A DNA stretch of 47,004 nt from Pseudomonadota bacterium (GTDB taxonomy: Bacteria > Pseudomonadota > Gammaproteobacteria > Burkholderiales > Gallionellaceae), in contig JAJXTH010000019.1 in NCBI GenBank assembly GCA_021783995.1, positions 1 to 47,004 on the forward strand. The letters are read 5' to 3'. Shown here piece after piece: positions 1 through 47,004 of the stretch (positions are counted from its first letter, which is position 1; each line of letters opens with the position of its first letter). Below the pieces are notes generated by a model that saw only the letters and a program-made list of their open reading frames with translations, searched no databases and was not told where the DNA came from. The position numbers and the translations under genes were made by a program.

Positions 1-181
1 CATTTGCATTCACTCCTTGTTGATTGACCGAGGTCAGCAGCGCGCGGCTCACCTGCTCTGCGTCGGGCACCTCCGGCGTGCGGAAATACACCCACCAGAT
101 CGCCAAAATCAGCACGATCTTGACTAGAAGTATCAGAAAAATTTCACGACCGAACCGGGTATTCCATATTTGACGTATCAC
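1..181 (-). CDS. cydP: CydP-like small membrane subunit of cytochrome bd oxidase (partial)
   Basis: This is the 5' part of a short gene running off the left edge. Reading begins at a GTG (181-179) placed six bases after an AGGAG ribosome site. The visible 60 residues start MIRQIWNTRFGREIFLIL, have one membrane segment (about 14-32, with the end LAIWWVYFR) and then a Pro-containing soluble tail. A short N-terminus with a Phe-Gly-Arg-Glu motif, one helix ending in Trp-Trp and Phe-Arg, and a P-E-V-P-D tail resembles CydP, the small protein encoded before cydA in many proteobacteria. At the extreme edge an AAGGAG (19-14) precedes ATGs at 9-7 and 3-1, so the next gene (expected cydA) probably starts just at or beyond the edge. 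The call rests on pattern recognition of a short protein. Confidence 0.6.
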   Translation of the reverse strand, partial: MIRQIWNTRFGREIFLILLVKIVLILAIWWVYFRTPEVPDAEQVSRALLTSVNQQGVNAN

Positions 182-192
182 AATGCGCTCCT

Positions 193-243
193 TTAGAAGT
201 TTGCACTGAAATTCATATGGCTTGGCTTGCAGGTTTTTTTCAT
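193..243 (-). other. Possible 16-codon leader ORF upstream of cydP
   Basis: A short reading frame starts at ATG 243-241, four bases after a GGAG, and encodes MKKTCKPSHMNFSANF. Its TAA stop (195-193) directly abuts the AGGAG ribosome site of the cydP-like gene. The layout would suit translational coupling or a leader peptide, but so short a frame can arise by chance and there is no comparative support. Confidence 0.2.
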
Positions 244-418
244 GATACTCCGATAAAGGCTGCCAGCAATAAATTTTTCAGCCACTATTGCGGAAATTCC
301 ATTTCATCAGAATGGAAACGATAGAGGTCATTGAATGAAAATTGAGCGCAGCCAACCGTTGTGACTTACGGCTTGAAAGGCATATCATTCATCAGCGTCG
401 CTTTATCAGGACGATGAC
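244..418. other. Intergenic region between panC end and the cydP leader
   Basis: No gene is supported here. The region contains a 7-bp inverted repeat (TTCCATT at 297-303, AATGGAA at 311-317, 7-base loop) without a T-run on either strand, so it is at best a weak terminator or an operator. No clear FNR-type site (TTGAT-N4-ATCAA) was seen although a cytochrome bd operon is expected downstream on the minus strand. Confidence 0.4.
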
Positions 419-1243
419 TCAGGCAAGATCAAGTTCGACATTGTCCAGAAGGCGGGTTCTGCCAAGTGTTGCCGCCGCCAGAATCACGAGATGCTGGCTG
501 TCGGCTTTCATCAAATCCGACTGGTTGCGTATCGCCACGTAATCCACACGCCAGCCTCTGCTGGTTAATGTCTCGACAGCCTGCCGTTCGAATTTTTCAA
601 TGTCCCGGTCGCCATCCAGCATGCGCTCTCTCAAGGTCTGCAGGGTTTGATAGAGGAAAGGCGCCTCGGCCCGCTCAGCATCCGTCAGGTACTGGTTGCG
701 CGAGCTCAGCGCGAGCCCGTCCGCAGCCCGTGCCGTCTCGCATCCGACGATTTCTATCGGCAGGTTGAGCTCTCTGGTCATCCTGCGGATGATGTGAAGC
801 TGCTGGTAATCCTTCTTGCCGAACAACGCAGTATGCGGCTGGACGATGTTGAGGAGCTTGAGCACCACGGTCGCCATGCCGCGAAAATGGCCGGGGCGGG
901 CAGCACCGCAAAGCTCGGATGCGATCCCGGGCAATTCGATATATACGGTTTGTTTCTCGGGATACATTTCGGAAACGGAAGGTGCAAACACTGCGTCGAC
1001 CAACCCTTCCAGCTTTTTACAGTCCTCCTTCAGCGTGCGCGGATAGCGGTCGTAATCTTCTGTCGGCCCGAACTGCAGCGGATTGACGAAGATGCTCGCA
1101 ACTACACAACCCGCATGCTTTCTCGCCCCACGCATCAGCTGCAAGTGCCCTTCGTGGAGATTGCCCATGGTAGGCACGAAGGCGACCGTTCGCTCATTTT
1201 CCAGGCGCTTGCGCAGCCCGGCTATCGTTTCTATGATCTGCAT
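419..1243 (-). CDS. panC: Pantothenate synthetase (pantoate--beta-alanine ligase)
   Basis: This enzyme joins pantoate and beta-alanine with ATP to make pantothenate, the last step of vitamin B5 synthesis, in the cytosol. The 274-residue product has the usual family length. It starts [14 protein letters not shown] and shows the nucleotide-binding signature PTMGNLHEGH (about 25-34, the HIGH-like motif), the FVNPLQFGPTEDYDRYPRT block, the GKKDYQQ block and the LALSSRNQYL motif that acts like KMSKS. Its ATG overlaps the panB stop by one base (TGATG), so the two are translationally coupled. It is the last gene of the minus-strand run that begins at nadK. Confidence 0.97.
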   Translation of the reverse strand: MQIIETIAGLRKRLENERTVAFVPTMGNLHEGHLQLMRGARKHAGCVVASIFVNPLQFGPTEDYDRYPRTLKEDCKKLEGLVDAVFAPSVSEMYPEKQTVYIELPGIASELCGAARPGHFRGMATVVLKLLNIVQPHTALFGKKDYQQLHIIRRMTRELNLPIEIVGCETARAADGLALSSRNQYLTDAERAEAPFLYQTLQTLRERMLDGDRDIEKFERQAVETLTSRGWRVDYVAIRNQSDLMKADSQHLVILAAATLGRTRLLDNVELDLA

Positions 1244-2034
1244 CAGAAGCTGTGCTCAGGCCCGGGAAACCGGCCATCCCTTACTTCTGTGACATAGCGC
1301 GAAATCGCATCGGCAATCGATGCTGCGCCCTGCATGTAGTTCTTCACGAAGCGCGCTTTTCTTCCGGGGTAGATATCCAGCATGTCGTGGAGCACCAGCA
1401 CCTGGCCCGAGCAGGAAGCACCCGCGCCTATGCCTATCGTCGGCACCGACAGCGCTGTGGTGATATCTGCCGCGAGTTTTGCAGGCACGGCCTCAAGCAA
1501 CACCATGCCCGCGCCCGCCTCCTGCAGCGAAAGCGCATCATTCATCAGGCGCTGAGCCGCATCTGCACACTTGCCCTGCACCTTGTAGCCGCCCAGCTGG
1601 TGCACTGACTGCGGCATGAGGCCGATGTGCGCGCATACGGGGATGCCGCGCGTAGTCAGGAAGCGCACGGTCTCAGTCATTTCACTCCCGCCTTCGATCT
1701 TGACCATCTGCGCGCCGGCGACCATCAGGCGCGCAGCATGCTCGAATGTCTGCTGCGGGCTGACCTGCGATGTGCCGAACGGCATGTCGGCGATAATGAA
1801 GGCAACCTTTGCGCCTCGCGCAACACACGATGTGTGGTACGTCATGTCGTCCAACGCAACGGGCAGCGTGCTTTCATGCCCCTGCAGAACCATGCCCAGC
1901 GAATCGCCGACCAGCAGTACATCGACCCCCTGCGCCTCGAGCAGCGCCGCAAAGCTTGCGTCGTAGCAGGTCAGCACGGCGATCTTTTCGCGCCTGTCGT
2001 GCATCGCCTTCAATGTGCCTAGCGTTTTTCGCAT
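1243..2034 (-). CDS. panB: 3-methyl-2-oxobutanoate hydroxymethyltransferase
   Basis: PanB transfers a hydroxymethyl group from methylene-tetrahydrofolate to ketoisovalerate, giving ketopantoate, the first committed step of pantothenate synthesis. The 263-residue protein has the standard length and the conserved blocks: [12 protein letters not shown] near the N-terminus, [18 protein letters not shown], the metal- and substrate-binding [37 protein letters not shown] and [20 protein letters not shown]. It follows folK by 27 bases and overlaps panC by one base, so folate and pantothenate steps lie in one run. The panE reductase is not in the window. Confidence 0.97.
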
Positions 2035-2061
2035 GCCATACCTCTTTTCGATTCAGCCATG

Positions 2062-2541
2062 CTACAGCTTTTCCAAAGCCTGATCCAGACACTTGCGCAG
2101 AGCCTCGCTCGCCAGCCCCACGGAAGGAATTGCGCAGTCCGGCGCTATCTCGAGCAGGGGTTGCAGCACGAATGCCCTGCGGTGCATCTCCGGGTGCGGG
2201 ATCGCAAGCCCCGGCTCACGCAGCTCGATGTCGTCGTAGAGCAGCACATCGAGATCCAGTGTTCGCGGCGCATTGCTGAAGGTGCGTTCCCGCCCGTGCT
2301 GCCTTTCGATGCCGAGCAAGGCAAGCAGGAGTTGCCGGGGCGCGAGACTGGTCCTGATCTTTATGACCGCATTGACGAAATCCGGCTGATCCAGATATCC
2401 GATCGGCGCGCTGCGATAGAAGGCCGAACTCGCAAGCAGCGAAGTCTCGGGCAGCCTCCCGATATCCGCTATCGCACGCTCAATCTGGTCGCGAGGCTCG
2501 CCCAGATTGCTGCCCAATCCTATGAAACAGAGATGCGTCAC
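2062..2541 (-). CDS. folK: 2-amino-4-hydroxy-6-hydroxymethyldihydropteridine pyrophosphokinase (HPPK)
   Basis: HPPK transfers pyrophosphate from ATP to hydroxymethyldihydropterin in folate synthesis. The 159-residue product shows the family signatures: GLGSNLG near the N-terminus, SAFYRSAPIGYLDQPDFVNA, LLGIERQHGRER, and the catalytic/metal motif RTLDLDVLLYDD followed by LAIPHPEMHRRAFVLQPL. Its ATG overlaps the pcnB stop by four bases. The pcnB-folK-panB-panC order is common in beta- and gammaproteobacteria, which supports orthology. Confidence 0.96.
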   Translation of the reverse strand: MTHLCFIGLGSNLGEPRDQIERAIADIGRLPETSLLASSAFYRSAPIGYLDQPDFVNAVIKIRTSLAPRQLLLALLGIERQHGRERTFSNAPRTLDLDVLLYDDIELREPGLAIPHPEMHRRAFVLQPLLEIAPDCAIPSVGLASEALRKCLDQALEKL

Positions 2542-3869
2542 GCCGCCTGCTCGACCTTCTTGCGGGGCCTGCGGCGGCGTTTCCTCGCGCCCTGCGATGA
2601 TTCGGGCTGCAGCATTTCCTTGCGGCGCTCGTCGGACGCATCCTGAAACTCATCCCACCAGAGCCCGAGTTCGTTGTCCACCTCATTGCTGGCGCAGCGC
2701 AAAAGCAGGAAGTCGAATGCGGCACGAAAGCGGGGCTGTTCGAGCATCCGGTACGGCCGCTGTCCGGAGCGCTGCTCGAAACGCTGCTGCATCAGCCATA
2801 TTTCCTTCATGATCGCATCGTGCCGATGCGGGATGGCAAGCTGTTTTTTCTGGCGCGACAGCACTTCATCCATCGCCGCATGCATCGCGCCGACCGGTCG
2901 CTCTCCCTGCTCCACCAGCGCCTTCCAGGCTGCATGCACCTCGTGCCAGAGCAATGCGGCGAACAGGAAGGCAGGGGATACCGGCTTGCCCTGGCTCATG
3001 CGCTCGTCGGTGTTCCTCAAAGCCAGCATGATGAATTTCTCGCCTGCGGGCCTGTCCATGATCGCATCCAGAAGCGGCAGCAATCCGTGATGCAGCTCCA
3101 TCCTGCGCAGCTCCTGTATGCATTCGACCGAATGGCCGGACAGCAGCATCTTCAGCACCTCGTCCAGCATGCGCGCCTCGGGCACGTTGTCGAGCAAAGG
3201 CTTCATGGCTGCAATCGGCGCCGCAGTGGCAGCATCGAGCCTTATGCCCAACTTGGCCGACAGACGAACCGCGCGCAGCATGCGCACCGGATCTTCGCGG
3301 TAGCGCACCTGCGGATCGCCTATGATGCGCAGCACACCTTCGCGTATGTCCGAAAACCCGCGGTGATAGTCGAAGATCTCCTGTGTGGAGGGATCGTAAA
3401 ACAGCGCATTGGCCGTGAAATCACGCCGCGCAGCATCCTGCTCCTGGTCGCCGAATTCGTTGTCGCGCAGCAATCGCCCGTGCTCGTCGGTCTCCGCATC
3501 TTCCGTTTCGACCATGCGGCGAAAGGTGGATACCTCGACCAGTTCCTCGCCGAACATCACATGCACCAGACGGAAGCGCCGCCCTATGATGCGCGAGCGC
3601 CTGAAAACGCGCTTCACCTCCTCCGGCGTGGCGTTGGTCGCCACATCGAAATCCTTGGGCACCCTGCCGAGCAGCAGATCGCGCACCGCGCCGCCCACAA
3701 CATAAGCATGGAAGCCCGCGGCCTGCAGGCCATCCGTCACGCGCCTCGCACCATAACTGATCTGCTCGCGGGATACGCCGTGCAGGGCATGAGAGATGAT
3801 TTGCACTTTGCCTGCCGACCTGGTTTTCTCCGGTCTGCGGAATACGCGTTTGAGGAATTGTTTGATCAT
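2538..3869 (-). CDS. pcnB: Poly(A) polymerase I
   Basis: PcnB adds 3' poly(A) tails to RNA, marking it for decay. The 443-residue protein carries the nucleotidyltransferase class II head: VVGGAVRDLLLG (about 57-68) and PKDFDVATNATPEEV, with Asp residues for metal binding, then RRDFTANALFYDP and the RNA-binding region with EDPVRMLRAVRLSAKLG. The C-terminus is strongly basic (ARKRRRRPRKKVEQAA), as in PcnB rather than CCA-adding enzymes. It starts 12 bases after the dapB stop and overlaps folK by four bases. Confidence 0.95.
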   Translation of the reverse strand: MIKQFLKRVFRRPEKTRSAGKVQIISHALHGVSREQISYGARRVTDGLQAAGFHAYVVGGAVRDLLLGRVPKDFDVATNATPEEVKRVFRRSRIIGRRFRLVHVMFGEELVEVSTFRRMVETEDAETDEHGRLLRDNEFGDQEQDAARRDFTANALFYDPSTQEIFDYHRGFSDIREGVLRIIGDPQVRYREDPVRMLRAVRLSAKLGIRLDAATAAPIAAMKPLLDNVPEARMLDEVLKMLLSGHSVECIQELRRMELHHGLLPLLDAIMDRPAGEKFIMLALRNTDERMSQGKPVSPAFLFAALLWHEVHAAWKALVEQGERPVGAMHAAMDEVLSRQKKQLAIPHRHDAIMKEIWLMQQRFEQRSGQRPYRMLEQPRFRAAFDFLLLRCASNEVDNELGLWWDEFQDASDERRKEMLQPESSQGARKRRRRPRKKVEQAA

Positions 3870-3881
3870 TTATTCTGGAGG

Positions 3882-5026
<1,145 letters not shown>

Positions 5027-5068
5027 GTTTTTCAGTCTCGAATTTTTCCATATCGGCCGAATGATACC

Positions 5069-6724
5069 TCAAGCAGCCGATCCCAGCATCTCCGCTGCAT
5101 GTCTGCGCGTGGTCTCGGTGATGACGACGCCGCCTAGCATGCGCGCAATCTCTTCGATGCGCTGCTCGCCGTCCAGCACCTCGATGCGGCTCAGGGTGAC
5201 GCCATTTAATGACTCCTTGCTGACCTGCCACTGGTGGTCCGCCATCGCCGCGACCTGCGGCAGGTGCGTCACGCAAAGCACCTGGTAACTCTGCCCAAGC
5301 TCCTTGAGCAACTTTCCCACAATTTCCGCCACTCTTCCGCCGATGCCGCTGTCGACTTCGTCGAAAATCAGCGTGGGGACGCTGGCCACCTGGCTGGTTG
5401 CAACCTGTATCGCCAGACTGATGCGCGAGAGCTCGCCACCCGATGCAACCTTTGCCATGCTGCGCAGGGGAGATCCCAAATTGGCGGCAATCCGAAATTC
5501 CACGGTCTCGAGGCCGCCTGCGCCGCCTTCAGGCAACCCGGGCAGCGCAACCTCGAATTTCCCTCCCTGCATCGCCAGCGTCTGCATCGCCAAAGTGATC
5601 TGCTGCGAAAACCGGTCTGCGGCAAGCCTGCGCGCCTGGCTCAATTTACCTGCGCAATCCATGTAGCGCTGCCTGGCTTCGGCTTCCTGGTGCTGCAATT
5701 CCTCAAGGTCGATGTCGCCGCCCAGTTCGGTAAGGCGCTTGACGATACCACCCAGCACATCGTTCAGCTTTTCAGGCGCTACGCGGTACTTGCGCGCCAT
5801 GTCGACGACGACCTGCATCTGGTTTTCCCTTTCTGCCAGCTGCTTTGGGTCGACATCCAGTCGCTGCTGATAACGCCGCAAGCTGTATACCGCCTCCTGG
5901 AGTTCCGCCTGCGCGGATTCCAGCAGATCGAGCGGTTCCTTGAGCGCTGCATCGTGAGCCATTCCTTCGCGCAGCCTGGCCATCAGTCCGTTGATCTGAG
6001 CAATGCACGCGGCATCCGCTTCCGACAATATTTCTATGCCGGACGCCGCTGTTTCCAGAAGGCTTGCGGCATGCGCCAGACGCGAACAGTCCGCCTGCAG
6101 AGTTTCCCAGTCGTCCGCGTTGAACGCGAGCGCCTCGAGCTCACCGCGCTGGAAAGAAAGCAGTTCGCGCTCTACCAGCACTGCCCTTGAGTTTTCACTC
6201 AATGCGATCCTGCGTTTCATGAGCGTCTGCCAGCCGCGATAAAGATTCTCCACCTCAGAGGCCCGCTGCTGCAGCCCCGCATAGCCGTCGAGCAATCTCT
6301 GCTGCTCTTCGACTTGAAGCAAGGTCTGGTGCGCATGCTGTCCGTGGATGTTCAGAAGATATTCCCCTGCCTCGCGCATCTGCTGCAGGGTGACGCTGCG
6401 ACCGTTGATGAAAGCGCGCGAACGCCCTCCTTCATCCAGTAGCCGGCGCATCAGGAACACACCGTCCTCGCAGGGCAATTCCTGTCTGACCAGCCAGGCA
6501 TTGAGGCCCGCCATCGCGCTTATGTCGAATTCCGCCGTGATCTCGGCGCGCTCGCCGCGCACCATGGACGCATCTCCCCGTCCGCCCAAAGCCAGCAGCA
6601 ACGCATCGATGAGTATGGATTTTCCTGCGCCTGTCTCACCAGTCAGCGCAGTAAATCCGGAGTCGAACTCCAGATCCATTTCTGACACGATGACGAAATC
6701 GCGGATACTCAGGTATTTCAGCAT
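5069..6724 (-). CDS. recN: DNA repair protein RecN
   Basis: RecN is an SMC-like ATPase acting at DNA double-strand breaks. The 551-residue protein begins MLKYLSIRDFVIVSEMDLEF, with Walker A GETGAGKSILIDAL (about 29-42) and the ABC-type C-terminal half with KVASGGELSRISLAI (signature) and Walker B LIFDEVDSGIGG, then CVTHLPQVAA. The middle is helical and rich in Leu, Glu, Gln and Arg, as expected for a coiled coil. It starts seven bases after nadK, so the two are probably co-transcribed. No LexA box was identified near nadK-recN. Confidence 0.96.
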   Translation of the reverse strand: MLKYLSIRDFVIVSEMDLEFDSGFTALTGETGAGKSILIDALLLALGGRGDASMVRGERAEITAEFDISAMAGLNAWLVRQELPCEDGVFLMRRLLDEGGRSRAFINGRSVTLQQMREAGEYLLNIHGQHAHQTLLQVEEQQRLLDGYAGLQQRASEVENLYRGWQTLMKRRIALSENSRAVLVERELLSFQRGELEALAFNADDWETLQADCSRLAHAASLLETAASGIEILSEADAACIAQINGLMARLREGMAHDAALKEPLDLLESAQAELQEAVYSLRRYQQRLDVDPKQLAERENQMQVVVDMARKYRVAPEKLNDVLGGIVKRLTELGGDIDLEELQHQEAEARQRYMDCAGKLSQARRLAADRFSQQITLAMQTLAMQGGKFEVALPGLPEGGAGGLETVEFRIAANLGSPLRSMAKVASGGELSRISLAIQVATSQVASVPTLIFDEVDSGIGGRVAEIVGKLLKELGQSYQVLCVTHLPQVAAMADHQWQVSKESLNGVTLSRIEVLDGEQRIEEIARMLGGVVITETTRRHAAEMLGSAA

Positions 6725-6731
6725 GGGTCGG

Positions 6732-7604
6732 TCAGAACGCCTGGTTCCAGAGCAGTTTTTCGCGCAACGTATGGTAGTAGCTGTGCCCGACGGGATGCAG
6801 CAGACAGGCTGGTTCGGAATAGCGTGTCACGACTATCCTGTCATCCGGATGCATGTCGAAGCTCGTATGACTGTCAAGTCGCACGCGTATGTCCCCGGTG
6901 CGGTGCATCAGGATTTCCAGTTTTGAGGATGAATGAACGACGATGGGCCGGTTGCTCAGCGTATGCGGGCAAACAGGCACCAGTTCCAGCACCTCTAGCC
7001 CCGGATGCAGTATCGGACCTCCGGCAGACATCGCATAGGCGGTGGAACCGGTCGGCGTTGCGACGATCAATCCATCAGCCCGCTGGTTGTAAAGGTACTC
7101 TCCGTTGATACGCACCTCGAATTCGACCATGCTACTGATCTGGCTGCGATGCACCACCACCTCGTTGAAGGCGGTGCCGCTGAACACCTCTGCCCCGCCG
7201 CGCATCACGCACGCGGAAAGCAAGAGACGGCGCTCGGTGACATACTCGCCATCCAGCATGCCGCCGATGACATCCAGCATGTTGTCCAGCGTGAGGTCGG
7301 TGAGGAACCCCAGCCTTCCCTGGTTCACACCTATCATGGGTACATGGTGAGGCGAAAAGGTGCGCGCGATATTCAGCATCGTGCCGTCGCCGCCGATCAC
7401 GATCGCGAGATCCACCTTTTCAGCCAACGCCGGCAGCTCCATTGCAGGATAGGGACAGGAATCCAGATGCTCTGCGCTTTGCCTGTCGACCAGCACGCTC
7501 AACCCCTTGCCGGACAAAAATTTTGCCATCCGCAGCAAGGGTTCTGCCACGTCGAGCGATTTGTGCTTGCCTACGAGTGCAACATTTTTGAAGGGAAAAT
7601 TCAT
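6732..7604 (-). CDS. nadK: NAD kinase
   Basis: NadK phosphorylates NAD to NADP. The start chosen (MNFPFKNVALVGKHKS) matches the family N-terminus and gives 290 residues; an in-frame ATG at 7640 would add twelve atypical residues. No strong ribosome site precedes either. Motifs: the catalytic VIGGDGTMLN (about 66-75), GVNQGRLGFLTDL, AFNEVVVHR, the YLYNQRADGLIVATPTGSTAYAMSAGGP active-site stretch (described in parts), and RPIVV. It is the first gene of the minus-strand housekeeping run and is divergent from the repeat protein at 7777. Confidence 0.95.
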   Translation of the reverse strand: MNFPFKNVALVGKHKSLDVAEPLLRMAKFLSGKGLSVLVDRQSAEHLDSCPYPAMELPALAEKVDLAIVIGGDGTMLNIARTFSPHHVPMIGVNQGRLGFLTDLTLDNMLDVIGGMLDGEYVTERRLLLSACVMRGGAEVFSGTAFNEVVVHRSQISSMVEFEVRINGEYLYNQRADGLIVATPTGSTAYAMSAGGPILHPGLEVLELVPVCPHTLSNRPIVVHSSSKLEILMHRTGDIRVRLDSHTSFDMHPDDRIVVTRYSEPACLLHPVGHSYYHTLREKLLWNQAF

Positions 7605-7742
7605 GGGCGCGATTAAACCACATCGGACTATCAAAGACAAAGCGCCATTTCAAATTGAAGATACCCGTGATAATCTGTCCGGAACAAATGGCGGGACCAA
7701 ACAAATGCGAACTTTCCAGCATAAATGCCGTCAAATTCCGCC

Positions 7743-7760
7743 AGAATTGCGCGCAATTCT
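7743..7760. promoter_or_regulatory. Perfect 18-bp palindrome in the leader of the repeat protein gene
   Basis: AGAATTGCGCGCAATTCT is a perfect 18-bp palindrome ending six bases before the AAGGAG ribosome site of the gene at 7777. It could be a dimeric-regulator operator or, in RNA, a 7-bp hairpin with a CGCG loop beside the ribosome site. No regulator is known. Confidence 0.4.
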
Positions 7761-7776
7761 TGTTAAGGAGAAAGTG

Positions 7777-8208
7777 ATGAAGAAGAGTCTGTTTGCAATT
7801 GTTCTGATGTCGCTGCTCGCCAGCACAGCATATGCCGATGGCTGGCATGGCGGTGGTGGCGGATGGCATGGAGGCGAAGGCTGGCGCGGCGGCGGTTGGG
7901 GCGAAGGCTGGCGCGGCGGCGGTTGGGGCGATGGCTGGCGCGGCGGCGGATGGGGCGATGGCTGGCGCGGCGACGACGACTGGGCTGACGGAGGCCTGGG
8001 GCTGATGCTAGGCCTGGGCGTGGCCAGCGGAATGATGATGCAACCAGCTCCCGTATATGCGCAGCCTGCGCCTGTCTATGTGCAACCTGCTCCTGCCTAT
8101 GTCCAGCCCGCGCCTGTATACCAGGCTCCCCCCGCATACCAGCCAACCAGCCGCGGGGAAGTCAGTTACGGACCGACGACCTATTACAATGGCTATGGCC
8201 CGCACTGA
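7777..8208 (+). CDS. Secreted Gly/Trp-rich and Pro/Tyr-rich repeat protein
   Basis: The function is not recognised. ATG 7777 follows a strong AAGGAG (7765-7770), giving 143 residues. The product has a signal peptide (about 1-22, ending STAYA), then His/Gly/Trp-rich sequence and nine-residue tandem repeats of the type EGWRGGGWG or DGWRGGGWG (DNA about 7876-7970, with 27-base units), an acidic DDDWADGG stretch, a Gly/Met segment, and a Pro/Ala/Tyr/Val repeat region (PAPVYAQ, PAPVYVQ, PAPAYVQ). Such low-complexity proteins are usually exported envelope or surface components. The His and Trp content could suggest metal or surface binding, but nothing proves it. A glycine-zipper protein follows 37 bases later. 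Confidence 0.8.
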   Translation: MKKSLFAIVLMSLLASTAYADGWHGGGGGWHGGEGWRGGGWGEGWRGGGWGDGWRGGGWGDGWRGDDDWADGGLGLMLGLGVASGMMMQPAPVYAQPAPVYVQPAPAYVQPAPVYQAPPAYQPTSRGEVSYGPTTYYNGYGPH

Positions 8209-8245
8209 ACCATCTTAATTCATCATGTCATCAAAGAGGAATTCA

Positions 8246-8725
8246 ATGAAACAAAGAATCATCCTGTCGGCAACTCTTGCGCTGGCGTCTATCCAGTCCT
8301 TCGCGGAAGATTTCACCGACACAGCGAAAGTGATCTCGTCAAGACCGATCTATCAATCAGTGACCGGTCAGGAATGCTATAACGTGCCGGTACAAGTGCA
8401 GACTGCGCCGCAGCGCTCCATGGGCGGCAGCATACTGGGCGGCATCGCGGGCGCACTGCTAGGCTCCCAGGTTGGCGAAGGCTCCGGACGCGTGGCCGCG
8501 GGTGCGGCAGGCGCGATCGCCGGCGCGATCACTGGGGATCGCCTGCAGAATGACGGCAACAGCGGCGGCGGCAGCGGGGTCGTAATGCAGCAACAGTGCA
8601 AGGAAATCACGAAACAGATCGTTGCAGGCTATGACGTGCACTACATGTATGCAGGCCGCGAAGGCACGACCACCATGCAGCACCTGCCCGGCAACACGGT
8701 CACGGTAAGCGTGACCGCGCATTAG
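8246..8725 (+). CDS. Glycine-zipper 2TM-domain envelope protein
   Basis: The 159-residue product starts at ATG 8246 after AAAGAGGA; an in-frame ATG at 8225 lacks a ribosome site. It has a signal peptide (about 1-20, LALASIQSFA), then a short region with one Cys (GQECYNVPV), and a glycine-zipper segment, GGSILGGIAGALLGSQVG followed by GAAGAIAGAITGD (about 60-95), typical of the Rickettsia 17-kDa antigen / 2TM glycine-zipper family. The C-terminal part has a second Cys in MQQQCKEITKQIV and a domain common in these proteins. Such proteins sit in the envelope, often in the outer membrane. There is no lipobox. It probably shares a transcript with the gene at 7777. Confidence 0.8.
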   Translation: MKQRIILSATLALASIQSFAEDFTDTAKVISSRPIYQSVTGQECYNVPVQVQTAPQRSMGGSILGGIAGALLGSQVGEGSGRVAAGAAGAIAGAITGDRLQNDGNSGGGSGVVMQQQCKEITKQIVAGYDVHYMYAGREGTTTMQHLPGNTVTVSVTAH

Positions 8726-8732
8726 CGCCTTG

Positions 8733-8753
8733 GCTGCCGGCCCTGCCGGCAGC
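8733..8753. terminator. Stem-loop between convergent genes
   Basis: GCTGCCGGC (8733-8741) and GCCGGCAGC (8745-8753) form a perfect 9-bp stem with a 3-base loop, just after the glycine-zipper gene and at the stop of yheS on the other strand. There is no good T-run, so it is a terminator candidate or a 3'-end-stabilising hairpin. Confidence 0.5.
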
Positions 8754-10594
8754 TATTCTTCCAGCGCCATTTCAAGCTCCAGCCATCCCTCTTCAAGCTC
8801 GCCGACCTTGGCCTGCACGACCTCCCTTCTGGCATTCAGTCCTGCGATGAAGTCCACGCTGCACTCGGCATAGGTTGCCGGTTCCCCGAGCCTCGCATTG
8901 ATCTCTGCGAGCTCCTCCTGCGCCTTCGCCAGCTCCACCTCTATCCTGTTGCGCTTCGATTGCAGCGCCTTTCTCTTCGGCCTGTCAGGTCTGGGTTTGG
9001 GTTCAGGCTTGACCAGATCGGCTTCACGCGGGCGGCGCGATTCCATCCAGCTCCTGTAATCCTCCAGATCGCCAGTAAACAGTTTCGCTTCTCCATCTGC
9101 GACCAGCCAGAGCTCATCGGCCACAGCACGTATCAGACTGCGATCGTGCGACACGATCACCACTGCACCCGCATATTCTTCTAGCGCCAGCGTCAGCGCA
9201 TCGCGCATGTCCAGATCAAGATGGTTGGTCGGTTCGTCGAGCAGCAGCAGATGCGGTTTCTGCCACGCCAGCAACGCCAGCGCCAGACGGCTCTTTTCAC
9301 CGCCAGAAAAACTAGAGACGGGCCTGTTCTCGTCGTTCCCTGCGAGACCGAACCTGCCAAGAAAGGTGCGAAGAACAAGCTCGCTCTCTGTCAGCGCGAT
9401 CCGCTCAAGGTGCATGAGCGGCGTGGCACTGCCGTCCAGATGCTCGAGCTGATGTTGCGCGAAATAACCGATGCCAAGGCCAGGCGTCACGTCGATGCGC
9501 CCAAAAGTCGGCTGAAGTTCGCCCGCCAGAATCTTGATCAGCGTGGACTTGCCCGCACCGTTTGGTCCCAGAAGCGCGATCCGGCTGCCGGCGCGCAACA
9601 CCATGCTGACGTTTCCAAAAAGTTTGCGGTCACCATAGGAAAAGCCCATGTTGTCCAGCCTGATCAGAAGATCCGGGCTGCGCTCCGGCGCTTCTATTTC
9701 AAGCTCGAAGCGGCCCTCCGAAAGATGGGCTGGCGCAATCCTGACCAGCCGCTCCAGCGCCTTGACCCGGCTCTGCGCCTGCCTTGCCTTGGTCGCCTTG
9801 GCGCGAAAACGGCGCACGAAGTCTTCCAGATGCGCAATCTTCTGCTGCTGGCTCTGAAATGCCTGATTCTGCTGAGCGATCCTCTCGGCGCGCGATCGCT
9901 CGAAGTCATCATAGCCGCCCGCATAGACGTCTATCACCGCATCGTGCACATGAGCGATGCGGTTGACCGTGGCATTGAGAAATTCCCTGTCGTGCGAGAC
10001 CAGCAATATGCTGCCGGGATAGCGGGCAAGATATTGTTCCAGCCAAAGGATGGCCTCCAGATCGAGGTGATTGGTCGGTTCGTCGAGCAGCAGCAGATCG
10101 GCGCGATGCATCAGCGCACGCGCCAGGTTCAATCGCATGCGCCAGCCGCCAGAGAAGCTGTCCACCGCGCGCTCTATGCTGTCGGACGCAAAACCCAAGC
10201 CGTTCAGGAGCTGGGCCGCGCGCGCTCTAACCCCATATCCATCCATGCTTTCAAAGCGCTGCTGCGCCTCGAACCATGCGGCATCGTGCTTTTCTTCCGC
10301 CAGCTTCCTTTCGAGTTGCCGAAACTCCGCATCTCCGTCGAGCACAAATTCGATCGCGGGCTGACCCGAAGTGGCGATTTCCTGTTCGACACTGGCAAGC
10401 GTCTTGCCACTTTGCAGCGACACCTCGCCGCCGTCAGGATGAAGTTCCCCCTTTATCAGCCTGAACAGCGTCGACTTGCCGCAGCCGTTGACGCCTACGA
10501 GCCCGATGCGCTGGTTGGCAAAGACCTGCAGATTCGCATTCCGGAACAGGGCTACTCCACCCTGCAGATAGGTCAGATTCAGAATATTGAGCAT
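8753..10594 (-). CDS. yheS: ABC-F family ATPase (YheS-like)
   Basis: This is a soluble twin-ATPase ABC-F protein; the family acts on ribosomes during translation. The start MLNILNLTYLQGG (10594) matches family N-termini and gives 613 residues; an upstream ATG at 10648 adds 18 atypical residues. First cassette: Walker A GVNGCGKST, signature SFSGGWRMRLNLARAL, Walker B LLLLDEPTNHLDLEA. Then a charged linker (FRAKATKARQAQSRVKALERL). Second cassette: GPNGAGKST, SFSGGEKSRLALALL, LLLLDEPTNHLDLDM. The tail is coiled-coil-like and basic. ABC-F subgroup assignment to YheS rests on N-terminal and overall resemblance. It is divergent from the YccA-like gene. Confidence 0.9.
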   Translation of the reverse strand: MLNILNLTYLQGGVALFRNANLQVFANQRIGLVGVNGCGKSTLFRLIKGELHPDGGEVSLQSGKTLASVEQEIATSGQPAIEFVLDGDAEFRQLERKLAEEKHDAAWFEAQQRFESMDGYGVRARAAQLLNGLGFASDSIERAVDSFSGGWRMRLNLARALMHRADLLLLDEPTNHLDLEAILWLEQYLARYPGSILLVSHDREFLNATVNRIAHVHDAVIDVYAGGYDDFERSRAERIAQQNQAFQSQQQKIAHLEDFVRRFRAKATKARQAQSRVKALERLVRIAPAHLSEGRFELEIEAPERSPDLLIRLDNMGFSYGDRKLFGNVSMVLRAGSRIALLGPNGAGKSTLIKILAGELQPTFGRIDVTPGLGIGYFAQHQLEHLDGSATPLMHLERIALTESELVLRTFLGRFGLAGNDENRPVSSFSGGEKSRLALALLAWQKPHLLLLDEPTNHLDLDMRDALTLALEEYAGAVVIVSHDRSLIRAVADELWLVADGEAKLFTGDLEDYRSWMESRRPREADLVKPEPKPRPDRPKRKALQSKRNRIEVELAKAQEELAEINARLGEPATYAECSVDFIAGLNARREVVQAKVGELEEGWLELEMALEE

Positions 10595-10655
10595 GATGAC
10601 ATGATAACAGAGGGGATAGCCATGATGCGGACAGGGCTCCAAATTCAATTCGGGA

Positions 10656-10684
10656 TTGCAACTTTTGCAATACTTCGTTAGTCT
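10656..10684 (+). promoter_or_regulatory. Sigma-70-like promoter for the YccA/BI-1 family gene
   Basis: TTGCAA (10656-10661), a 17-base spacer and TAGTCT (10679-10684) lie 38 bases before the ATG at 10722. The same -10 hexamer with a 17-base spacer also occurs before the Cus operon. Predicted by eye only. Confidence 0.4.
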
Positions 10685-10721
10685 GATGCATGTCGTTCCA
10701 TCAATTTCAGGAGTACAACAA

Positions 10722-11411
10722 ATGCAATACCCGAATCAATTCGCAACCACCACAGGCTCGCTTGTGGCAGAGCAAAACCGTGTGCTACGCAACACTTACA
10801 TGATGCTGGCAATGACCATGATTCCGACTGTCATCGGCGCATTCATCGGCGTGTCCATCAATTTCTCCTTCATGATGCTGCACCCTGTGATGGGCTCCCT
10901 GATGATGTTCGGCGCGATGATGGGCCTCTTGTTCGCGGTCACCGCGCTGCGCGACAGCGCATGGGGCATACTGGCGCTGCTCTGCTTCACGCTGGTCGCC
11001 GGCATCTTCCTGGGCCCCATGCTGCAGTTCGCGCTGCATCTCAGGAATGGCGCCCAGCTGATCGGCCTTTCAGCAGGCGGCACCGGCCTGATATTCTTCA
11101 GCCTGGCCACCATCGCCACGGTCACCAGGAAGGATTTTAGCTTCATGGGCAAATTCCTGTTCATCGGGCTGATCCTGCTGGTGATCGCATCGCTTGCCAA
11201 CATGTTCTTCGCGATCCCCGCTCTCAGCCTGACCATATCCGCGATCGCGGTGCTGATCTTCTCGGCCTACATCATGTTTGACATCAGCCGCATCGTTCAG
11301 GGCGGCGAGACCAATTACGTGATGGCCACGATGTCGCTTTATCTCGACATCTACAACATCTTCGTCAACCTCCTGAACCTCTTGATGGCTTTCAGCGGCG
11401 AGAGGGACTGA
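10722..11411 (+). CDS. Bax inhibitor-1 / YccA family membrane protein
   Basis: The start is ATG 10722 ([15 protein letters not shown]) after a CAGGAG ribosome site, giving 229 residues. Seven hydrophobic segments follow, among them [38 protein letters not shown], and the diagnostic C-terminal region [39 protein letters not shown], split here as [16 protein letters not shown] and [19 protein letters not shown]. This is the BI-1/YccA/YbhL family; E. coli YccA modulates the FtsH protease at the inner membrane. A clear terminator follows, so it is probably monocistronic. Confidence 0.9.
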
Positions 11412-11427
11412 TCATTCCAGACCAGAG

Positions 11428-11450
11428 GCGGCCGCAAGGCCGCCTTTTTC
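11428..11450 (+). terminator. Rho-independent terminator after the YccA-like gene
   Basis: GGCGGCC (11428-11434), loop GCAA, GGCCGCC (11439-11445) and then TTTTT form a textbook intrinsic terminator, 16 bases after the stop codon. Confidence 0.9.
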
Positions 11451-11469
11451 ATGCACCACATTGTGCAGC

Positions 11470-11484
11470 GCGGGAATTTCCCGC
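11470..11484. promoter_or_regulatory. Inverted repeat upstream of tex
   Basis: GCGGGAA (11470-11476) and TTCCCGC (11478-11484) form a near-perfect palindrome around one T, about 55 bases before the tex start and after the preceding terminator. It may be an operator; no regulator is implied. Confidence 0.25.
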
Positions 11485-11539
11485 CCTTCAGGTCTGCAGA
11501 AATACCCTTGCCATTCCGACTCAAACCGTATATCCGCTT

Positions 11540-13873
11540 ATGCTCCCTCCCATAGAACAACGACTCGCCCAGGAACTTTCCGCAAGAGCCGCACAGGTCA
11601 AGGCCGCCATCCAGCTATTGGACGAAGGCGCGACCGTTCCTTTCATCTCGCGCTACCGCAAGGAAGCCACTGGAGGTCTGGACGACATCCAGTTGCGACT
11701 GCTCGAAGAGCGCCTGATCTACCTTCGCGAGCTCGAAGCACGCCGCTCTTCCATCATCTCTTCCATCACGGAACAGGGAAAGATGACGCCCGCCCTGCTC
11801 GATGCGATTTCTCATGCTGCGGACAAGACACACCTCGAAGACCTGTATCTTCCCTACAAGCCCAAGCGCAGGACGAAGGCCCAGATCGCGCGGGAGGCGG
11901 GCCTGGATGCGCTGGCCGATGCGCTGCTTGCCGACCCGACGCTGGTTCCGGAAGATGAGGCCATGAAATATCTGAAAGTGCCTTTCAGCACGGAGCACGG
12001 CGAAAACCCGGGCGTGCCTGACGCCAAGTCCGCACTGGACGGCGCGCGCCAGATACTGATGGAGCGCTTCAGCGAAGACGCAGGCCTCCTGCAATCCTTG
12101 AGGGAATATGTGCAGGATCACGGTGTGATAGAGGCGCGCGTGGTAGACGGAAAACAGGAGATGGCTGCTAAGTACAGCGACTACTTCAAGCATGTCGAAC
12201 CGCTCAGGAACATACCTTCGCACCGCATGCTGGCGATATTGCGCGGCCAGCGCGAAGAACTGCTCACGGCAGAACTGCGCCTGGACAGCGAAGCCGAAAA
12301 ACCTTCGATGATCACACCCCACAATCCCTGCGAGGCGCGCATCGCTGCACGCTTCGGCATCGGGCAACTCAACAGGCCCGCTGACAAATGGCTGCTCGAC
12401 ACCGTGCGCTGGACCTGGCGCGTTAAGGCATTCCCGCACCTGCAATCGGAGCTGATGGGAACTGCGAAATCGCAATCCGAGCTTGAGGCGATCCACGTGT
12501 TTTCCCGCAACCTGAAGGATCTGCTGCTGGCCTCACCTGCAGGCCCGCGCGCGACGATGGGCCTGGATCCTGGCATACGCACCGGGGTCAAGGTTGCCGT
12601 GGTCGACGAAACGGGCAAACTTGTCGATACCGCAGTGATTTATCCGCATCAGCCGAAGAACGACTGGGATGGCTCTCTGCATGTGCTTTCCCGACTCGCC
12701 GAAAAACATCGCGTCAGGCTGATCGCGATAGGCAATGGAACGGCCTCCCGCGAAACAGACAAGCTGGCCCACGACCTCATCAGACAGCACCCCGAGCTCA
12801 ATCTTGCCAGCGTCGTCGTGTCCGAGGCTGGCGCATCGGTATATTCGGCTTCGGAATTCGCATCCAAGGAGCTGCCGGATCTAGATGTGTCTTTGCGCGG
12901 CGCAGTCTCCATCGCAAGGCGGCTGCAGGATCCACTGGCGGAGCTTGTCAAGATAGACCCGAAGTCCATAGGTGTCGGACAGTACCAGCACGACGTCAGC
13001 CAGACGCAGCTCGCGCGCACGCTGGATGCCGTGGTCGAGGACTGCGTTAACGCAGTGGGCGTGGATGTGAACACCGCATCTATCCCGCTGCTCTCCCGCG
13101 TATCCGGCCTCAGCAGCAGTGTGGCGCAGAGCATCGTCAGCTTCCGGGACAGCCGTGGTCGTTTCAGCACAAGAGAAGAACTGAAAAAGGTTCCGCGCCT
13201 GGGAGAAAAGACGTTCGAACAGGCGGCAGGGTTTCTGCGCATCATGCATGGCGACAATCCGCTGGATGCATCGACCGTGCATCCCGAATCCTATCCACTG
13301 GTCGAGCGCATCTTGCAGGACATCAGACAGGACATCAAGGCGTTGATAGGAAACACCGCGCTTCTGAAATCCATAGAGCCTGCGCGCTATGCGAGCGAGC
13401 AGTTCGGCATCCCGACCATCGCCGACATCCTCAAGGAACTCGAAAAACCTGGCCGCGATCCCCGCCCCGAATTCATCACGGCGAAATTCAGGGAAGGCGT
13501 GGAACAGATGTCCGATCTCGAGCCCGGCATGATGCTAGAAGGAGTGATCACCAATGTCGCCGCCTTCGGCGCGTTCGTCGACATAGGCGTGCATCAGGAC
13601 GGCCTTGTGCACATCTCCGCTCTGTCGGACACTTTCGTCAAGGACCCGCACAGCGTGGTGAAGGCTGGGCAGATCGTCAAGGTCAGGGTGCTGGAGGTCA
13701 ACGAAAAGCGCCGCCGCATCTCTCTGACCATGCGGCTTTCCGACAAGGCGCCGCTTGCGGATGTCAAACAACGAGACATGCAAAGACCGCCCGCCATCCC
13801 CAAAAAAACGGCTAATACGAATGCCGCCCCCAATGCGATGGCAGCAGCCTTTGCGAAAATCAGGACATCATGA
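11540..13873 (+). CDS. tex: Transcription accessory protein Tex (S1 RNA-binding)
   Basis: Tex is a conserved cytosolic nucleic-acid-binding protein linked to transcription and RNA metabolism. The 777-residue product shows the N-terminal Tex domain ([24 protein letters not shown]), [20 protein letters not shown], a YqgF-like domain starting [19 protein letters not shown] (about 341), a helix-hairpin-helix region ([20 protein letters not shown]), and a C-terminal S1 domain ([20 protein letters not shown], about 662-735). Length and domain order match the family. No strong ribosome site precedes the ATG, but the N-terminus aligns with known Tex starts. A GldC-like gene follows 12 bases later. 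Confidence 0.96.
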
Positions 13874-13885
13874 GATGGAGATCGA

Positions 13886-14215
13886 ATGAAGCAATCAGAA
13901 ATCAATTTCAGCGTCACGCTGAATGAAAAAAACATGCCCGCGAAGATCGACTGGTCTGCGACCGACGGCGGGGTCAGGAGCAGCACGCCCGCGGTCATGA
14001 TGTCCGTCTGGGATCAGGCGACGAAAAACACGCTGCGCATAGACCTCTGGACCACCGAGATGAGAGTGGACGACATGAAGCGGTTCCATCATCAGACGCT
14101 TCTGACGATGGCCGACACGCTGGAGCGCGCAACAGGTGAAAGGGATGCAGCCAAAGCGATGCGCGACTTCGCCCGGGAATTCGGCGAACGCCTGGGCCTC
14201 TTCAAGCGCACCTGA
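13886..14215 (+). CDS. GldC-like protein
   Basis: The 109-residue protein resembles GldC, first described in Flavobacterium gliding loci and also found in non-gliding proteobacteria. It is soluble, has no signal peptide and no Cys. Recognisable blocks are MKQSEINFSVTLNEKNMPAK, IDWSATDGG, an SVWDQATKNTLRIDLWTTEM core, the VDDMKRFHHQTLLTMADTLE helix and a final helical segment ending FGERLGLF. The role is not established; a gliding function should not be assumed. It lies 12 bases after tex and is probably co-transcribed with it; it converges on cysS. Confidence 0.75.
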   Translation: MKQSEINFSVTLNEKNMPAKIDWSATDGGVRSSTPAVMMSVWDQATKNTLRIDLWTTEMRVDDMKRFHHQTLLTMADTLERATGERDAAKAMRDFAREFGERLGLFKRT

Positions 14216-14216
14216 G

Positions 14217-15608
14217 TCATCCACGCCGCCAACTCGTGCCTTGAGCGGTATCCTCGAGCACGATGCCGGCCTCCAGAAGCTCCTTGCGGATCTTGTCGGC
14301 CTGGGCATAGTTCTTCGCCTTCTTGGCTTCGTTGCGAGCCGCGATCTGAGAATTGATTGCGGCATCGTCAAGACCGCCAGAACCCCCTTGCAGGAATTCT
14401 GTCGCGTCGCGCTCTAGCAATCCAAGCACAAGGCCCAGCGATTTAAGCTGTCCAGCCAGTTGAAGCGACTGGCTCCGGTTCACCTCATTGGCGAGATCGA
14501 ACAGAACCGCGATGGCTTCCGAAGTGTTGAAGTCGTCGTCCATCGCGGCCTTGAATCGCTGCGCATGGGGTTCGTTCCAGTTTACTCCCTCTCCCTCCGG
14601 GAGAAGGGCAAGAGGAGAGGGAACGCACTTGAGCGCCGTATATAGCCTCGAGAGCGCACCCTTTGCGTCGTCGAGATGCGCATCCGAGTAATTCAACGGG
14701 CTGCGGTAATGCGCGCGCAATATGAAGAATCGGACCACCTCGGGGTCGTAACGCTCGAGCACCTCCCTGATCGTGAAGAAATTCCCGAGCGACTTCGACA
14801 TCTTCTCATTGTCCACGCGCACGAAACCGTTGTGCATCCAGTAGTTCACGAACTGGCACCGGTTCGCGCCCTCGGACTGGGCTATCTCGTTCTCGTGATG
14901 AGGAAACTGCAGATCGGCTCCGCCGCCGTGTATGTCGAAGTGCTCTCCCAGAAGCCTAGAACTCATCGCCGAGCATTCGATGTGCCAGCCGGGGCGCCCC
15001 TTGCCCCACTTCGAGTCCCACTTCACCTCGTCAGGTTCATCACTCCTGGCATGCTTCCACAGCACGAAGTCCAGCGGATCGTTCTTGTTCGAATCCACTT
15101 CCACGCGTTCGCCCGCGCGCAGATCTTCCAGAGATTTTCCGGAGAGTTTGCCGTAGCCTGCAAACTTCCTCACCGAAAAATTCACATCACTGTCCGCCGC
15201 CTGATAGGCGAGCTCGTTTTTTTCCAGACGCTCTATCATGGAAAGCATCTCGGGAACGAATTGCGTGGCCTTAGGCTCATGGTCCGGGCGCTCTACGCCC
15301 AAAGCGTCCGCATCTTCGTGCATCGCATCGATGAAACGTTTCGTTAGCGCATGGATGGATTCCTTGTTCTCGCCTGCGCGCCTGATGATCTTGTCATCGA
15401 TGTCGGTGATGTTCCTCACATAGGTCACGTCATAACCCGAAGCTTTCAGCCATCTTTGCACCATGTCGAACACCACCATCACGCGCGCATGACCCAGATG
15501 GCAGTAGTCGTAAACCGTCATGCCGCACACATACATGCCGACATGACCGGGCTTTATGGGTTTGAATTCCTGCTTTTCGCGATTCAGGGTATTGTAGATT
15601 TTCAGCAT
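14217..15608 (-). CDS. cysS: Cysteinyl-tRNA synthetase
   Basis: This enzyme charges tRNA-Cys. The start [15 protein letters not shown] at 15608 gives 463 residues, the usual length. Motifs: [16 protein letters not shown] (Zn ligand Cys and HIGH-type site), [18 protein letters not shown] (Zn ligands) and KMSKSLGNF. The C-terminal helical domain contains, at about residues 329-342, a segment reading [13 protein letters not shown] that is encoded by a dispersed palindromic repeat (see separate entry). The gene starts two bases after the DUF4870 gene, in a glnS-DUF4870-cysS run. It converges on the GldC-like gene with one base between the stops. Confidence 0.96.
14584..14623. repeat. Palindromic dispersed repeat within cysS
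   Basis: The stretch has arms CCCTCTCC (14587-14594) and GGAGAGGG (14614-14621), with an alternative inner stem CTCCC/GGGAG around TCC. This CCCTCTCCC...GGGAG...GGAGAGGG pattern is a familiar short intergenic repeat in proteobacteria. Here it lies inside the cysS frame and reads through as [12 protein letters not shown], the usual translation of such repeats. Confidence 0.7.
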
Positions 15609-15610
15609 GA

Positions 15611-15943
15611 TCAGAAGGTCATGGGTTTGTTTTCGTTGAGGTTCAGCCAGCCCTTGACGATGCGATAGATGATCCAGATGAAATTGGCTGCGAGGATGAA
15701 CATGCCTATCAAGAAGAAGAATGTCGCCCCGCCTATCACCGCCCACAGCATACCGAACCAGAATGTGCGGATCTGCCAGCGGAAATGGCTCTCGAGCCAG
15801 GTGCCCGCCACCTCGTCCTTTTTCACATAGTTGATGATGATACCGACGATCGCCGTGATGCCCGCAAAATAGGAAAGCGCATAGAGCACATACACTACCT
15901 GCGTCAGGCTCTTAAGCGACTGAAGGCGCTCGTCATCCATCAT
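15611..15943 (-). CDS. DUF4870-family small inner-membrane protein
   Basis: The 110-residue protein has three hydrophobic segments: [40 protein letters not shown] and [19 protein letters not shown]. The pattern (soluble start, first helix, a charged turn with [20 protein letters not shown], two helices, then a short tail) matches the DUF4870 family of small membrane proteins without known function. It overlaps glnS by four bases (ATGA) and ends two bases before cysS, so it is tightly coupled to two aminoacyl-tRNA synthetase genes. Confidence 0.85.
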
Positions 15944-17604
15944 GCCTGCTCCCTGGTCCAGGAATCCTTCAGCGTCACGGTGCGGTTGAATACCAGACTC
16001 CCTGGCTTGTGATCCCTGCGGTCAGTGCAGAAATAGCCCAGACGCTCGAACTGGTAGTGTGTCTCCGGAGCGGATTCCTTCACAGAAGCCTCGACCCAGC
16101 CCTGAACGACCTTCAACGAATCGGGATTCAGGTAGTTCGAGAAATCCACATCCCTGTCTGCGTCCGGCCTTGCGACCGTGAACAGCCTGTCGTAAAGCCT
16201 GATCTCCGCAGGCAGCGCATGCTCGCAGGAAAGGAAGTGGATCACGCCCTTGACCTTGCGTCCCTCCGGATTCTTGCCGAGCGTCGCATGGTCTATGCTG
16301 CATTTGAGTTCGACCACATTGCCGCTTGAGTCCTTCACGGCCTCGTCGCAACGCATCACATAGCTGTGGCGCAGCCTCACCTCGCCGCCCAGAGTCAGGC
16401 GTTTCCAGCCTGCCGGCGGGACTTCTGCAAAGTCGTCCGCCTCGATGTAAAGCTCGCGCCCGAAAGGCACGGCGCGCTTCCCGAGCTCGGGGAGATTGGG
16501 ATGGAAATCCGCCTCGCGCGCCTCTGCCCCTTCGAAGTTGCTGATCGTCACCTTCAACGGGTTGATGATCGCCATCACGCGCGGCGCACGTGGCTCCAGG
16601 TCTTCGCGTATCGCGCCTTCCATGATCGCCATGTCCACGCTGTTCTCGCTCTTGGATACGCCGATGCGCCTGGCGAACTCGCGCAAACCGCTCGCGGTAT
16701 AGCCCCTGCGGCGCATGCCCTGTATGGTCGGCATGCGCGGATCGTCCCAGCCCGAAACCTTCTTCTCGTTCACGAGCTGCAGAAGCTTCCTCTTGCTGGT
16801 GATGGTGTAGTGCAATTCGAGCCTCGAGAATTCGTACTGACGGGGATGACATGCTACGCTCACGTTGTCGAGAACCCAGTCGTACAAAGGCCTGTGGTCC
16901 TCGAACTCCAGCGTGCAGATCGAATGCGTGATGGCTTCCAGTGCATCGGAGATGCAGTGCGTGTAGTCGTACATCGGATAGATGCACCACGCATCTCCAG
17001 TGCGAATATGGTGAGCGCGGCGTATCCGGTAGATCACCGGATCGCGCATGTTGATGTTGCTTGACGCCATGTCTATCTTTGCGCGCAGCACCCTTGCGCC
17101 GTCAGCAAACTCCCCTGCCCTCATGCGCCCGAAGAGATCGAGGTTCTCGTCGATCGAACGGTCGCGATACGGACTGTTTTTTCCCGGCTCTGTCAGCGTG
17201 CCGCGGTATTCGCGCATCTCCTCGGGAGTAAGGTCGTCAACATAGGCCAGTCCCTTTTGGATCAGCTCGACTGCGAACGCATAAAGCTCTTCGAAATAGT
17301 CGGACGCCCACCTGACTTCTCCGTCCCACTGGAAGCCAAGCCAGCGCACGTCCTCTTGTATGGACTGCGCATATTCGAAGCTTTCCTTCTCGGGGTTGGT
17401 GTCGTCGAAGCGCAGATTGCACTTTCCCTGGTAATCCACGGCAAGTCCGAAATTCAGGCAGATGGATTTTGCATGCCCGACATGCAAGTAGCCGTTGGGC
17501 TCCGGCGGGAAACGCGTGACGATGCTGCTGTGCTTGCCCGAAGCAAGGTCCGCATCGATGATGGTTCGGATAAAATTTGATACCGGGGTGTTCGCCGTGC
17601 TCAT
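15940..17604 (-). CDS. glnS: Glutaminyl-tRNA synthetase
   Basis: GlnS charges tRNA-Gln directly with glutamine. The 554-residue protein starts [17 protein letters not shown], with the HIGH region [19 protein letters not shown] (about 30-48), [11 protein letters not shown], the KMSKS-like TSKRKL followed by [20 protein letters not shown], and the GlnRS-specific C-terminal beta-barrel domain with [11 protein letters not shown] near the end. Presence of GlnRS agrees with a beta- or gammaproteobacterial origin. It leads the glnS-DUF4870-cysS run and is divergent from the TPR gene at 17763. Confidence 0.97.
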
Positions 17605-17712
17605 GCGATGGCTTTCTCGATAGGGTTAAGGCAAGAACTTTCGATGAATTTTACCCGAAATCGTCAGGACGTTTTCGGCAAATGAAGGCCCTGTGAAAAA
17701 GTGTCAGTTATT

Positions 17713-17721
17713 TGGTAGAAT
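17713..17721 (+). promoter_or_regulatory. Extended -10 promoter candidate for the envelope operon
   Basis: TGG followed by TAGAAT (17716-17721) fits an extended -10 element about 42 bases before the ATG at 17763. No good -35 was seen. Confidence 0.3.
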
Positions 17722-17762
17722 CTATGGATAGCTGGATATACTCACAGGACACGAATCAACCG

Positions 17763-18854
17763 ATGAACATATTGAATCACCTCCCCCGCTTAAAATTGCC
17801 TGTCGCCATGCTGTTAGCCGGTCTGCTGCTGAGTGCAAATGCAGACGCCGATGAATTGCAGGATGCAACCCAGCTCTTCAAACAGGGGCAGCAAAGCCAG
17901 GCGCTCAGCAAGGTGAACAGCTTCCTTGCCGGCAAGCCCAAGGATGCGCAGGGACGTTTTCTGAAAGGACTGATACTTACAGAGCAGAACAAGACGGCAG
18001 ACGCAATCAAGATTTTTTCAGATCTGACACAGGATTATCCGGAGCTTCCCGAGCCATACAACAACCTTGCCGTGCTTTATGCAAGCCAGGGCCAGTATGA
18101 CAAGGCAAGATCATCCCTGGAGATGGCGATACGCACGCATCCAAGCTATGCGACAGCGCATGAGAACCTGGGCGACATCTATGCAAAGATGGCGAGCCAG
18201 GCCTACAACCGCGCATTGCAGCTCGACAGCAGCAACACTGCGACACAGACCAAGCTTGCGATGATACAGGACCTGTTCTCGGAGAAACCGCATTCCGGCC
18301 AGCGCACCGTGATTTGCAGCAAACCTGCAGCGGATGTGCCCAAGGCAGCCGCAACGGCTCCTGCAGTTGCTCCTGCAGCCCCTCAGCCAGCGCCAACCAG
18401 GATTGCAACCAAGGAACCCGCCGCTGCAAAGGCGCCCGTTCCAGAAACTGTCAAAACTCATGAGGTAGCCAAATCGCCCGAAGCAGCAAAGCCCTCGGAA
18501 GATGCGGCGCCCGCAGCCGACAAGGCAATAGCAAAGACCGTCGACGACTGGGCTGATGCATGGTCCTCCAGGAACGTGAAGAAATATCTTTCGTATTATG
18601 CGAGCGACTTCAAGACACCCAACGGGGAAAGCCGCTCATCGTGGGCCAGCATGCGCCGTGACCGCATCAGCAAACCCAAGCGCATAGAGATCAAGGTTAG
18701 TCACCTGAAAATACGGCTTGCCGACGACAGCCATGCGACCGTCAGCTTCCATCAGGATTACAAGGCAAGCAACTTCAAATCCTCCGGCCCCAAGACACTG
18801 CTGATGGTCAAGTCCGGAAACAGCTGGCACATACAGGAAGAGCGCGCAGATTGA
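17763..18854 (+). CDS. Secreted TPR protein with C-terminal NTF2-like (Cds6-type) domain
   Basis: Starting at ATG 17763 (MNILNHLPRLKLPVAM) the product has 363 residues and a signal peptide ending near SANADA. An upstream in-frame start at 17712 would hide the signal. Residues about 30-165 are TPR-like (LFKQGQQSQALSKVNSFL, DAIKIFSDLTQDYPELPEPY, YNNLAVLYASQGQYDKARSS). An Ala/Pro/Lys linker (about 185-255) leads to a C-terminal domain (VDDWADAWSSRNVKKYLSYY) whose pattern recurs at the C-terminus of the next gene's product and resembles the NTF2-like domain of Cds6-type L,D-transpeptidase partners. The stop overlaps the next ATG by one base. It is probably periplasmic and part of peptidoglycan modification. 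Confidence 0.82.
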   Translation: MNILNHLPRLKLPVAMLLAGLLLSANADADELQDATQLFKQGQQSQALSKVNSFLAGKPKDAQGRFLKGLILTEQNKTADAIKIFSDLTQDYPELPEPYNNLAVLYASQGQYDKARSSLEMAIRTHPSYATAHENLGDIYAKMASQAYNRALQLDSSNTATQTKLAMIQDLFSEKPHSGQRTVICSKPAADVPKAAATAPAVAPAAPQPAPTRIATKEPAAAKAPVPETVKTHEVAKSPEAAKPSEDAAPAADKAIAKTVDDWADAWSSRNVKKYLSYYASDFKTPNGESRSSWASMRRDRISKPKRIEIKVSHLKIRLADDSHATVSFHQDYKASNFKSSGPKTLLMVKSGNSWHIQEERAD

Positions 18855-20017
18855 TGCATATACTGACGTTCACTATCGGCTTTCTTCTTTTCGGACTGGC
18901 GTATGCCGCACCGGAAGACTCCCGCACGACGGAAGTTAAGCTCGCGAAGAGCCTGATCGACATCCACAACGACAGGCTCGACGTCGCGATGAACGAGGTG
19001 AACAGCGTGCTGCGCGAAAATCCAAACTACAAGCTGGCACAACTGGTCAAAGGCGACCTGCTGATGGCCAAGGCGGGCGCGATTTCGAGTTTCGGCAGCG
19101 CGCCGCATGCGCCCGGGGACAAGATCCAGGATTTGCGCGACGAGGCAAGGGTCCGGCTGTTGCGCGCGCAGTCACAACCCCAGACACAATACGCGCCCCG
19201 CTATCTCTGGAAACTGAGCGATGAACAGAAATATGCGCTGGTGGTGGATACCAGCCGTTCCACGCTGTATGTATACGAGAACGTCAGGGGTGAGCCCCGT
19301 TATGTGACCGACTTCTACGTGACCATAGGAAAACTCGGCACAGAGAAGCTCACTTCCGGCGATCAGCGCACGCCGATAGGCGTCTACTTCATCCGGACCA
19401 GCCTGCCGAAGAAACAACTCTCCGACATCTATGGCAGCGGCGCGTTTCCGTTGAGCTACCCGAACGAATGGGACAAGAGAAATGGACGCTCAGGCAGCGG
19501 CATCTGGCTTCACGGCACGCCCAGCGACACCTATAGCCGTCCGCCACGCGCGAGCAATGGCTGCGTGGTATTGAACAACAACGACCTGACAAGGCTCGCC
19601 CCCTATCTGCAGATCGGCATCACTCCCGTCATCATCACCAACAGGATGGCCTGGGACAGCAAACAGGACGATGCAGACCGGGCTGAACTGATGCACGAGA
19701 TCGAGCACTGGCGGCGCGATTGGGCAAGCCTGAACACCGATGCTTACCTCAAACACTATGCGCACAACTTTTCCAGTGAAGACGAAAATTACGCCGCCTG
19801 GGCCCGCCAGAAGAAGACCGTCAATGCAGGAAAATCCTGGATCAAGGTTGGCATCTCCGAGCTCAGCCTTTTCACCTATCCCGATCAACCCGACATGGTG
19901 GTGGTCGATTTCGTGCAGGACTACAAGAGCAACAACCTGTCGAACCACATGAAAAAGCGCCAGTACTGGGTCAAGAAAGACAACCGCTGGCAGATCATTT
20001 ACGAAGGTTCGGCATGA
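18854..20017 (+). CDS. L,D-transpeptidase (YkuD) with C-terminal NTF2-like domain
   Basis: L,D-transpeptidases cross-link peptidoglycan or attach proteins to it. The 387-residue product starts at ATG 18854 in a TGATG overlap with the upstream stop. It has a signal peptide (about 1-18, [10 protein letters not shown]), a short helical region, and a YkuD domain (about 127-262) starting [16 protein letters not shown]. Active-site pieces are [11 protein letters not shown] (His220) and RASNGCVVL, where the nucleophile Cys237 sits in SNGC rather than the common SHGC. The C-terminus (about 276-387) is an NTF2-like domain, like that of the preceding TPR protein. It is periplasmic, and overlaps the cyclophilin gene by four bases. 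Confidence 0.9.
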
Positions 20018-20583
20018 AAAAACTGATGATCTCGTTGTTCGCGGCGCTGCTATGTTTTGCGATGCAACCCTCCTATTCTTCAACTCAAGGCAAAAAACCC
20101 ATGGTCAAACTGCACACCAATTACGGCGACATCACGATAGAACTGGACGCCGATAAGGCGCCCGTCACCGTCAAGAATTTTCTCGACTACGTGAATTCCG
20201 GATTCTATGACAACACCCTGTTCCACCGCGTGATCGACGGATTCATGATACAGGGCGGCGGCTTCGAGCCCGGCATGAGGCAGAAGAAGACCAATGCGCC
20301 CATCGTCAACGAAGCCGCCAACGGTCTCAGGAACGACAAATACACGATCGCGATGGCACGCACCAGCGATCCTCAGTCCGCCACCGCGCAGTTCTTCATC
20401 AACGTGAAGGACAACGACTTCCTCAATTACTCCGCGCCCACGATGCAGGGCTATGGCTATTGCGTCTTCGGCAAGGTGGTCTCGGGCATGGATGTCGTGG
20501 ATGCGATCAAGAAGGTCAAGACCGGAAGCCAGGACATTCCGAGGGAAGACGTGATCATCACCAAGGCGGAAGTCATCCAGTAA
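20014..20583 (+). CDS. Cyclophilin-type peptidyl-prolyl cis-trans isomerase, exported
   Basis: The enzyme accelerates prolyl-bond isomerisation during folding. The 189-residue product has a signal-like start ([20 protein letters not shown]) before a complete PpiB-like cyclophilin domain beginning [16 protein letters not shown] at about residue 31. Motifs: [39 protein letters not shown] and [19 protein letters not shown]. The domain is closer to cytosolic PpiB in sequence, but the leader suggests export. An internal start at the Met of MVKLHTN (about 20101) would give the cytosolic form; the four-base ATGA overlap with the upstream gene favours the long form. Confidence 0.92.
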
Positions 20584-20594
20584 CAAGGGGCACA

Positions 20595-20678
20595 GAGTGA
20601 GGAGTGAGGATGAAGTTAAAGGCGATGCAGCGGTTGCGCCTCGCCCCTCAATCCTCAATCCTGATTCCTCAATCCCGC
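20595..20678. repeat. Dispersed inverted repeat forming the start of lpxH
   Basis: GAGTGAGGAGTGAGGATGAAG (first 20 bases 20595-20614) and, about 40 bases on, CCTCAATCCTCAATCCTGAT and TTCCTCAATCC are the two halves of a common proteobacterial intergenic repeat type (GTGAGGAGTGAGG ... CCTCAATCCTC). The repeat lies between the cyclophilin gene and the conserved part of lpxH and supplies the GTG start and first codons of lpxH. Confidence 0.6.
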
Positions 20679-21388
20679 ACACCCTGTTCATCTCAGACCT
20701 GCATCTGTCGGCCGACCATAGAGAGACGATGGCGGCCTTCGAGCGCTTCATCTCTGCCAAGGCGCACAGAGCGGAAGCGCTCTACATCCTGGGAGACCTT
20801 TTCGAATACTGGGCGGGAGACGACGATCTACACGATCCGTTCCACGCGCGCGTGATAAATGCGCTCAGGGACCTTGCCGACTCGCGCGTATATCTGATGC
20901 ACGGCAACCGCGACCTCCTGATGGGCAAGGAGCTCGCGGCAGCCTGCGGTGCCGAACTGCTCAATGATCCTGCGATGCTCGGCCTTTATGGCACACCGAC
21001 ACTGGTCACGCACGGCGACATGCTGTGCACGGACGACATCGAATATCAGCAGTTTCGCAGCCACGTGCGCTCGGCTGAATTCCAGAGTTCCTTTCTTGCA
21101 AAGCCGCTTGCAGAGCGCAAGGCCTACATCGAGGAACTGCGCAGACAAAGCGATGCCCAGAAGCGTAACAAGGGCATGGACATCATGGATGTCAACAGCC
21201 ACGCGGTCGAAAGCCTGCTGCGCGAACACGGCTATCCGCGACTCATACATGGGCACACACACCGGCCTAACCGCCACCTGCACGACGTGGACGGACATCT
21301 CTGCGAACGCTGGGTGCTGGGCGACTGGGACACGGAGGCAAATGCGCTGCGTGCAGATGCCCATGGCATCCGCCGGGAAACGCTTTAG
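20597..21388 (+). CDS. lpxH: UDP-2,3-diacylglucosamine diphosphatase
   Basis: LpxH cleaves UDP-2,3-diacylglucosamine to lipid X in lipid A synthesis, at the inner face of the inner membrane. The conserved protein begins TLFISDLHLSADH. Metallophosphoesterase motifs are SDLHL, GDLFEYWAGDDD, MHGNRDLLMG, THGDMLCTDD and HGHTHRPNRH. There is no ATG close to TLFIS; the only supported start in frame is GTG 20597, six bases after AAGGGG. This gives 263 residues, of which about 28 (including SILNPDSSIPH) are encoded by a dispersed repeat and look non-ancestral. It follows the cyclophilin gene by 13 bases. Confidence 0.92.
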   Translation: MRSEDEVKGDAAVAPRPSILNPDSSIPHTLFISDLHLSADHRETMAAFERFISAKAHRAEALYILGDLFEYWAGDDDLHDPFHARVINALRDLADSRVYLMHGNRDLLMGKELAAACGAELLNDPAMLGLYGTPTLVTHGDMLCTDDIEYQQFRSHVRSAEFQSSFLAKPLAERKAYIEELRRQSDAQKRNKGMDIMDVNSHAVESLLREHGYPRLIHGHTHRPNRHLHDVDGHLCERWVLGDWDTEANALRADAHGIRRETL

Positions 21389-21417
21389 ATCTTGCTATTC
21401 ACCTGGTTGAAATCTTG

Positions 21418-21457
21418 CTGTCACAGCCCGGCAACATCCCTGTGTCATCCTTGACGC
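21418..21457 (+). promoter_or_regulatory. Weak Pho-box-like direct repeats upstream of the plcP-like gene
   Basis: CTGTCAC (21418-21424) is a 6/7 match to the Pho-box half site CTGTCAT, and GTGTCAT (21442-21448) is another. Heptamers at an 11-base period (CTGTCAC, CGGCAAC, CTGTGTC, TTGACGC, each separated by four bases) run up to 21457, but the middle ones match poorly. The function of the downstream genes makes PhoB control plausible; the sequence evidence is weak. Confidence 0.25.
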
Positions 21458-21514
21458 ATGGGACTTCAACAGACTTTCCAAAATCCGGTAGATTCCGGAC
21501 ATACACATCCCAAC

Positions 21515-22285
21515 ATGGCCGCACAACAGGTCAGATCGATCTTCCTCTCGGACATACACCTTGGCACCAAGGCCTGTCAGGCAGGGCAACTGCTCGAGTT
21601 CCTGAAAACCTACAGCTCAGAACATCTGTTCCTGCTCGGCGACATCATAGACCTCTGGTCCATGAGCCGCGGCGGCGTGCACTGGACGCCCGAGCAGAAC
21701 ACCTTCGTGCAGAAGGTATTGCGCCGTGCGAGGCACGGCGAGAAGGTATACTTCATTCCCGGAAATCACGACGAGGCGATGCGCGAATACGCAGGCACTT
21801 CGTTCGGCGATGTGCTCGTGCTGTCCGAATACATTCACACCGCGAACGACGGGCGGCGCTACCTGCTGCTGCACGGCGACGCATTCGACCAGGTCACCCT
21901 GCACCACCGCTGGGTCGCGGTGCTAGGAGACATTTCCTACAACATTCTGGTGCGCATCAATGTCTATCTGTCATGGCTGAGGCGCACGCTGAAGCGGCCC
22001 GGATACTGGTCGCTGGCAGGCTATGTGAAGCGCCGCATCAAGACCGCGCTGACCTTCATCTTCAATTTCGAGGATTCCGTGATCTACCATGCACGTGAGC
22101 GCGGCCTGGATGGCGCGATCTGCGGCCATATCCACTGGGCGATGATCAAGGAGATAGACGGCCTGACCTACATGAACTGCGGCGATTGGGTAGACAGCTG
22201 CACTGCGATCGTCGAGCATCTGGACGGCCGCATGGAACTGATCAGATGGAATTCAGACGCTGGTCCGGGCAAGACCATTCCATGA
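21515..22285 (+). CDS. plcP: PlcP-like metallophosphoesterase (COG2908; LpxH-related)
   Basis: The 256-residue protein begins MAAQQVRSIFLSDIHLGT (start 21515; an in-frame ATG at 21458 is possible). Metal-binding motifs are SDIHLGTK, GDIIDLWS, PGNHDEAMREY, LLHGDAFDQV and ICGHIHWAMI. Two features separate it from LpxH and match PlcP, the phospholipase C-like enzyme induced by phosphate starvation in Sinorhizobium and marine bacteria: the central YWSLAGYVKRRIKTAL block and the C-terminal YMNCGDWVDSCTAIVEHLDG. PlcP converts phospholipids to diacylglycerol. It overlaps a GT4 glycosyltransferase by four bases, the typical plcP-agt arrangement. It would often be annotated as a second LpxH. Confidence 0.72.
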   Translation: MAAQQVRSIFLSDIHLGTKACQAGQLLEFLKTYSSEHLFLLGDIIDLWSMSRGGVHWTPEQNTFVQKVLRRARHGEKVYFIPGNHDEAMREYAGTSFGDVLVLSEYIHTANDGRRYLLLHGDAFDQVTLHHRWVAVLGDISYNILVRINVYLSWLRRTLKRPGYWSLAGYVKRRIKTALTFIFNFEDSVIYHARERGLDGAICGHIHWAMIKEIDGLTYMNCGDWVDSCTAIVEHLDGRMELIRWNSDAGPGKTIP

Positions 22286-23436
22286 AGATCCTCTTCATCT
22301 CCGACGTCTACTTCCCGCGCATCAACGGTGTATCTACCTCGATCGAGACCTTCAGGCACGAAATCGAAGGGCTGGGCCATACGGTTCACCTGATAGCGCC
22401 GGACTATGGAATGCCGAGCGATAACGAGTCTAACATCCTGCGCATACCGTCAAGGATAGTGCCCTTCGACCCGGAAGACAGGCTGATGAGCTACGGCGCG
22501 GTGATGGCGCATCTGCCAAGGCTGCGAGCCGAGCGCTACGACATCATCCACATACAGACGCCTTTCGTCGCGCATTACCTGGGCGTCAAGCTCTCGATGC
22601 TGCTAGGCATTCCCTGCGTGGAAACCTATCACACCTTTTTCGAAGAGTATCTGTACCACTACGTCCCCCTGGTTCCCAAAAACCTGATGCGCAAGGTCGC
22701 CAAGCGTTTCTCCCGTCACCAGGGGAACAGCCTGGACGGCATGGTCGTGCCCTCCCACCCCATGCTGCATGTACTCAAGCGATATGGCGTGACGACGCAC
22801 ATCGAGGTCATACCGACCGGGATCGAACCCGAGAGTTTTGTGGAAGGCGACCGGGCCGCATTCCGCACAAAACACGGCATCGCACAGGAAAGACCCGTGC
22901 TGCTCTTCGTGGGCCGCGTCGCTTTCGAGAAGAACATCGGATTTCTTTTGAGCGTGCTGCACCGGGTAAGGGAACACATTCCCGACGTGCTCTTCGTGAT
23001 CGCAGGTGAAGGCCCTGCGCAAAAGAACCTCAGGCATGATGTCGGGGAAATGGGATTGCAGGACAGCGTGATGTTCATGGGCTATCTCGACCGCCACAGG
23101 GAACTCAACGGTTGCTACAGTGCGGCCGACCTGTTCATCTTCGCATCCCGCACGGAAACGCAAGGACTGGTTCTGCTCGAAGCGATGGCTCAGGGAACAC
23201 CTGTGGTCTCCACCGCCGAACTCGGCACGAGAGACGTGCTGCAGGAAGGGCTGGGCGTTTTGATCGCAAGCGAAGAGCTGGACGATTTTTCGGGAAAGGT
23301 CGTGCATCTGCTAAGCGATGTGAATGCGCGCAGGTCTCTCGGCGAGGCAGGGCGCGACTATGCGCACACCTGGTCTGCGACGAAGCAGGCAGGGCGCATG
23401 ATGGAATTCTATCAGCGCTGCATCGGAAACAGCTGA
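22282..23436 (+). CDS. GT4 glycosyltransferase (Agt-like, probably forming glycosyl-diacylglycerol)
   Basis: The start ATG 22282 in an ATGA overlap gives 384 residues. The N-terminus MKILFISDVYFPRINGVSTS is the Rossmann start of GT4 enzymes that act on diacylglycerol or phosphatidylinositol. Later motifs are HIQTPFVAHYLGV, TYHTFFEEYLYHYVP, VIPTGIEPESF, LLFVGRVAFEKNIGFLL, VIAGEGPAQKNL and the EX7E region SRTETQGLVLLEAMAQGTP. Adjacency to the PlcP-like gene suggests it glycosylates the diacylglycerol released by PlcP, giving phosphorus-free glycolipids. The sugar donor cannot be told from sequence. It probably acts at the cytosolic face of the inner membrane. Confidence 0.8.
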   Translation: MKILFISDVYFPRINGVSTSIETFRHEIEGLGHTVHLIAPDYGMPSDNESNILRIPSRIVPFDPEDRLMSYGAVMAHLPRLRAERYDIIHIQTPFVAHYLGVKLSMLLGIPCVETYHTFFEEYLYHYVPLVPKNLMRKVAKRFSRHQGNSLDGMVVPSHPMLHVLKRYGVTTHIEVIPTGIEPESFVEGDRAAFRTKHGIAQERPVLLFVGRVAFEKNIGFLLSVLHRVREHIPDVLFVIAGEGPAQKNLRHDVGEMGLQDSVMFMGYLDRHRELNGCYSAADLFIFASRTETQGLVLLEAMAQGTPVVSTAELGTRDVLQEGLGVLIASEELDDFSGKVVHLLSDVNARRSLGEAGRDYAHTWSATKQAGRMMEFYQRCIGNS

Positions 23437-23463
23437 GACGGTGCGCGTCAACCAGGCATGGTG

Positions 23464-23492
23464 TTGACATCCATCTGGTTTTTGCCTAGTCT
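23464..23492 (+). promoter_or_regulatory. Sigma-70-like promoter of the Cus operon
   Basis: TTGACA (23464-23469), a 17-base spacer and TAGTCT (23487-23492) lie directly before ATG 23499. The predicted transcript start falls at or next to the start codon, so the first gene may be leaderless. No CueR-like or CusR-like box was recognised. Confidence 0.45.
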
Positions 23493-23498
23493 TCGATC

Positions 23499-23867
23499 AT
23501 GCTGACAGGAACAATACGCCGATTGGTCGCGGTCTTCTGCGTCGCGATGCTGGGGTGGAGCCAGTTCGCGGTTGCCTCCTATTCCTGTCCGCAGGAAGCG
23601 CCGAAGATGGATTCCCCGCACAGCATGCAGTCCGATTGCGCGGGCGACATGCATCGGAATCCTTCCCTGCTTTGCAAGGTGCATTGCGACAAATCCGCAC
23701 CCTCTTCCCATGCGCGAGATATTTCCGCGCCTGCTCTCGCCGTGCTTTATACGGCGATGCTCATTGAACAGCCCGAGCTGTTCGAAACCTCCGTTCACTA
23801 CCATCAGAACATTCTGGCGGGGGCCTTTCCGCCTCTGCGCATCCAGTATCAGTCATTCAGAAATTAG
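23499..23867 (+). CDS. Small exported Cys/His/Met-containing protein of a metal-efflux operon
   Basis: The 122-residue product has a signal peptide (about 1-26, ending QFAVA), a mature part with SYSCPQEAP, Met- and His-containing stretches (MDSPHSMQSDCAGDMHRN), LLCKVHCDK, and the C-terminal APALAVLY and PPLRIQYQSFRN pieces. Proteins of this pattern (CP motif, LC..HC motif, PPL.I.Y near the end) commonly stand at the head of copper or heavy-metal RND efflux operons in betaproteobacteria; their function is not defined. Four Cys and several His/Met residues fit metal contact in the periplasm. It precedes the TolC-family gene by 60 bases. Confidence 0.7.
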   Translation: MLTGTIRRLVAVFCVAMLGWSQFAVASYSCPQEAPKMDSPHSMQSDCAGDMHRNPSLLCKVHCDKSAPSSHARDISAPALAVLYTAMLIEQPELFETSVHYHQNILAGAFPPLRIQYQSFRN

Positions 23868-23927
23868 GTTCTTCAGGTGAATCTGCCGCCCATGGCGGCT
23901 ATTGTCGTTTACCTAGGAGTAGCCTTT

Positions 23928-25184
23928 ATGTCTATTTTCAATTCAAACCGGCTGATATTGAGAACATCGCTCGCCGTGCCATTGTTCGGATTCAGCCTAT
24001 TCAGTCATGCGCTGACTTTTGATGAGGCGCTGAGCCTAGCAGAATCGCAGGCGCCGCAGCTCAAGGCGCAGTCAGCAAAGGTCGCTTCCGCCGAGGCTTT
24101 GAAGCGGTCTGCCGGACGACTCCCTGACCCCAAACTTGAATTGGGCATCGAAAATTTACCGATCAACGGGGCGGATCAATACAGCCTGACGCAAGACCCG
24201 ATGACGATGCGAAAGATCGGTCTGATGCAGGAATTCCCAAACGAAGGGAAACGAAAGGCAGAAGCCGATGCAGCCCAGGCGAGCGCCGATGTCGCTGCGA
24301 CACAGATGCAGATAGAAAAACTGAATGTTCTGAAGGAAGCTGCTTCAGCGTGGATTGAACGCGATGCCATCGAGCGAGAGCTCAAACTTGTCGGTGCGCT
24401 TCATAAGGAGAACAGGCTTTTCGATGCGGCAGTGCGGGCAAAGATCTCATCCGGGAAAAGTTCTCTTTCCGATGGCCTCGTGCCCCGTCAGGAAGCAGTA
24501 GCGATCGATAATCTCGAGAGCGACCTTATGGCCCGCCGTTCGAAAGCGATTGCAGAGCTTGAGCGCTGGATAGGCAAGGCAGGCGATGAGCCGCTGCAGG
24601 GAGGTGTTCCGGACTGGCCTGTTGATCACGGGATGCTATCCCATGAACTCCATCGTCATCCGGAACTCATGCTGTTCGACTCCAGGCGCCGCGAACTCGA
24701 CGCCGAAGTAAATGAAGCGAAAGCGGACAAGATTCCGGATTGGGGAGTGGAGCTGGCCTATCAGCAACGCGCTCAGCAATTCGGCAACATGGCATCCATC
24801 CAGTTTACCTTCGCGCTTCCGGTGTTTCCAGAATCCCGCCAGAATCCGCGGATCGTTGCCAAAATGACTGAAAAGGAAGCACTTGATGCCGAGCGCGAAG
24901 CGACGGTCAGGGAGCACAATGCGATGCTCGAATCGGATATCGCCGAATATCAGCGCCTGAAAAACTCGCTCAAACGCCAAAAGGAAACGCTGCTTCCTCT
25001 CTCCGATGAAAAAATCAAACTGATTCTTGCCGACTGGAAGGCGGGCAAAGCGAGCCTTGCCGACCTTGCATCGGCAAGGCGGGAACGCATAGAGACAGAA
25101 CTCAAGGCCATCGAAATGGAAAGCAGCCTGAATCTTGTCGCGGTTCGCCTGCATTACACGAATTTTCCCGGAGCAATACCATGA
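23928..25184 (+). CDS. TolC-family outer-membrane channel of metal efflux (CusC/CzcC type)
   Basis: The start ATG 23928 (MSIFNSNRLILRTSLAV) follows TAGGAGT by eight bases and gives 418 residues with a signal peptide ending FSHA. The mature part opens LTFDEALSLAESQAPQLKAQ, the usual TolC-family beginning, has GRLPDPKLELGIENLP and IGLMQEFPNEGKRKAEADAA, and is helical with two repeated halves; LALPVF-like FTFALPVFPE appears in the second. It is the outer-membrane exit of the efflux system. The stop overlaps the adaptor gene by four bases. Confidence 0.9.
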   Translation: MSIFNSNRLILRTSLAVPLFGFSLFSHALTFDEALSLAESQAPQLKAQSAKVASAEALKRSAGRLPDPKLELGIENLPINGADQYSLTQDPMTMRKIGLMQEFPNEGKRKAEADAAQASADVAATQMQIEKLNVLKEAASAWIERDAIERELKLVGALHKENRLFDAAVRAKISSGKSSLSDGLVPRQEAVAIDNLESDLMARRSKAIAELERWIGKAGDEPLQGGVPDWPVDHGMLSHELHRHPELMLFDSRRRELDAEVNEAKADKIPDWGVELAYQQRAQQFGNMASIQFTFALPVFPESRQNPRIVAKMTEKEALDAEREATVREHNAMLESDIAEYQRLKNSLKRQKETLLPLSDEKIKLILADWKAGKASLADLASARRERIETELKAIEMESSLNLVAVRLHYTNFPGAIP

Positions 25185-26602
25185 CCAAAATTCTTTCCAT
25201 ACTCTTGCTATCGGCTTTTCTGCTCGCATCGATTTTTTTCTGGGGACACGAGAATAATTCCGGCGCTGCTGCAGAAAAACCTTCTTCCAGACAAGTCCTG
25301 TACTGGTATGATCCCATGCATCCAGAACAGCATTTCGACAAGCCGGGGAAGTCACCCTACATGAACATGGATCTGGTGCCCAAGCTTGCCGGTGAAGAAA
25401 ACAAAGGCATCAGGATAAACCATTCCGTTGTGCAGAACCTTGGCGTGCGATTGGCAAGAGTCGAACGCATCGCGCTTTCCACCGAAGTCGACGTATCAGG
25501 GCTGATCGGTTTCGACGAACGCGAGGTAGCCATCCTCCAGGCGCGAACAGGTGGATTCGTGGAAAAGGTATATGGGCTGGCACCGGGAGACGTCATTCAC
25601 AAAGGGGATGCAATCGTCGTCCTTTCAGCACCCGAATGGACGGCAGCCGGGAATGAGTTTCTGGCTGCACGAAGTGACCCTTCCCTCAAGGAAGCTGCAA
25701 TGGAGAGGATGCGTCTTTCAGGGTTGCCTGAAAGTGACATCAGAGAAATCGAAAAGCAAGGAAAGGCACTTTCCGCTTTTACGCTGCGCGCGCCCGTTTC
25801 CGGGGTGATCCAGTCTTTGGACATACGCCAGGGCATGAACGTATCTGCAGGGCAGACACTGATGCGCATCAATGGGCTTGCCAAGGTCTGGATGGATGCG
25901 GCCGTGCCGCAATCCCTGTCTGAAGCAGTTCATGCAGGCGATAAGGTGAGCGCGAAAATATTTTCGGGAGAGAGCATCGCTGGAAAGGTGGAAGCGGTCC
26001 TTCCTGTGATGGATGAGTCCAGCCGTAGCGTGAAGGTGAGAATATCGCTACCCAATCCTGATTTGAAATTGCGCCCGGGCGCATCCGTCCAGGTGAAGAT
26101 AGGCCATGCCGAAAACAAGACTGCGCTTGCCGTGCCGACCGAAGCGATCATCAGGACAGGAAAGAGAGCGGTCGTAATGATGTCCGAAGGCGGCGGCAGA
26201 TTCGTTCCGGTCGAAGTGAGTCTGGGTCAGGAAATCGGAGACAAAACGGTGATCCTGTCTGGCCTCATGGAAAATCAGGAAATCGCATCGAGCGGCCAAT
26301 TCCTGATCGACTCCGAGGCCAGCCTCTCGGGCGTCATGGCGCGCAGCATTCCATCTATGGCTGAAAAACGCATCGAAGTTACCGACGAGGCCGATGCGAC
26401 CATCGTAAAACTCTCAGGCAAAGAAGTCACGCTGAAGCATGGGCCATTCAAGTCCTTCGACATGCCGGCCATGACCATGCCCTATGCGCTTGCCAGCGCT
26501 CAAGTTGCCGATGGATTGAAAACAGGCGACAGAGTACATGTCAGACTCAGCAAGCATGGAGAGGATTATGTCGTCATTGAGATGAAAAAGGTGATGCCAT
26601 GA
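25181..26602 (+). CDS. cusB: Cu/Ag efflux periplasmic adaptor CusB with fused C-terminal CusF domain
   Basis: The membrane-fusion protein links the RND pump to the outer-membrane channel. The 473-residue product has an N-terminal anchor ([15 protein letters not shown]), a heavy-metal-binding motif ([21 protein letters not shown], about 44-68), barrel-sandwich and hairpin regions ([38 protein letters not shown]), and a C-terminal CusF-like metallochaperone domain (about 400-473). In that domain His420, Met431 and Met433 (LKHGPF, PAMTM) match copper ligands of CusF, while the position of the CusF Trp is Met428. The fusion removes the need for a separate cusF; none is present. Four-base overlaps link it to both neighbours. 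Confidence 0.9.
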
Positions 26603-29600
26603 TTGCAAGGCTCATTCGCTGGTCGGTTGGCAACCGCATACTTGTGCTCATCTCAGCCCTCTTCGCAACGGCCTGGGGAGTCTGGGCCTTGAAGACGACC
26701 CCTGTCGATGCGCTGCCCGATCTTTCAGACGTCCAGGTGATCATCAGAACGAGCTATCCTGGCCAGGCACCCAGGATAGTCGAGGACCAGGTCACCTACC
26801 CATTGACCACGACCATGCTTTCCGTACCCGGAGCAAAAACGGTGCGCGGATATTCATTCTTCGGCGACAGCTACGTGTATGTGCTGTTCGAGGACGGGAC
26901 CGACCTCTACTGGGCGCGCTCCCGGGTCCTCGAATACCTAAACCAGATTCAGGGCAAACTGCCTCAAGCCGCGAAGCCCGAACTCGGCCCGGATGCGACC
27001 GGCGTGGGCTGGATATACGAGTACGCGCTCGTCGACAAGACCGGCCATCACGATATCTCGGAACTCAGGTCCATCCAGGACTGGTTCCTGAAATATGAGC
27101 TCAAGTCGGTCCAGAACGTGGCCGAGGTCGCGACGATAGGCGGCATGGTCAGGCAGTACCAGGTCATCCCAGATCCCGTGAAGCTTGCAAGCCTTGGGAT
27201 CACTTACGGGGATATGAAAAAAGCCATCCAGGATGCCAACCAGGAGGCGGGGGGATCTGTGCTGGAACAGGGAGAGGCCGAACTGATGGTGCGCTCCTCA
27301 GGATACTTGAAGTCGATTGCGGACTTCAAGGCGATACCTTTGAAGCTCGCAAACGGTGTGCCGGTCACGCTGGGCGATGTGGCCAGAATCCAGATCGGGC
27401 CTGAAATGCGCAGAGGGATAGCGGAGCTTAACGGAGAGGGGGAAACGGTCGGCGGCGTGATCATCCTGCGCTCTGGCAAGAATGCCCGATCCACGCTTTC
27501 TGCGATACATGCGAAGATCGCAGAGATCCAGAAGAGTCTGCCAACAGGGGTGGAGATTGTTCCAACCTATGACCGGAGCGGATTGATCGACAGGGCGGTC
27601 GAGAACTTGCGCCACAAGCTCTTCGAGGAATTCATCGTCGTGGCGCTCGTATGTAGCGCATTCCTCTGGCATCTTCGCTCGTCCCTCGTCGCCATCGCGT
27701 CACTTCCTCTGGGGATATTGATCGCCTTCATCGTGATGAGATACCAGGGCATCAACGCCAACATCATGTCCTTGGGCGGGATAGCCATCGCGATAGGCGC
27801 GATGGTCGATGCGGCGATCGTGATGATAGAAAACACGCACAAGAAGATGGAATCCTGGAAGGAAGATCATCCGGGGGAAAGGCTTGAGGGGAAGAATCAT
27901 TGGGATGTGGTGATGGAGGCTGCAGTCGAAGTGGGGCCTGCGCTCTTCTTCAGCCTGCTCATCATCACCGTTTCCTTCGTTCCAATTTTCACGCTGCAGG
28001 CACAGGAAGGCAGGCTATTTTCGCCGCTCGCCTTTACCAAAACCTATGCCATGGCTTCCGCTGCGGCGCTTTCGGTCACCCTGGTTCCCGTGCTGATGGG
28101 CTACTGGATCAGGGGGCACCTTCCCGAAGAAAACGCAAATCCGTTGAACAGATGGCTGATCAGGATATACCGCCCTCTTCTCAATATCGTGCTGTCCAAT
28201 CCGAAAACGATTCTTGTAGTCGCCTTGCTGATATTTTTGACTTCCTTCTGGCCATTGAGCCATCTTGGCGGGGAGTTTCTGCCGCCGCTTAACGAGGGCG
28301 ATCTGCTCTACATGCCTTCTGCATTGCCGGGCCTGTCCGTCGGGAAGGCTTCAGAGTTGCTGCAACAGACAGACAGGATGATCAGGTCCGTTCCCGAAGT
28401 CGAAGAGGTATTCGGGAAGGCGGGGCGTGCAGAGACGGCAACGGACCCTGCGCCTATCGAGATGTTCGAGACCGTCATCCGTTTCAAGCCCAAGAGCCAA
28501 TGGCGCAAGGGGATGACGGAGAAGAAGCTGGTCGCCGAGCTGGACAGGGCGGTCAAGGTGCCAGGTCTTTCCAATATCTGGGTGCCGCCGATCAGAAACC
28601 GCATCGACATGCTGGCGACAGGAATAAAGAGTCCGATCGGGATCAAGGTCGCGGGGCAGAACCTTGATGATATCGATCAGGTTGCAATACAGATTGAGGA
28701 TGCCGCCAAAACCGTTCCCGGCGTTTCTTCCGCTTTTGCGGAACGATCGACAGGAGGGCGTTATGTCGACATCGACATCGACAGGCAGGCTGCCAGCCGG
28801 TATGGCCTGAACATCTCGGACATCCAGGACGTGGTGAGCGGATCGATCGGCGGGGAGAATATAGGCGAAACGGTCGAGGGGCTCGCGCGCTATCCCATCA
28901 ACCTGCGCTATCCCAGGGAGTGGCGCGACACGATAGCAAGGCTCGAGGTATTGCCCATCGTCACAAAGGATGGCTCCCAGATTACGCTCGGCATGGTTGC
29001 TAAGATTCATGTTTCGGACGGCCCGCCGATGATCAAGACCGAGAATGCGCGCCCATCCGGATGGGTATATGTCGATGTGAGGGGGCGTGATCTTTCTTCA
29101 ACCGTCTCTGATCTTAGAAAGGCTATCGAAAGCAGGGTCAGGTTGAAGCCGGGGATCAGCCTTTCCTATTCGGGGCAGTTCGAATTCATGGAGCGCGCCA
29201 ACGAAAGAATGAAGATCGTCGTCCCCGCGACCATCCTGATCATCTTCGTATTGCTTTATCTGACCCTCGGTCGTCTGGACGAGGCTTTCCTGATCCTGGC
29301 CACCCTTCCTTTCGCGCTCACCGGGGGAGTCTGGTTTCTATACTGGATGGGATACAACTTTTCAGTCGCGACTGCAGTGGGGTTCATCGCGCTTGCAGGA
29401 GTCGCTTCCGAATTTGGGGTGATCATGCTGATCTATCTGAAGCACGCGTGGAATGAAAAAATGCAAAACAAGAAAACTACGGATGCGGATCTTCTGGAAG
29501 CCATACGGGCTGGCGCAGTATTGAGGGTGCGTCCCAAGGCGATGACGGTCGCGGTGATCATCTCCGGACTTCTTCCCATATTGTTTGGAAGCGGAACGGG

Positions 29601-29712
29601 GAGCGAGATCATGAGCAGGATCGCCTCCCCCATGGTGGGCGGCATGATCACTGCCCCGCTTCTTTCCATGTTCGTCATCCCTGCGGCGTACAGGATGATG
29701 CGCCGCAAATAA
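26599..29712 (+). CDS. cusA: Cu/Ag efflux RND pump CusA
   Basis: CusA is the proton-driven inner-membrane pump of the tripartite system, expelling Cu(I)/Ag(I). The 1037-residue length and features fit the heavy-metal RND family: an N-terminal helix, [55 protein letters not shown], the TM4 motif [20 protein letters not shown] carrying the proton-relay Asp, a long hydrophobic block near 335-560, the second periplasmic domain with [12 protein letters not shown], and C-terminal helices ending [14 protein letters not shown]. The [11 protein letters not shown] signature is of the CusA rather than CzcA subgroup. It ends the operon. Confidence 0.95.
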
Positions 29713-29751
29713 CTTCAAAAAAGCAGTCATTATCGTCAGCATGTGCATACA

Positions 29752-29806
29752 AGTCCGGACTGAACGGTTCCGGACTCAGGCAGTCTGTATTATCATATTC
29801 ATGATA
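29752..29806. promoter_or_regulatory. Two inverted repeats between cusA and the sterol-desaturase gene
   Basis: AGTCCGGA (29752-29759) pairs with TCCGGACT (29769-29776), a perfect 8-bp stem with 9-base loop; TATCAT (29791-29796) pairs with ATGATA (29801-29806). The first may end the cus transcript, although there is no T-run. The second overlaps the expected promoter of the downstream gene (TATTAT at 29788-29793 could be its -10). Confidence 0.35.
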
Positions 29807-29819
29807 TAGACAGCCTCCC

Positions 29820-30944
29820 ATGGAACAGATCATCGTATATGCCTTTCCCGTCTTCAGCCTGTTCATCCTGGCTGAGTACGCCTATGGCGCAGCGAAAGGC
29901 CGCAACACCTACCGGATCAGCGACGCGATCAGCAGCCTGAGCCAGGGATTGCTGAGCCAGATCACTGTCGTTTTCACGCAGGTTTTCACGATAGGCATCT
30001 ACACGCTGGTCTTCAAAAAAGTGGCGCTCTTTCATCCCGCGCTCTGGAACACGTGGTACGGCTGGATGCTGACGCTCGTGCTCTACGATTTCTTCGATTA
30101 CTGGTATCACCGCTATTCGCACGAGAAGGCGATACTCTGGGCCGCCCACGTCGTTCATCACCAGAGCCAGCATTTCAATTTCACCACCGCATTGCGCCAG
30201 GAAAGCGCCTACCCGCTGCTGGGCTGGATCTTCTACCTGCCGATGGCGATCCTCGGAGTGCCGCCCGACGTCTTTGCAGTTGCGGGGTTAGCGGTTCTGC
30301 TCTACCAGGTCTGGATACACACCGAGCATATCGGCAAGCTGGGATGGTTCGACCGTTATTTCTCTTCACCCTCTAATCACCGCGTGCACCATGCGGTGAA
30401 CGACGCCTACATCGACAAGAACTACGGCGGCATGCTGATCATCTGGGACAGGCTTTTCGGAACCTATGCGGAGGAAGGGGAAGAGAAATGCGTCTACGGC
30501 ACGCGGCCCCCTCTCGACAGCTGGGACCCGATATGGGCGAATCTGACCGTCTACTGGAAACTCATCAGGGACGCATGGCGCATGGAGAACTTAGCCGACA
30601 GGCTGCGCATCTGGTTCATGCCGCCAGGATGGAAGCCGGATTATCTCGCGAAGCGCCATCCCGAACAGCCTTTCGATATATCCAGCGTGATCCTCTTCGA
30701 TCCCACGGTCAGCAAAGCCATGCTCTGGTTCGGCGTCATCCAGTTCGCGCTATTGCTTCTCGCGTCCGCAGCCTTTCTTTGGCACATGGATGATCTTCCT
30801 TTCGGAAAATCCTCGATGCTCGTCGCATCCATCTCTTCCGGGCTTTGGGCAACAGGATGGACGCTGCAAGGCAATGTCAGGCGCGCGCTTCTTCTTGATG
30901 CGCTTGCGATCCTTGTAGCGGTGCTCGCCTTGCAAATTGTCTGA
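29820..30944 (+). CDS. Sterol desaturase / fatty acid hydroxylase family membrane protein
   Basis: This is an integral-membrane di-iron enzyme family member acting on a lipid C-H bond; the substrate is unknown. The 374-residue protein has several hydrophobic segments and the His clusters HRYSH, HVVHHQSQHFN, HTEH and HRVHHAVND (about 97-201), which bind iron. The N-terminus MEQIIVYAFPVFSLFILAEY is a membrane helix. The resemblance is to the alkylglycerol monooxygenase-like branch, by the HHQSQHFN motif. The C-terminal 60 residues hold further helices. No obvious ribosome site precedes the ATG. Confidence 0.85.
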   Translation: MEQIIVYAFPVFSLFILAEYAYGAAKGRNTYRISDAISSLSQGLLSQITVVFTQVFTIGIYTLVFKKVALFHPALWNTWYGWMLTLVLYDFFDYWYHRYSHEKAILWAAHVVHHQSQHFNFTTALRQESAYPLLGWIFYLPMAILGVPPDVFAVAGLAVLLYQVWIHTEHIGKLGWFDRYFSSPSNHRVHHAVNDAYIDKNYGGMLIIWDRLFGTYAEEGEEKCVYGTRPPLDSWDPIWANLTVYWKLIRDAWRMENLADRLRIWFMPPGWKPDYLAKRHPEQPFDISSVILFDPTVSKAMLWFGVIQFALLLLASAAFLWHMDDLPFGKSSMLVASISSGLWATGWTLQGNVRRALLLDALAILVAVLALQIV

Positions 30945-30957
30945 TCGCTGCCATAAT
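30930..30957 (+). promoter_or_regulatory. Sigma-70-like promoter for the DsrE gene at 30985
   Basis: TTGCAA (30930-30935), a 16-base spacer and CATAAT (30952-30957) overlap the end of the upstream gene, 28 bases before the ATG at 30985. This gene does not show the GGAATA-N16-CGTC element of the sigma-factor locus. Confidence 0.35.
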
Positions 30958-30984
30958 CTCTGTTCAACACACAGGAGCAATGCA

Positions 30985-31503
30985 ATGAAATTGATCTTAA
31001 AAACCCTTTTCCTCGCGGCATCCCTGAGCGCTCTTTCCGGCGCTGCGCTCGCTGAAGACGAATCGTTCGCGCCCGGTGGCACCGCAATTGACAAGCATAC
31101 CGAGCAGTACCGCGACCTGAAGGTCATCATGGACATCAAGGCCAAAGATGTCGAGACGGTCAAATACAGCACCATGGTCGCATCCAACATCATCGAGCAT
31201 CCGGGTGCCCGACTCGCGGTCGTGATCGAAGGACCGTATGTGGCCATATTCGCGAAGAAGAATTATCTCGACCATCAGGGCATCGTCGATCAATGGGTCG
31301 CTCTTGCCGAAAAGGGCGTGAAGGTTGAATACTGCGGAAGCTCCGTCCACGGCGCACATCTGACACCCGCGGACATGGAAGGGCTCACCGAGAAAAATCC
31401 TGCGGTCGTGAATCCAGGCGCCTACCCCGCCCTCGCGCACTACGAACTGGAAGGCTATGCGCTGGTCATCCCCATTCCCTTGTCTTCCCCCGAGAAGAAG
31501 TGA
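30985..31503 (+). CDS. Exported DsrE-family protein
   Basis: Starting at ATG 30985, five bases after CAGGAG, the product has 172 residues with a signal peptide ending GAALA. The mature part fits the DsrE/DsrF-like fold: DLKVIMDIKA first strand, LAVVIEGPYVAIFAKKNY, a helix (DQWVALAEKGVKVEYCGSS) ending in the conserved Cys117, and a C-terminal HYELEGYALVIPIP. The Cys position and closing aromatic/Pro strand agree with the DsrE proteins at 39053 and 39497. DsrE-like proteins bind or transfer sulfane sulfur; periplasmic members are poorly understood. Confidence 0.75.
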   Translation: MKLILKTLFLAASLSALSGAALAEDESFAPGGTAIDKHTEQYRDLKVIMDIKAKDVETVKYSTMVASNIIEHPGARLAVVIEGPYVAIFAKKNYLDHQGIVDQWVALAEKGVKVEYCGSSVHGAHLTPADMEGLTEKNPAVVNPGAYPALAHYELEGYALVIPIPLSSPEKK

Positions 31504-31611
31504 GCGCTTGCGCCTCATCGCATCCAACATGAGTGACAAAGGGTTCCGCTCTTGAAGTGCGGAGAGGCAAGGTGAAATAGACTGATTTTCTATACAACAA
31601 GGTTTTGAAAA
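31504..31611. other. Intergenic region, AT-richer towards its end
   Basis: No gene is supported. The sequence becomes clearly more AT-rich from about 31560 onward, leading into the small lipoprotein gene. No intrinsic terminator was seen. Confidence 0.4.
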
Positions 31612-31890
31612 ATGACTAAGCTATTAATGCTGTGTGCGATTTCTATTTTATTTCTGCAAGGATGTGGTACAGCAGATGTGTACAGAGATACAAATACCGG
31701 GACGTATAAAGTTTCTGCGCAGTATGGAAGTCTCAACGGTAGCTGGGAAAGAGCAAGCAGGGATGCGACTGAGAAAGCTGTAGCGTATTGCACGTCCATG
31801 AACAAGAAATATCACTTTATAAGTGAGGAGAAGAATGGGATACAAGGCTGGTCACCACAGCAATCAATCATCACGTTTGAATGCTTATAA
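31612..31890 (+). CDS. Small lipoprotein, hypothetical
   Basis: The 92-residue product starts MTKLLMLCAISILFLQGCGT, with a lipobox LQGC (mature Cys about 18). The remainder contains YRDTNTGTYKVSAQYGSLNG, a helix with ERASRDATEKAVAYC, and two further Cys. The family is not recognised. Codon use is AT-rich compared with all neighbours, which suggests recent gain. The ribosome site is weak. It probably sits on the inner face of the outer membrane. Confidence 0.65.
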   Translation: MTKLLMLCAISILFLQGCGTADVYRDTNTGTYKVSAQYGSLNGSWERASRDATEKAVAYCTSMNKKYHFISEEKNGIQGWSPQQSIITFECL

Positions 31891-32026
31891 ATATAGATTA
31901 TCTTGTGGAAAAGGGAAGCGTCCACTTTACCACCCGCAATGTTTGAGGTAACCGAATGCAGGAGCAGCGAAGCCGCGGAGGGAACCTGCATACTCAGCTT
32001 GCAGGTGGTTTGTATTGTCCAACAAG
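31891..32026. other. Intergenic region with a small inverted repeat
   Basis: No gene is supported. ACCTGCA (31984-31990) and TGCAGGT (32000-32006) can pair around a 9-base loop near the end of the convergent zinc-ribbon gene; there is no T-run on either strand. Confidence 0.35.
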
Positions 32027-32458
32027 TTAGGCATCGTCTTCACCTTTCCTCCCAACTTCCTTTGCAGACCCTCGGCCTGTGTGGTCAGTAAGGGGATGAT
32101 CGACAGACCGCAAAACTTTCCCCGTCTCAGAATTGACGACCTCTTCTTTGTAGTGATTGTTTTGCCGATCAATGACGCGACGGAGTTTACTCCACAGGCC
32201 AGTCTTTCGGTGTAGGTCGTCTCCGCTTACTTCCTCGTAGATTGGCTTCTTGAATCCCGGACGCTTATGTTTCAAACTGAGCTTTTCGCGGAGTGTTATT
32301 GTCCCATGGATTTCCACGTTGAAGATACGGGTTGTGGAGCCGCAGTTGGGACAAGGAGAACGGTGCTTCGGCAGAAACTGAGGATTTTCTTCGAGCTTCT
32401 TCCCGCAGGAACGACAGAGAACTGAGTTGGTCGACGCGCACATAGCAGGATTCCTCAA
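32027..32458 (-). CDS. Zinc-ribbon hypothetical protein
   Basis: The 143-residue protein starts MRNPAMCASTNSVLCRSCGK (Met6 is an alternative start). Cys15-X2-Cys18 and Cys36-X2-Cys39 form a zinc ribbon. The following part includes HGTITLREKLSLKHKRPGFK, KPIYEEVSGDDLHRKTG, SKLRRVIDRQNNHYKEEVVN and SETGKVLRS. I recognise this as a family of short proteins found sporadically in environmental bacteria, often in accessory regions, without known function. It is basic overall and could bind nucleic acid. Neighbours give no clue. Confidence 0.7.
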   Translation of the reverse strand: MRNPAMCASTNSVLCRSCGKKLEENPQFLPKHRSPCPNCGSTTRIFNVEIHGTITLREKLSLKHKRPGFKKPIYEEVSGDDLHRKTGLWSKLRRVIDRQNNHYKEEVVNSETGKVLRSVDHPLTDHTGRGSAKEVGRKGEDDA

Positions 32459-32586
32459 TGGTTTTGAAAAACCGAAATCCGTCTCATACCCATCATCAGC
32501 GCAATTTTAGCGCATACCAAATATTAAGAGCTCGAAACCGGATGTATTCCGGAACTGTACCACTTCCCCAATACATGTGGGAAAAA

Positions 32587-33318
32587 CTATATATTCTGTT
32601 CTTCCAGCAGCCTGTTGATCACAGCACCCGCCAGCATGTAGCCGAAAAGCGGCGGCATGTAGCTGATGGTGCCGTTCACCGCGCGCGGACGTCCCTGTGA
32701 TGTGGGCTCGGGCGGCCTGGGATCGCGCGGGTGCTCGTCCGAATATACGGTGAGGATGCCGCGGCGTATGCCGTGGTGCTTCAGAAGGCGCTTCCTCATC
32801 TGGCGCGCAAGCGGGCACATCTCCGTCTGACTGATGTCGGCTATCCTTATCTTCGAAGGGTCGAGGCGGTTTCCGGCACCCATGCTGGAAGCCACTTTCA
32901 GCCCGCGCTTGTAGCTCTCCGCGACCAGCGCCTCCTTGCAGGACAGGGAATCTATGCAGTCGATCACATAGTCGCAATCGGGCACGATGTCGTTGACGTT
33001 CTCGGTGGTCAGAAAGACTCTCAGGATCGTCACCTGGCAATCGGGATTGATGTCCGCGATGCGCGACTTCATCAGCTCCGCCTTGGGCTGCCCGACGGTC
33101 GACAAGAGCGCGGGCAACTGGCGGTTGATGTTGCTCAATGCCACCACATCGTGATCGAGCAAAGTAAGCCTGCCGACTCCTGCGCGCGCAAGCGACTCTG
33201 TGCAGTAGGAACCCACGCCGCCCAGCCCCGCGACGAATACATGCCTGTCTGCGAGGCGGGATACGCCTTCTGCGCCTATGAGTATATCGGTGCGTTCGAA
33301 TTGCGGGGGGATATGCAT
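32587..33318 (-). CDS. tcdA: tRNA threonylcarbamoyladenosine dehydratase
   Basis: TcdA (CsdL/YgdL) converts t6A37 of tRNAs to its cyclic form, using ATP. The 243-residue E1-like protein starts MHIPPQFERTDILIGAEGV, has the Rossmann motif VAGLGGVGSYCTESLARAGVG, LLDHDVVALSNINRQ, YVIDCIDSLSCKEALV, and the TcdA-typical SSMGAGNRLDPSKIRIADIS and ARQMRKRLLKHHGI. Length is slightly short of E. coli TcdA. It follows the pseudouridine synthase gene by six bases on the same strand; two RNA-modification genes in tandem. Confidence 0.92.
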   Translation of the reverse strand: MHIPPQFERTDILIGAEGVSRLADRHVFVAGLGGVGSYCTESLARAGVGRLTLLDHDVVALSNINRQLPALLSTVGQPKAELMKSRIADINPDCQVTILRVFLTTENVNDIVPDCDYVIDCIDSLSCKEALVAESYKRGLKVASSMGAGNRLDPSKIRIADISQTEMCPLARQMRKRLLKHHGIRRGILTVYSDEHPRDPRPPEPTSQGRPRAVNGTISYMPPLFGYMLAGAVINRLLEEQNI

Positions 33319-33324
33319 GGCGCC

Positions 33325-34056
33325 TCAGAACTGCTCGTTTTCACCCAGGTAGCGCCACTGTCCGAGAGGCAGCTTGCCAAGCTTCACTCTTCCGATGCGT
33401 ATGCGCTTAAGACCCGTCACTGTCAGCCCCACCAGTTCGCACATGCGGCGTATCTGGCGCTTCTTCCCCTCGCGCAGTACGAAGCGCAGCTGATCCTCGT
33501 TCTGCCAGGTGACCTTCGCGGGCTTCAGATATTCTCCGTCCAGCTTCAGGCCCTGGCATAGCAGGGCGAGCCCGCTCTCTTCCAGCCTGCCCTTCACGCG
33601 CACCAGGTATTCCTTGTCCACCGTGGAATCCTCGCCTATCAGCTGTTTGGCTATCCGGCCGTCCTGGGTCAGCACCAGGAGTCCTTGGGAGTCGATGTCG
33701 AGGCGTCCCGCAGGGGCCAAACCTATGAACTGGCTTCGGTGGAATTTGATCGGCGAAGGATCGTCGGCCCAGTGCGTGGAAGCTTCGAGCAGCGCGGAAG
33801 CCGGTTTGTAGCCGTGCTCGGCCTGTCCCGACACATAGCCTATCGGCTTGTAGATCAGTATGGTCACGCGCTGCTGCTGGGCAGTCTGGGCTGCAGCGCG
33901 CAGCACTACCTTCTGGTCTGGATAGACCTTGTAACCCAGCTCGCTGACGGTCTCGCCGTCGACCTCGACCAGTCCCTTTTCGATGTAGCCATCCGCCTCG
34001 CGGCGCGAGCACAGTCCCAGTTCGGACATGCGCTTAGAGAGTCTGATTTTTTCCAT
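33325..34056 (-). CDS. RsuA-family 23S rRNA pseudouridine synthase (RluB/RluF type)
   Basis: The start MEKIRLSKRMSELGLCSRRE (34056) gives 243 residues; an upstream in-frame start at 34080 adds eight. An N-terminal S4 domain (RMSELGLCSRREADGYIEKG, VEVDG) is followed by the catalytic domain: YKPIGYVSG, APAGRLDIDSQGLLVLTQDG (catalytic Asp in GRLD), DKEYLVRVKG, REGKKRQIRRMCELVGLTV and LKRIRIGRVKLGKLPLGQWR. The CEL.GL.V..LKRIRIG pattern is of the RluB/RluF branch; the exact target uridine cannot be told. It is downstream of soxB, separated by a terminator. Confidence 0.88.
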   Translation of the reverse strand: MEKIRLSKRMSELGLCSRREADGYIEKGLVEVDGETVSELGYKVYPDQKVVLRAAAQTAQQQRVTILIYKPIGYVSGQAEHGYKPASALLEASTHWADDPSPIKFHRSQFIGLAPAGRLDIDSQGLLVLTQDGRIAKQLIGEDSTVDKEYLVRVKGRLEESGLALLCQGLKLDGEYLKPAKVTWQNEDQLRFVLREGKKRQIRRMCELVGLTVTGLKRIRIGRVKLGKLPLGQWRYLGENEQF

Positions 34057-34120
34057 GTGTGAATGCTGCGGTAGTATCAAGGCGCGGATTTAAGCACAAA
34101 GCGGGGCGGAAGGCGAATGC

Positions 34121-34155
34121 TAAAGGCACAAGACCGACCCAATCAGTCTTGCGCC
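34121..34155 (-). terminator. Terminator of the sox operon
   Basis: On the minus strand GGCGCAAGAC pairs with GTCTTGTGCC (one G-U) over an 11-base loop (34155-34125), followed by TTTA. It lies 19 bases beyond the soxB stop. Confidence 0.55.
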
Positions 34156-34173
34156 TTGGTTTGCAGATGCTGG

Positions 34174-35886
34174 TCAGGCGATGCCTTCGTTGCCTTCAAT
34201 GCCCACCAGCTTCGGCAGATTGAGCTTTCTCGGCGCAACGGTCTTCTTGTCGCGCAGGTAGCCAGACACCACATCCCAGATGGGCTCGCCCTGCACGCCT
34301 TCTGCGACGGGCGCCCAGCCCGCGACCTTGTATTTCCTGTTCGGGTCGAGCGCCTTGCCGTTCAGCATCATGTTGTTGATGCGCGAGCCCATGGTCTTCG
34401 TGAGATCGCAGGTATAGCTGATGCCGCCGACGCGCACCATGTCGCCGCCCTGCTGCTTGTATGGGTCCGCGTTGAACAGGTTGTCGCACACGTCCTCCAT
34501 GATCCCCTTGATGGTCGCGCCTGTCATCTCGGTCAGCGTGCTCTGCGGATAGGTGATCGCAGTCTGATCCATCAGGTGCTCCATCGTGATGGTCTCGCCG
34601 GGAAGAAGCGAAGTGCCCCAGCGGAAGCCGGGAGAGAACGCGGCCTCGGCGCCCTTCACCTCCATCAGCGCATCGAGTATCAACTGGTCGAAAGTGCCAT
34701 TGAAGTTCCCGCGGCGATACAGCGTCCCCTCGGTAACCGCGAGCTTCTCGGCAAGTTTGTCCTCAAAGGGCGCGCGCACCTTTTTGATCAGCGCATCCAT
34801 CTCGGCATCCGGCGTTATCAGGTTTGCGAACACCGGAAGCAGCTTGTATCTGAAATCGGCGACCTTGCCGTTTCTGACATCGAAATCCAGCACGCCGAGG
34901 AATTTTCCGTTCGATCCCGCATTGGTGACCAGCGTCTGCCCGCCCGCATTCTTCACGACGACGGGCTGAGGCACCCCGTCATGGGTATGGCCGCCCATGA
35001 TCGCATCTATGCCGCTCACGCGGCCTGCGAGCTTGATGTCCACGTCCATACCGTTGTGCGAGAGCAGCACCACGACCTGCGCGCCCTTGGCGCGCGCGCT
35101 GTTCACGATCTTCTGCAGGTGGTCCTCCTGGATGCCGAATGTCCAGTCAGGCGTCATGTATCCCGGATTGGCGACAGGCGTATAGGGAAACGCCTGGCCT
35201 ATGACCGCGACGGGAATGTCGTTGATTTGCCTGAGCGTGAAGTCCTCGAACACAGGGTCGCCGAAATCGGACGTCTTGATGTTCTGCGCTACGAAGTCTA
35301 CCTTGCCCTTGAAGTCGTTGTCCACCACATGCTTGACGCGATCCGCGCCCAGCGTGAATTCCCAGTGGCCCGTCATCACGTCCACACCCAGCAGTTTTCC
35401 TGCATCCACCATGTCCTGCCCCTTGGTCCAGAGCGCAGTCGCAGAGCCCTGCCAGGTGTCTCCGCCGTCGAGCAAGAGCGAACCGGGACGGCTCGCGCGT
35501 ACCTTCTTGACCAGCGTTGCGAGGTGCGCAAATCCGCCTACCTTGCCATATGTCTTCGCTGCATGTTCGAAGTCGAGATAGGTGAACGCGTAGGCGTCAC
35601 GAGAACCCGGCTTGATGCCGTATGCCTTGAGCAGATATTCACCGACCAGATGCGGTGGCCTGTTCCTGCTTGCACCGAGGCCTATGTTGACATTGGGCTC
35701 CCTGAAATAGATCGGCAGAAGCTGCGCATGGCAGTCGGTGATGTGCAGCAGCGACACGTTGCCGAAGGATGGCAGATCGTAGAATTGATCGGCATTACCG
35801 GCAAGTGCCGAGCGGCTGTTCAATGCGAAGCCTGAGGCGGCTGCAAACGCCAGCAGCTGCATGAATTCTCGGCGGTTCATGGACAT
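34174..35886 (-). CDS. soxB: Thiosulfohydrolase SoxB
   Basis: SoxB hydrolyses sulfate from SoxY-bound thiosulfate in the periplasm, using two Mn ions. The start ATG 35886 (MSMNRREFMQLLAFA), five bases after AGGAG, gives 570 residues; the open frame continues upstream but without a ribosome site. The leader has the twin-arginine motif NRREFMQ. Metal and active-site motifs of the 5'-nucleotidase fold are LLHITDCHAQLLP, LLLDGGDTWQGS, DVMTGHWEFTLG, VVLLSHNGMDVDIKLA and IMGGHTHDGVPQP. The C-terminal domain has RRGNFNGTFDQLILDALME. It follows soxA by 26 bases. Confidence 0.97.
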   Translation of the reverse strand: MSMNRREFMQLLAFAAASGFALNSRSALAGNADQFYDLPSFGNVSLLHITDCHAQLLPIYFREPNVNIGLGASRNRPPHLVGEYLLKAYGIKPGSRDAYAFTYLDFEHAAKTYGKVGGFAHLATLVKKVRASRPGSLLLDGGDTWQGSATALWTKGQDMVDAGKLLGVDVMTGHWEFTLGADRVKHVVDNDFKGKVDFVAQNIKTSDFGDPVFEDFTLRQINDIPVAVIGQAFPYTPVANPGYMTPDWTFGIQEDHLQKIVNSARAKGAQVVVLLSHNGMDVDIKLAGRVSGIDAIMGGHTHDGVPQPVVVKNAGGQTLVTNAGSNGKFLGVLDFDVRNGKVADFRYKLLPVFANLITPDAEMDALIKKVRAPFEDKLAEKLAVTEGTLYRRGNFNGTFDQLILDALMEVKGAEAAFSPGFRWGTSLLPGETITMEHLMDQTAITYPQSTLTEMTGATIKGIMEDVCDNLFNADPYKQQGGDMVRVGGISYTCDLTKTMGSRINNMMLNGKALDPNRKYKVAGWAPVAEGVQGEPIWDVVSGYLRDKKTVAPRKLNLPKLVGIEGNEGIA

Positions 35887-35912
35887 GAGGACTCCTGAAG
35901 GATTATGTTCTG

Positions 35913-36737
35913 CTATTTTCGGTAGACCGGGGTCTGCATCGGCAGGCCATTGCTCATGAAAGTCATGAAATATTCCAGGTCGTTGTATGTTTCGCTGTTC
36001 AGAGCCTCCGGCGCCGCATGCATATTCCTGCCGCACTGCATGAAGCGCTGTTGCAGCGTGGTGATGTCCGACCCGCCCAGAAACACTGGGTAATGCGTCG
36101 CCTGCCCCACCATCATCGAAATGTGTTCATCGTTCAGGATCTTGCCTGCATTGTCTATATGGCAGCCGGCGCAGGATCCCTTTCCGTGTTTCGCGTAATA
36201 GTAAGCCTTGCCCTTCTCATAGGCCGCGAGCGCGCCCTTCCCCTCGACCTTTATATCAACCTTCATGCCATCCGACAGGCTCTTCGCATAGGCAGTCAGA
36301 AGACCCAATCCGGCGCTGCCATAAGGCAGCTCTTTCTCGCCGTTTTTCTCAAGGCACGCATTGATCGCGTTCTCGAAAGTCACGACGCGATTCGCAACCT
36401 CATCGAAATAAGGGTAGTTTCCGGCGACATTCTTCCCGCCGTTCGGGAAGCACGATGCGAATTTCTTGCCGTTTGCAAAGGGCTTTTCCCATGCCTTCTG
36501 CCCTTTCTCAAGATCCATTGAATAGGACGGAAACGACATGAAATCGTCGTACTGGCTTTTCGCCCCGGGGTTCATCGAAAGGGAACCGTATACATAGTTT
36601 TCGAATCTGATGTCGGGAAGGATCTTTTTGTAGTGGGCGAGCAGAGACTCGCGATCCTCCATCGGGCCCGCAAAAGCCGCCAGGCTTGCAGCGAGCAGGC
36701 CCAGCGCGAGTGCAAGTTTTCGCATGACGGTCGGCAT
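35913..36737 (-). CDS. soxA: Cytochrome subunit SoxA
   Basis: SoxA with SoxX links thiosulfate to the SoxY Cys. The 274-residue protein has a signal peptide (ending LAAFA; a second Met at residue 5 is an alternative start), one haem c site CAGCH (189-193) and the active-site Cys235 in QQRFMQCGRNMHAAPE, which carries the persulfide ligand. The place of the second haem of dihaem SoxA is occupied by ASCFPNGGKN and INACL (Cys96 and Cys128), so this is the monohaem type. No soxX is adjacent or elsewhere in the window. It starts one base after the soxZ stop. Confidence 0.95.
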   Translation of the reverse strand: MPTVMRKLALALGLLAASLAAFAGPMEDRESLLAHYKKILPDIRFENYVYGSLSMNPGAKSQYDDFMSFPSYSMDLEKGQKAWEKPFANGKKFASCFPNGGKNVAGNYPYFDEVANRVVTFENAINACLEKNGEKELPYGSAGLGLLTAYAKSLSDGMKVDIKVEGKGALAAYEKGKAYYYAKHGKGSCAGCHIDNAGKILNDEHISMMVGQATHYPVFLGGSDITTLQQRFMQCGRNMHAAPEALNSETYNDLEYFMTFMSNGLPMQTPVYRK

Positions 36738-36738
36738 G

Positions 36739-37056
36739 TCAGGCCGCAGCCGCTATCTCGACTTCGCCGTCATAGTGTGCATCGAGGTTGTCGACCGCGT
36801 GGACCGCGATCTTGTCGCCCGCCTTGGCACCCTTGACCCTGAACTCGAAAAACGGATTCTTGGCAACACCCACGCCCCACTGCGCCTCAAGCACTGGCGT
36901 GCCGTTCAGGGTCGCCGTGACCAGGTTGATGAAATGGGCCGGGATGAACTTGCCGGTGTCCTTGTCCTTGCGCAATCCTGTTTCCATGTCGTGCTGCATC
37001 AGTACCTTGACGGTGGCGACATCGCCATCCATCGTCGCGCGCATTCTCATTGCCAT
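36739..37056 (-). CDS. soxZ: Sulfur carrier complex subunit SoxZ
   Basis: SoxZ forms the SoxYZ heterodimer that carries sulfur intermediates. The start ATG 37056 (MAMRMRATMDGDVATVKVLM) follows AAGGA by seven bases and gives 105 residues, the family length; an in-frame upstream ATG at 37140 overlaps soxY. Motifs: VLMQHDMETGLRKDKDTGK, IPAHFINLV and NPFFEFRVKGAKAGDKI. There is no signal peptide, as usual, since SoxZ is exported with Tat-dependent SoxY. Confidence 0.96.
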   Translation of the reverse strand: MAMRMRATMDGDVATVKVLMQHDMETGLRKDKDTGKFIPAHFINLVTATLNGTPVLEAQWGVGVAKNPFFEFRVKGAKAGDKIAVHAVDNLDAHYDGEVEIAAAA

Positions 37057-37105
37057 GCTGTTGTCCTTTTCGAATGATGTAAATTCTGCAATCGTGCGAG
37101 CACGA

Positions 37106-37564
37106 TCAGCCGCCGCACCCGCCCGCTGTAACTTTGACATCGCGGCTGTTGGTATAGACCTTGCCGTTCGCCTTCACCATGATGCGCACAGGAGCCGTCT
37201 CGGCCATCTTGATGCGCACGGAGATGAAAGGCTCGGCGCCGTTCATGAAATTGAATTCGGCAATCATGGGATTGGGATTCTTGTCGGAAAAGATCGCGAT
37301 CGAGGTGGTGCCTGGAATGTTGCTGGTCGCTTCCACAGGGACCAGCGCGCCGTTTTCCGCGATCTCCGGAACCTTGATCAGGATGTCGTCGCTCGCTGCA
37401 GCACCCTCATAGCCGGAACTCTTCAAGGCCTCATCCAGCTTCTTCGCGGTAAAGGCGGCGCTGTTCCACTCGAGCGCGAATGCCTTGCCGACTTTAAGCA
37501 CCCCTGACAGCATCGCGACTGCGACGGCCGTGCCCTTCAAAAACGTTCTTCTTGCCTGATTCAT
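37106..37564 (-). CDS. soxY: Sulfur carrier protein SoxY
   Basis: SoxY binds sulfur species covalently through a C-terminal Cys on a flexible arm. The 152-residue product has a twin-arginine-like leader (ARRTFLKGTAVAVAM), a beta-sandwich domain, and ends VTAGGCGG, with the swinging-arm Cys150. It starts 50 bases downstream of the anti-sigma gene and leads soxY-soxZ-soxA-soxB. No GGAATA-N16-CGTC element lies in the short gap, so transcription probably comes from the sigma-factor promoter. Confidence 0.96.
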   Translation of the reverse strand: MNQARRTFLKGTAVAVAMLSGVLKVGKAFALEWNSAAFTAKKLDEALKSSGYEGAAASDDILIKVPEIAENGALVPVEATSNIPGTTSIAIFSDKNPNPMIAEFNFMNGAEPFISVRIKMAETAPVRIMVKANGKVYTNSRDVKVTAGGCGG

Positions 37565-37614
37565 TTAATGCCTTTCATGTTGATTTAAACTTTACGCAAT
37601 CGCTGCGCCATGCG

Positions 37615-38343
37615 TCACACCCTGACGTAGTCCCACCCCTGCTGCAGACGCCTGCTGATCTCGTCAAGCGCCGAAGAGGCGATGCGCACATTGGGCAGCA
37701 GCTTCACGACAACGCCTTTCTTCTGCAGCTCGGTAATGCTCTGGTTGCAGCCCACGACATCCAGATTCGGAAATTCCTTCTGCAGCGCGCTGATGCGCTC
37801 CCTGTAGCGCGTCACATCGGAACGCAGAAGATCAAGGCCGCCGCCGTTAGCGATGATCTCTATCTTCAGCTTCTGTTTTGTCTGCCTGTAGCTCTTCAGC
37901 AGATTCTCGGTCTCGTCCAGCGCAGTCTTCAGCCTCAGGGGATTGGCATCGCTGACCTGCACGATGATCTTTCCTGGCTCCTGTCTGATGTCGTTGTTCT
38001 GGATGATCTGGAACAGGCTCAGCACCTTGTGATATTTCGACGCATCATGCTTTTCCGAGACGTTCCAGCCGAACAGGCCTCCAAGCATCAGCAGGAACAG
38101 GGTGGCCGCGAGCGTCTGCACATAGCGCGACCAGTCGCGGCTTTTCGGCAGGCTTTGCACATGGGTGCTCTCATGCTGCTGATAGGTGTGTCTCACCATC
38201 TCCTTCAGCCCGCGCAGCTCGCAGACGCGCATCTTGAGCGCATCATCCTGCTCTATGGAGCTGAAAAGCTCGTTTTTCTCCTCGGGACCGAGCTCATCAT
38301 CGACAAACGAATTCAGCAATTCATCCGAAACAGTATGCATCAT
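37615..38343 (-). CDS. Membrane anti-sigma factor with periplasmic DsrE-type domain
   Basis: The 242-residue protein has a cytosolic N-terminus like anti-sigma domains (SDELLNSFVDDELGPEEKNE, about 6-25, then a helix to 58), one membrane segment (about 74-94, YVQTLAATLFLLMLGGLFGW), and a C-terminal periplasmic domain (about 124-242) of the DsrE type: GKIIVQVSD, LKIEIIANGGGLDLLRSDV, LDVVGCNQSI with conserved Cys199, and GWDYVRV at the end. These blocks match the soluble DsrE protein at 39053. It lacks the HXXXCXXC zinc motif of ZAS anti-sigmas. It overlaps the sigma gene by four bases. I infer a sulfur-responsive anti-sigma factor; no experimental precedent for this exact fusion is known to me. 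Confidence 0.8.
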   Translation of the reverse strand: MMHTVSDELLNSFVDDELGPEEKNELFSSIEQDDALKMRVCELRGLKEMVRHTYQQHESTHVQSLPKSRDWSRYVQTLAATLFLLMLGGLFGWNVSEKHDASKYHKVLSLFQIIQNNDIRQEPGKIIVQVSDANPLRLKTALDETENLLKSYRQTKQKLKIEIIANGGGLDLLRSDVTRYRERISALQKEFPNLDVVGCNQSITELQKKGVVVKLLPNVRIASSALDEISRRLQQGWDYVRV

Positions 38344-38894
38344 ATGACCCTCCTTATCTGCCTTGCCGGCTGTTCAGGAGCAAACTCCTTCAAATGCAAT
38401 TTCAATGACTGGCGCGCGCGGCACAAGCGGCTCATCACGGTCCCGACCGGTATGTCGAGGATGCCCGCGACTTCGACATAGGAAAATTCCTCCAGATCCA
38501 CCAAGGTCAGCACCTGACGCTGGCCGACCGGGAGCCGTGCCACCGCCTCCAGCACGCGAGTTGCGATCTGGGACTGCGCATGATCCCTTTCCGGATCGGC
38601 ATCGTCGACGCAGCAAAAATCCTCCAGCTCGTCTATGTCCTCCATCGCCCTGTTCTGGCGAAAATGATCGCGCCAGCAGTTCGCGAGTATGCTGAACAGC
38701 CAGCCAGTCGTCTTTGCCTCGTCGCGCAACTGGTTCCTGCTCTTCAGCGCCTTGATCAGCGCTTCCTGAACCAGATCGTCGGCAAGCGCGGAATTATGGC
38801 TCCAGGAAAAGGCTACCCGGTAAAGCTTGGGTCGAATCTGCTTCAGCCGTTCCTGGAACGCATCCGCATGGCAGAACAAGGAAAGAATTTTCAT
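38340..38894 (-). CDS. ECF-family RNA polymerase sigma factor
   Basis: The 184-residue protein has sigma region 2 (about 12-80: YRVAFSWSHNSALADDLVQEAL, in two parts, then TTGWLFSILANCWRDHFRQ) and region 4 (about 118-170: VARLPVGQRQVLTLVDLEEF, SYVEVAGILDIPVGTVMSRL). Region 3 is absent, as in ECF sigma factors. The adjacent gene encodes its presumed anti-sigma partner, and a matching promoter element stands before it on the minus strand and, mirrored, before the divergent DsrE genes. The downstream sox genes are likely part of the same transcript. Confidence 0.93.
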   Translation of the reverse strand: MKILSLFCHADAFQERLKQIRPKLYRVAFSWSHNSALADDLVQEALIKALKSRNQLRDEAKTTGWLFSILANCWRDHFRQNRAMEDIDELEDFCCVDDADPERDHAQSQIATRVLEAVARLPVGQRQVLTLVDLEEFSYVEVAGILDIPVGTVMSRLCRARQSLKLHLKEFAPEQPARQIRRVI

Positions 38895-38923
38895 TTTTTA
38901 CCCAACAGTCGAAACTAACGTTT

Positions 38924-38951
38924 AAGACGCATTTGCCGCCCAGAATATTCC
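38924..38951 (-). promoter_or_regulatory. ECF-type promoter of the sigma-factor operon
   Basis: On the minus strand GGAATA (38951-38946), a 16-base spacer and CGTCTT (38929-38924) stand 30 bases before the sigma-factor ATG. GGAA-type -35 and CGTC-type -10 boxes 16-17 bases apart are typical of ECF promoters. The same element with the same spacing faces the other way at 38983-39010. Confidence 0.7.
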
Positions 38952-38982
38952 ATGGCGCGTGAATTATCCAGAAAAAATCCCT

Positions 38983-39010
38983 GGAATAAAACCGGACCGA
39001 CTTGCGTCAT
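38983..39010 (+). promoter_or_regulatory. ECF-type promoter of the divergent DsrE genes
   Basis: GGAATA (38983-38988), a 16-base spacer and CGTCAT (39005-39010) stand 42 bases before the ATG at 39053. Hexamers and spacing match the opposite-strand element at 38951-38924, and the two -35 boxes lie back to back with 31 bases between them. Confidence 0.7.
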
Positions 39011-39052
39011 AATCTGAACGCGCAACTCACAATCCGAAAAGGAAAGCTCAGA

Positions 39053-39475
39053 ATGAGACTTCAAACACTTGCAACAGCACTCCTGCTTTCTTTCGCCGCG
39101 CTGAACGCAGCAGCAGACCCTTCAGCCCCGGAGCACGAAAAGGTGATCCTGCAAGTCAGCGATTCCATCCCGTCAAAATGGAACCTGACGTTGAGCAATG
39201 CAAGCAACCTCCAGGAATTGCTTGGCAAGGACAACGTCGAGATCGAGATCGTGGCCTATGGGCCAGGGATAGACATGCTGAGGATGGAATCCGAGGTGGG
39301 AGACAAGATAGACAAGGCGGTCAGCAGCGGCGTGAAAGTCGTTGCATGCCAGAACACCATGAAGGCCAAAAAGCTGACCAAGGATGACATGCTGGGTTCC
39401 GTAAGCTATGTGCCGGGCGGCGTGCTCGAGATCATGCGCAAGGAAAAGGAAGGCTGGTCCTACGTCCGTCCATAA
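39053..39475 (+). CDS. Exported DsrE-family protein, paralogue of the anti-sigma sensor domain
   Basis: The start ATG 39053 follows AAAAGGAAAG and gives 140 residues with a signal peptide ending LNAAA (about 1-21). The mature protein is a COG1416-type DsrE domain: KVILQVSD, a helix with SNASNLQELLG, VEIEIVAYGPGIDMLR, VKVVACQNTMKAKKL with conserved Cys99, VPGGVLEIMRKEKEGWSYVR. The blocks match the periplasmic half of the anti-sigma factor (VQVSD, IEII-NGGGLDLLR, VGCNQSI, GWDYVRV). I infer a periplasmic sulfur-binding protein that may share the ligand of the sensor. An ECF-type promoter precedes it and a second DsrE gene follows 21 bases on. Confidence 0.85.
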   Translation: MRLQTLATALLLSFAALNAAADPSAPEHEKVILQVSDSIPSKWNLTLSNASNLQELLGKDNVEIEIVAYGPGIDMLRMESEVGDKIDKAVSSGVKVVACQNTMKAKKLTKDDMLGSVSYVPGGVLEIMRKEKEGWSYVRP

Positions 39476-39496
39476 TTTTTAACACAGGAGAAAACG

Positions 39497-39997
39497 ATGA
39501 AAAAATTACCACTCGCGGCTGCCATGCTGGCTGCCGCCCTCACAGCAACAACAGCGTGGGCCGATGCCACCCCGCCACAGATACACGTCGACGTACCCGT
39601 GACGCTCAAGTCAGCAAAGATCGTCTTCAACATGGATCACGCCGCGTTCAACGGCGACATGCCCATAGGCATCAAGCACATGCAACTGGTGGTGCAGCGC
39701 TTCCACAAGATGGGCGCAGAGCTCAGCATGGTAGGTGTATTCCACAGCGATGCCGGATACATGCTGCTGAACGACGAAACCTACAACAAGGTGCGCAAGA
39801 CCAACACCGGCAACCCCTATGCGCCGCTGATCGCGGACCTGATCAAGAACGGCGTGCAGATCGAGGAATGCGCAGTCACGATGCAGGGCAACGGCTGGGG
39901 CAACGAAAACCTGCTGCCCAATGTGAAGGTCGATTCCGGCGCGATTGGCCGCATCGTCCAGTTGGAACAGAACGGCTACATCATGATACAACCCTGA
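39497..39997 (+). CDS. Exported DsrE-family protein
   Basis: ATG 39497 follows CAGGAG by six bases; the product has 166 residues with a signal peptide ending TTAWA. The mature part has KIVFNMDHAAFNGDMPIGIK, HMQLVVQRFHKMGAELSMVG, VFHSDAGYMLLNDETYNKV, LIKNGVQIEECAVTMQ with conserved Cys125, and a closing strand NGYIMIQP. This is a longer DsrE-type branch than the 39053 product. Both lie on one transcript that ends in a strong terminator. The role is not established; sulfur transfer or binding in the periplasm is the family expectation. Confidence 0.82.
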   Translation: MKKLPLAAAMLAAALTATTAWADATPPQIHVDVPVTLKSAKIVFNMDHAAFNGDMPIGIKHMQLVVQRFHKMGAELSMVGVFHSDAGYMLLNDETYNKVRKTNTGNPYAPLIADLIKNGVQIEECAVTMQGNGWGNENLLPNVKVDSGAIGRIVQLEQNGYIMIQP

Positions 39998-40010
39998 TTC
40001 TTCCAGGGTT
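39990..40010 (+). other. Stem-loop over the stop codon of the second DsrE gene
   Basis: AACCCTG (39990-39996) and CAGGGTT (40004-40010) can pair with a 7-base loop; the TGA stop lies in the left arm and loop. It sits directly before the main terminator and may help 3'-end stability. Confidence 0.3.
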
Positions 40011-40013
40011 CGA

Positions 40014-40042
40014 AAAAAAGACCGGCAGAGCCGGTCTTTTTT
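40014..40042. terminator. Bidirectional rho-independent terminator
   Basis: AAAAAAGACCGGC (40014-40026), loop AGA, GCCGGTCTTTTTT (40030-40042). The A- and T-runs allow it to end both the plus-strand DsrE transcript and the minus-strand gene at 40102-40323. Confidence 0.92.
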
Positions 40043-40101
40043 GTGTCGCAGATTCAACAATCCCCAAAATACCAGGCACTGTCGGACTTGCGCCGATCAA
40101 G

Positions 40102-40323
40102 CTAATTCTTTGAGGAAGGCTTTTCCTCGGATTTCTTTTCGGCAGATTTCTTCTCTGCGGATTCCTTTCTGGCTTTCACCTTGGCCGCATGCGCCTTCTT
40201 GGCCGTCTCATGCTTGGCTTCGGCAGCCGGTTTGACATCGGCCTTTACTTCGTCCGCAGCGCTGGCTGCCATAGAAACGGTTGCAAATGCGGCTGCGACA
40301 AATACTGGCAATAACTTGTTCAT
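40102..40323 (-). CDS. Small exported Ala/Lys/Glu-rich protein
   Basis: The function is unknown. ATG 40323 follows a strong GGAGGA ribosome site by six bases. The 73-residue product has a signal peptide (about 1-22, ending AASA), then a highly charged, helical, low-complexity tail: ADEVKADVKPAAEAKHETAK, AHAAKVKARKESAEKKSAEK. It has no Cys. It is probably periplasmic. A 16-bp perfect palindrome lies in its upstream region. Confidence 0.75.
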   Translation of the reverse strand: MNKLLPVFVAAAFATVSMAASAADEVKADVKPAAEAKHETAKKAHAAKVKARKESAEKKSAEKKSEEKPSSKN

Positions 40324-40570
40324 GACTCGTCCTCCATATGTGTTTGAAATTAGCCTGCAAGGCTAGCCTTGCCCGGCACACACATACAAGCAATCACCAT
40401 GCCAGGATATGAAACCCGTGACAAAACAGAAACCTAAGTCATTTCATGCGGGCAGCCAAGGCTGCGACCGTCGCCATTCTGAGACAGTTTCCCAGGTGAA
40501 CATTTCAACATATTGATATTCAAAAGAAATTGATGTCACCGGAAAACGACGCTTGAAGTCGCTGCGGGAA
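40324..40570. other. Intergenic region with palindromes
   Basis: No gene is supported. GCAAGGCTAGCCTTGC (40357-40372) is a perfect 16-bp palindrome upstream of the 73-residue protein gene and could be an operator. GCAGCC-AA-GGCTGC (40452-40465) is a 6-bp stem between that gene and the end of the TlpA gene. A weak CGAC/GTCG hairpin follows the TlpA stop on the minus strand. Confidence 0.4.
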
Positions 40571-41041
40571 TCAATGCGTGAAAAGCGTCGTCGCCTTTCC
40601 CTCGACGGCCTGTTCGATTTGAGCCCGCGTCAGCGGGCCTTCGTGCTTTCCAACCAGTTGGCCGGCGGGTCCATAAAGAAGAGTTGTGGGCAATGCGGCG
40701 ATTCCGCCGAAATCTCCCGCAGTGTCTTCATCTCCCAGCACGACGGGATAATTGATCGAGAGGTTGCCCGCCATATCCGTCACCTCGCGGCTGTTCTTGT
40801 ACATGATCGCAACGCCTATCACGTCTACCTCATGACCGCTCTGAAGCGCAACCAAGTCGGGTATCTCCTGTATGCAGGGCGGGCACCAGGGCGCCCAGAA
40901 ATTGACCAGCACCCACTTTCCGCGCTCCCCAGACAAGGCATGAGTGACGCCCGAAACATCCTTCAACGACCAGCCGTCAGCAAAGACGCTGAAAGACAAC
41001 AGCATCAGCAGCAAACCCGCAAAAATGTTTCGTGATTTCAT
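40571..41041 (-). CDS. TlpA/ResA-type periplasmic thioredoxin
   Basis: The 156-residue protein has a signal peptide (about 1-21, LLMLLSFSVFA), and a thioredoxin fold with VLVNFWAPWCPPCIQEIPDL (active-site Cys53 and Cys56) and cis-Pro118 in AALPTTLLYG. TlpA-type proteins reduce disulfides or persulfides in the periplasm, for example in cytochrome maturation or sulfur oxidation. It lies nine bases after the outer-membrane barrel gene, so they probably work together; sulfur or metal handling is plausible here near the sox cluster, but not shown. Confidence 0.9.
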   Translation of the reverse strand: MKSRNIFAGLLLMLLSFSVFADGWSLKDVSGVTHALSGERGKWVLVNFWAPWCPPCIQEIPDLVALQSGHEVDVIGVAIMYKNSREVTDMAGNLSINYPVVLGDEDTAGDFGGIAALPTTLLYGPAGQLVGKHEGPLTRAQIEQAVEGKATTLFTH

Positions 41042-41050
41042 GGTTCCTCG

Positions 41051-42094
41051 TCAGTCCAAAGCCTGTCGCAGGCCTATCGTCACCGTGTATTGTGGCACAA
41101 GTTGCAGCGAGTTGACGTTCTGGTATACAGGAATCTGCACGAAACCGTATACCGACATGCCGCGCCCCGCCCTCACCGACAAACCCGGCGCAAGATAGGC
41201 GAGCGTGCCGCCGCTGACCGGAATGCCGGTGAACACGTCCACTGGCACGCTGGTGCCCGAATCCGCCTGACGCTTGATGACGTTGAGCTGCAGCATCGGT
41301 GACACTTTGCTTCCGAATGCGGCGGATCGTATGCCGGCATTGAACGAATAGGCATCACCCGGGCGGTAGGTCAGGCCGCCCAGCGCAGGTTCGGTTGCGA
41401 ACGCATGCTGCACGGTCCCCTGCAGAAACCAGCCATAGGTGCTGACTAGCCCCGATGTGAATCCGCCCAGAATGGCATCGGTAGAGCCGGTGCCAAGCTG
41501 CAATCCCGAATCGAGCGCGGAACCTGCGCCCACGCCTCCGTTGAAATAGGTTCCGGTGCCGCCCGTCGGCAGCTTGATTCCGACTATGATGCCGGACGAC
41601 CCGTCCGATGAAAGCCCGGTATAGCTGCCGATGATGCGCACATCGCCCATGCCGCGGTCCGAAGACGTGGTGTAGTTGAAACCCAGCGGCGCATTGGGGC
41701 TGTTGATCACCCCGTCAGTCGAATGCGTGCGGTAAAGATAGGGCACCTGCAGCATGACCCCCCCGGACTCCCCGGTGTAGTTGAGCGAGGCGGTCACCAT
41801 CTGCGTCTGCGTGAGCGTCTCTATCTCCTGCCCGTTCGCATAAAGGCTGGCGATCTGCGCACCGGAGGCCCTGCTTGAGCCGTATATCATCCTGTTCTGG
41901 TTGACATAGGAATACGTCACGTCGGTCGAGAAGCCCTGCTTGGTGCTGATCTCCTGTCCTGCTCCCTGATTTCCCCAGTCGGTGGAAAGCGTGCAACCGC
42001 AAGCCGCACAGGCATGTGCATTGCCGCCCGTGATCAGCGCAGCAAATGCAATTGCGAAAATACTCCCCGGCTTTATGGCGCTTGGCATGTGCAT
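41051..42094 (-). CDS. Outer-membrane beta-barrel protein with N-terminal CXXCXC motif
   Basis: The 347-residue protein has a signal peptide (about 1-26, ending GGNAHA) followed at once by CAACGCTLSTDWGNQG, giving Cys-X2-Cys-X-Cys. The rest is Gly/Ser/Thr-rich with alternating hydrophobic residues (VTASLNYTGESGGVMLQVPY, GDVRIIGSYTGLSSDGSSG, IIVGIKLPTGGTGTYFNGG) and ends VTIGLRQALD, all typical of a barrel of about 12-16 strands. The family is not named with certainty; such proteins are annotated as transporter-like. Adjacency to a TlpA-type thioredoxin hints that the Cys motif is a redox, haem or metal site. Confidence 0.72.
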   Translation of the reverse strand: MHMPSAIKPGSIFAIAFAALITGGNAHACAACGCTLSTDWGNQGAGQEISTKQGFSTDVTYSYVNQNRMIYGSSRASGAQIASLYANGQEIETLTQTQMVTASLNYTGESGGVMLQVPYLYRTHSTDGVINSPNAPLGFNYTTSSDRGMGDVRIIGSYTGLSSDGSSGIIVGIKLPTGGTGTYFNGGVGAGSALDSGLQLGTGSTDAILGGFTSGLVSTYGWFLQGTVQHAFATEPALGGLTYRPGDAYSFNAGIRSAAFGSKVSPMLQLNVIKRQADSGTSVPVDVFTGIPVSGGTLAYLAPGLSVRAGRGMSVYGFVQIPVYQNVNSLQLVPQYTVTIGLRQALD

Positions 42095-42231
42095 CTATCC
42101 AAATGAATTGCTTTTAGCGCATTTTATAGAAACGCGCCGCACAGACCCTGCGGCATATTGTCGCACCCCGATGAAACTTCGAATGAAGCGCCGGATCGGT
42201 TATGCTTGCGGTTTGGCATGCAGGCAAGCTT

Positions 42232-43701
42232 ATGAGATTTCTGAATCAAGGATTGTCCATGCTCGCAGGATCGCTCTGCGTGCTTGGTTTCTCTCCATTC
42301 AACATGTACCCGGTTCCGGTGCTGGCGCTCGCCGTGCTCTTCGCACTGTGGAGCCATGCGAGATCGCTGCGCGCTGCGGCAGGTCTCGGATTCTCTTTTG
42401 GACTCGGGCTTTTCGGGGCCGGGATAAGCTGGATCTATGTCGCGCTTCACGATTACGGCGACATGAACATGTGGCTCGCAGGCCTTGCCACCTTATTGTT
42501 CGCATCGTTCCTTGCGCTATTCACCGCGCTTGCAGGCTATCTCCAGGCGCGCTTTGCAAAAGGTAAGCTCCGCGTCGCGCTTGCGATGCCGGCCATATGG
42601 GTGCTGATGGAATGGGTTCGAGGCACCATATTCACCGGCTTTCCCTGGCTGACTCTGGGTTATGCGCAAATCAACAGCGTGCTCGCAGGCTATGCGCCCA
42701 TTCTGGGAGCCTATGGAGTGTCGCTGATCTCAGCCGTATGCTCAGGCCTCATCGCGCTCGCGTGGCAGGAGCGTTTGAACAGAAAAAGAGCGATCCTTGC
42801 GCTTGCAGCCATTCTGATCGCAGGCACATCCCTGCGCGCCGTATCGTGGACTCATCCGCAGGGTCAGCCTTTTTCGGTGGCGCTCGTGCAGGGAAACATC
42901 CCTCAGGACATCAAGTTCAATCCCGATGTCCTGAACGACACGCTCAACATCTATCGCAACCTCGTGCTTCAGCATCCTGCAAAACTGACCGTACTGCCTG
43001 AAACCGCATTCCCGATGATGGAAGACGAAGTGCCGAAAAACCTGATCGAGGATCTGCGCGACCACGCGCGAAAAAACGGTGGCGACATCCTGATAGGCTC
43101 ATTCGAGAAGGAAGACGGCAGCTATTACAACAGCGTGTTTTCTACAGGCAGTTCAAACGCCCAGCACTACCGCAAGCACCATCTGGTGATCTTCGGCGAA
43201 TTCATTCCGCTGAGGCCGGTTTTCGGCTGGCTGATCAACGACGTTCTGAACATCCCGATGGGAGATTTGGCTCGAGGATCATCGACGCAGCCGCCGCTTG
43301 CCGCAGCAGGCCAGCGGATCTCGGTGGACATCTGCTACGAGGACGTGTTCGGCGAGGAAATCATCAGGGCATTGCCCGATGCGACTCTGCTCGTGAACGT
43401 GACCAATGACGCGTGGTACGGGGATTCCTTCGCGGCAGCGCAGCACAAGCAGATGTCGCAGATGCGCGCGCTTGAAACAGGGCGCATGATGCTGCGCGCG
43501 ACCAACACAGGAGAGACGGCCATCATAAACGCCGACGGCCGCGTACTTGCAAAACTGCCTCAGCATGAAAGAGCCGTGCTGCAAGGCATGGCCCAGGGAT
43601 ATGGCGGAGAAACGCCCTATGTGCGCTTCGGCAACGCTACTGTGCTGCTCGCGATCGCGCTGCTGCTCGCGACCGCAGTACGCCTCTCAAGAAAATCCTA
43701 G
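42232..43701 (+). CDS. lnt: Apolipoprotein N-acyltransferase
   Basis: Lnt adds the third acyl chain to lipoproteins at the periplasmic side of the inner membrane. The start ATG 42232 (MRFLNQGLSMLAGSLCVLGF) gives 489 residues; an in-frame upstream ATG at 42202 is less likely. Six N-terminal membrane segments include GLGFSFGLGLFGAGISWIYV and EWVRGTIFTGFPWLTLGY. The nitrilase domain has the catalytic triad in TVLPETAFPM (Glu), YRKHHLVIFGEFIPLR (Lys) and SVDICYEDVFGEE (Cys). A C-terminal helix ends the protein. Its stop codon overlaps that of the convergent rhodanese gene. Confidence 0.96.
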   Translation: MRFLNQGLSMLAGSLCVLGFSPFNMYPVPVLALAVLFALWSHARSLRAAAGLGFSFGLGLFGAGISWIYVALHDYGDMNMWLAGLATLLFASFLALFTALAGYLQARFAKGKLRVALAMPAIWVLMEWVRGTIFTGFPWLTLGYAQINSVLAGYAPILGAYGVSLISAVCSGLIALAWQERLNRKRAILALAAILIAGTSLRAVSWTHPQGQPFSVALVQGNIPQDIKFNPDVLNDTLNIYRNLVLQHPAKLTVLPETAFPMMEDEVPKNLIEDLRDHARKNGGDILIGSFEKEDGSYYNSVFSTGSSNAQHYRKHHLVIFGEFIPLRPVFGWLINDVLNIPMGDLARGSSTQPPLAAAGQRISVDICYEDVFGEEIIRALPDATLLVNVTNDAWYGDSFAAAQHKQMSQMRALETGRMMLRATNTGETAIINADGRVLAKLPQHERAVLQGMAQGYGGETPYVRFGNATVLLAIALLLATAVRLSRKS

Positions 43702-44120
43702 TATTCGGCTTCGCGAACGACGGGCAGCCCTTCGGACTCCCAACGGGTATAGCCGCCGTCCAGATTCAGCACGTTCTTGTATCCCATTATCTGCAACACC
43801 GCAGCAGCCATCGCTGAACGTCCGCTGGTCGCGCAATAAACCACGACCTGCTGGTCGCGCGCGCCGGACAGAGGCGGATAATGCTTGGGGTATGCGGTAT
43901 CCGCTGCCGCTTCGATGATGCCGCGCGGCACGAGATGGGCGCTGCCGATGTGACCGTGCTCGAACTCGGCGGACTCGCGCACGTCGACCAGCAGAAAGTC
44001 ATCCCTGGCGTCCAGCTTGGCCTTGAGCTCAGAAGGCGCAATCTCCTTCACGCAGGATTTAGCGGCCTTGACGAAGTCCATAAGGCCTACCGGGGTTTCG
44101 GGTTTGAATGTGTTGTACAT
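43698..44120 (-). CDS. Rhodanese-like sulfurtransferase
   Basis: The 140-residue single-domain protein has the rhodanese pattern: LVDVRESAEFEHGHIGSAHL, IPRGI-like LVPRGIIE, VVVYCATSGRSAMAAAVLQ (active-site Cys96 in the loop CATSGR) and NLDGGYTRWESEGLPV. A short N-terminal extension includes one further Cys (SCVKEIAPSEL). It has no signal peptide, so it is probably cytosolic. It could carry sulfane sulfur, fitting the sulfur theme. It is 42 bases downstream of the DUF302 gene and overlaps the lnt stop. Confidence 0.9.
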   Translation of the reverse strand: MYNTFKPETPVGLMDFVKAAKSCVKEIAPSELKAKLDARDDFLLVDVRESAEFEHGHIGSAHLVPRGIIEAAADTAYPKHYPPLSGARDQQVVVYCATSGRSAMAAAVLQIMGYKNVLNLDGGYTRWESEGLPVVREAEY

Positions 44121-44162
44121 GTTGAATCTTCCTGTTTGGGATTATCGAAAATTAGCAAAGGC

Positions 44163-44630
44163 CTATTTCAGCGCCTCGTCGGTGAATCTGTCTATGGTCT
44201 CGTCGATGTCCTTAACGGCCTTTGCCGCACCCTTGATCGCAAAACGCTGATCGAGATAGGTGCCGTCGGTATAGCTCAGCCAGACCTTGCCGTCCGCATC
44301 CTGCCATGCCACCGCCTTGAACGGAATATCGAGAGATGCAAGCGGCGCTTCCTTGATGATGTAGGGCCCGCCCTTGCCGCGACCGAAAATCAGGAGCTCA
44401 TTGGGTGGAATTTCCACGCCTACCTTCCGGGACATGGCCTGCCAGTCTATCCGGCTGAAGATGGTGACCCCCACCGCCTTCGCCGCGGCCTCGACGCGAT
44501 CCATGGTCTCATGAACCGGGTATTTGCTGGCCTTGGTGACGATGCCCGTATTGCTGTCCAGAACCCCGCCCGGTCCTGCATAGGCGGAAAACGATAAGAA
44601 AAATGCAAGAACCCCCGTCAGCAGCTTCAA
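44163..44630 (-). CDS. DUF302-family exported protein (TTG start)
   Basis: The reading frame is open far upstream, but a strong AGGAGG lies seven bases before a TTG at 44630. From there the product starts MKLLTGVLAFFLSFSAYAGP, a clean signal peptide, and has 155 residues. The body has the DUF302 features: a helix with MDRVEAAAKAVGVTIFSRI, PPNELLIFGRGKGGPYI, LDIPFKAVAWQDADGKVWLS and YTDGTYLDQRF. DUF302 proteins occur in sulfur-oxidising and other bacteria; the function is not known. A perfect 9-bp inverted repeat lies 85 bases upstream. The next gene is a rhodanese. Confidence 0.85.
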   Translation of the reverse strand: MKLLTGVLAFFLSFSAYAGPGGVLDSNTGIVTKASKYPVHETMDRVEAAAKAVGVTIFSRIDWQAMSRKVGVEIPPNELLIFGRGKGGPYIIKEAPLASLDIPFKAVAWQDADGKVWLSYTDGTYLDQRFAIKGAAKAVKDIDETIDRFTDEALK

Positions 44631-45106
44631 ATCCGTTCCTCCTGAATTTTTGCAGGATTGTACCGCAAAACAGTCTGGCCGTTTTGTCGCCACGACAAGG
44701 ATGTAATACATGCGCATCACATCCTTGCCGATGTGATGATGTGTGATCTGGAGAATGATGCTGCACAGTTCACCGCGCGGCCATATTGGACATTCCCAAT
44801 CAACCATCCGAAGCACCGTAAACAATGCTTGACGGGGTTCCATTATTTGGCACCATTTTGCAATGATATAGTGCGCATCGCAAATCCCTTTCTGCTGTAT
44901 ATACCGATCCCGTTTCGGCAACGCTTGAATGGAGGCGCACCAAAGCTTTACTGATAGTGCCGCCTAATTGAGGGCAACGGGTCGCGAGTGCGTTTTGAGA
45001 AAGGCGGGCAGATTGCCACTTTTCACAGACCGCACCCAGTACAAGAGGCAAAGCCTTATCAAGTGCGGGATGCGCGGCAATATCTTGAAAATTTAGGAGT
45101 AACACC
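44631..45106. other. Intergenic region between the DUF302 and HicB-like genes
   Basis: No gene is supported in about 480 bases; open frames here are short or lack ribosome sites. CATCACATC (44715-44723) and GATGTGATG (44730-44738) form a perfect 9-bp inverted repeat with 6-base centre, a good operator candidate for the DUF302 gene. TTGGCAC...GC at 44847-44861 resembles a sigma-54 site but the spacing is one base short. Confidence 0.4.
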
Positions 45107-45379
45107 ATGAGTACGATGAAATATAAGGGCTTTGCCGCCCGTGTCGAATACAGTGAGGAGGATGGCTGCTTTATCGGCCGTCTCGCCGGCATACGTGATG
45201 TGATTGGCGTTCACGGTGAAAGCGTTGCCGAATTGCGCGCAGCCTTTGAAGAGGCCTTTGATGACTGTCTGGCGACATGCAAAAAAATTGGGACAATTGG
45301 CGATTCGACATTGGCGGAAGCCATTCTGGACAGGCTTGTGCACAATGCTCACAAATCACCCTCAACGGCGAATCGATGA
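45107..45379 (+). CDS. Orphan HicB-like antitoxin protein
   Basis: ATG 45107 follows TAGGAG by seven bases; the product has 90 residues. Its first 60 match the HicB partial RNase H-like fold: MKYKGFAARVEYSEEDGCFI, GRLAGIRDVIGVHGES and AELRAAFEEAFDDCLATCKK. The usual continuation (proline-containing linker and ribbon-helix-helix) is missing; the tail TIGDSTLAEAILDRLVHNA is unrelated. There is no hicA next to it. It is probably a truncated or decayed antitoxin remnant, though it may still be expressed. Confidence 0.65.
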   Translation: MSTMKYKGFAARVEYSEEDGCFIGRLAGIRDVIGVHGESVAELRAAFEEAFDDCLATCKKIGTIGDSTLAEAILDRLVHNAHKSPSTANR

Positions 45380-45452
45380 GAAAAAGAAAATCAGTTTGAC
45401 GAAACGATCAGATCAGGAGTAAAAAACACACCCCGCGTCGCTACGCTTCGAC

Positions 45453-45492
45453 TGTCCAGTTTGCCGTGGACTGAGTGTCCAATTTGCGTGGA
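45453..45492. repeat. Two imperfect direct repeats, possible insertion-sequence end
   Basis: TGTCCAGTTTGCCGTGGA (45453-45470) and TGTCCAATTTGCGTGGA (45476-45492) are imperfect copies five bases apart, in a 290-base stretch without a supported gene. Multiple short repeats starting TGTC resemble the ends of IS21-like elements, but no transposase is near, so this would be a solo end or relic. Confidence 0.3.
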
Positions 45493-45669
45493 ATATGCAA
45501 GCCCAAGCCGCAATCGACCCGAGCTTGCATCGTTTCGGTCACGAGTGACGGGAAAAAATTCTAATGGATTTTTTGGGATAATTGCAGCCGGCTTTAACAT
45601 CGAACGAAACGCCGCTGATTTTCATCCGTCTGATACTCACCGTTCCAAAGTACTTCGAGGAGATAAAAA

Positions 45670-46671
45670 ATGATCAAAGCATATGCAGCATTCGAGCCCA
45701 AAGGCGAACTCAAACCTTTCGAGTATGACCCCGGCGAATTGAAACCGCTGGAGGTGGAGATCGACGTTCACTATTGCGGCATTTGCCACAGCGATCTGAG
45801 CGTGATCGACAGCGAATGGGGAGCAAGCACATACCCGGTGGTGGCCGGTCACGAAGTGGTGGGCAAGATCAGCCAGGTCGGCAGCCATGTCAGGGATCTT
45901 GCGGCAGGCCAGATCGTCGGCCTGGGCTGGCACGCGGGCTATTGCAACAAGTGTTCGCTTTGTCTTGCGGGTGACAACAACCTGTGCGCCAACTCACAGG
46001 CCACCATCGTCGGCCACCACGGCGGCTTTGCGGACAAGGTGCGCGCCGCTTCAAACAGCGTGGTGACTATCCCCGATGGCATCGATCTTGAATCGGCCGG
46101 ACCGCTATTCTGCGGCGGAATCACCGTGTTCAATCCTCTTGTGCAATTCGGCATCAAACCCACCGACAAAGTGGCGGTGATCGGCATCGGCGGCCTGGGG
46201 CACATGGCGCTGAAATTCCTCAATGCATGGGGCTGCGAAGTGACGGCTTTCACCTCGTCTGCAAAAAAGAAAAAAGAAGCGCTCAGTCTGGGGGCGCACC
46301 ATACGCTGAACTCCCGCGACGAGAACGAGATCAGGGGGGCGGCAGGCCGATTCGACTACATCCTGTCCACGGTCAACGTGAAACTGGATTGGAACCTTTA
46401 CCTTAGCACACTGGCTCCGCGCGGAAGATTGCACTTCGTTGGAGCGACGCTTGAGCCGCTGGATATCGGCGTGTTCTCACTCATCGGCGCTCAACGTTCC
46501 GTGTCCGGCTCGCCGGTGGGCAGCCCCGCCACGATCGCGAAGATGCTGGATTTCGCCAACTTGCACCAGATCAGGCCGGAGATCGAGAAATTCAAGTTTA
46601 CCGACATCAACAAGGCGATCGAAAGGGTGAGGAGCGGCGAGGCGCGCTATCGCGTTGTACTGTGTCGATAA
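45670..46671 (+). CDS. ahr: Zinc-dependent NADPH aldehyde reductase (Ahr/YjgB-like)
   Basis: This medium-chain dehydrogenase reduces aldehydes with NADPH; E. coli Ahr acts on a broad range. The 333-residue protein starts MIKAYAAFEPKGELKPFEYD, ATG 45670 after GAGGAG. Motifs: VHYCGICHSDLSVIDSEWG and VVAGHEVVG (catalytic Zn), CNKCSLCLAGDNNLC (structural Zn Cys set), PLFCGGITVFNPL and the Rossmann VIGIGGLGHMALKFL. The IDSEWG and TVNVKLDW blocks match E. coli Ahr closely. It is a single gene, flanked by mobile-element traces on the right. Confidence 0.9.
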   Translation: MIKAYAAFEPKGELKPFEYDPGELKPLEVEIDVHYCGICHSDLSVIDSEWGASTYPVVAGHEVVGKISQVGSHVRDLAAGQIVGLGWHAGYCNKCSLCLAGDNNLCANSQATIVGHHGGFADKVRAASNSVVTIPDGIDLESAGPLFCGGITVFNPLVQFGIKPTDKVAVIGIGGLGHMALKFLNAWGCEVTAFTSSAKKKKEALSLGAHHTLNSRDENEIRGAAGRFDYILSTVNVKLDWNLYLSTLAPRGRLHFVGATLEPLDIGVFSLIGAQRSVSGSPVGSPATIAKMLDFANLHQIRPEIEKFKFTDINKAIERVRSGEARYRVVLCR

Positions 46672-46763
46672 TGATGACTTGAAGCATGAGATCAGCAGCA
46701 ATGTGCTGGTTTGCACAAAGGCAAAACCGAAAGAGGCAGCAAGCAAGGATAATCCCCCCATTT

Positions 46764-46880
46764 TTAGTTGGGGTCAGAAGTAGAGCTGGTTAAAAAAGTT
46801 AATTTTTGTTTCGGGGTGATGCCGCCGAGCGCCATGTGCGGACGCTCGTGATTGTAGGTCCACATCCACTTTGTTGCATC
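46764..46880 (-). pseudogene. IS3-family transposase C-terminal remnant
   Basis: The minus strand encodes 38 residues and a stop: DATKWMWTYNHERPHMALGG, then ITPKQKLTFLTSS. The WTYNHERPHMALGGITPKQK stretch is the C-terminal hallmark of IS3-family integrase-type transposases. Homology stops at about 46880, where the frame continues into unrelated sequence and soon a stop. The rest of the transposase is missing, apparently cut by the element that follows. Confidence 0.8.
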
Positions 46881-46914
46881 ACTCTTGTCCAAAACAGGAT
46901 TTCAAATCAGCGTG

Positions 46915-46990
46915 ACGTTGGGTCATCCAAAGGTGTAAGGTAATCGTGTATCGCCAAACACACCATGCCCATCCAAAGGAGACCCAACGT
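46915..46990 (+). promoter_or_regulatory. Inverted repeat covering the start of the last gene
   Basis: ACGTTGGGTC (46915-46924) is the exact complement of GACCCAACGT (46981-46990). The right arm covers the last base of the AAAGGAG ribosome site and the first two bases of the GTG start at 46989. In a read-through transcript this would hide the start; insertion sequences use such hairpins to avoid translation from outside promoters. Confidence 0.4.
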
Positions 46991-47004
46991 GAAAGCATCA
47001 TGCA
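46989..47004 (+). CDS. 5' end of a gene, possibly a transposase (partial)
   Basis: GTG 46989 follows AAAGGAG (46975-46981) by seven bases and reads MKASC before the edge. The position after a truncated transposase and the start-sequestering inverted repeat suggest an insertion-sequence gene. Five residues are too few to name a family. Confidence 0.35.

Follow-up and report, generated by a model that had tools for sequence, protein, structure and literature searches.

An ECF26-like sigma factor and a predicted DsrE-fold anti-sigma factor at the head of a sox gene cluster

Gene order at the sox locus

The window, by which we mean the whole stretch of 47,004 nucleotides that was analysed, carries on its minus strand the genes for an ECF sigma factor, an anti-sigma factor, SoxY, SoxZ, SoxA and SoxB, in an order that the preliminary description had given and that coordinates and family scans confirm. 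The features of the locus are as follows.

34174–35886, minus strand: soxB (TIGR04486, 883 bits against a cut-off of 550)
35913–36737, minus strand: soxA (TIGR04484, 185 bits against 110)
36739–37140, minus strand: soxZ, with a probable start at 37056 by reading (TIGR04490, 122 bits against 76)
37106–37564, minus strand: soxY, ending in GGCGG (TIGR04488, 161 bits against 125)
37615–38343, minus strand: anti-sigma factor, 242 aa, with a head (about residues 7–55), a hydrophobic segment (about 75–95) and a predicted DsrE-fold domain (about 121–241) that includes Cys199 (reading frame, profile, AlphaFold2 model, Foldseek, hydropathy)
38340–38894, minus strand: ECF sigma factor, 184 aa (Sigma70_r2, E 1.4e-14; Sigma70_r4_2, E 3.2e-16)
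38926–38951, minus strand: predicted promoter of sigma–anti-sigma–soxYZAB, exact match to GGAATA-N16-CGTC
38983–39008, plus strand: predicted divergent promoter of two DsrE genes, exact match to GGAATA-N16-CGTC
39053–39475, plus strand: free member of the DsrE family; signal peptide by eye (PF02635, E 1.4e-6)
39497–39997, plus strand: second free member of the DsrE family; signal peptide by eye (PF02635, E 1.1e-7)

SoxY, SoxZ, SoxA and SoxB all score above their NCBIfam cut-offs; for SoxX, a search of the genome (94.6% complete) with TIGR04485 yielded nothing at E 0.001. The sigma factor has regions 2 and 4 above cut-offs and matches TIGR02937 at 91.5 bits against 42.9, which identifies it as an ECF sigma. 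Its gene overlaps that of the anti-sigma factor by 4 nt, and the single terminator-like site on the operon strand is weak and lies within the anti-sigma gene.

Architecture of the anti-sigma factor

The anti-sigma factor had been described as a cytosolic head, one membrane segment and a periplasmic DsrE-type domain with a conserved cysteine. This build largely stands, except that the DsrE family model of Pfam (PF02635) does not match the protein at E values up to 10. We nevertheless assign a DsrE fold to the C-terminal domain, because residues 121–241 are 32% identical (E 5e-8) to the neighbouring protein encoded at 39053–39475, which itself matches PF02635, because a 70-sequence anti-sigma profile matches the DsrE-family structures MTH1491 (E 9e-21) and ST0148 (E 6e-12), and because these two structures (1L1S and 2PD2) are the top Foldseek matches of the AlphaFold2 model. 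Lower Foldseek matches were 3MC3, TusBCD and DsrEFH, and a viral fold library gave no useful match.

Cys199 is the sole cysteine in the last 130 residues in every relative compared (127/127 in the redundant set, 69/69 in the non-redundant set), and it aligns with a cysteine whose position is common to 1L1S and 2PD2. It is plausible that the domain senses sulfur through this residue. The free DsrE protein at 39053–39475 likewise keeps its cysteine in 93 of 93 related frames of the redundant set. MTH1491, ST0148, TusBCD and DsrEFH are cytoplasmic proteins that share the predicted fold without an anti-sigma head, whereas in the window's protein a membrane segment joins the domain to such a head.

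The head forms three helices at high confidence in the AlphaFold2 model, and its profile matches known heads weakly (MucA-type, E 0.68; RseA, E 0.85). Hydropathy indicates a single membrane-spanning segment, with a peak of 1.64 over residues 75–95; 53 of 69 relatives reach 1.6 and 15 of the other 16 lie between 1.42 and 1.59, while in one relative (L251) the segment is shortened, with a hydropathy of 0.30. Three alpha-proteobacterial pairs with a similar sigma factor (L185–L187) differ, by eye, in having another C-terminal domain.

Promoter motif, distribution and predicted targets

The motif GGAATA-N15/16-CGTC lies upstream of the sigma gene in 62 of 68 non-redundant loci and, in the redundant set, in 113 of 122 loci against 5 of 6100 shuffles. 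Two divergent copies, and no others, occur in the window: one stands ahead of sigma, anti-sigma and sox and the other ahead of the DsrE pair. Elsewhere in the genome a third copy, also strict, lies upstream of a porin-like gene. Because the motif is conserved, no other non-divergent copy occurs in the window and only one weak terminator-like site was seen, it is very probable that the sigma factor drives the operon in which it lies, sox included, and the earlier proposal to this effect is thus supported at the level of prediction.

The −35 GGAATA and −10 CGTC elements agree with the consensus published for ECF26 promoters, as given in parts of PMC6527743 and PMC6180224. However, the anti-sigma factor has a predicted DsrE fold in place of the EcfR-type periplasmic domain, and for this reason we call the pair ECF26-like rather than a member of ECF26. 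Plasmid-borne sigma factors of Paracoccus, Sinorhizobium and Agrobacterium are 42–44% identical to that of the window, and the Agrobacterium gene adjoins an annotated S8 peptidase gene, a layout given for ECF26 (PMC6180224, in part); this identity and layout are no more than suggestive of membership in the ECF26 group.

The genomes compared were mostly metagenome-assembled. A full-length anti-sigma factor occurs in only 16 of 150 genomes of the family, and, apart from the window, 12 of 15 family regions have sigma, anti-sigma and sox side by side, which is more than chance would give; two of the three remaining regions are at contig ends and one (G065) is a real exception. SoxY was found in 47 of the 50 genomes that have a full-length anti-sigma factor and in 197 of the 349 that do not (Fisher p 3.7e-8, kinship ignored), and 197 of the 244 sox-bearing genomes of the order have no anti-sigma factor. 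Across 62 family and order loci, sox adjoins the pair in 24 and is unlinked within 5-kb flanks in 26; 12 loci are incomplete. In a quick tree, which does not tell gain from loss, linkage to sox appears in at least two separate clades.

The preliminary description had tied its proposal to the fusion lying mostly near sulfur genes. This holds in the family and order, where sox, a DsrE gene or a porin gene is present in 50 of 52 loci with usable flanks, but it nearly fails in a second set (L077–L110), where all three kinds of neighbour are missing from 16 of 27 usable loci. We rejected a wide spread of the fusion, since in a phylum sample of 398 genomes 22 had a match at E 1e-20 and 3 of these were full length (the window's genome, G191 and G169). 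In 17 other phylum matches (L301–L317) reading revealed no anti-sigma head, and the flanking 1.5 kb gave no match to a sigma factor. Matches in 19 Rhizobium and Azospirillum plasmid records were also rejected as anti-sigma factors, as two of the three records examined have no annotated sigma factor within 5 kb; the third record carries no annotation.

That sox is what the sigma factor controls proved too narrow a claim, although part of it stood. Motif copies belonging to sox occur in divergent layouts, either direct (L045, L246, L263, L264), via a YeeE/YedE-type gene (L220) or via a DsrE gene (L244/L245), in clusters in which the sigma/anti-sigma pair is embedded (L219, L231, L228), and at sox genes unlinked to the pair (G065 at L157, G391, and G539 at L176). 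A strict site at soxY is nonetheless absent from 17 of 19 unlinked family and order genomes with a known SoxY position, and among the best 30 loci the exact motif lies within 1.5 kb of soxY in 0 of 9 genomes with the anti-sigma factor, where the looser motif is absent as well, and in 0 of 21 without. On these counts we rejected sox as a general target. Because of those 17 genomes, sox is best described as a frequent but non-universal predicted target, with DsrE and porin genes the commoner ones.

Genome-wide matches to the pattern are not clean. In 13 genomes there were 45, where a reversed control gave 5, and a second count over 22 genomes had 65 against 10 for the control, with several falling within reading frames or ahead of unrelated genes; one genome (G537) had no strict match. 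The subset of sites that was followed leads to sox, DsrE and porin genes, and no sulfite oxidase was recognised behind these sites.

A proposed sulfur-responsive switch and its alternatives

ECF sigma factors were already known to govern the oxidation of sulfur compounds: the ECF26 sigma factors RpoE4 and SigE control sulfite oxidases (PMC3511301, PMC6527743, in the parts available). In the available parts of PMC3511301, PMC6527743 and PMC6180224, RpoE4 and RpoE1 of Sinorhizobium meliloti and SigE and RpoE1 of Starkeya novella resemble the window's system in that the anti-sigma gene follows that of the ECF sigma factor, the S. meliloti anti-sigma factors are single-pass, and the RpoE4/SigE promoters share the −35 (GGAATA or GGAAT) and −10 (CGTC) elements and serve an inorganic sulfur oxidation enzyme. 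Their signal is a sulfur compound, namely sulfite or, for Starkeya RpoE1, tetrathionate. By the same sources, their targets are SorT/SorAB sulfite oxidases, whereas those predicted here include Sox, and the S. meliloti EcfR anti-sigma factors have a somewhat RsiW-like periplasmic part, whereas that of the window's protein has a predicted DsrE fold. SoxR-type regulators likewise govern sox transcription relative to thiosulfate, but as repressors (PMC5748708, in part). A literature search limited to open-licence papers found neither a DsrE anti-sigma factor nor a sigma factor over sox; PMC2147049 and PMC10512742 had no bearing on the matter.

We consider it probable that the locus as a whole encodes a sigma/anti-sigma switch with ECF26-like promoter specificity and a new sensor part. 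The sequence supports the pairing of the sigma factor with an anti-sigma factor that has a cytoplasmic head and sits at the inner membrane, and recognition of GGAATA-N16-CGTC by the freed sigma factor. The signal would be a periplasmic sulfur species, either reduced or partly oxidised; candidates are polysulfide, tetrathionate, sulfite and the sulfane sulfur that arises as thiosulfate is turned over. It would modify Cys199, the sole periplasmic cysteine of the DsrE domain, either on its own or by way of the free DsrE proteins, which would transfer it, and the change would cross the membrane helix by conformation or proteolysis to free the sigma factor. Three transcripts are predicted: sigma and anti-sigma with soxYZAB by read-through, the two divergently placed DsrE genes, and the porin-like gene elsewhere in the genome. 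Their joint output would be Sox thiosulfate oxidation, the handling of sulfur in the periplasm and an anion porin of the outer membrane. More tentatively, the protein may represent an undescribed class of transmembrane sulfur receptor, in which the sole cysteine of a periplasmic DsrE domain accepts a sulfur atom or a polythionate group, so that an ECF26-like sigma factor is freed to switch on thiosulfate oxidation, periplasmic sulfur carriers and an outer-membrane anion porin in sulfur oxidisers of the beta- and gamma-proteobacteria.

The mode of sox induction by thiosulfate was stated as unknown in 2017 (PMC5748708, in part). If true, the switch would offer a handle on how thiosulfate-oxidation genes are induced, since periplasmic sulfur would be linked directly to sox transcription by a positive regulator that itself contains a sulfur-handling domain. 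ECF switches would gain a new type of sensor, and regulon searches in sulfur oxidisers that carry the pair would gain a promoter motif.

The DsrE domain might instead read a protein, forming a mixed oligomer with the free DsrE proteins (39053–39475 and 39497–39997) whose amount or sulfur load sets the release of the sigma factor. A divergent exact copy of the motif is present in 43 of 62 family and order loci, and a DsrE gene is the first behind it in 34 of these 43; 39 of 52 usable family and order loci have a free DsrE gene no more than 5 kb away, the free protein and the anti-sigma domain share family and cysteine, and solved DsrE-fold complexes exist, judged by titles (the TusBCD heterohexamer, DsrEFH). 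Yet 13 of the 52 loci, and 17 of 27 in L077–L110, have no such neighbour, and we regard this reading as unlikely; it can be combined with the sulfur-responsive switch.

We give somewhat less weight still to an envelope stress response to toxic sulfite, polythionate or oxidants, with sox recruited for detoxification or clean-up. The promoter consensus shared with RpoE4/SigE, whose signal is sulfite (PMC6527743, in part), and the small number of predicted targets fit such a response, but the sensor domain is unlike that described for ECF26 anti-sigma factors in the available part of PMC6180224, and the sites followed did not lead to a recognised sulfite oxidase. It is highly improbable that sox, under regulation of its own, merely hitch-hikes behind an unrelated pair whose DsrE domain is only a periplasmic plug. 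The 26 of 62 family and order loci with 5-kb flanks where sox is not adjacent, and the lack of the motif at most unlinked sox genes, would suit that reading, but the motif stands at sox in different layouts and in trans, sox linkage occurs in separate clades, and the cysteine is strictly invariant.

Gene order and promoter motif of the locus

As the preliminary description had claimed, the minus strand carries sigma factor, anti-sigma factor, soxY, soxZ, soxA and soxB in that order, and the sigma factor and all four Sox proteins pass curated family cut-offs. The region contains:

34174-37564, minus strand: soxY, soxZ, soxA and soxB, in that order after the anti-sigma gene and ending at 34174, without soxX
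37615-38343, minus strand: anti-sigma factor, residues 121-241 of which resemble the adjoining DsrE gene product
38340-38894, minus strand: ECF sigma factor
38926-38951, minus strand: motif facing the sigma gene, GGAATATTCTGGGCGGCAAATGCGTC, in the divergent intergenic region
38983-39008, plus strand: motif facing the DsrE genes, GGAATAAAACCGGACCGACTTGCGTC, in the same intergenic region
39053-39475 and 39497-39997, divergent from the sigma gene: two DsrE-family genes, with signal peptides recognized by eye

SoxX has no match in the genome carrying the window (94.6% complete). In the branched pathway of sulfur oxidation, sulfane sulfur bound to SoxYZ passes to reverse Dsr; the dsrA gene of this genome (contig C48, 50944-52194) fits that pathway, so that a DsrE sensor would lie on an actual path of sulfur. 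Between 34000 and 40100 the minus strand holds one terminator-like site, a weak one within the anti-sigma gene. Past soxB lies a further DsrE-family gene (PF02635; 30985-31503, plus strand), and in two other loci (L244, L245) a gene of this type sits between the motif and soxYZ. A reading frame at 7507-8208 includes a segment rich in W-R/H-G-G-G-W-type repeats.

The motif, GGAATA-N15/16-CGTC, has no copy in the window beyond the two divergent ones. It precedes the sigma gene in 113 of the 122 loci with sufficient upstream sequence (from two overlapping sets, 62 + 65 = 127 loci), as against 5 of 6100 Markov-shuffled regions, and in 62 of 68 non-redundant loci. For the known sigma group ECF26, the promoter elements are given as -35 GGAAT and -10 CGTC in one source (PMC6527743), and as -35 GGAATA and -10 GT in another (PMC6180224).

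Fold and conserved cysteine of the anti-sigma factor

A periplasmic DsrE-type domain had been claimed for the anti-sigma factor; Pfam DsrE does not match this protein, and the assignment draws on sequence similarity, a profile and the predicted fold. Residues 121-241 are 32% identical to the adjoining DsrE gene product (E 5e-8), and a profile of 70 relatives matches the solved structures MTH1491 (E 9e-21) and ST0148 (E 6e-12). The AlphaFold2 model (mean pLDDT 86.5, pTM 0.57) predicts a head of three helices, then one long helix (71-116) that includes the hydrophobic stretch, and at 125-241 a DsrE fold, with 1L1S (E 8.8e-8) and 2PD2 as top Foldseek matches and 3MC3, TusBCD and DsrEFH as weaker ones. 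The head resembles known anti-sigma heads weakly (same profile, positions 4-47: AlgU negative regulator, E 0.68; RseA head, E 0.85). In one locus (L251, genome G327; 7512-8204) the membrane segment is seemingly ~7 residues shorter than in its close relative L249.

Conservation of Cys199, also claimed, proved complete: it is the sole cysteine of the last 130 residues in 127/127 redundant and 69/69 non-redundant sequences (117 of the 127 entered the non-redundant step, the other ten not being automatically trimmable). An equivalent cysteine is kept in all 93 free DsrE frames (a redundant set) and in MTH1491 and ST0148. Position 41, in the head, is a cysteine in 117 of 127 sequences.

We propose that the head would bind the partner sigma factor, that Cys199 may react with periplasmic sulfur species or accept sulfur from free DsrE proteins, and that such a change at Cys199 would release the sigma factor. 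This mode of working is like that of the ECF26 circuits in which RpoE4/SigE control sulfite oxidation, but the sensor domain and targets differ. Because the periplasmic domain is not of the EcfR type, we call the system ECF26-like. Neither a DsrE anti-sigma factor nor a sigma factor over sox was found among the open-licence papers searched, and the sensing step merits direct test.

Neighbouring genes and predicted regulon

Long neighbourhoods were compared for 62 family and order loci, the window excluded; the order genomes G163 and G497 were not among them, and named copies of their loci (L062, L064) show no sox. Sox genes lie within 8 kb of the sigma/anti-sigma pair in 24 of the 62, and the pair sits inside the sox cluster in three (L219, L231, L228); in 26 sox is not linked, with flanks of 5 kb or more on each side, and 12 have shorter flanks. 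Among the 52 usable loci (2.5 kb of flank on each side, or sox linked; purpose-built HMMs), a DsrE gene lies within 5 kb in 39, a porin in 28 and sox in 24, with at least one of these in 50. In a second set (L077-L110, mostly titled gamma or plain Proteobacteria; L081 and L110 are titled Thiobacillus, and L099 duplicates L045), 16 of 27 usable loci have none of the three as neighbour. In ten loci of that set (L085, L088, L090, L095, L097, L098, L100-L102, L105), a lactonase/beta-propeller-like gene follows the anti-sigma gene (PF10282 in L097); in Starkeya, the gene next to that of RpoE1, which responds to tetrathionate, is reported to encode a YVTN beta-propeller (PMC6527743).

An exact divergent motif is present in 43 of the 62 loci, and the gene downstream of it is DsrE in 32, SoxY in 4, and another DsrE type preceding soxYZ in 2; two further loci have a porin there and one has a sulfur transporter of the YeeE/YedE type, followed by soxYZ, the last two being other or unassigned. 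In the window's own genome the loose pattern gives 12 matches (3 for the reversed control), three of which, by reading, fit the strict pattern GGAATAWW-N14-CGTC: those upstream of the sigma gene, the DsrE pair and a porin-like gene (this last site at C31:24054). The product of the porin-like gene shares 30% identity (E 9e-36) with the porin adjoining many other loci, a representative of which exceeds the Porin_O_P cut-off, the own-genome copy falling under it. This region of contig C31 (17000-35000, L267) forms a second predicted regulon unit of DsbC-like gene, motif, porin-like gene and DsrE-family gene.

Across anti-sigma genomes, the strict pattern gives 45 matches in 13 (reversed control, 5; none in G537) and 65 in 22 (reversed control, 10). 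Several opened sites fall within reading frames or upstream of unrelated genes, so lone unlinked sites may be chance. Further afield, the motif precedes an unlinked soxY in G065 (L157), lies 64 bp upstream of soxY in G391, ~120 kb from the anti-sigma gene, and precedes a soxY-soxZ pair in G539 (L176; titled plain Proteobacteria, the genome of L107), where soxY was identified from its two ends. Further DsrE genes carry it in trans in G391 and G427 (L273, L279). In G539 a copy (L166, position 1500) also lies upstream of a gene resembling, by eye, an alpha-type carbonic anhydrase.

Sigma control of its own operon and of sox, as first claimed, is favoured by the motif before the sigma gene and the autoregulatory layout. 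Against sox as a target in trans, 17 of the 19 unlinked family and order genomes with both a strict-site list and a SoxY position have no strict site at soxY (by coordinate comparison among the SoxY matches listed, which a distant operon start could escape). Among the best 30 SoxY loci, the exact motif occurs within 1.5 kb of SoxY in 0/9 with the anti-sigma factor and 0/21 without. Sequence thus documents a promoter motif in common, a layout that fits autoregulation, a set of predicted regulon genes, a predicted fold and a single invariant cysteine.

Distribution and co-occurrence with sox

The anti-sigma factor is matched in 21 of 150 family genomes (full length in 16) and 69 of 399 order genomes (full length in 50, read from the table), and at full length in 3 of 398 phylum genomes, the window's own included. 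Fifteen family regions were fetched in addition to the window: soxY and soxZ adjoin the pair in 12, a contig end truncates two, and in the remaining one (G065) sox does not adjoin it. A sigma gene adjoins the anti-sigma gene in 64 of 65 loci of the named collection, many of them duplicates of assemblies from the other searches; the exception, L106, is a fragment.

SoxY (E 1e-12) is found in 47 of the 50 order genomes with the full-length protein (absent from G497, G443 and G503) and in 197 of the 349 without it, among which G318 and G490, with split matches, are counted (Fisher p 3.7e-8, kinship ignored). The switch is therefore absent from most sox-bearing genomes of the order. A tree quickly built from 75 concatenated pairs of sigma and anti-sigma factor has 22 rows scored as sox-linked. 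This trait requires 4 changes with short-flank rows omitted and 6 against all other rows, of which starred branches force 5, as against a mean of 19.2 for shuffled rows. Sox-linked pairs fall into two or more separate clades, gain being indistinguishable from loss. In one genome (L077, 8378-11383), two sigma/anti-sigma pairs are arranged in tandem.
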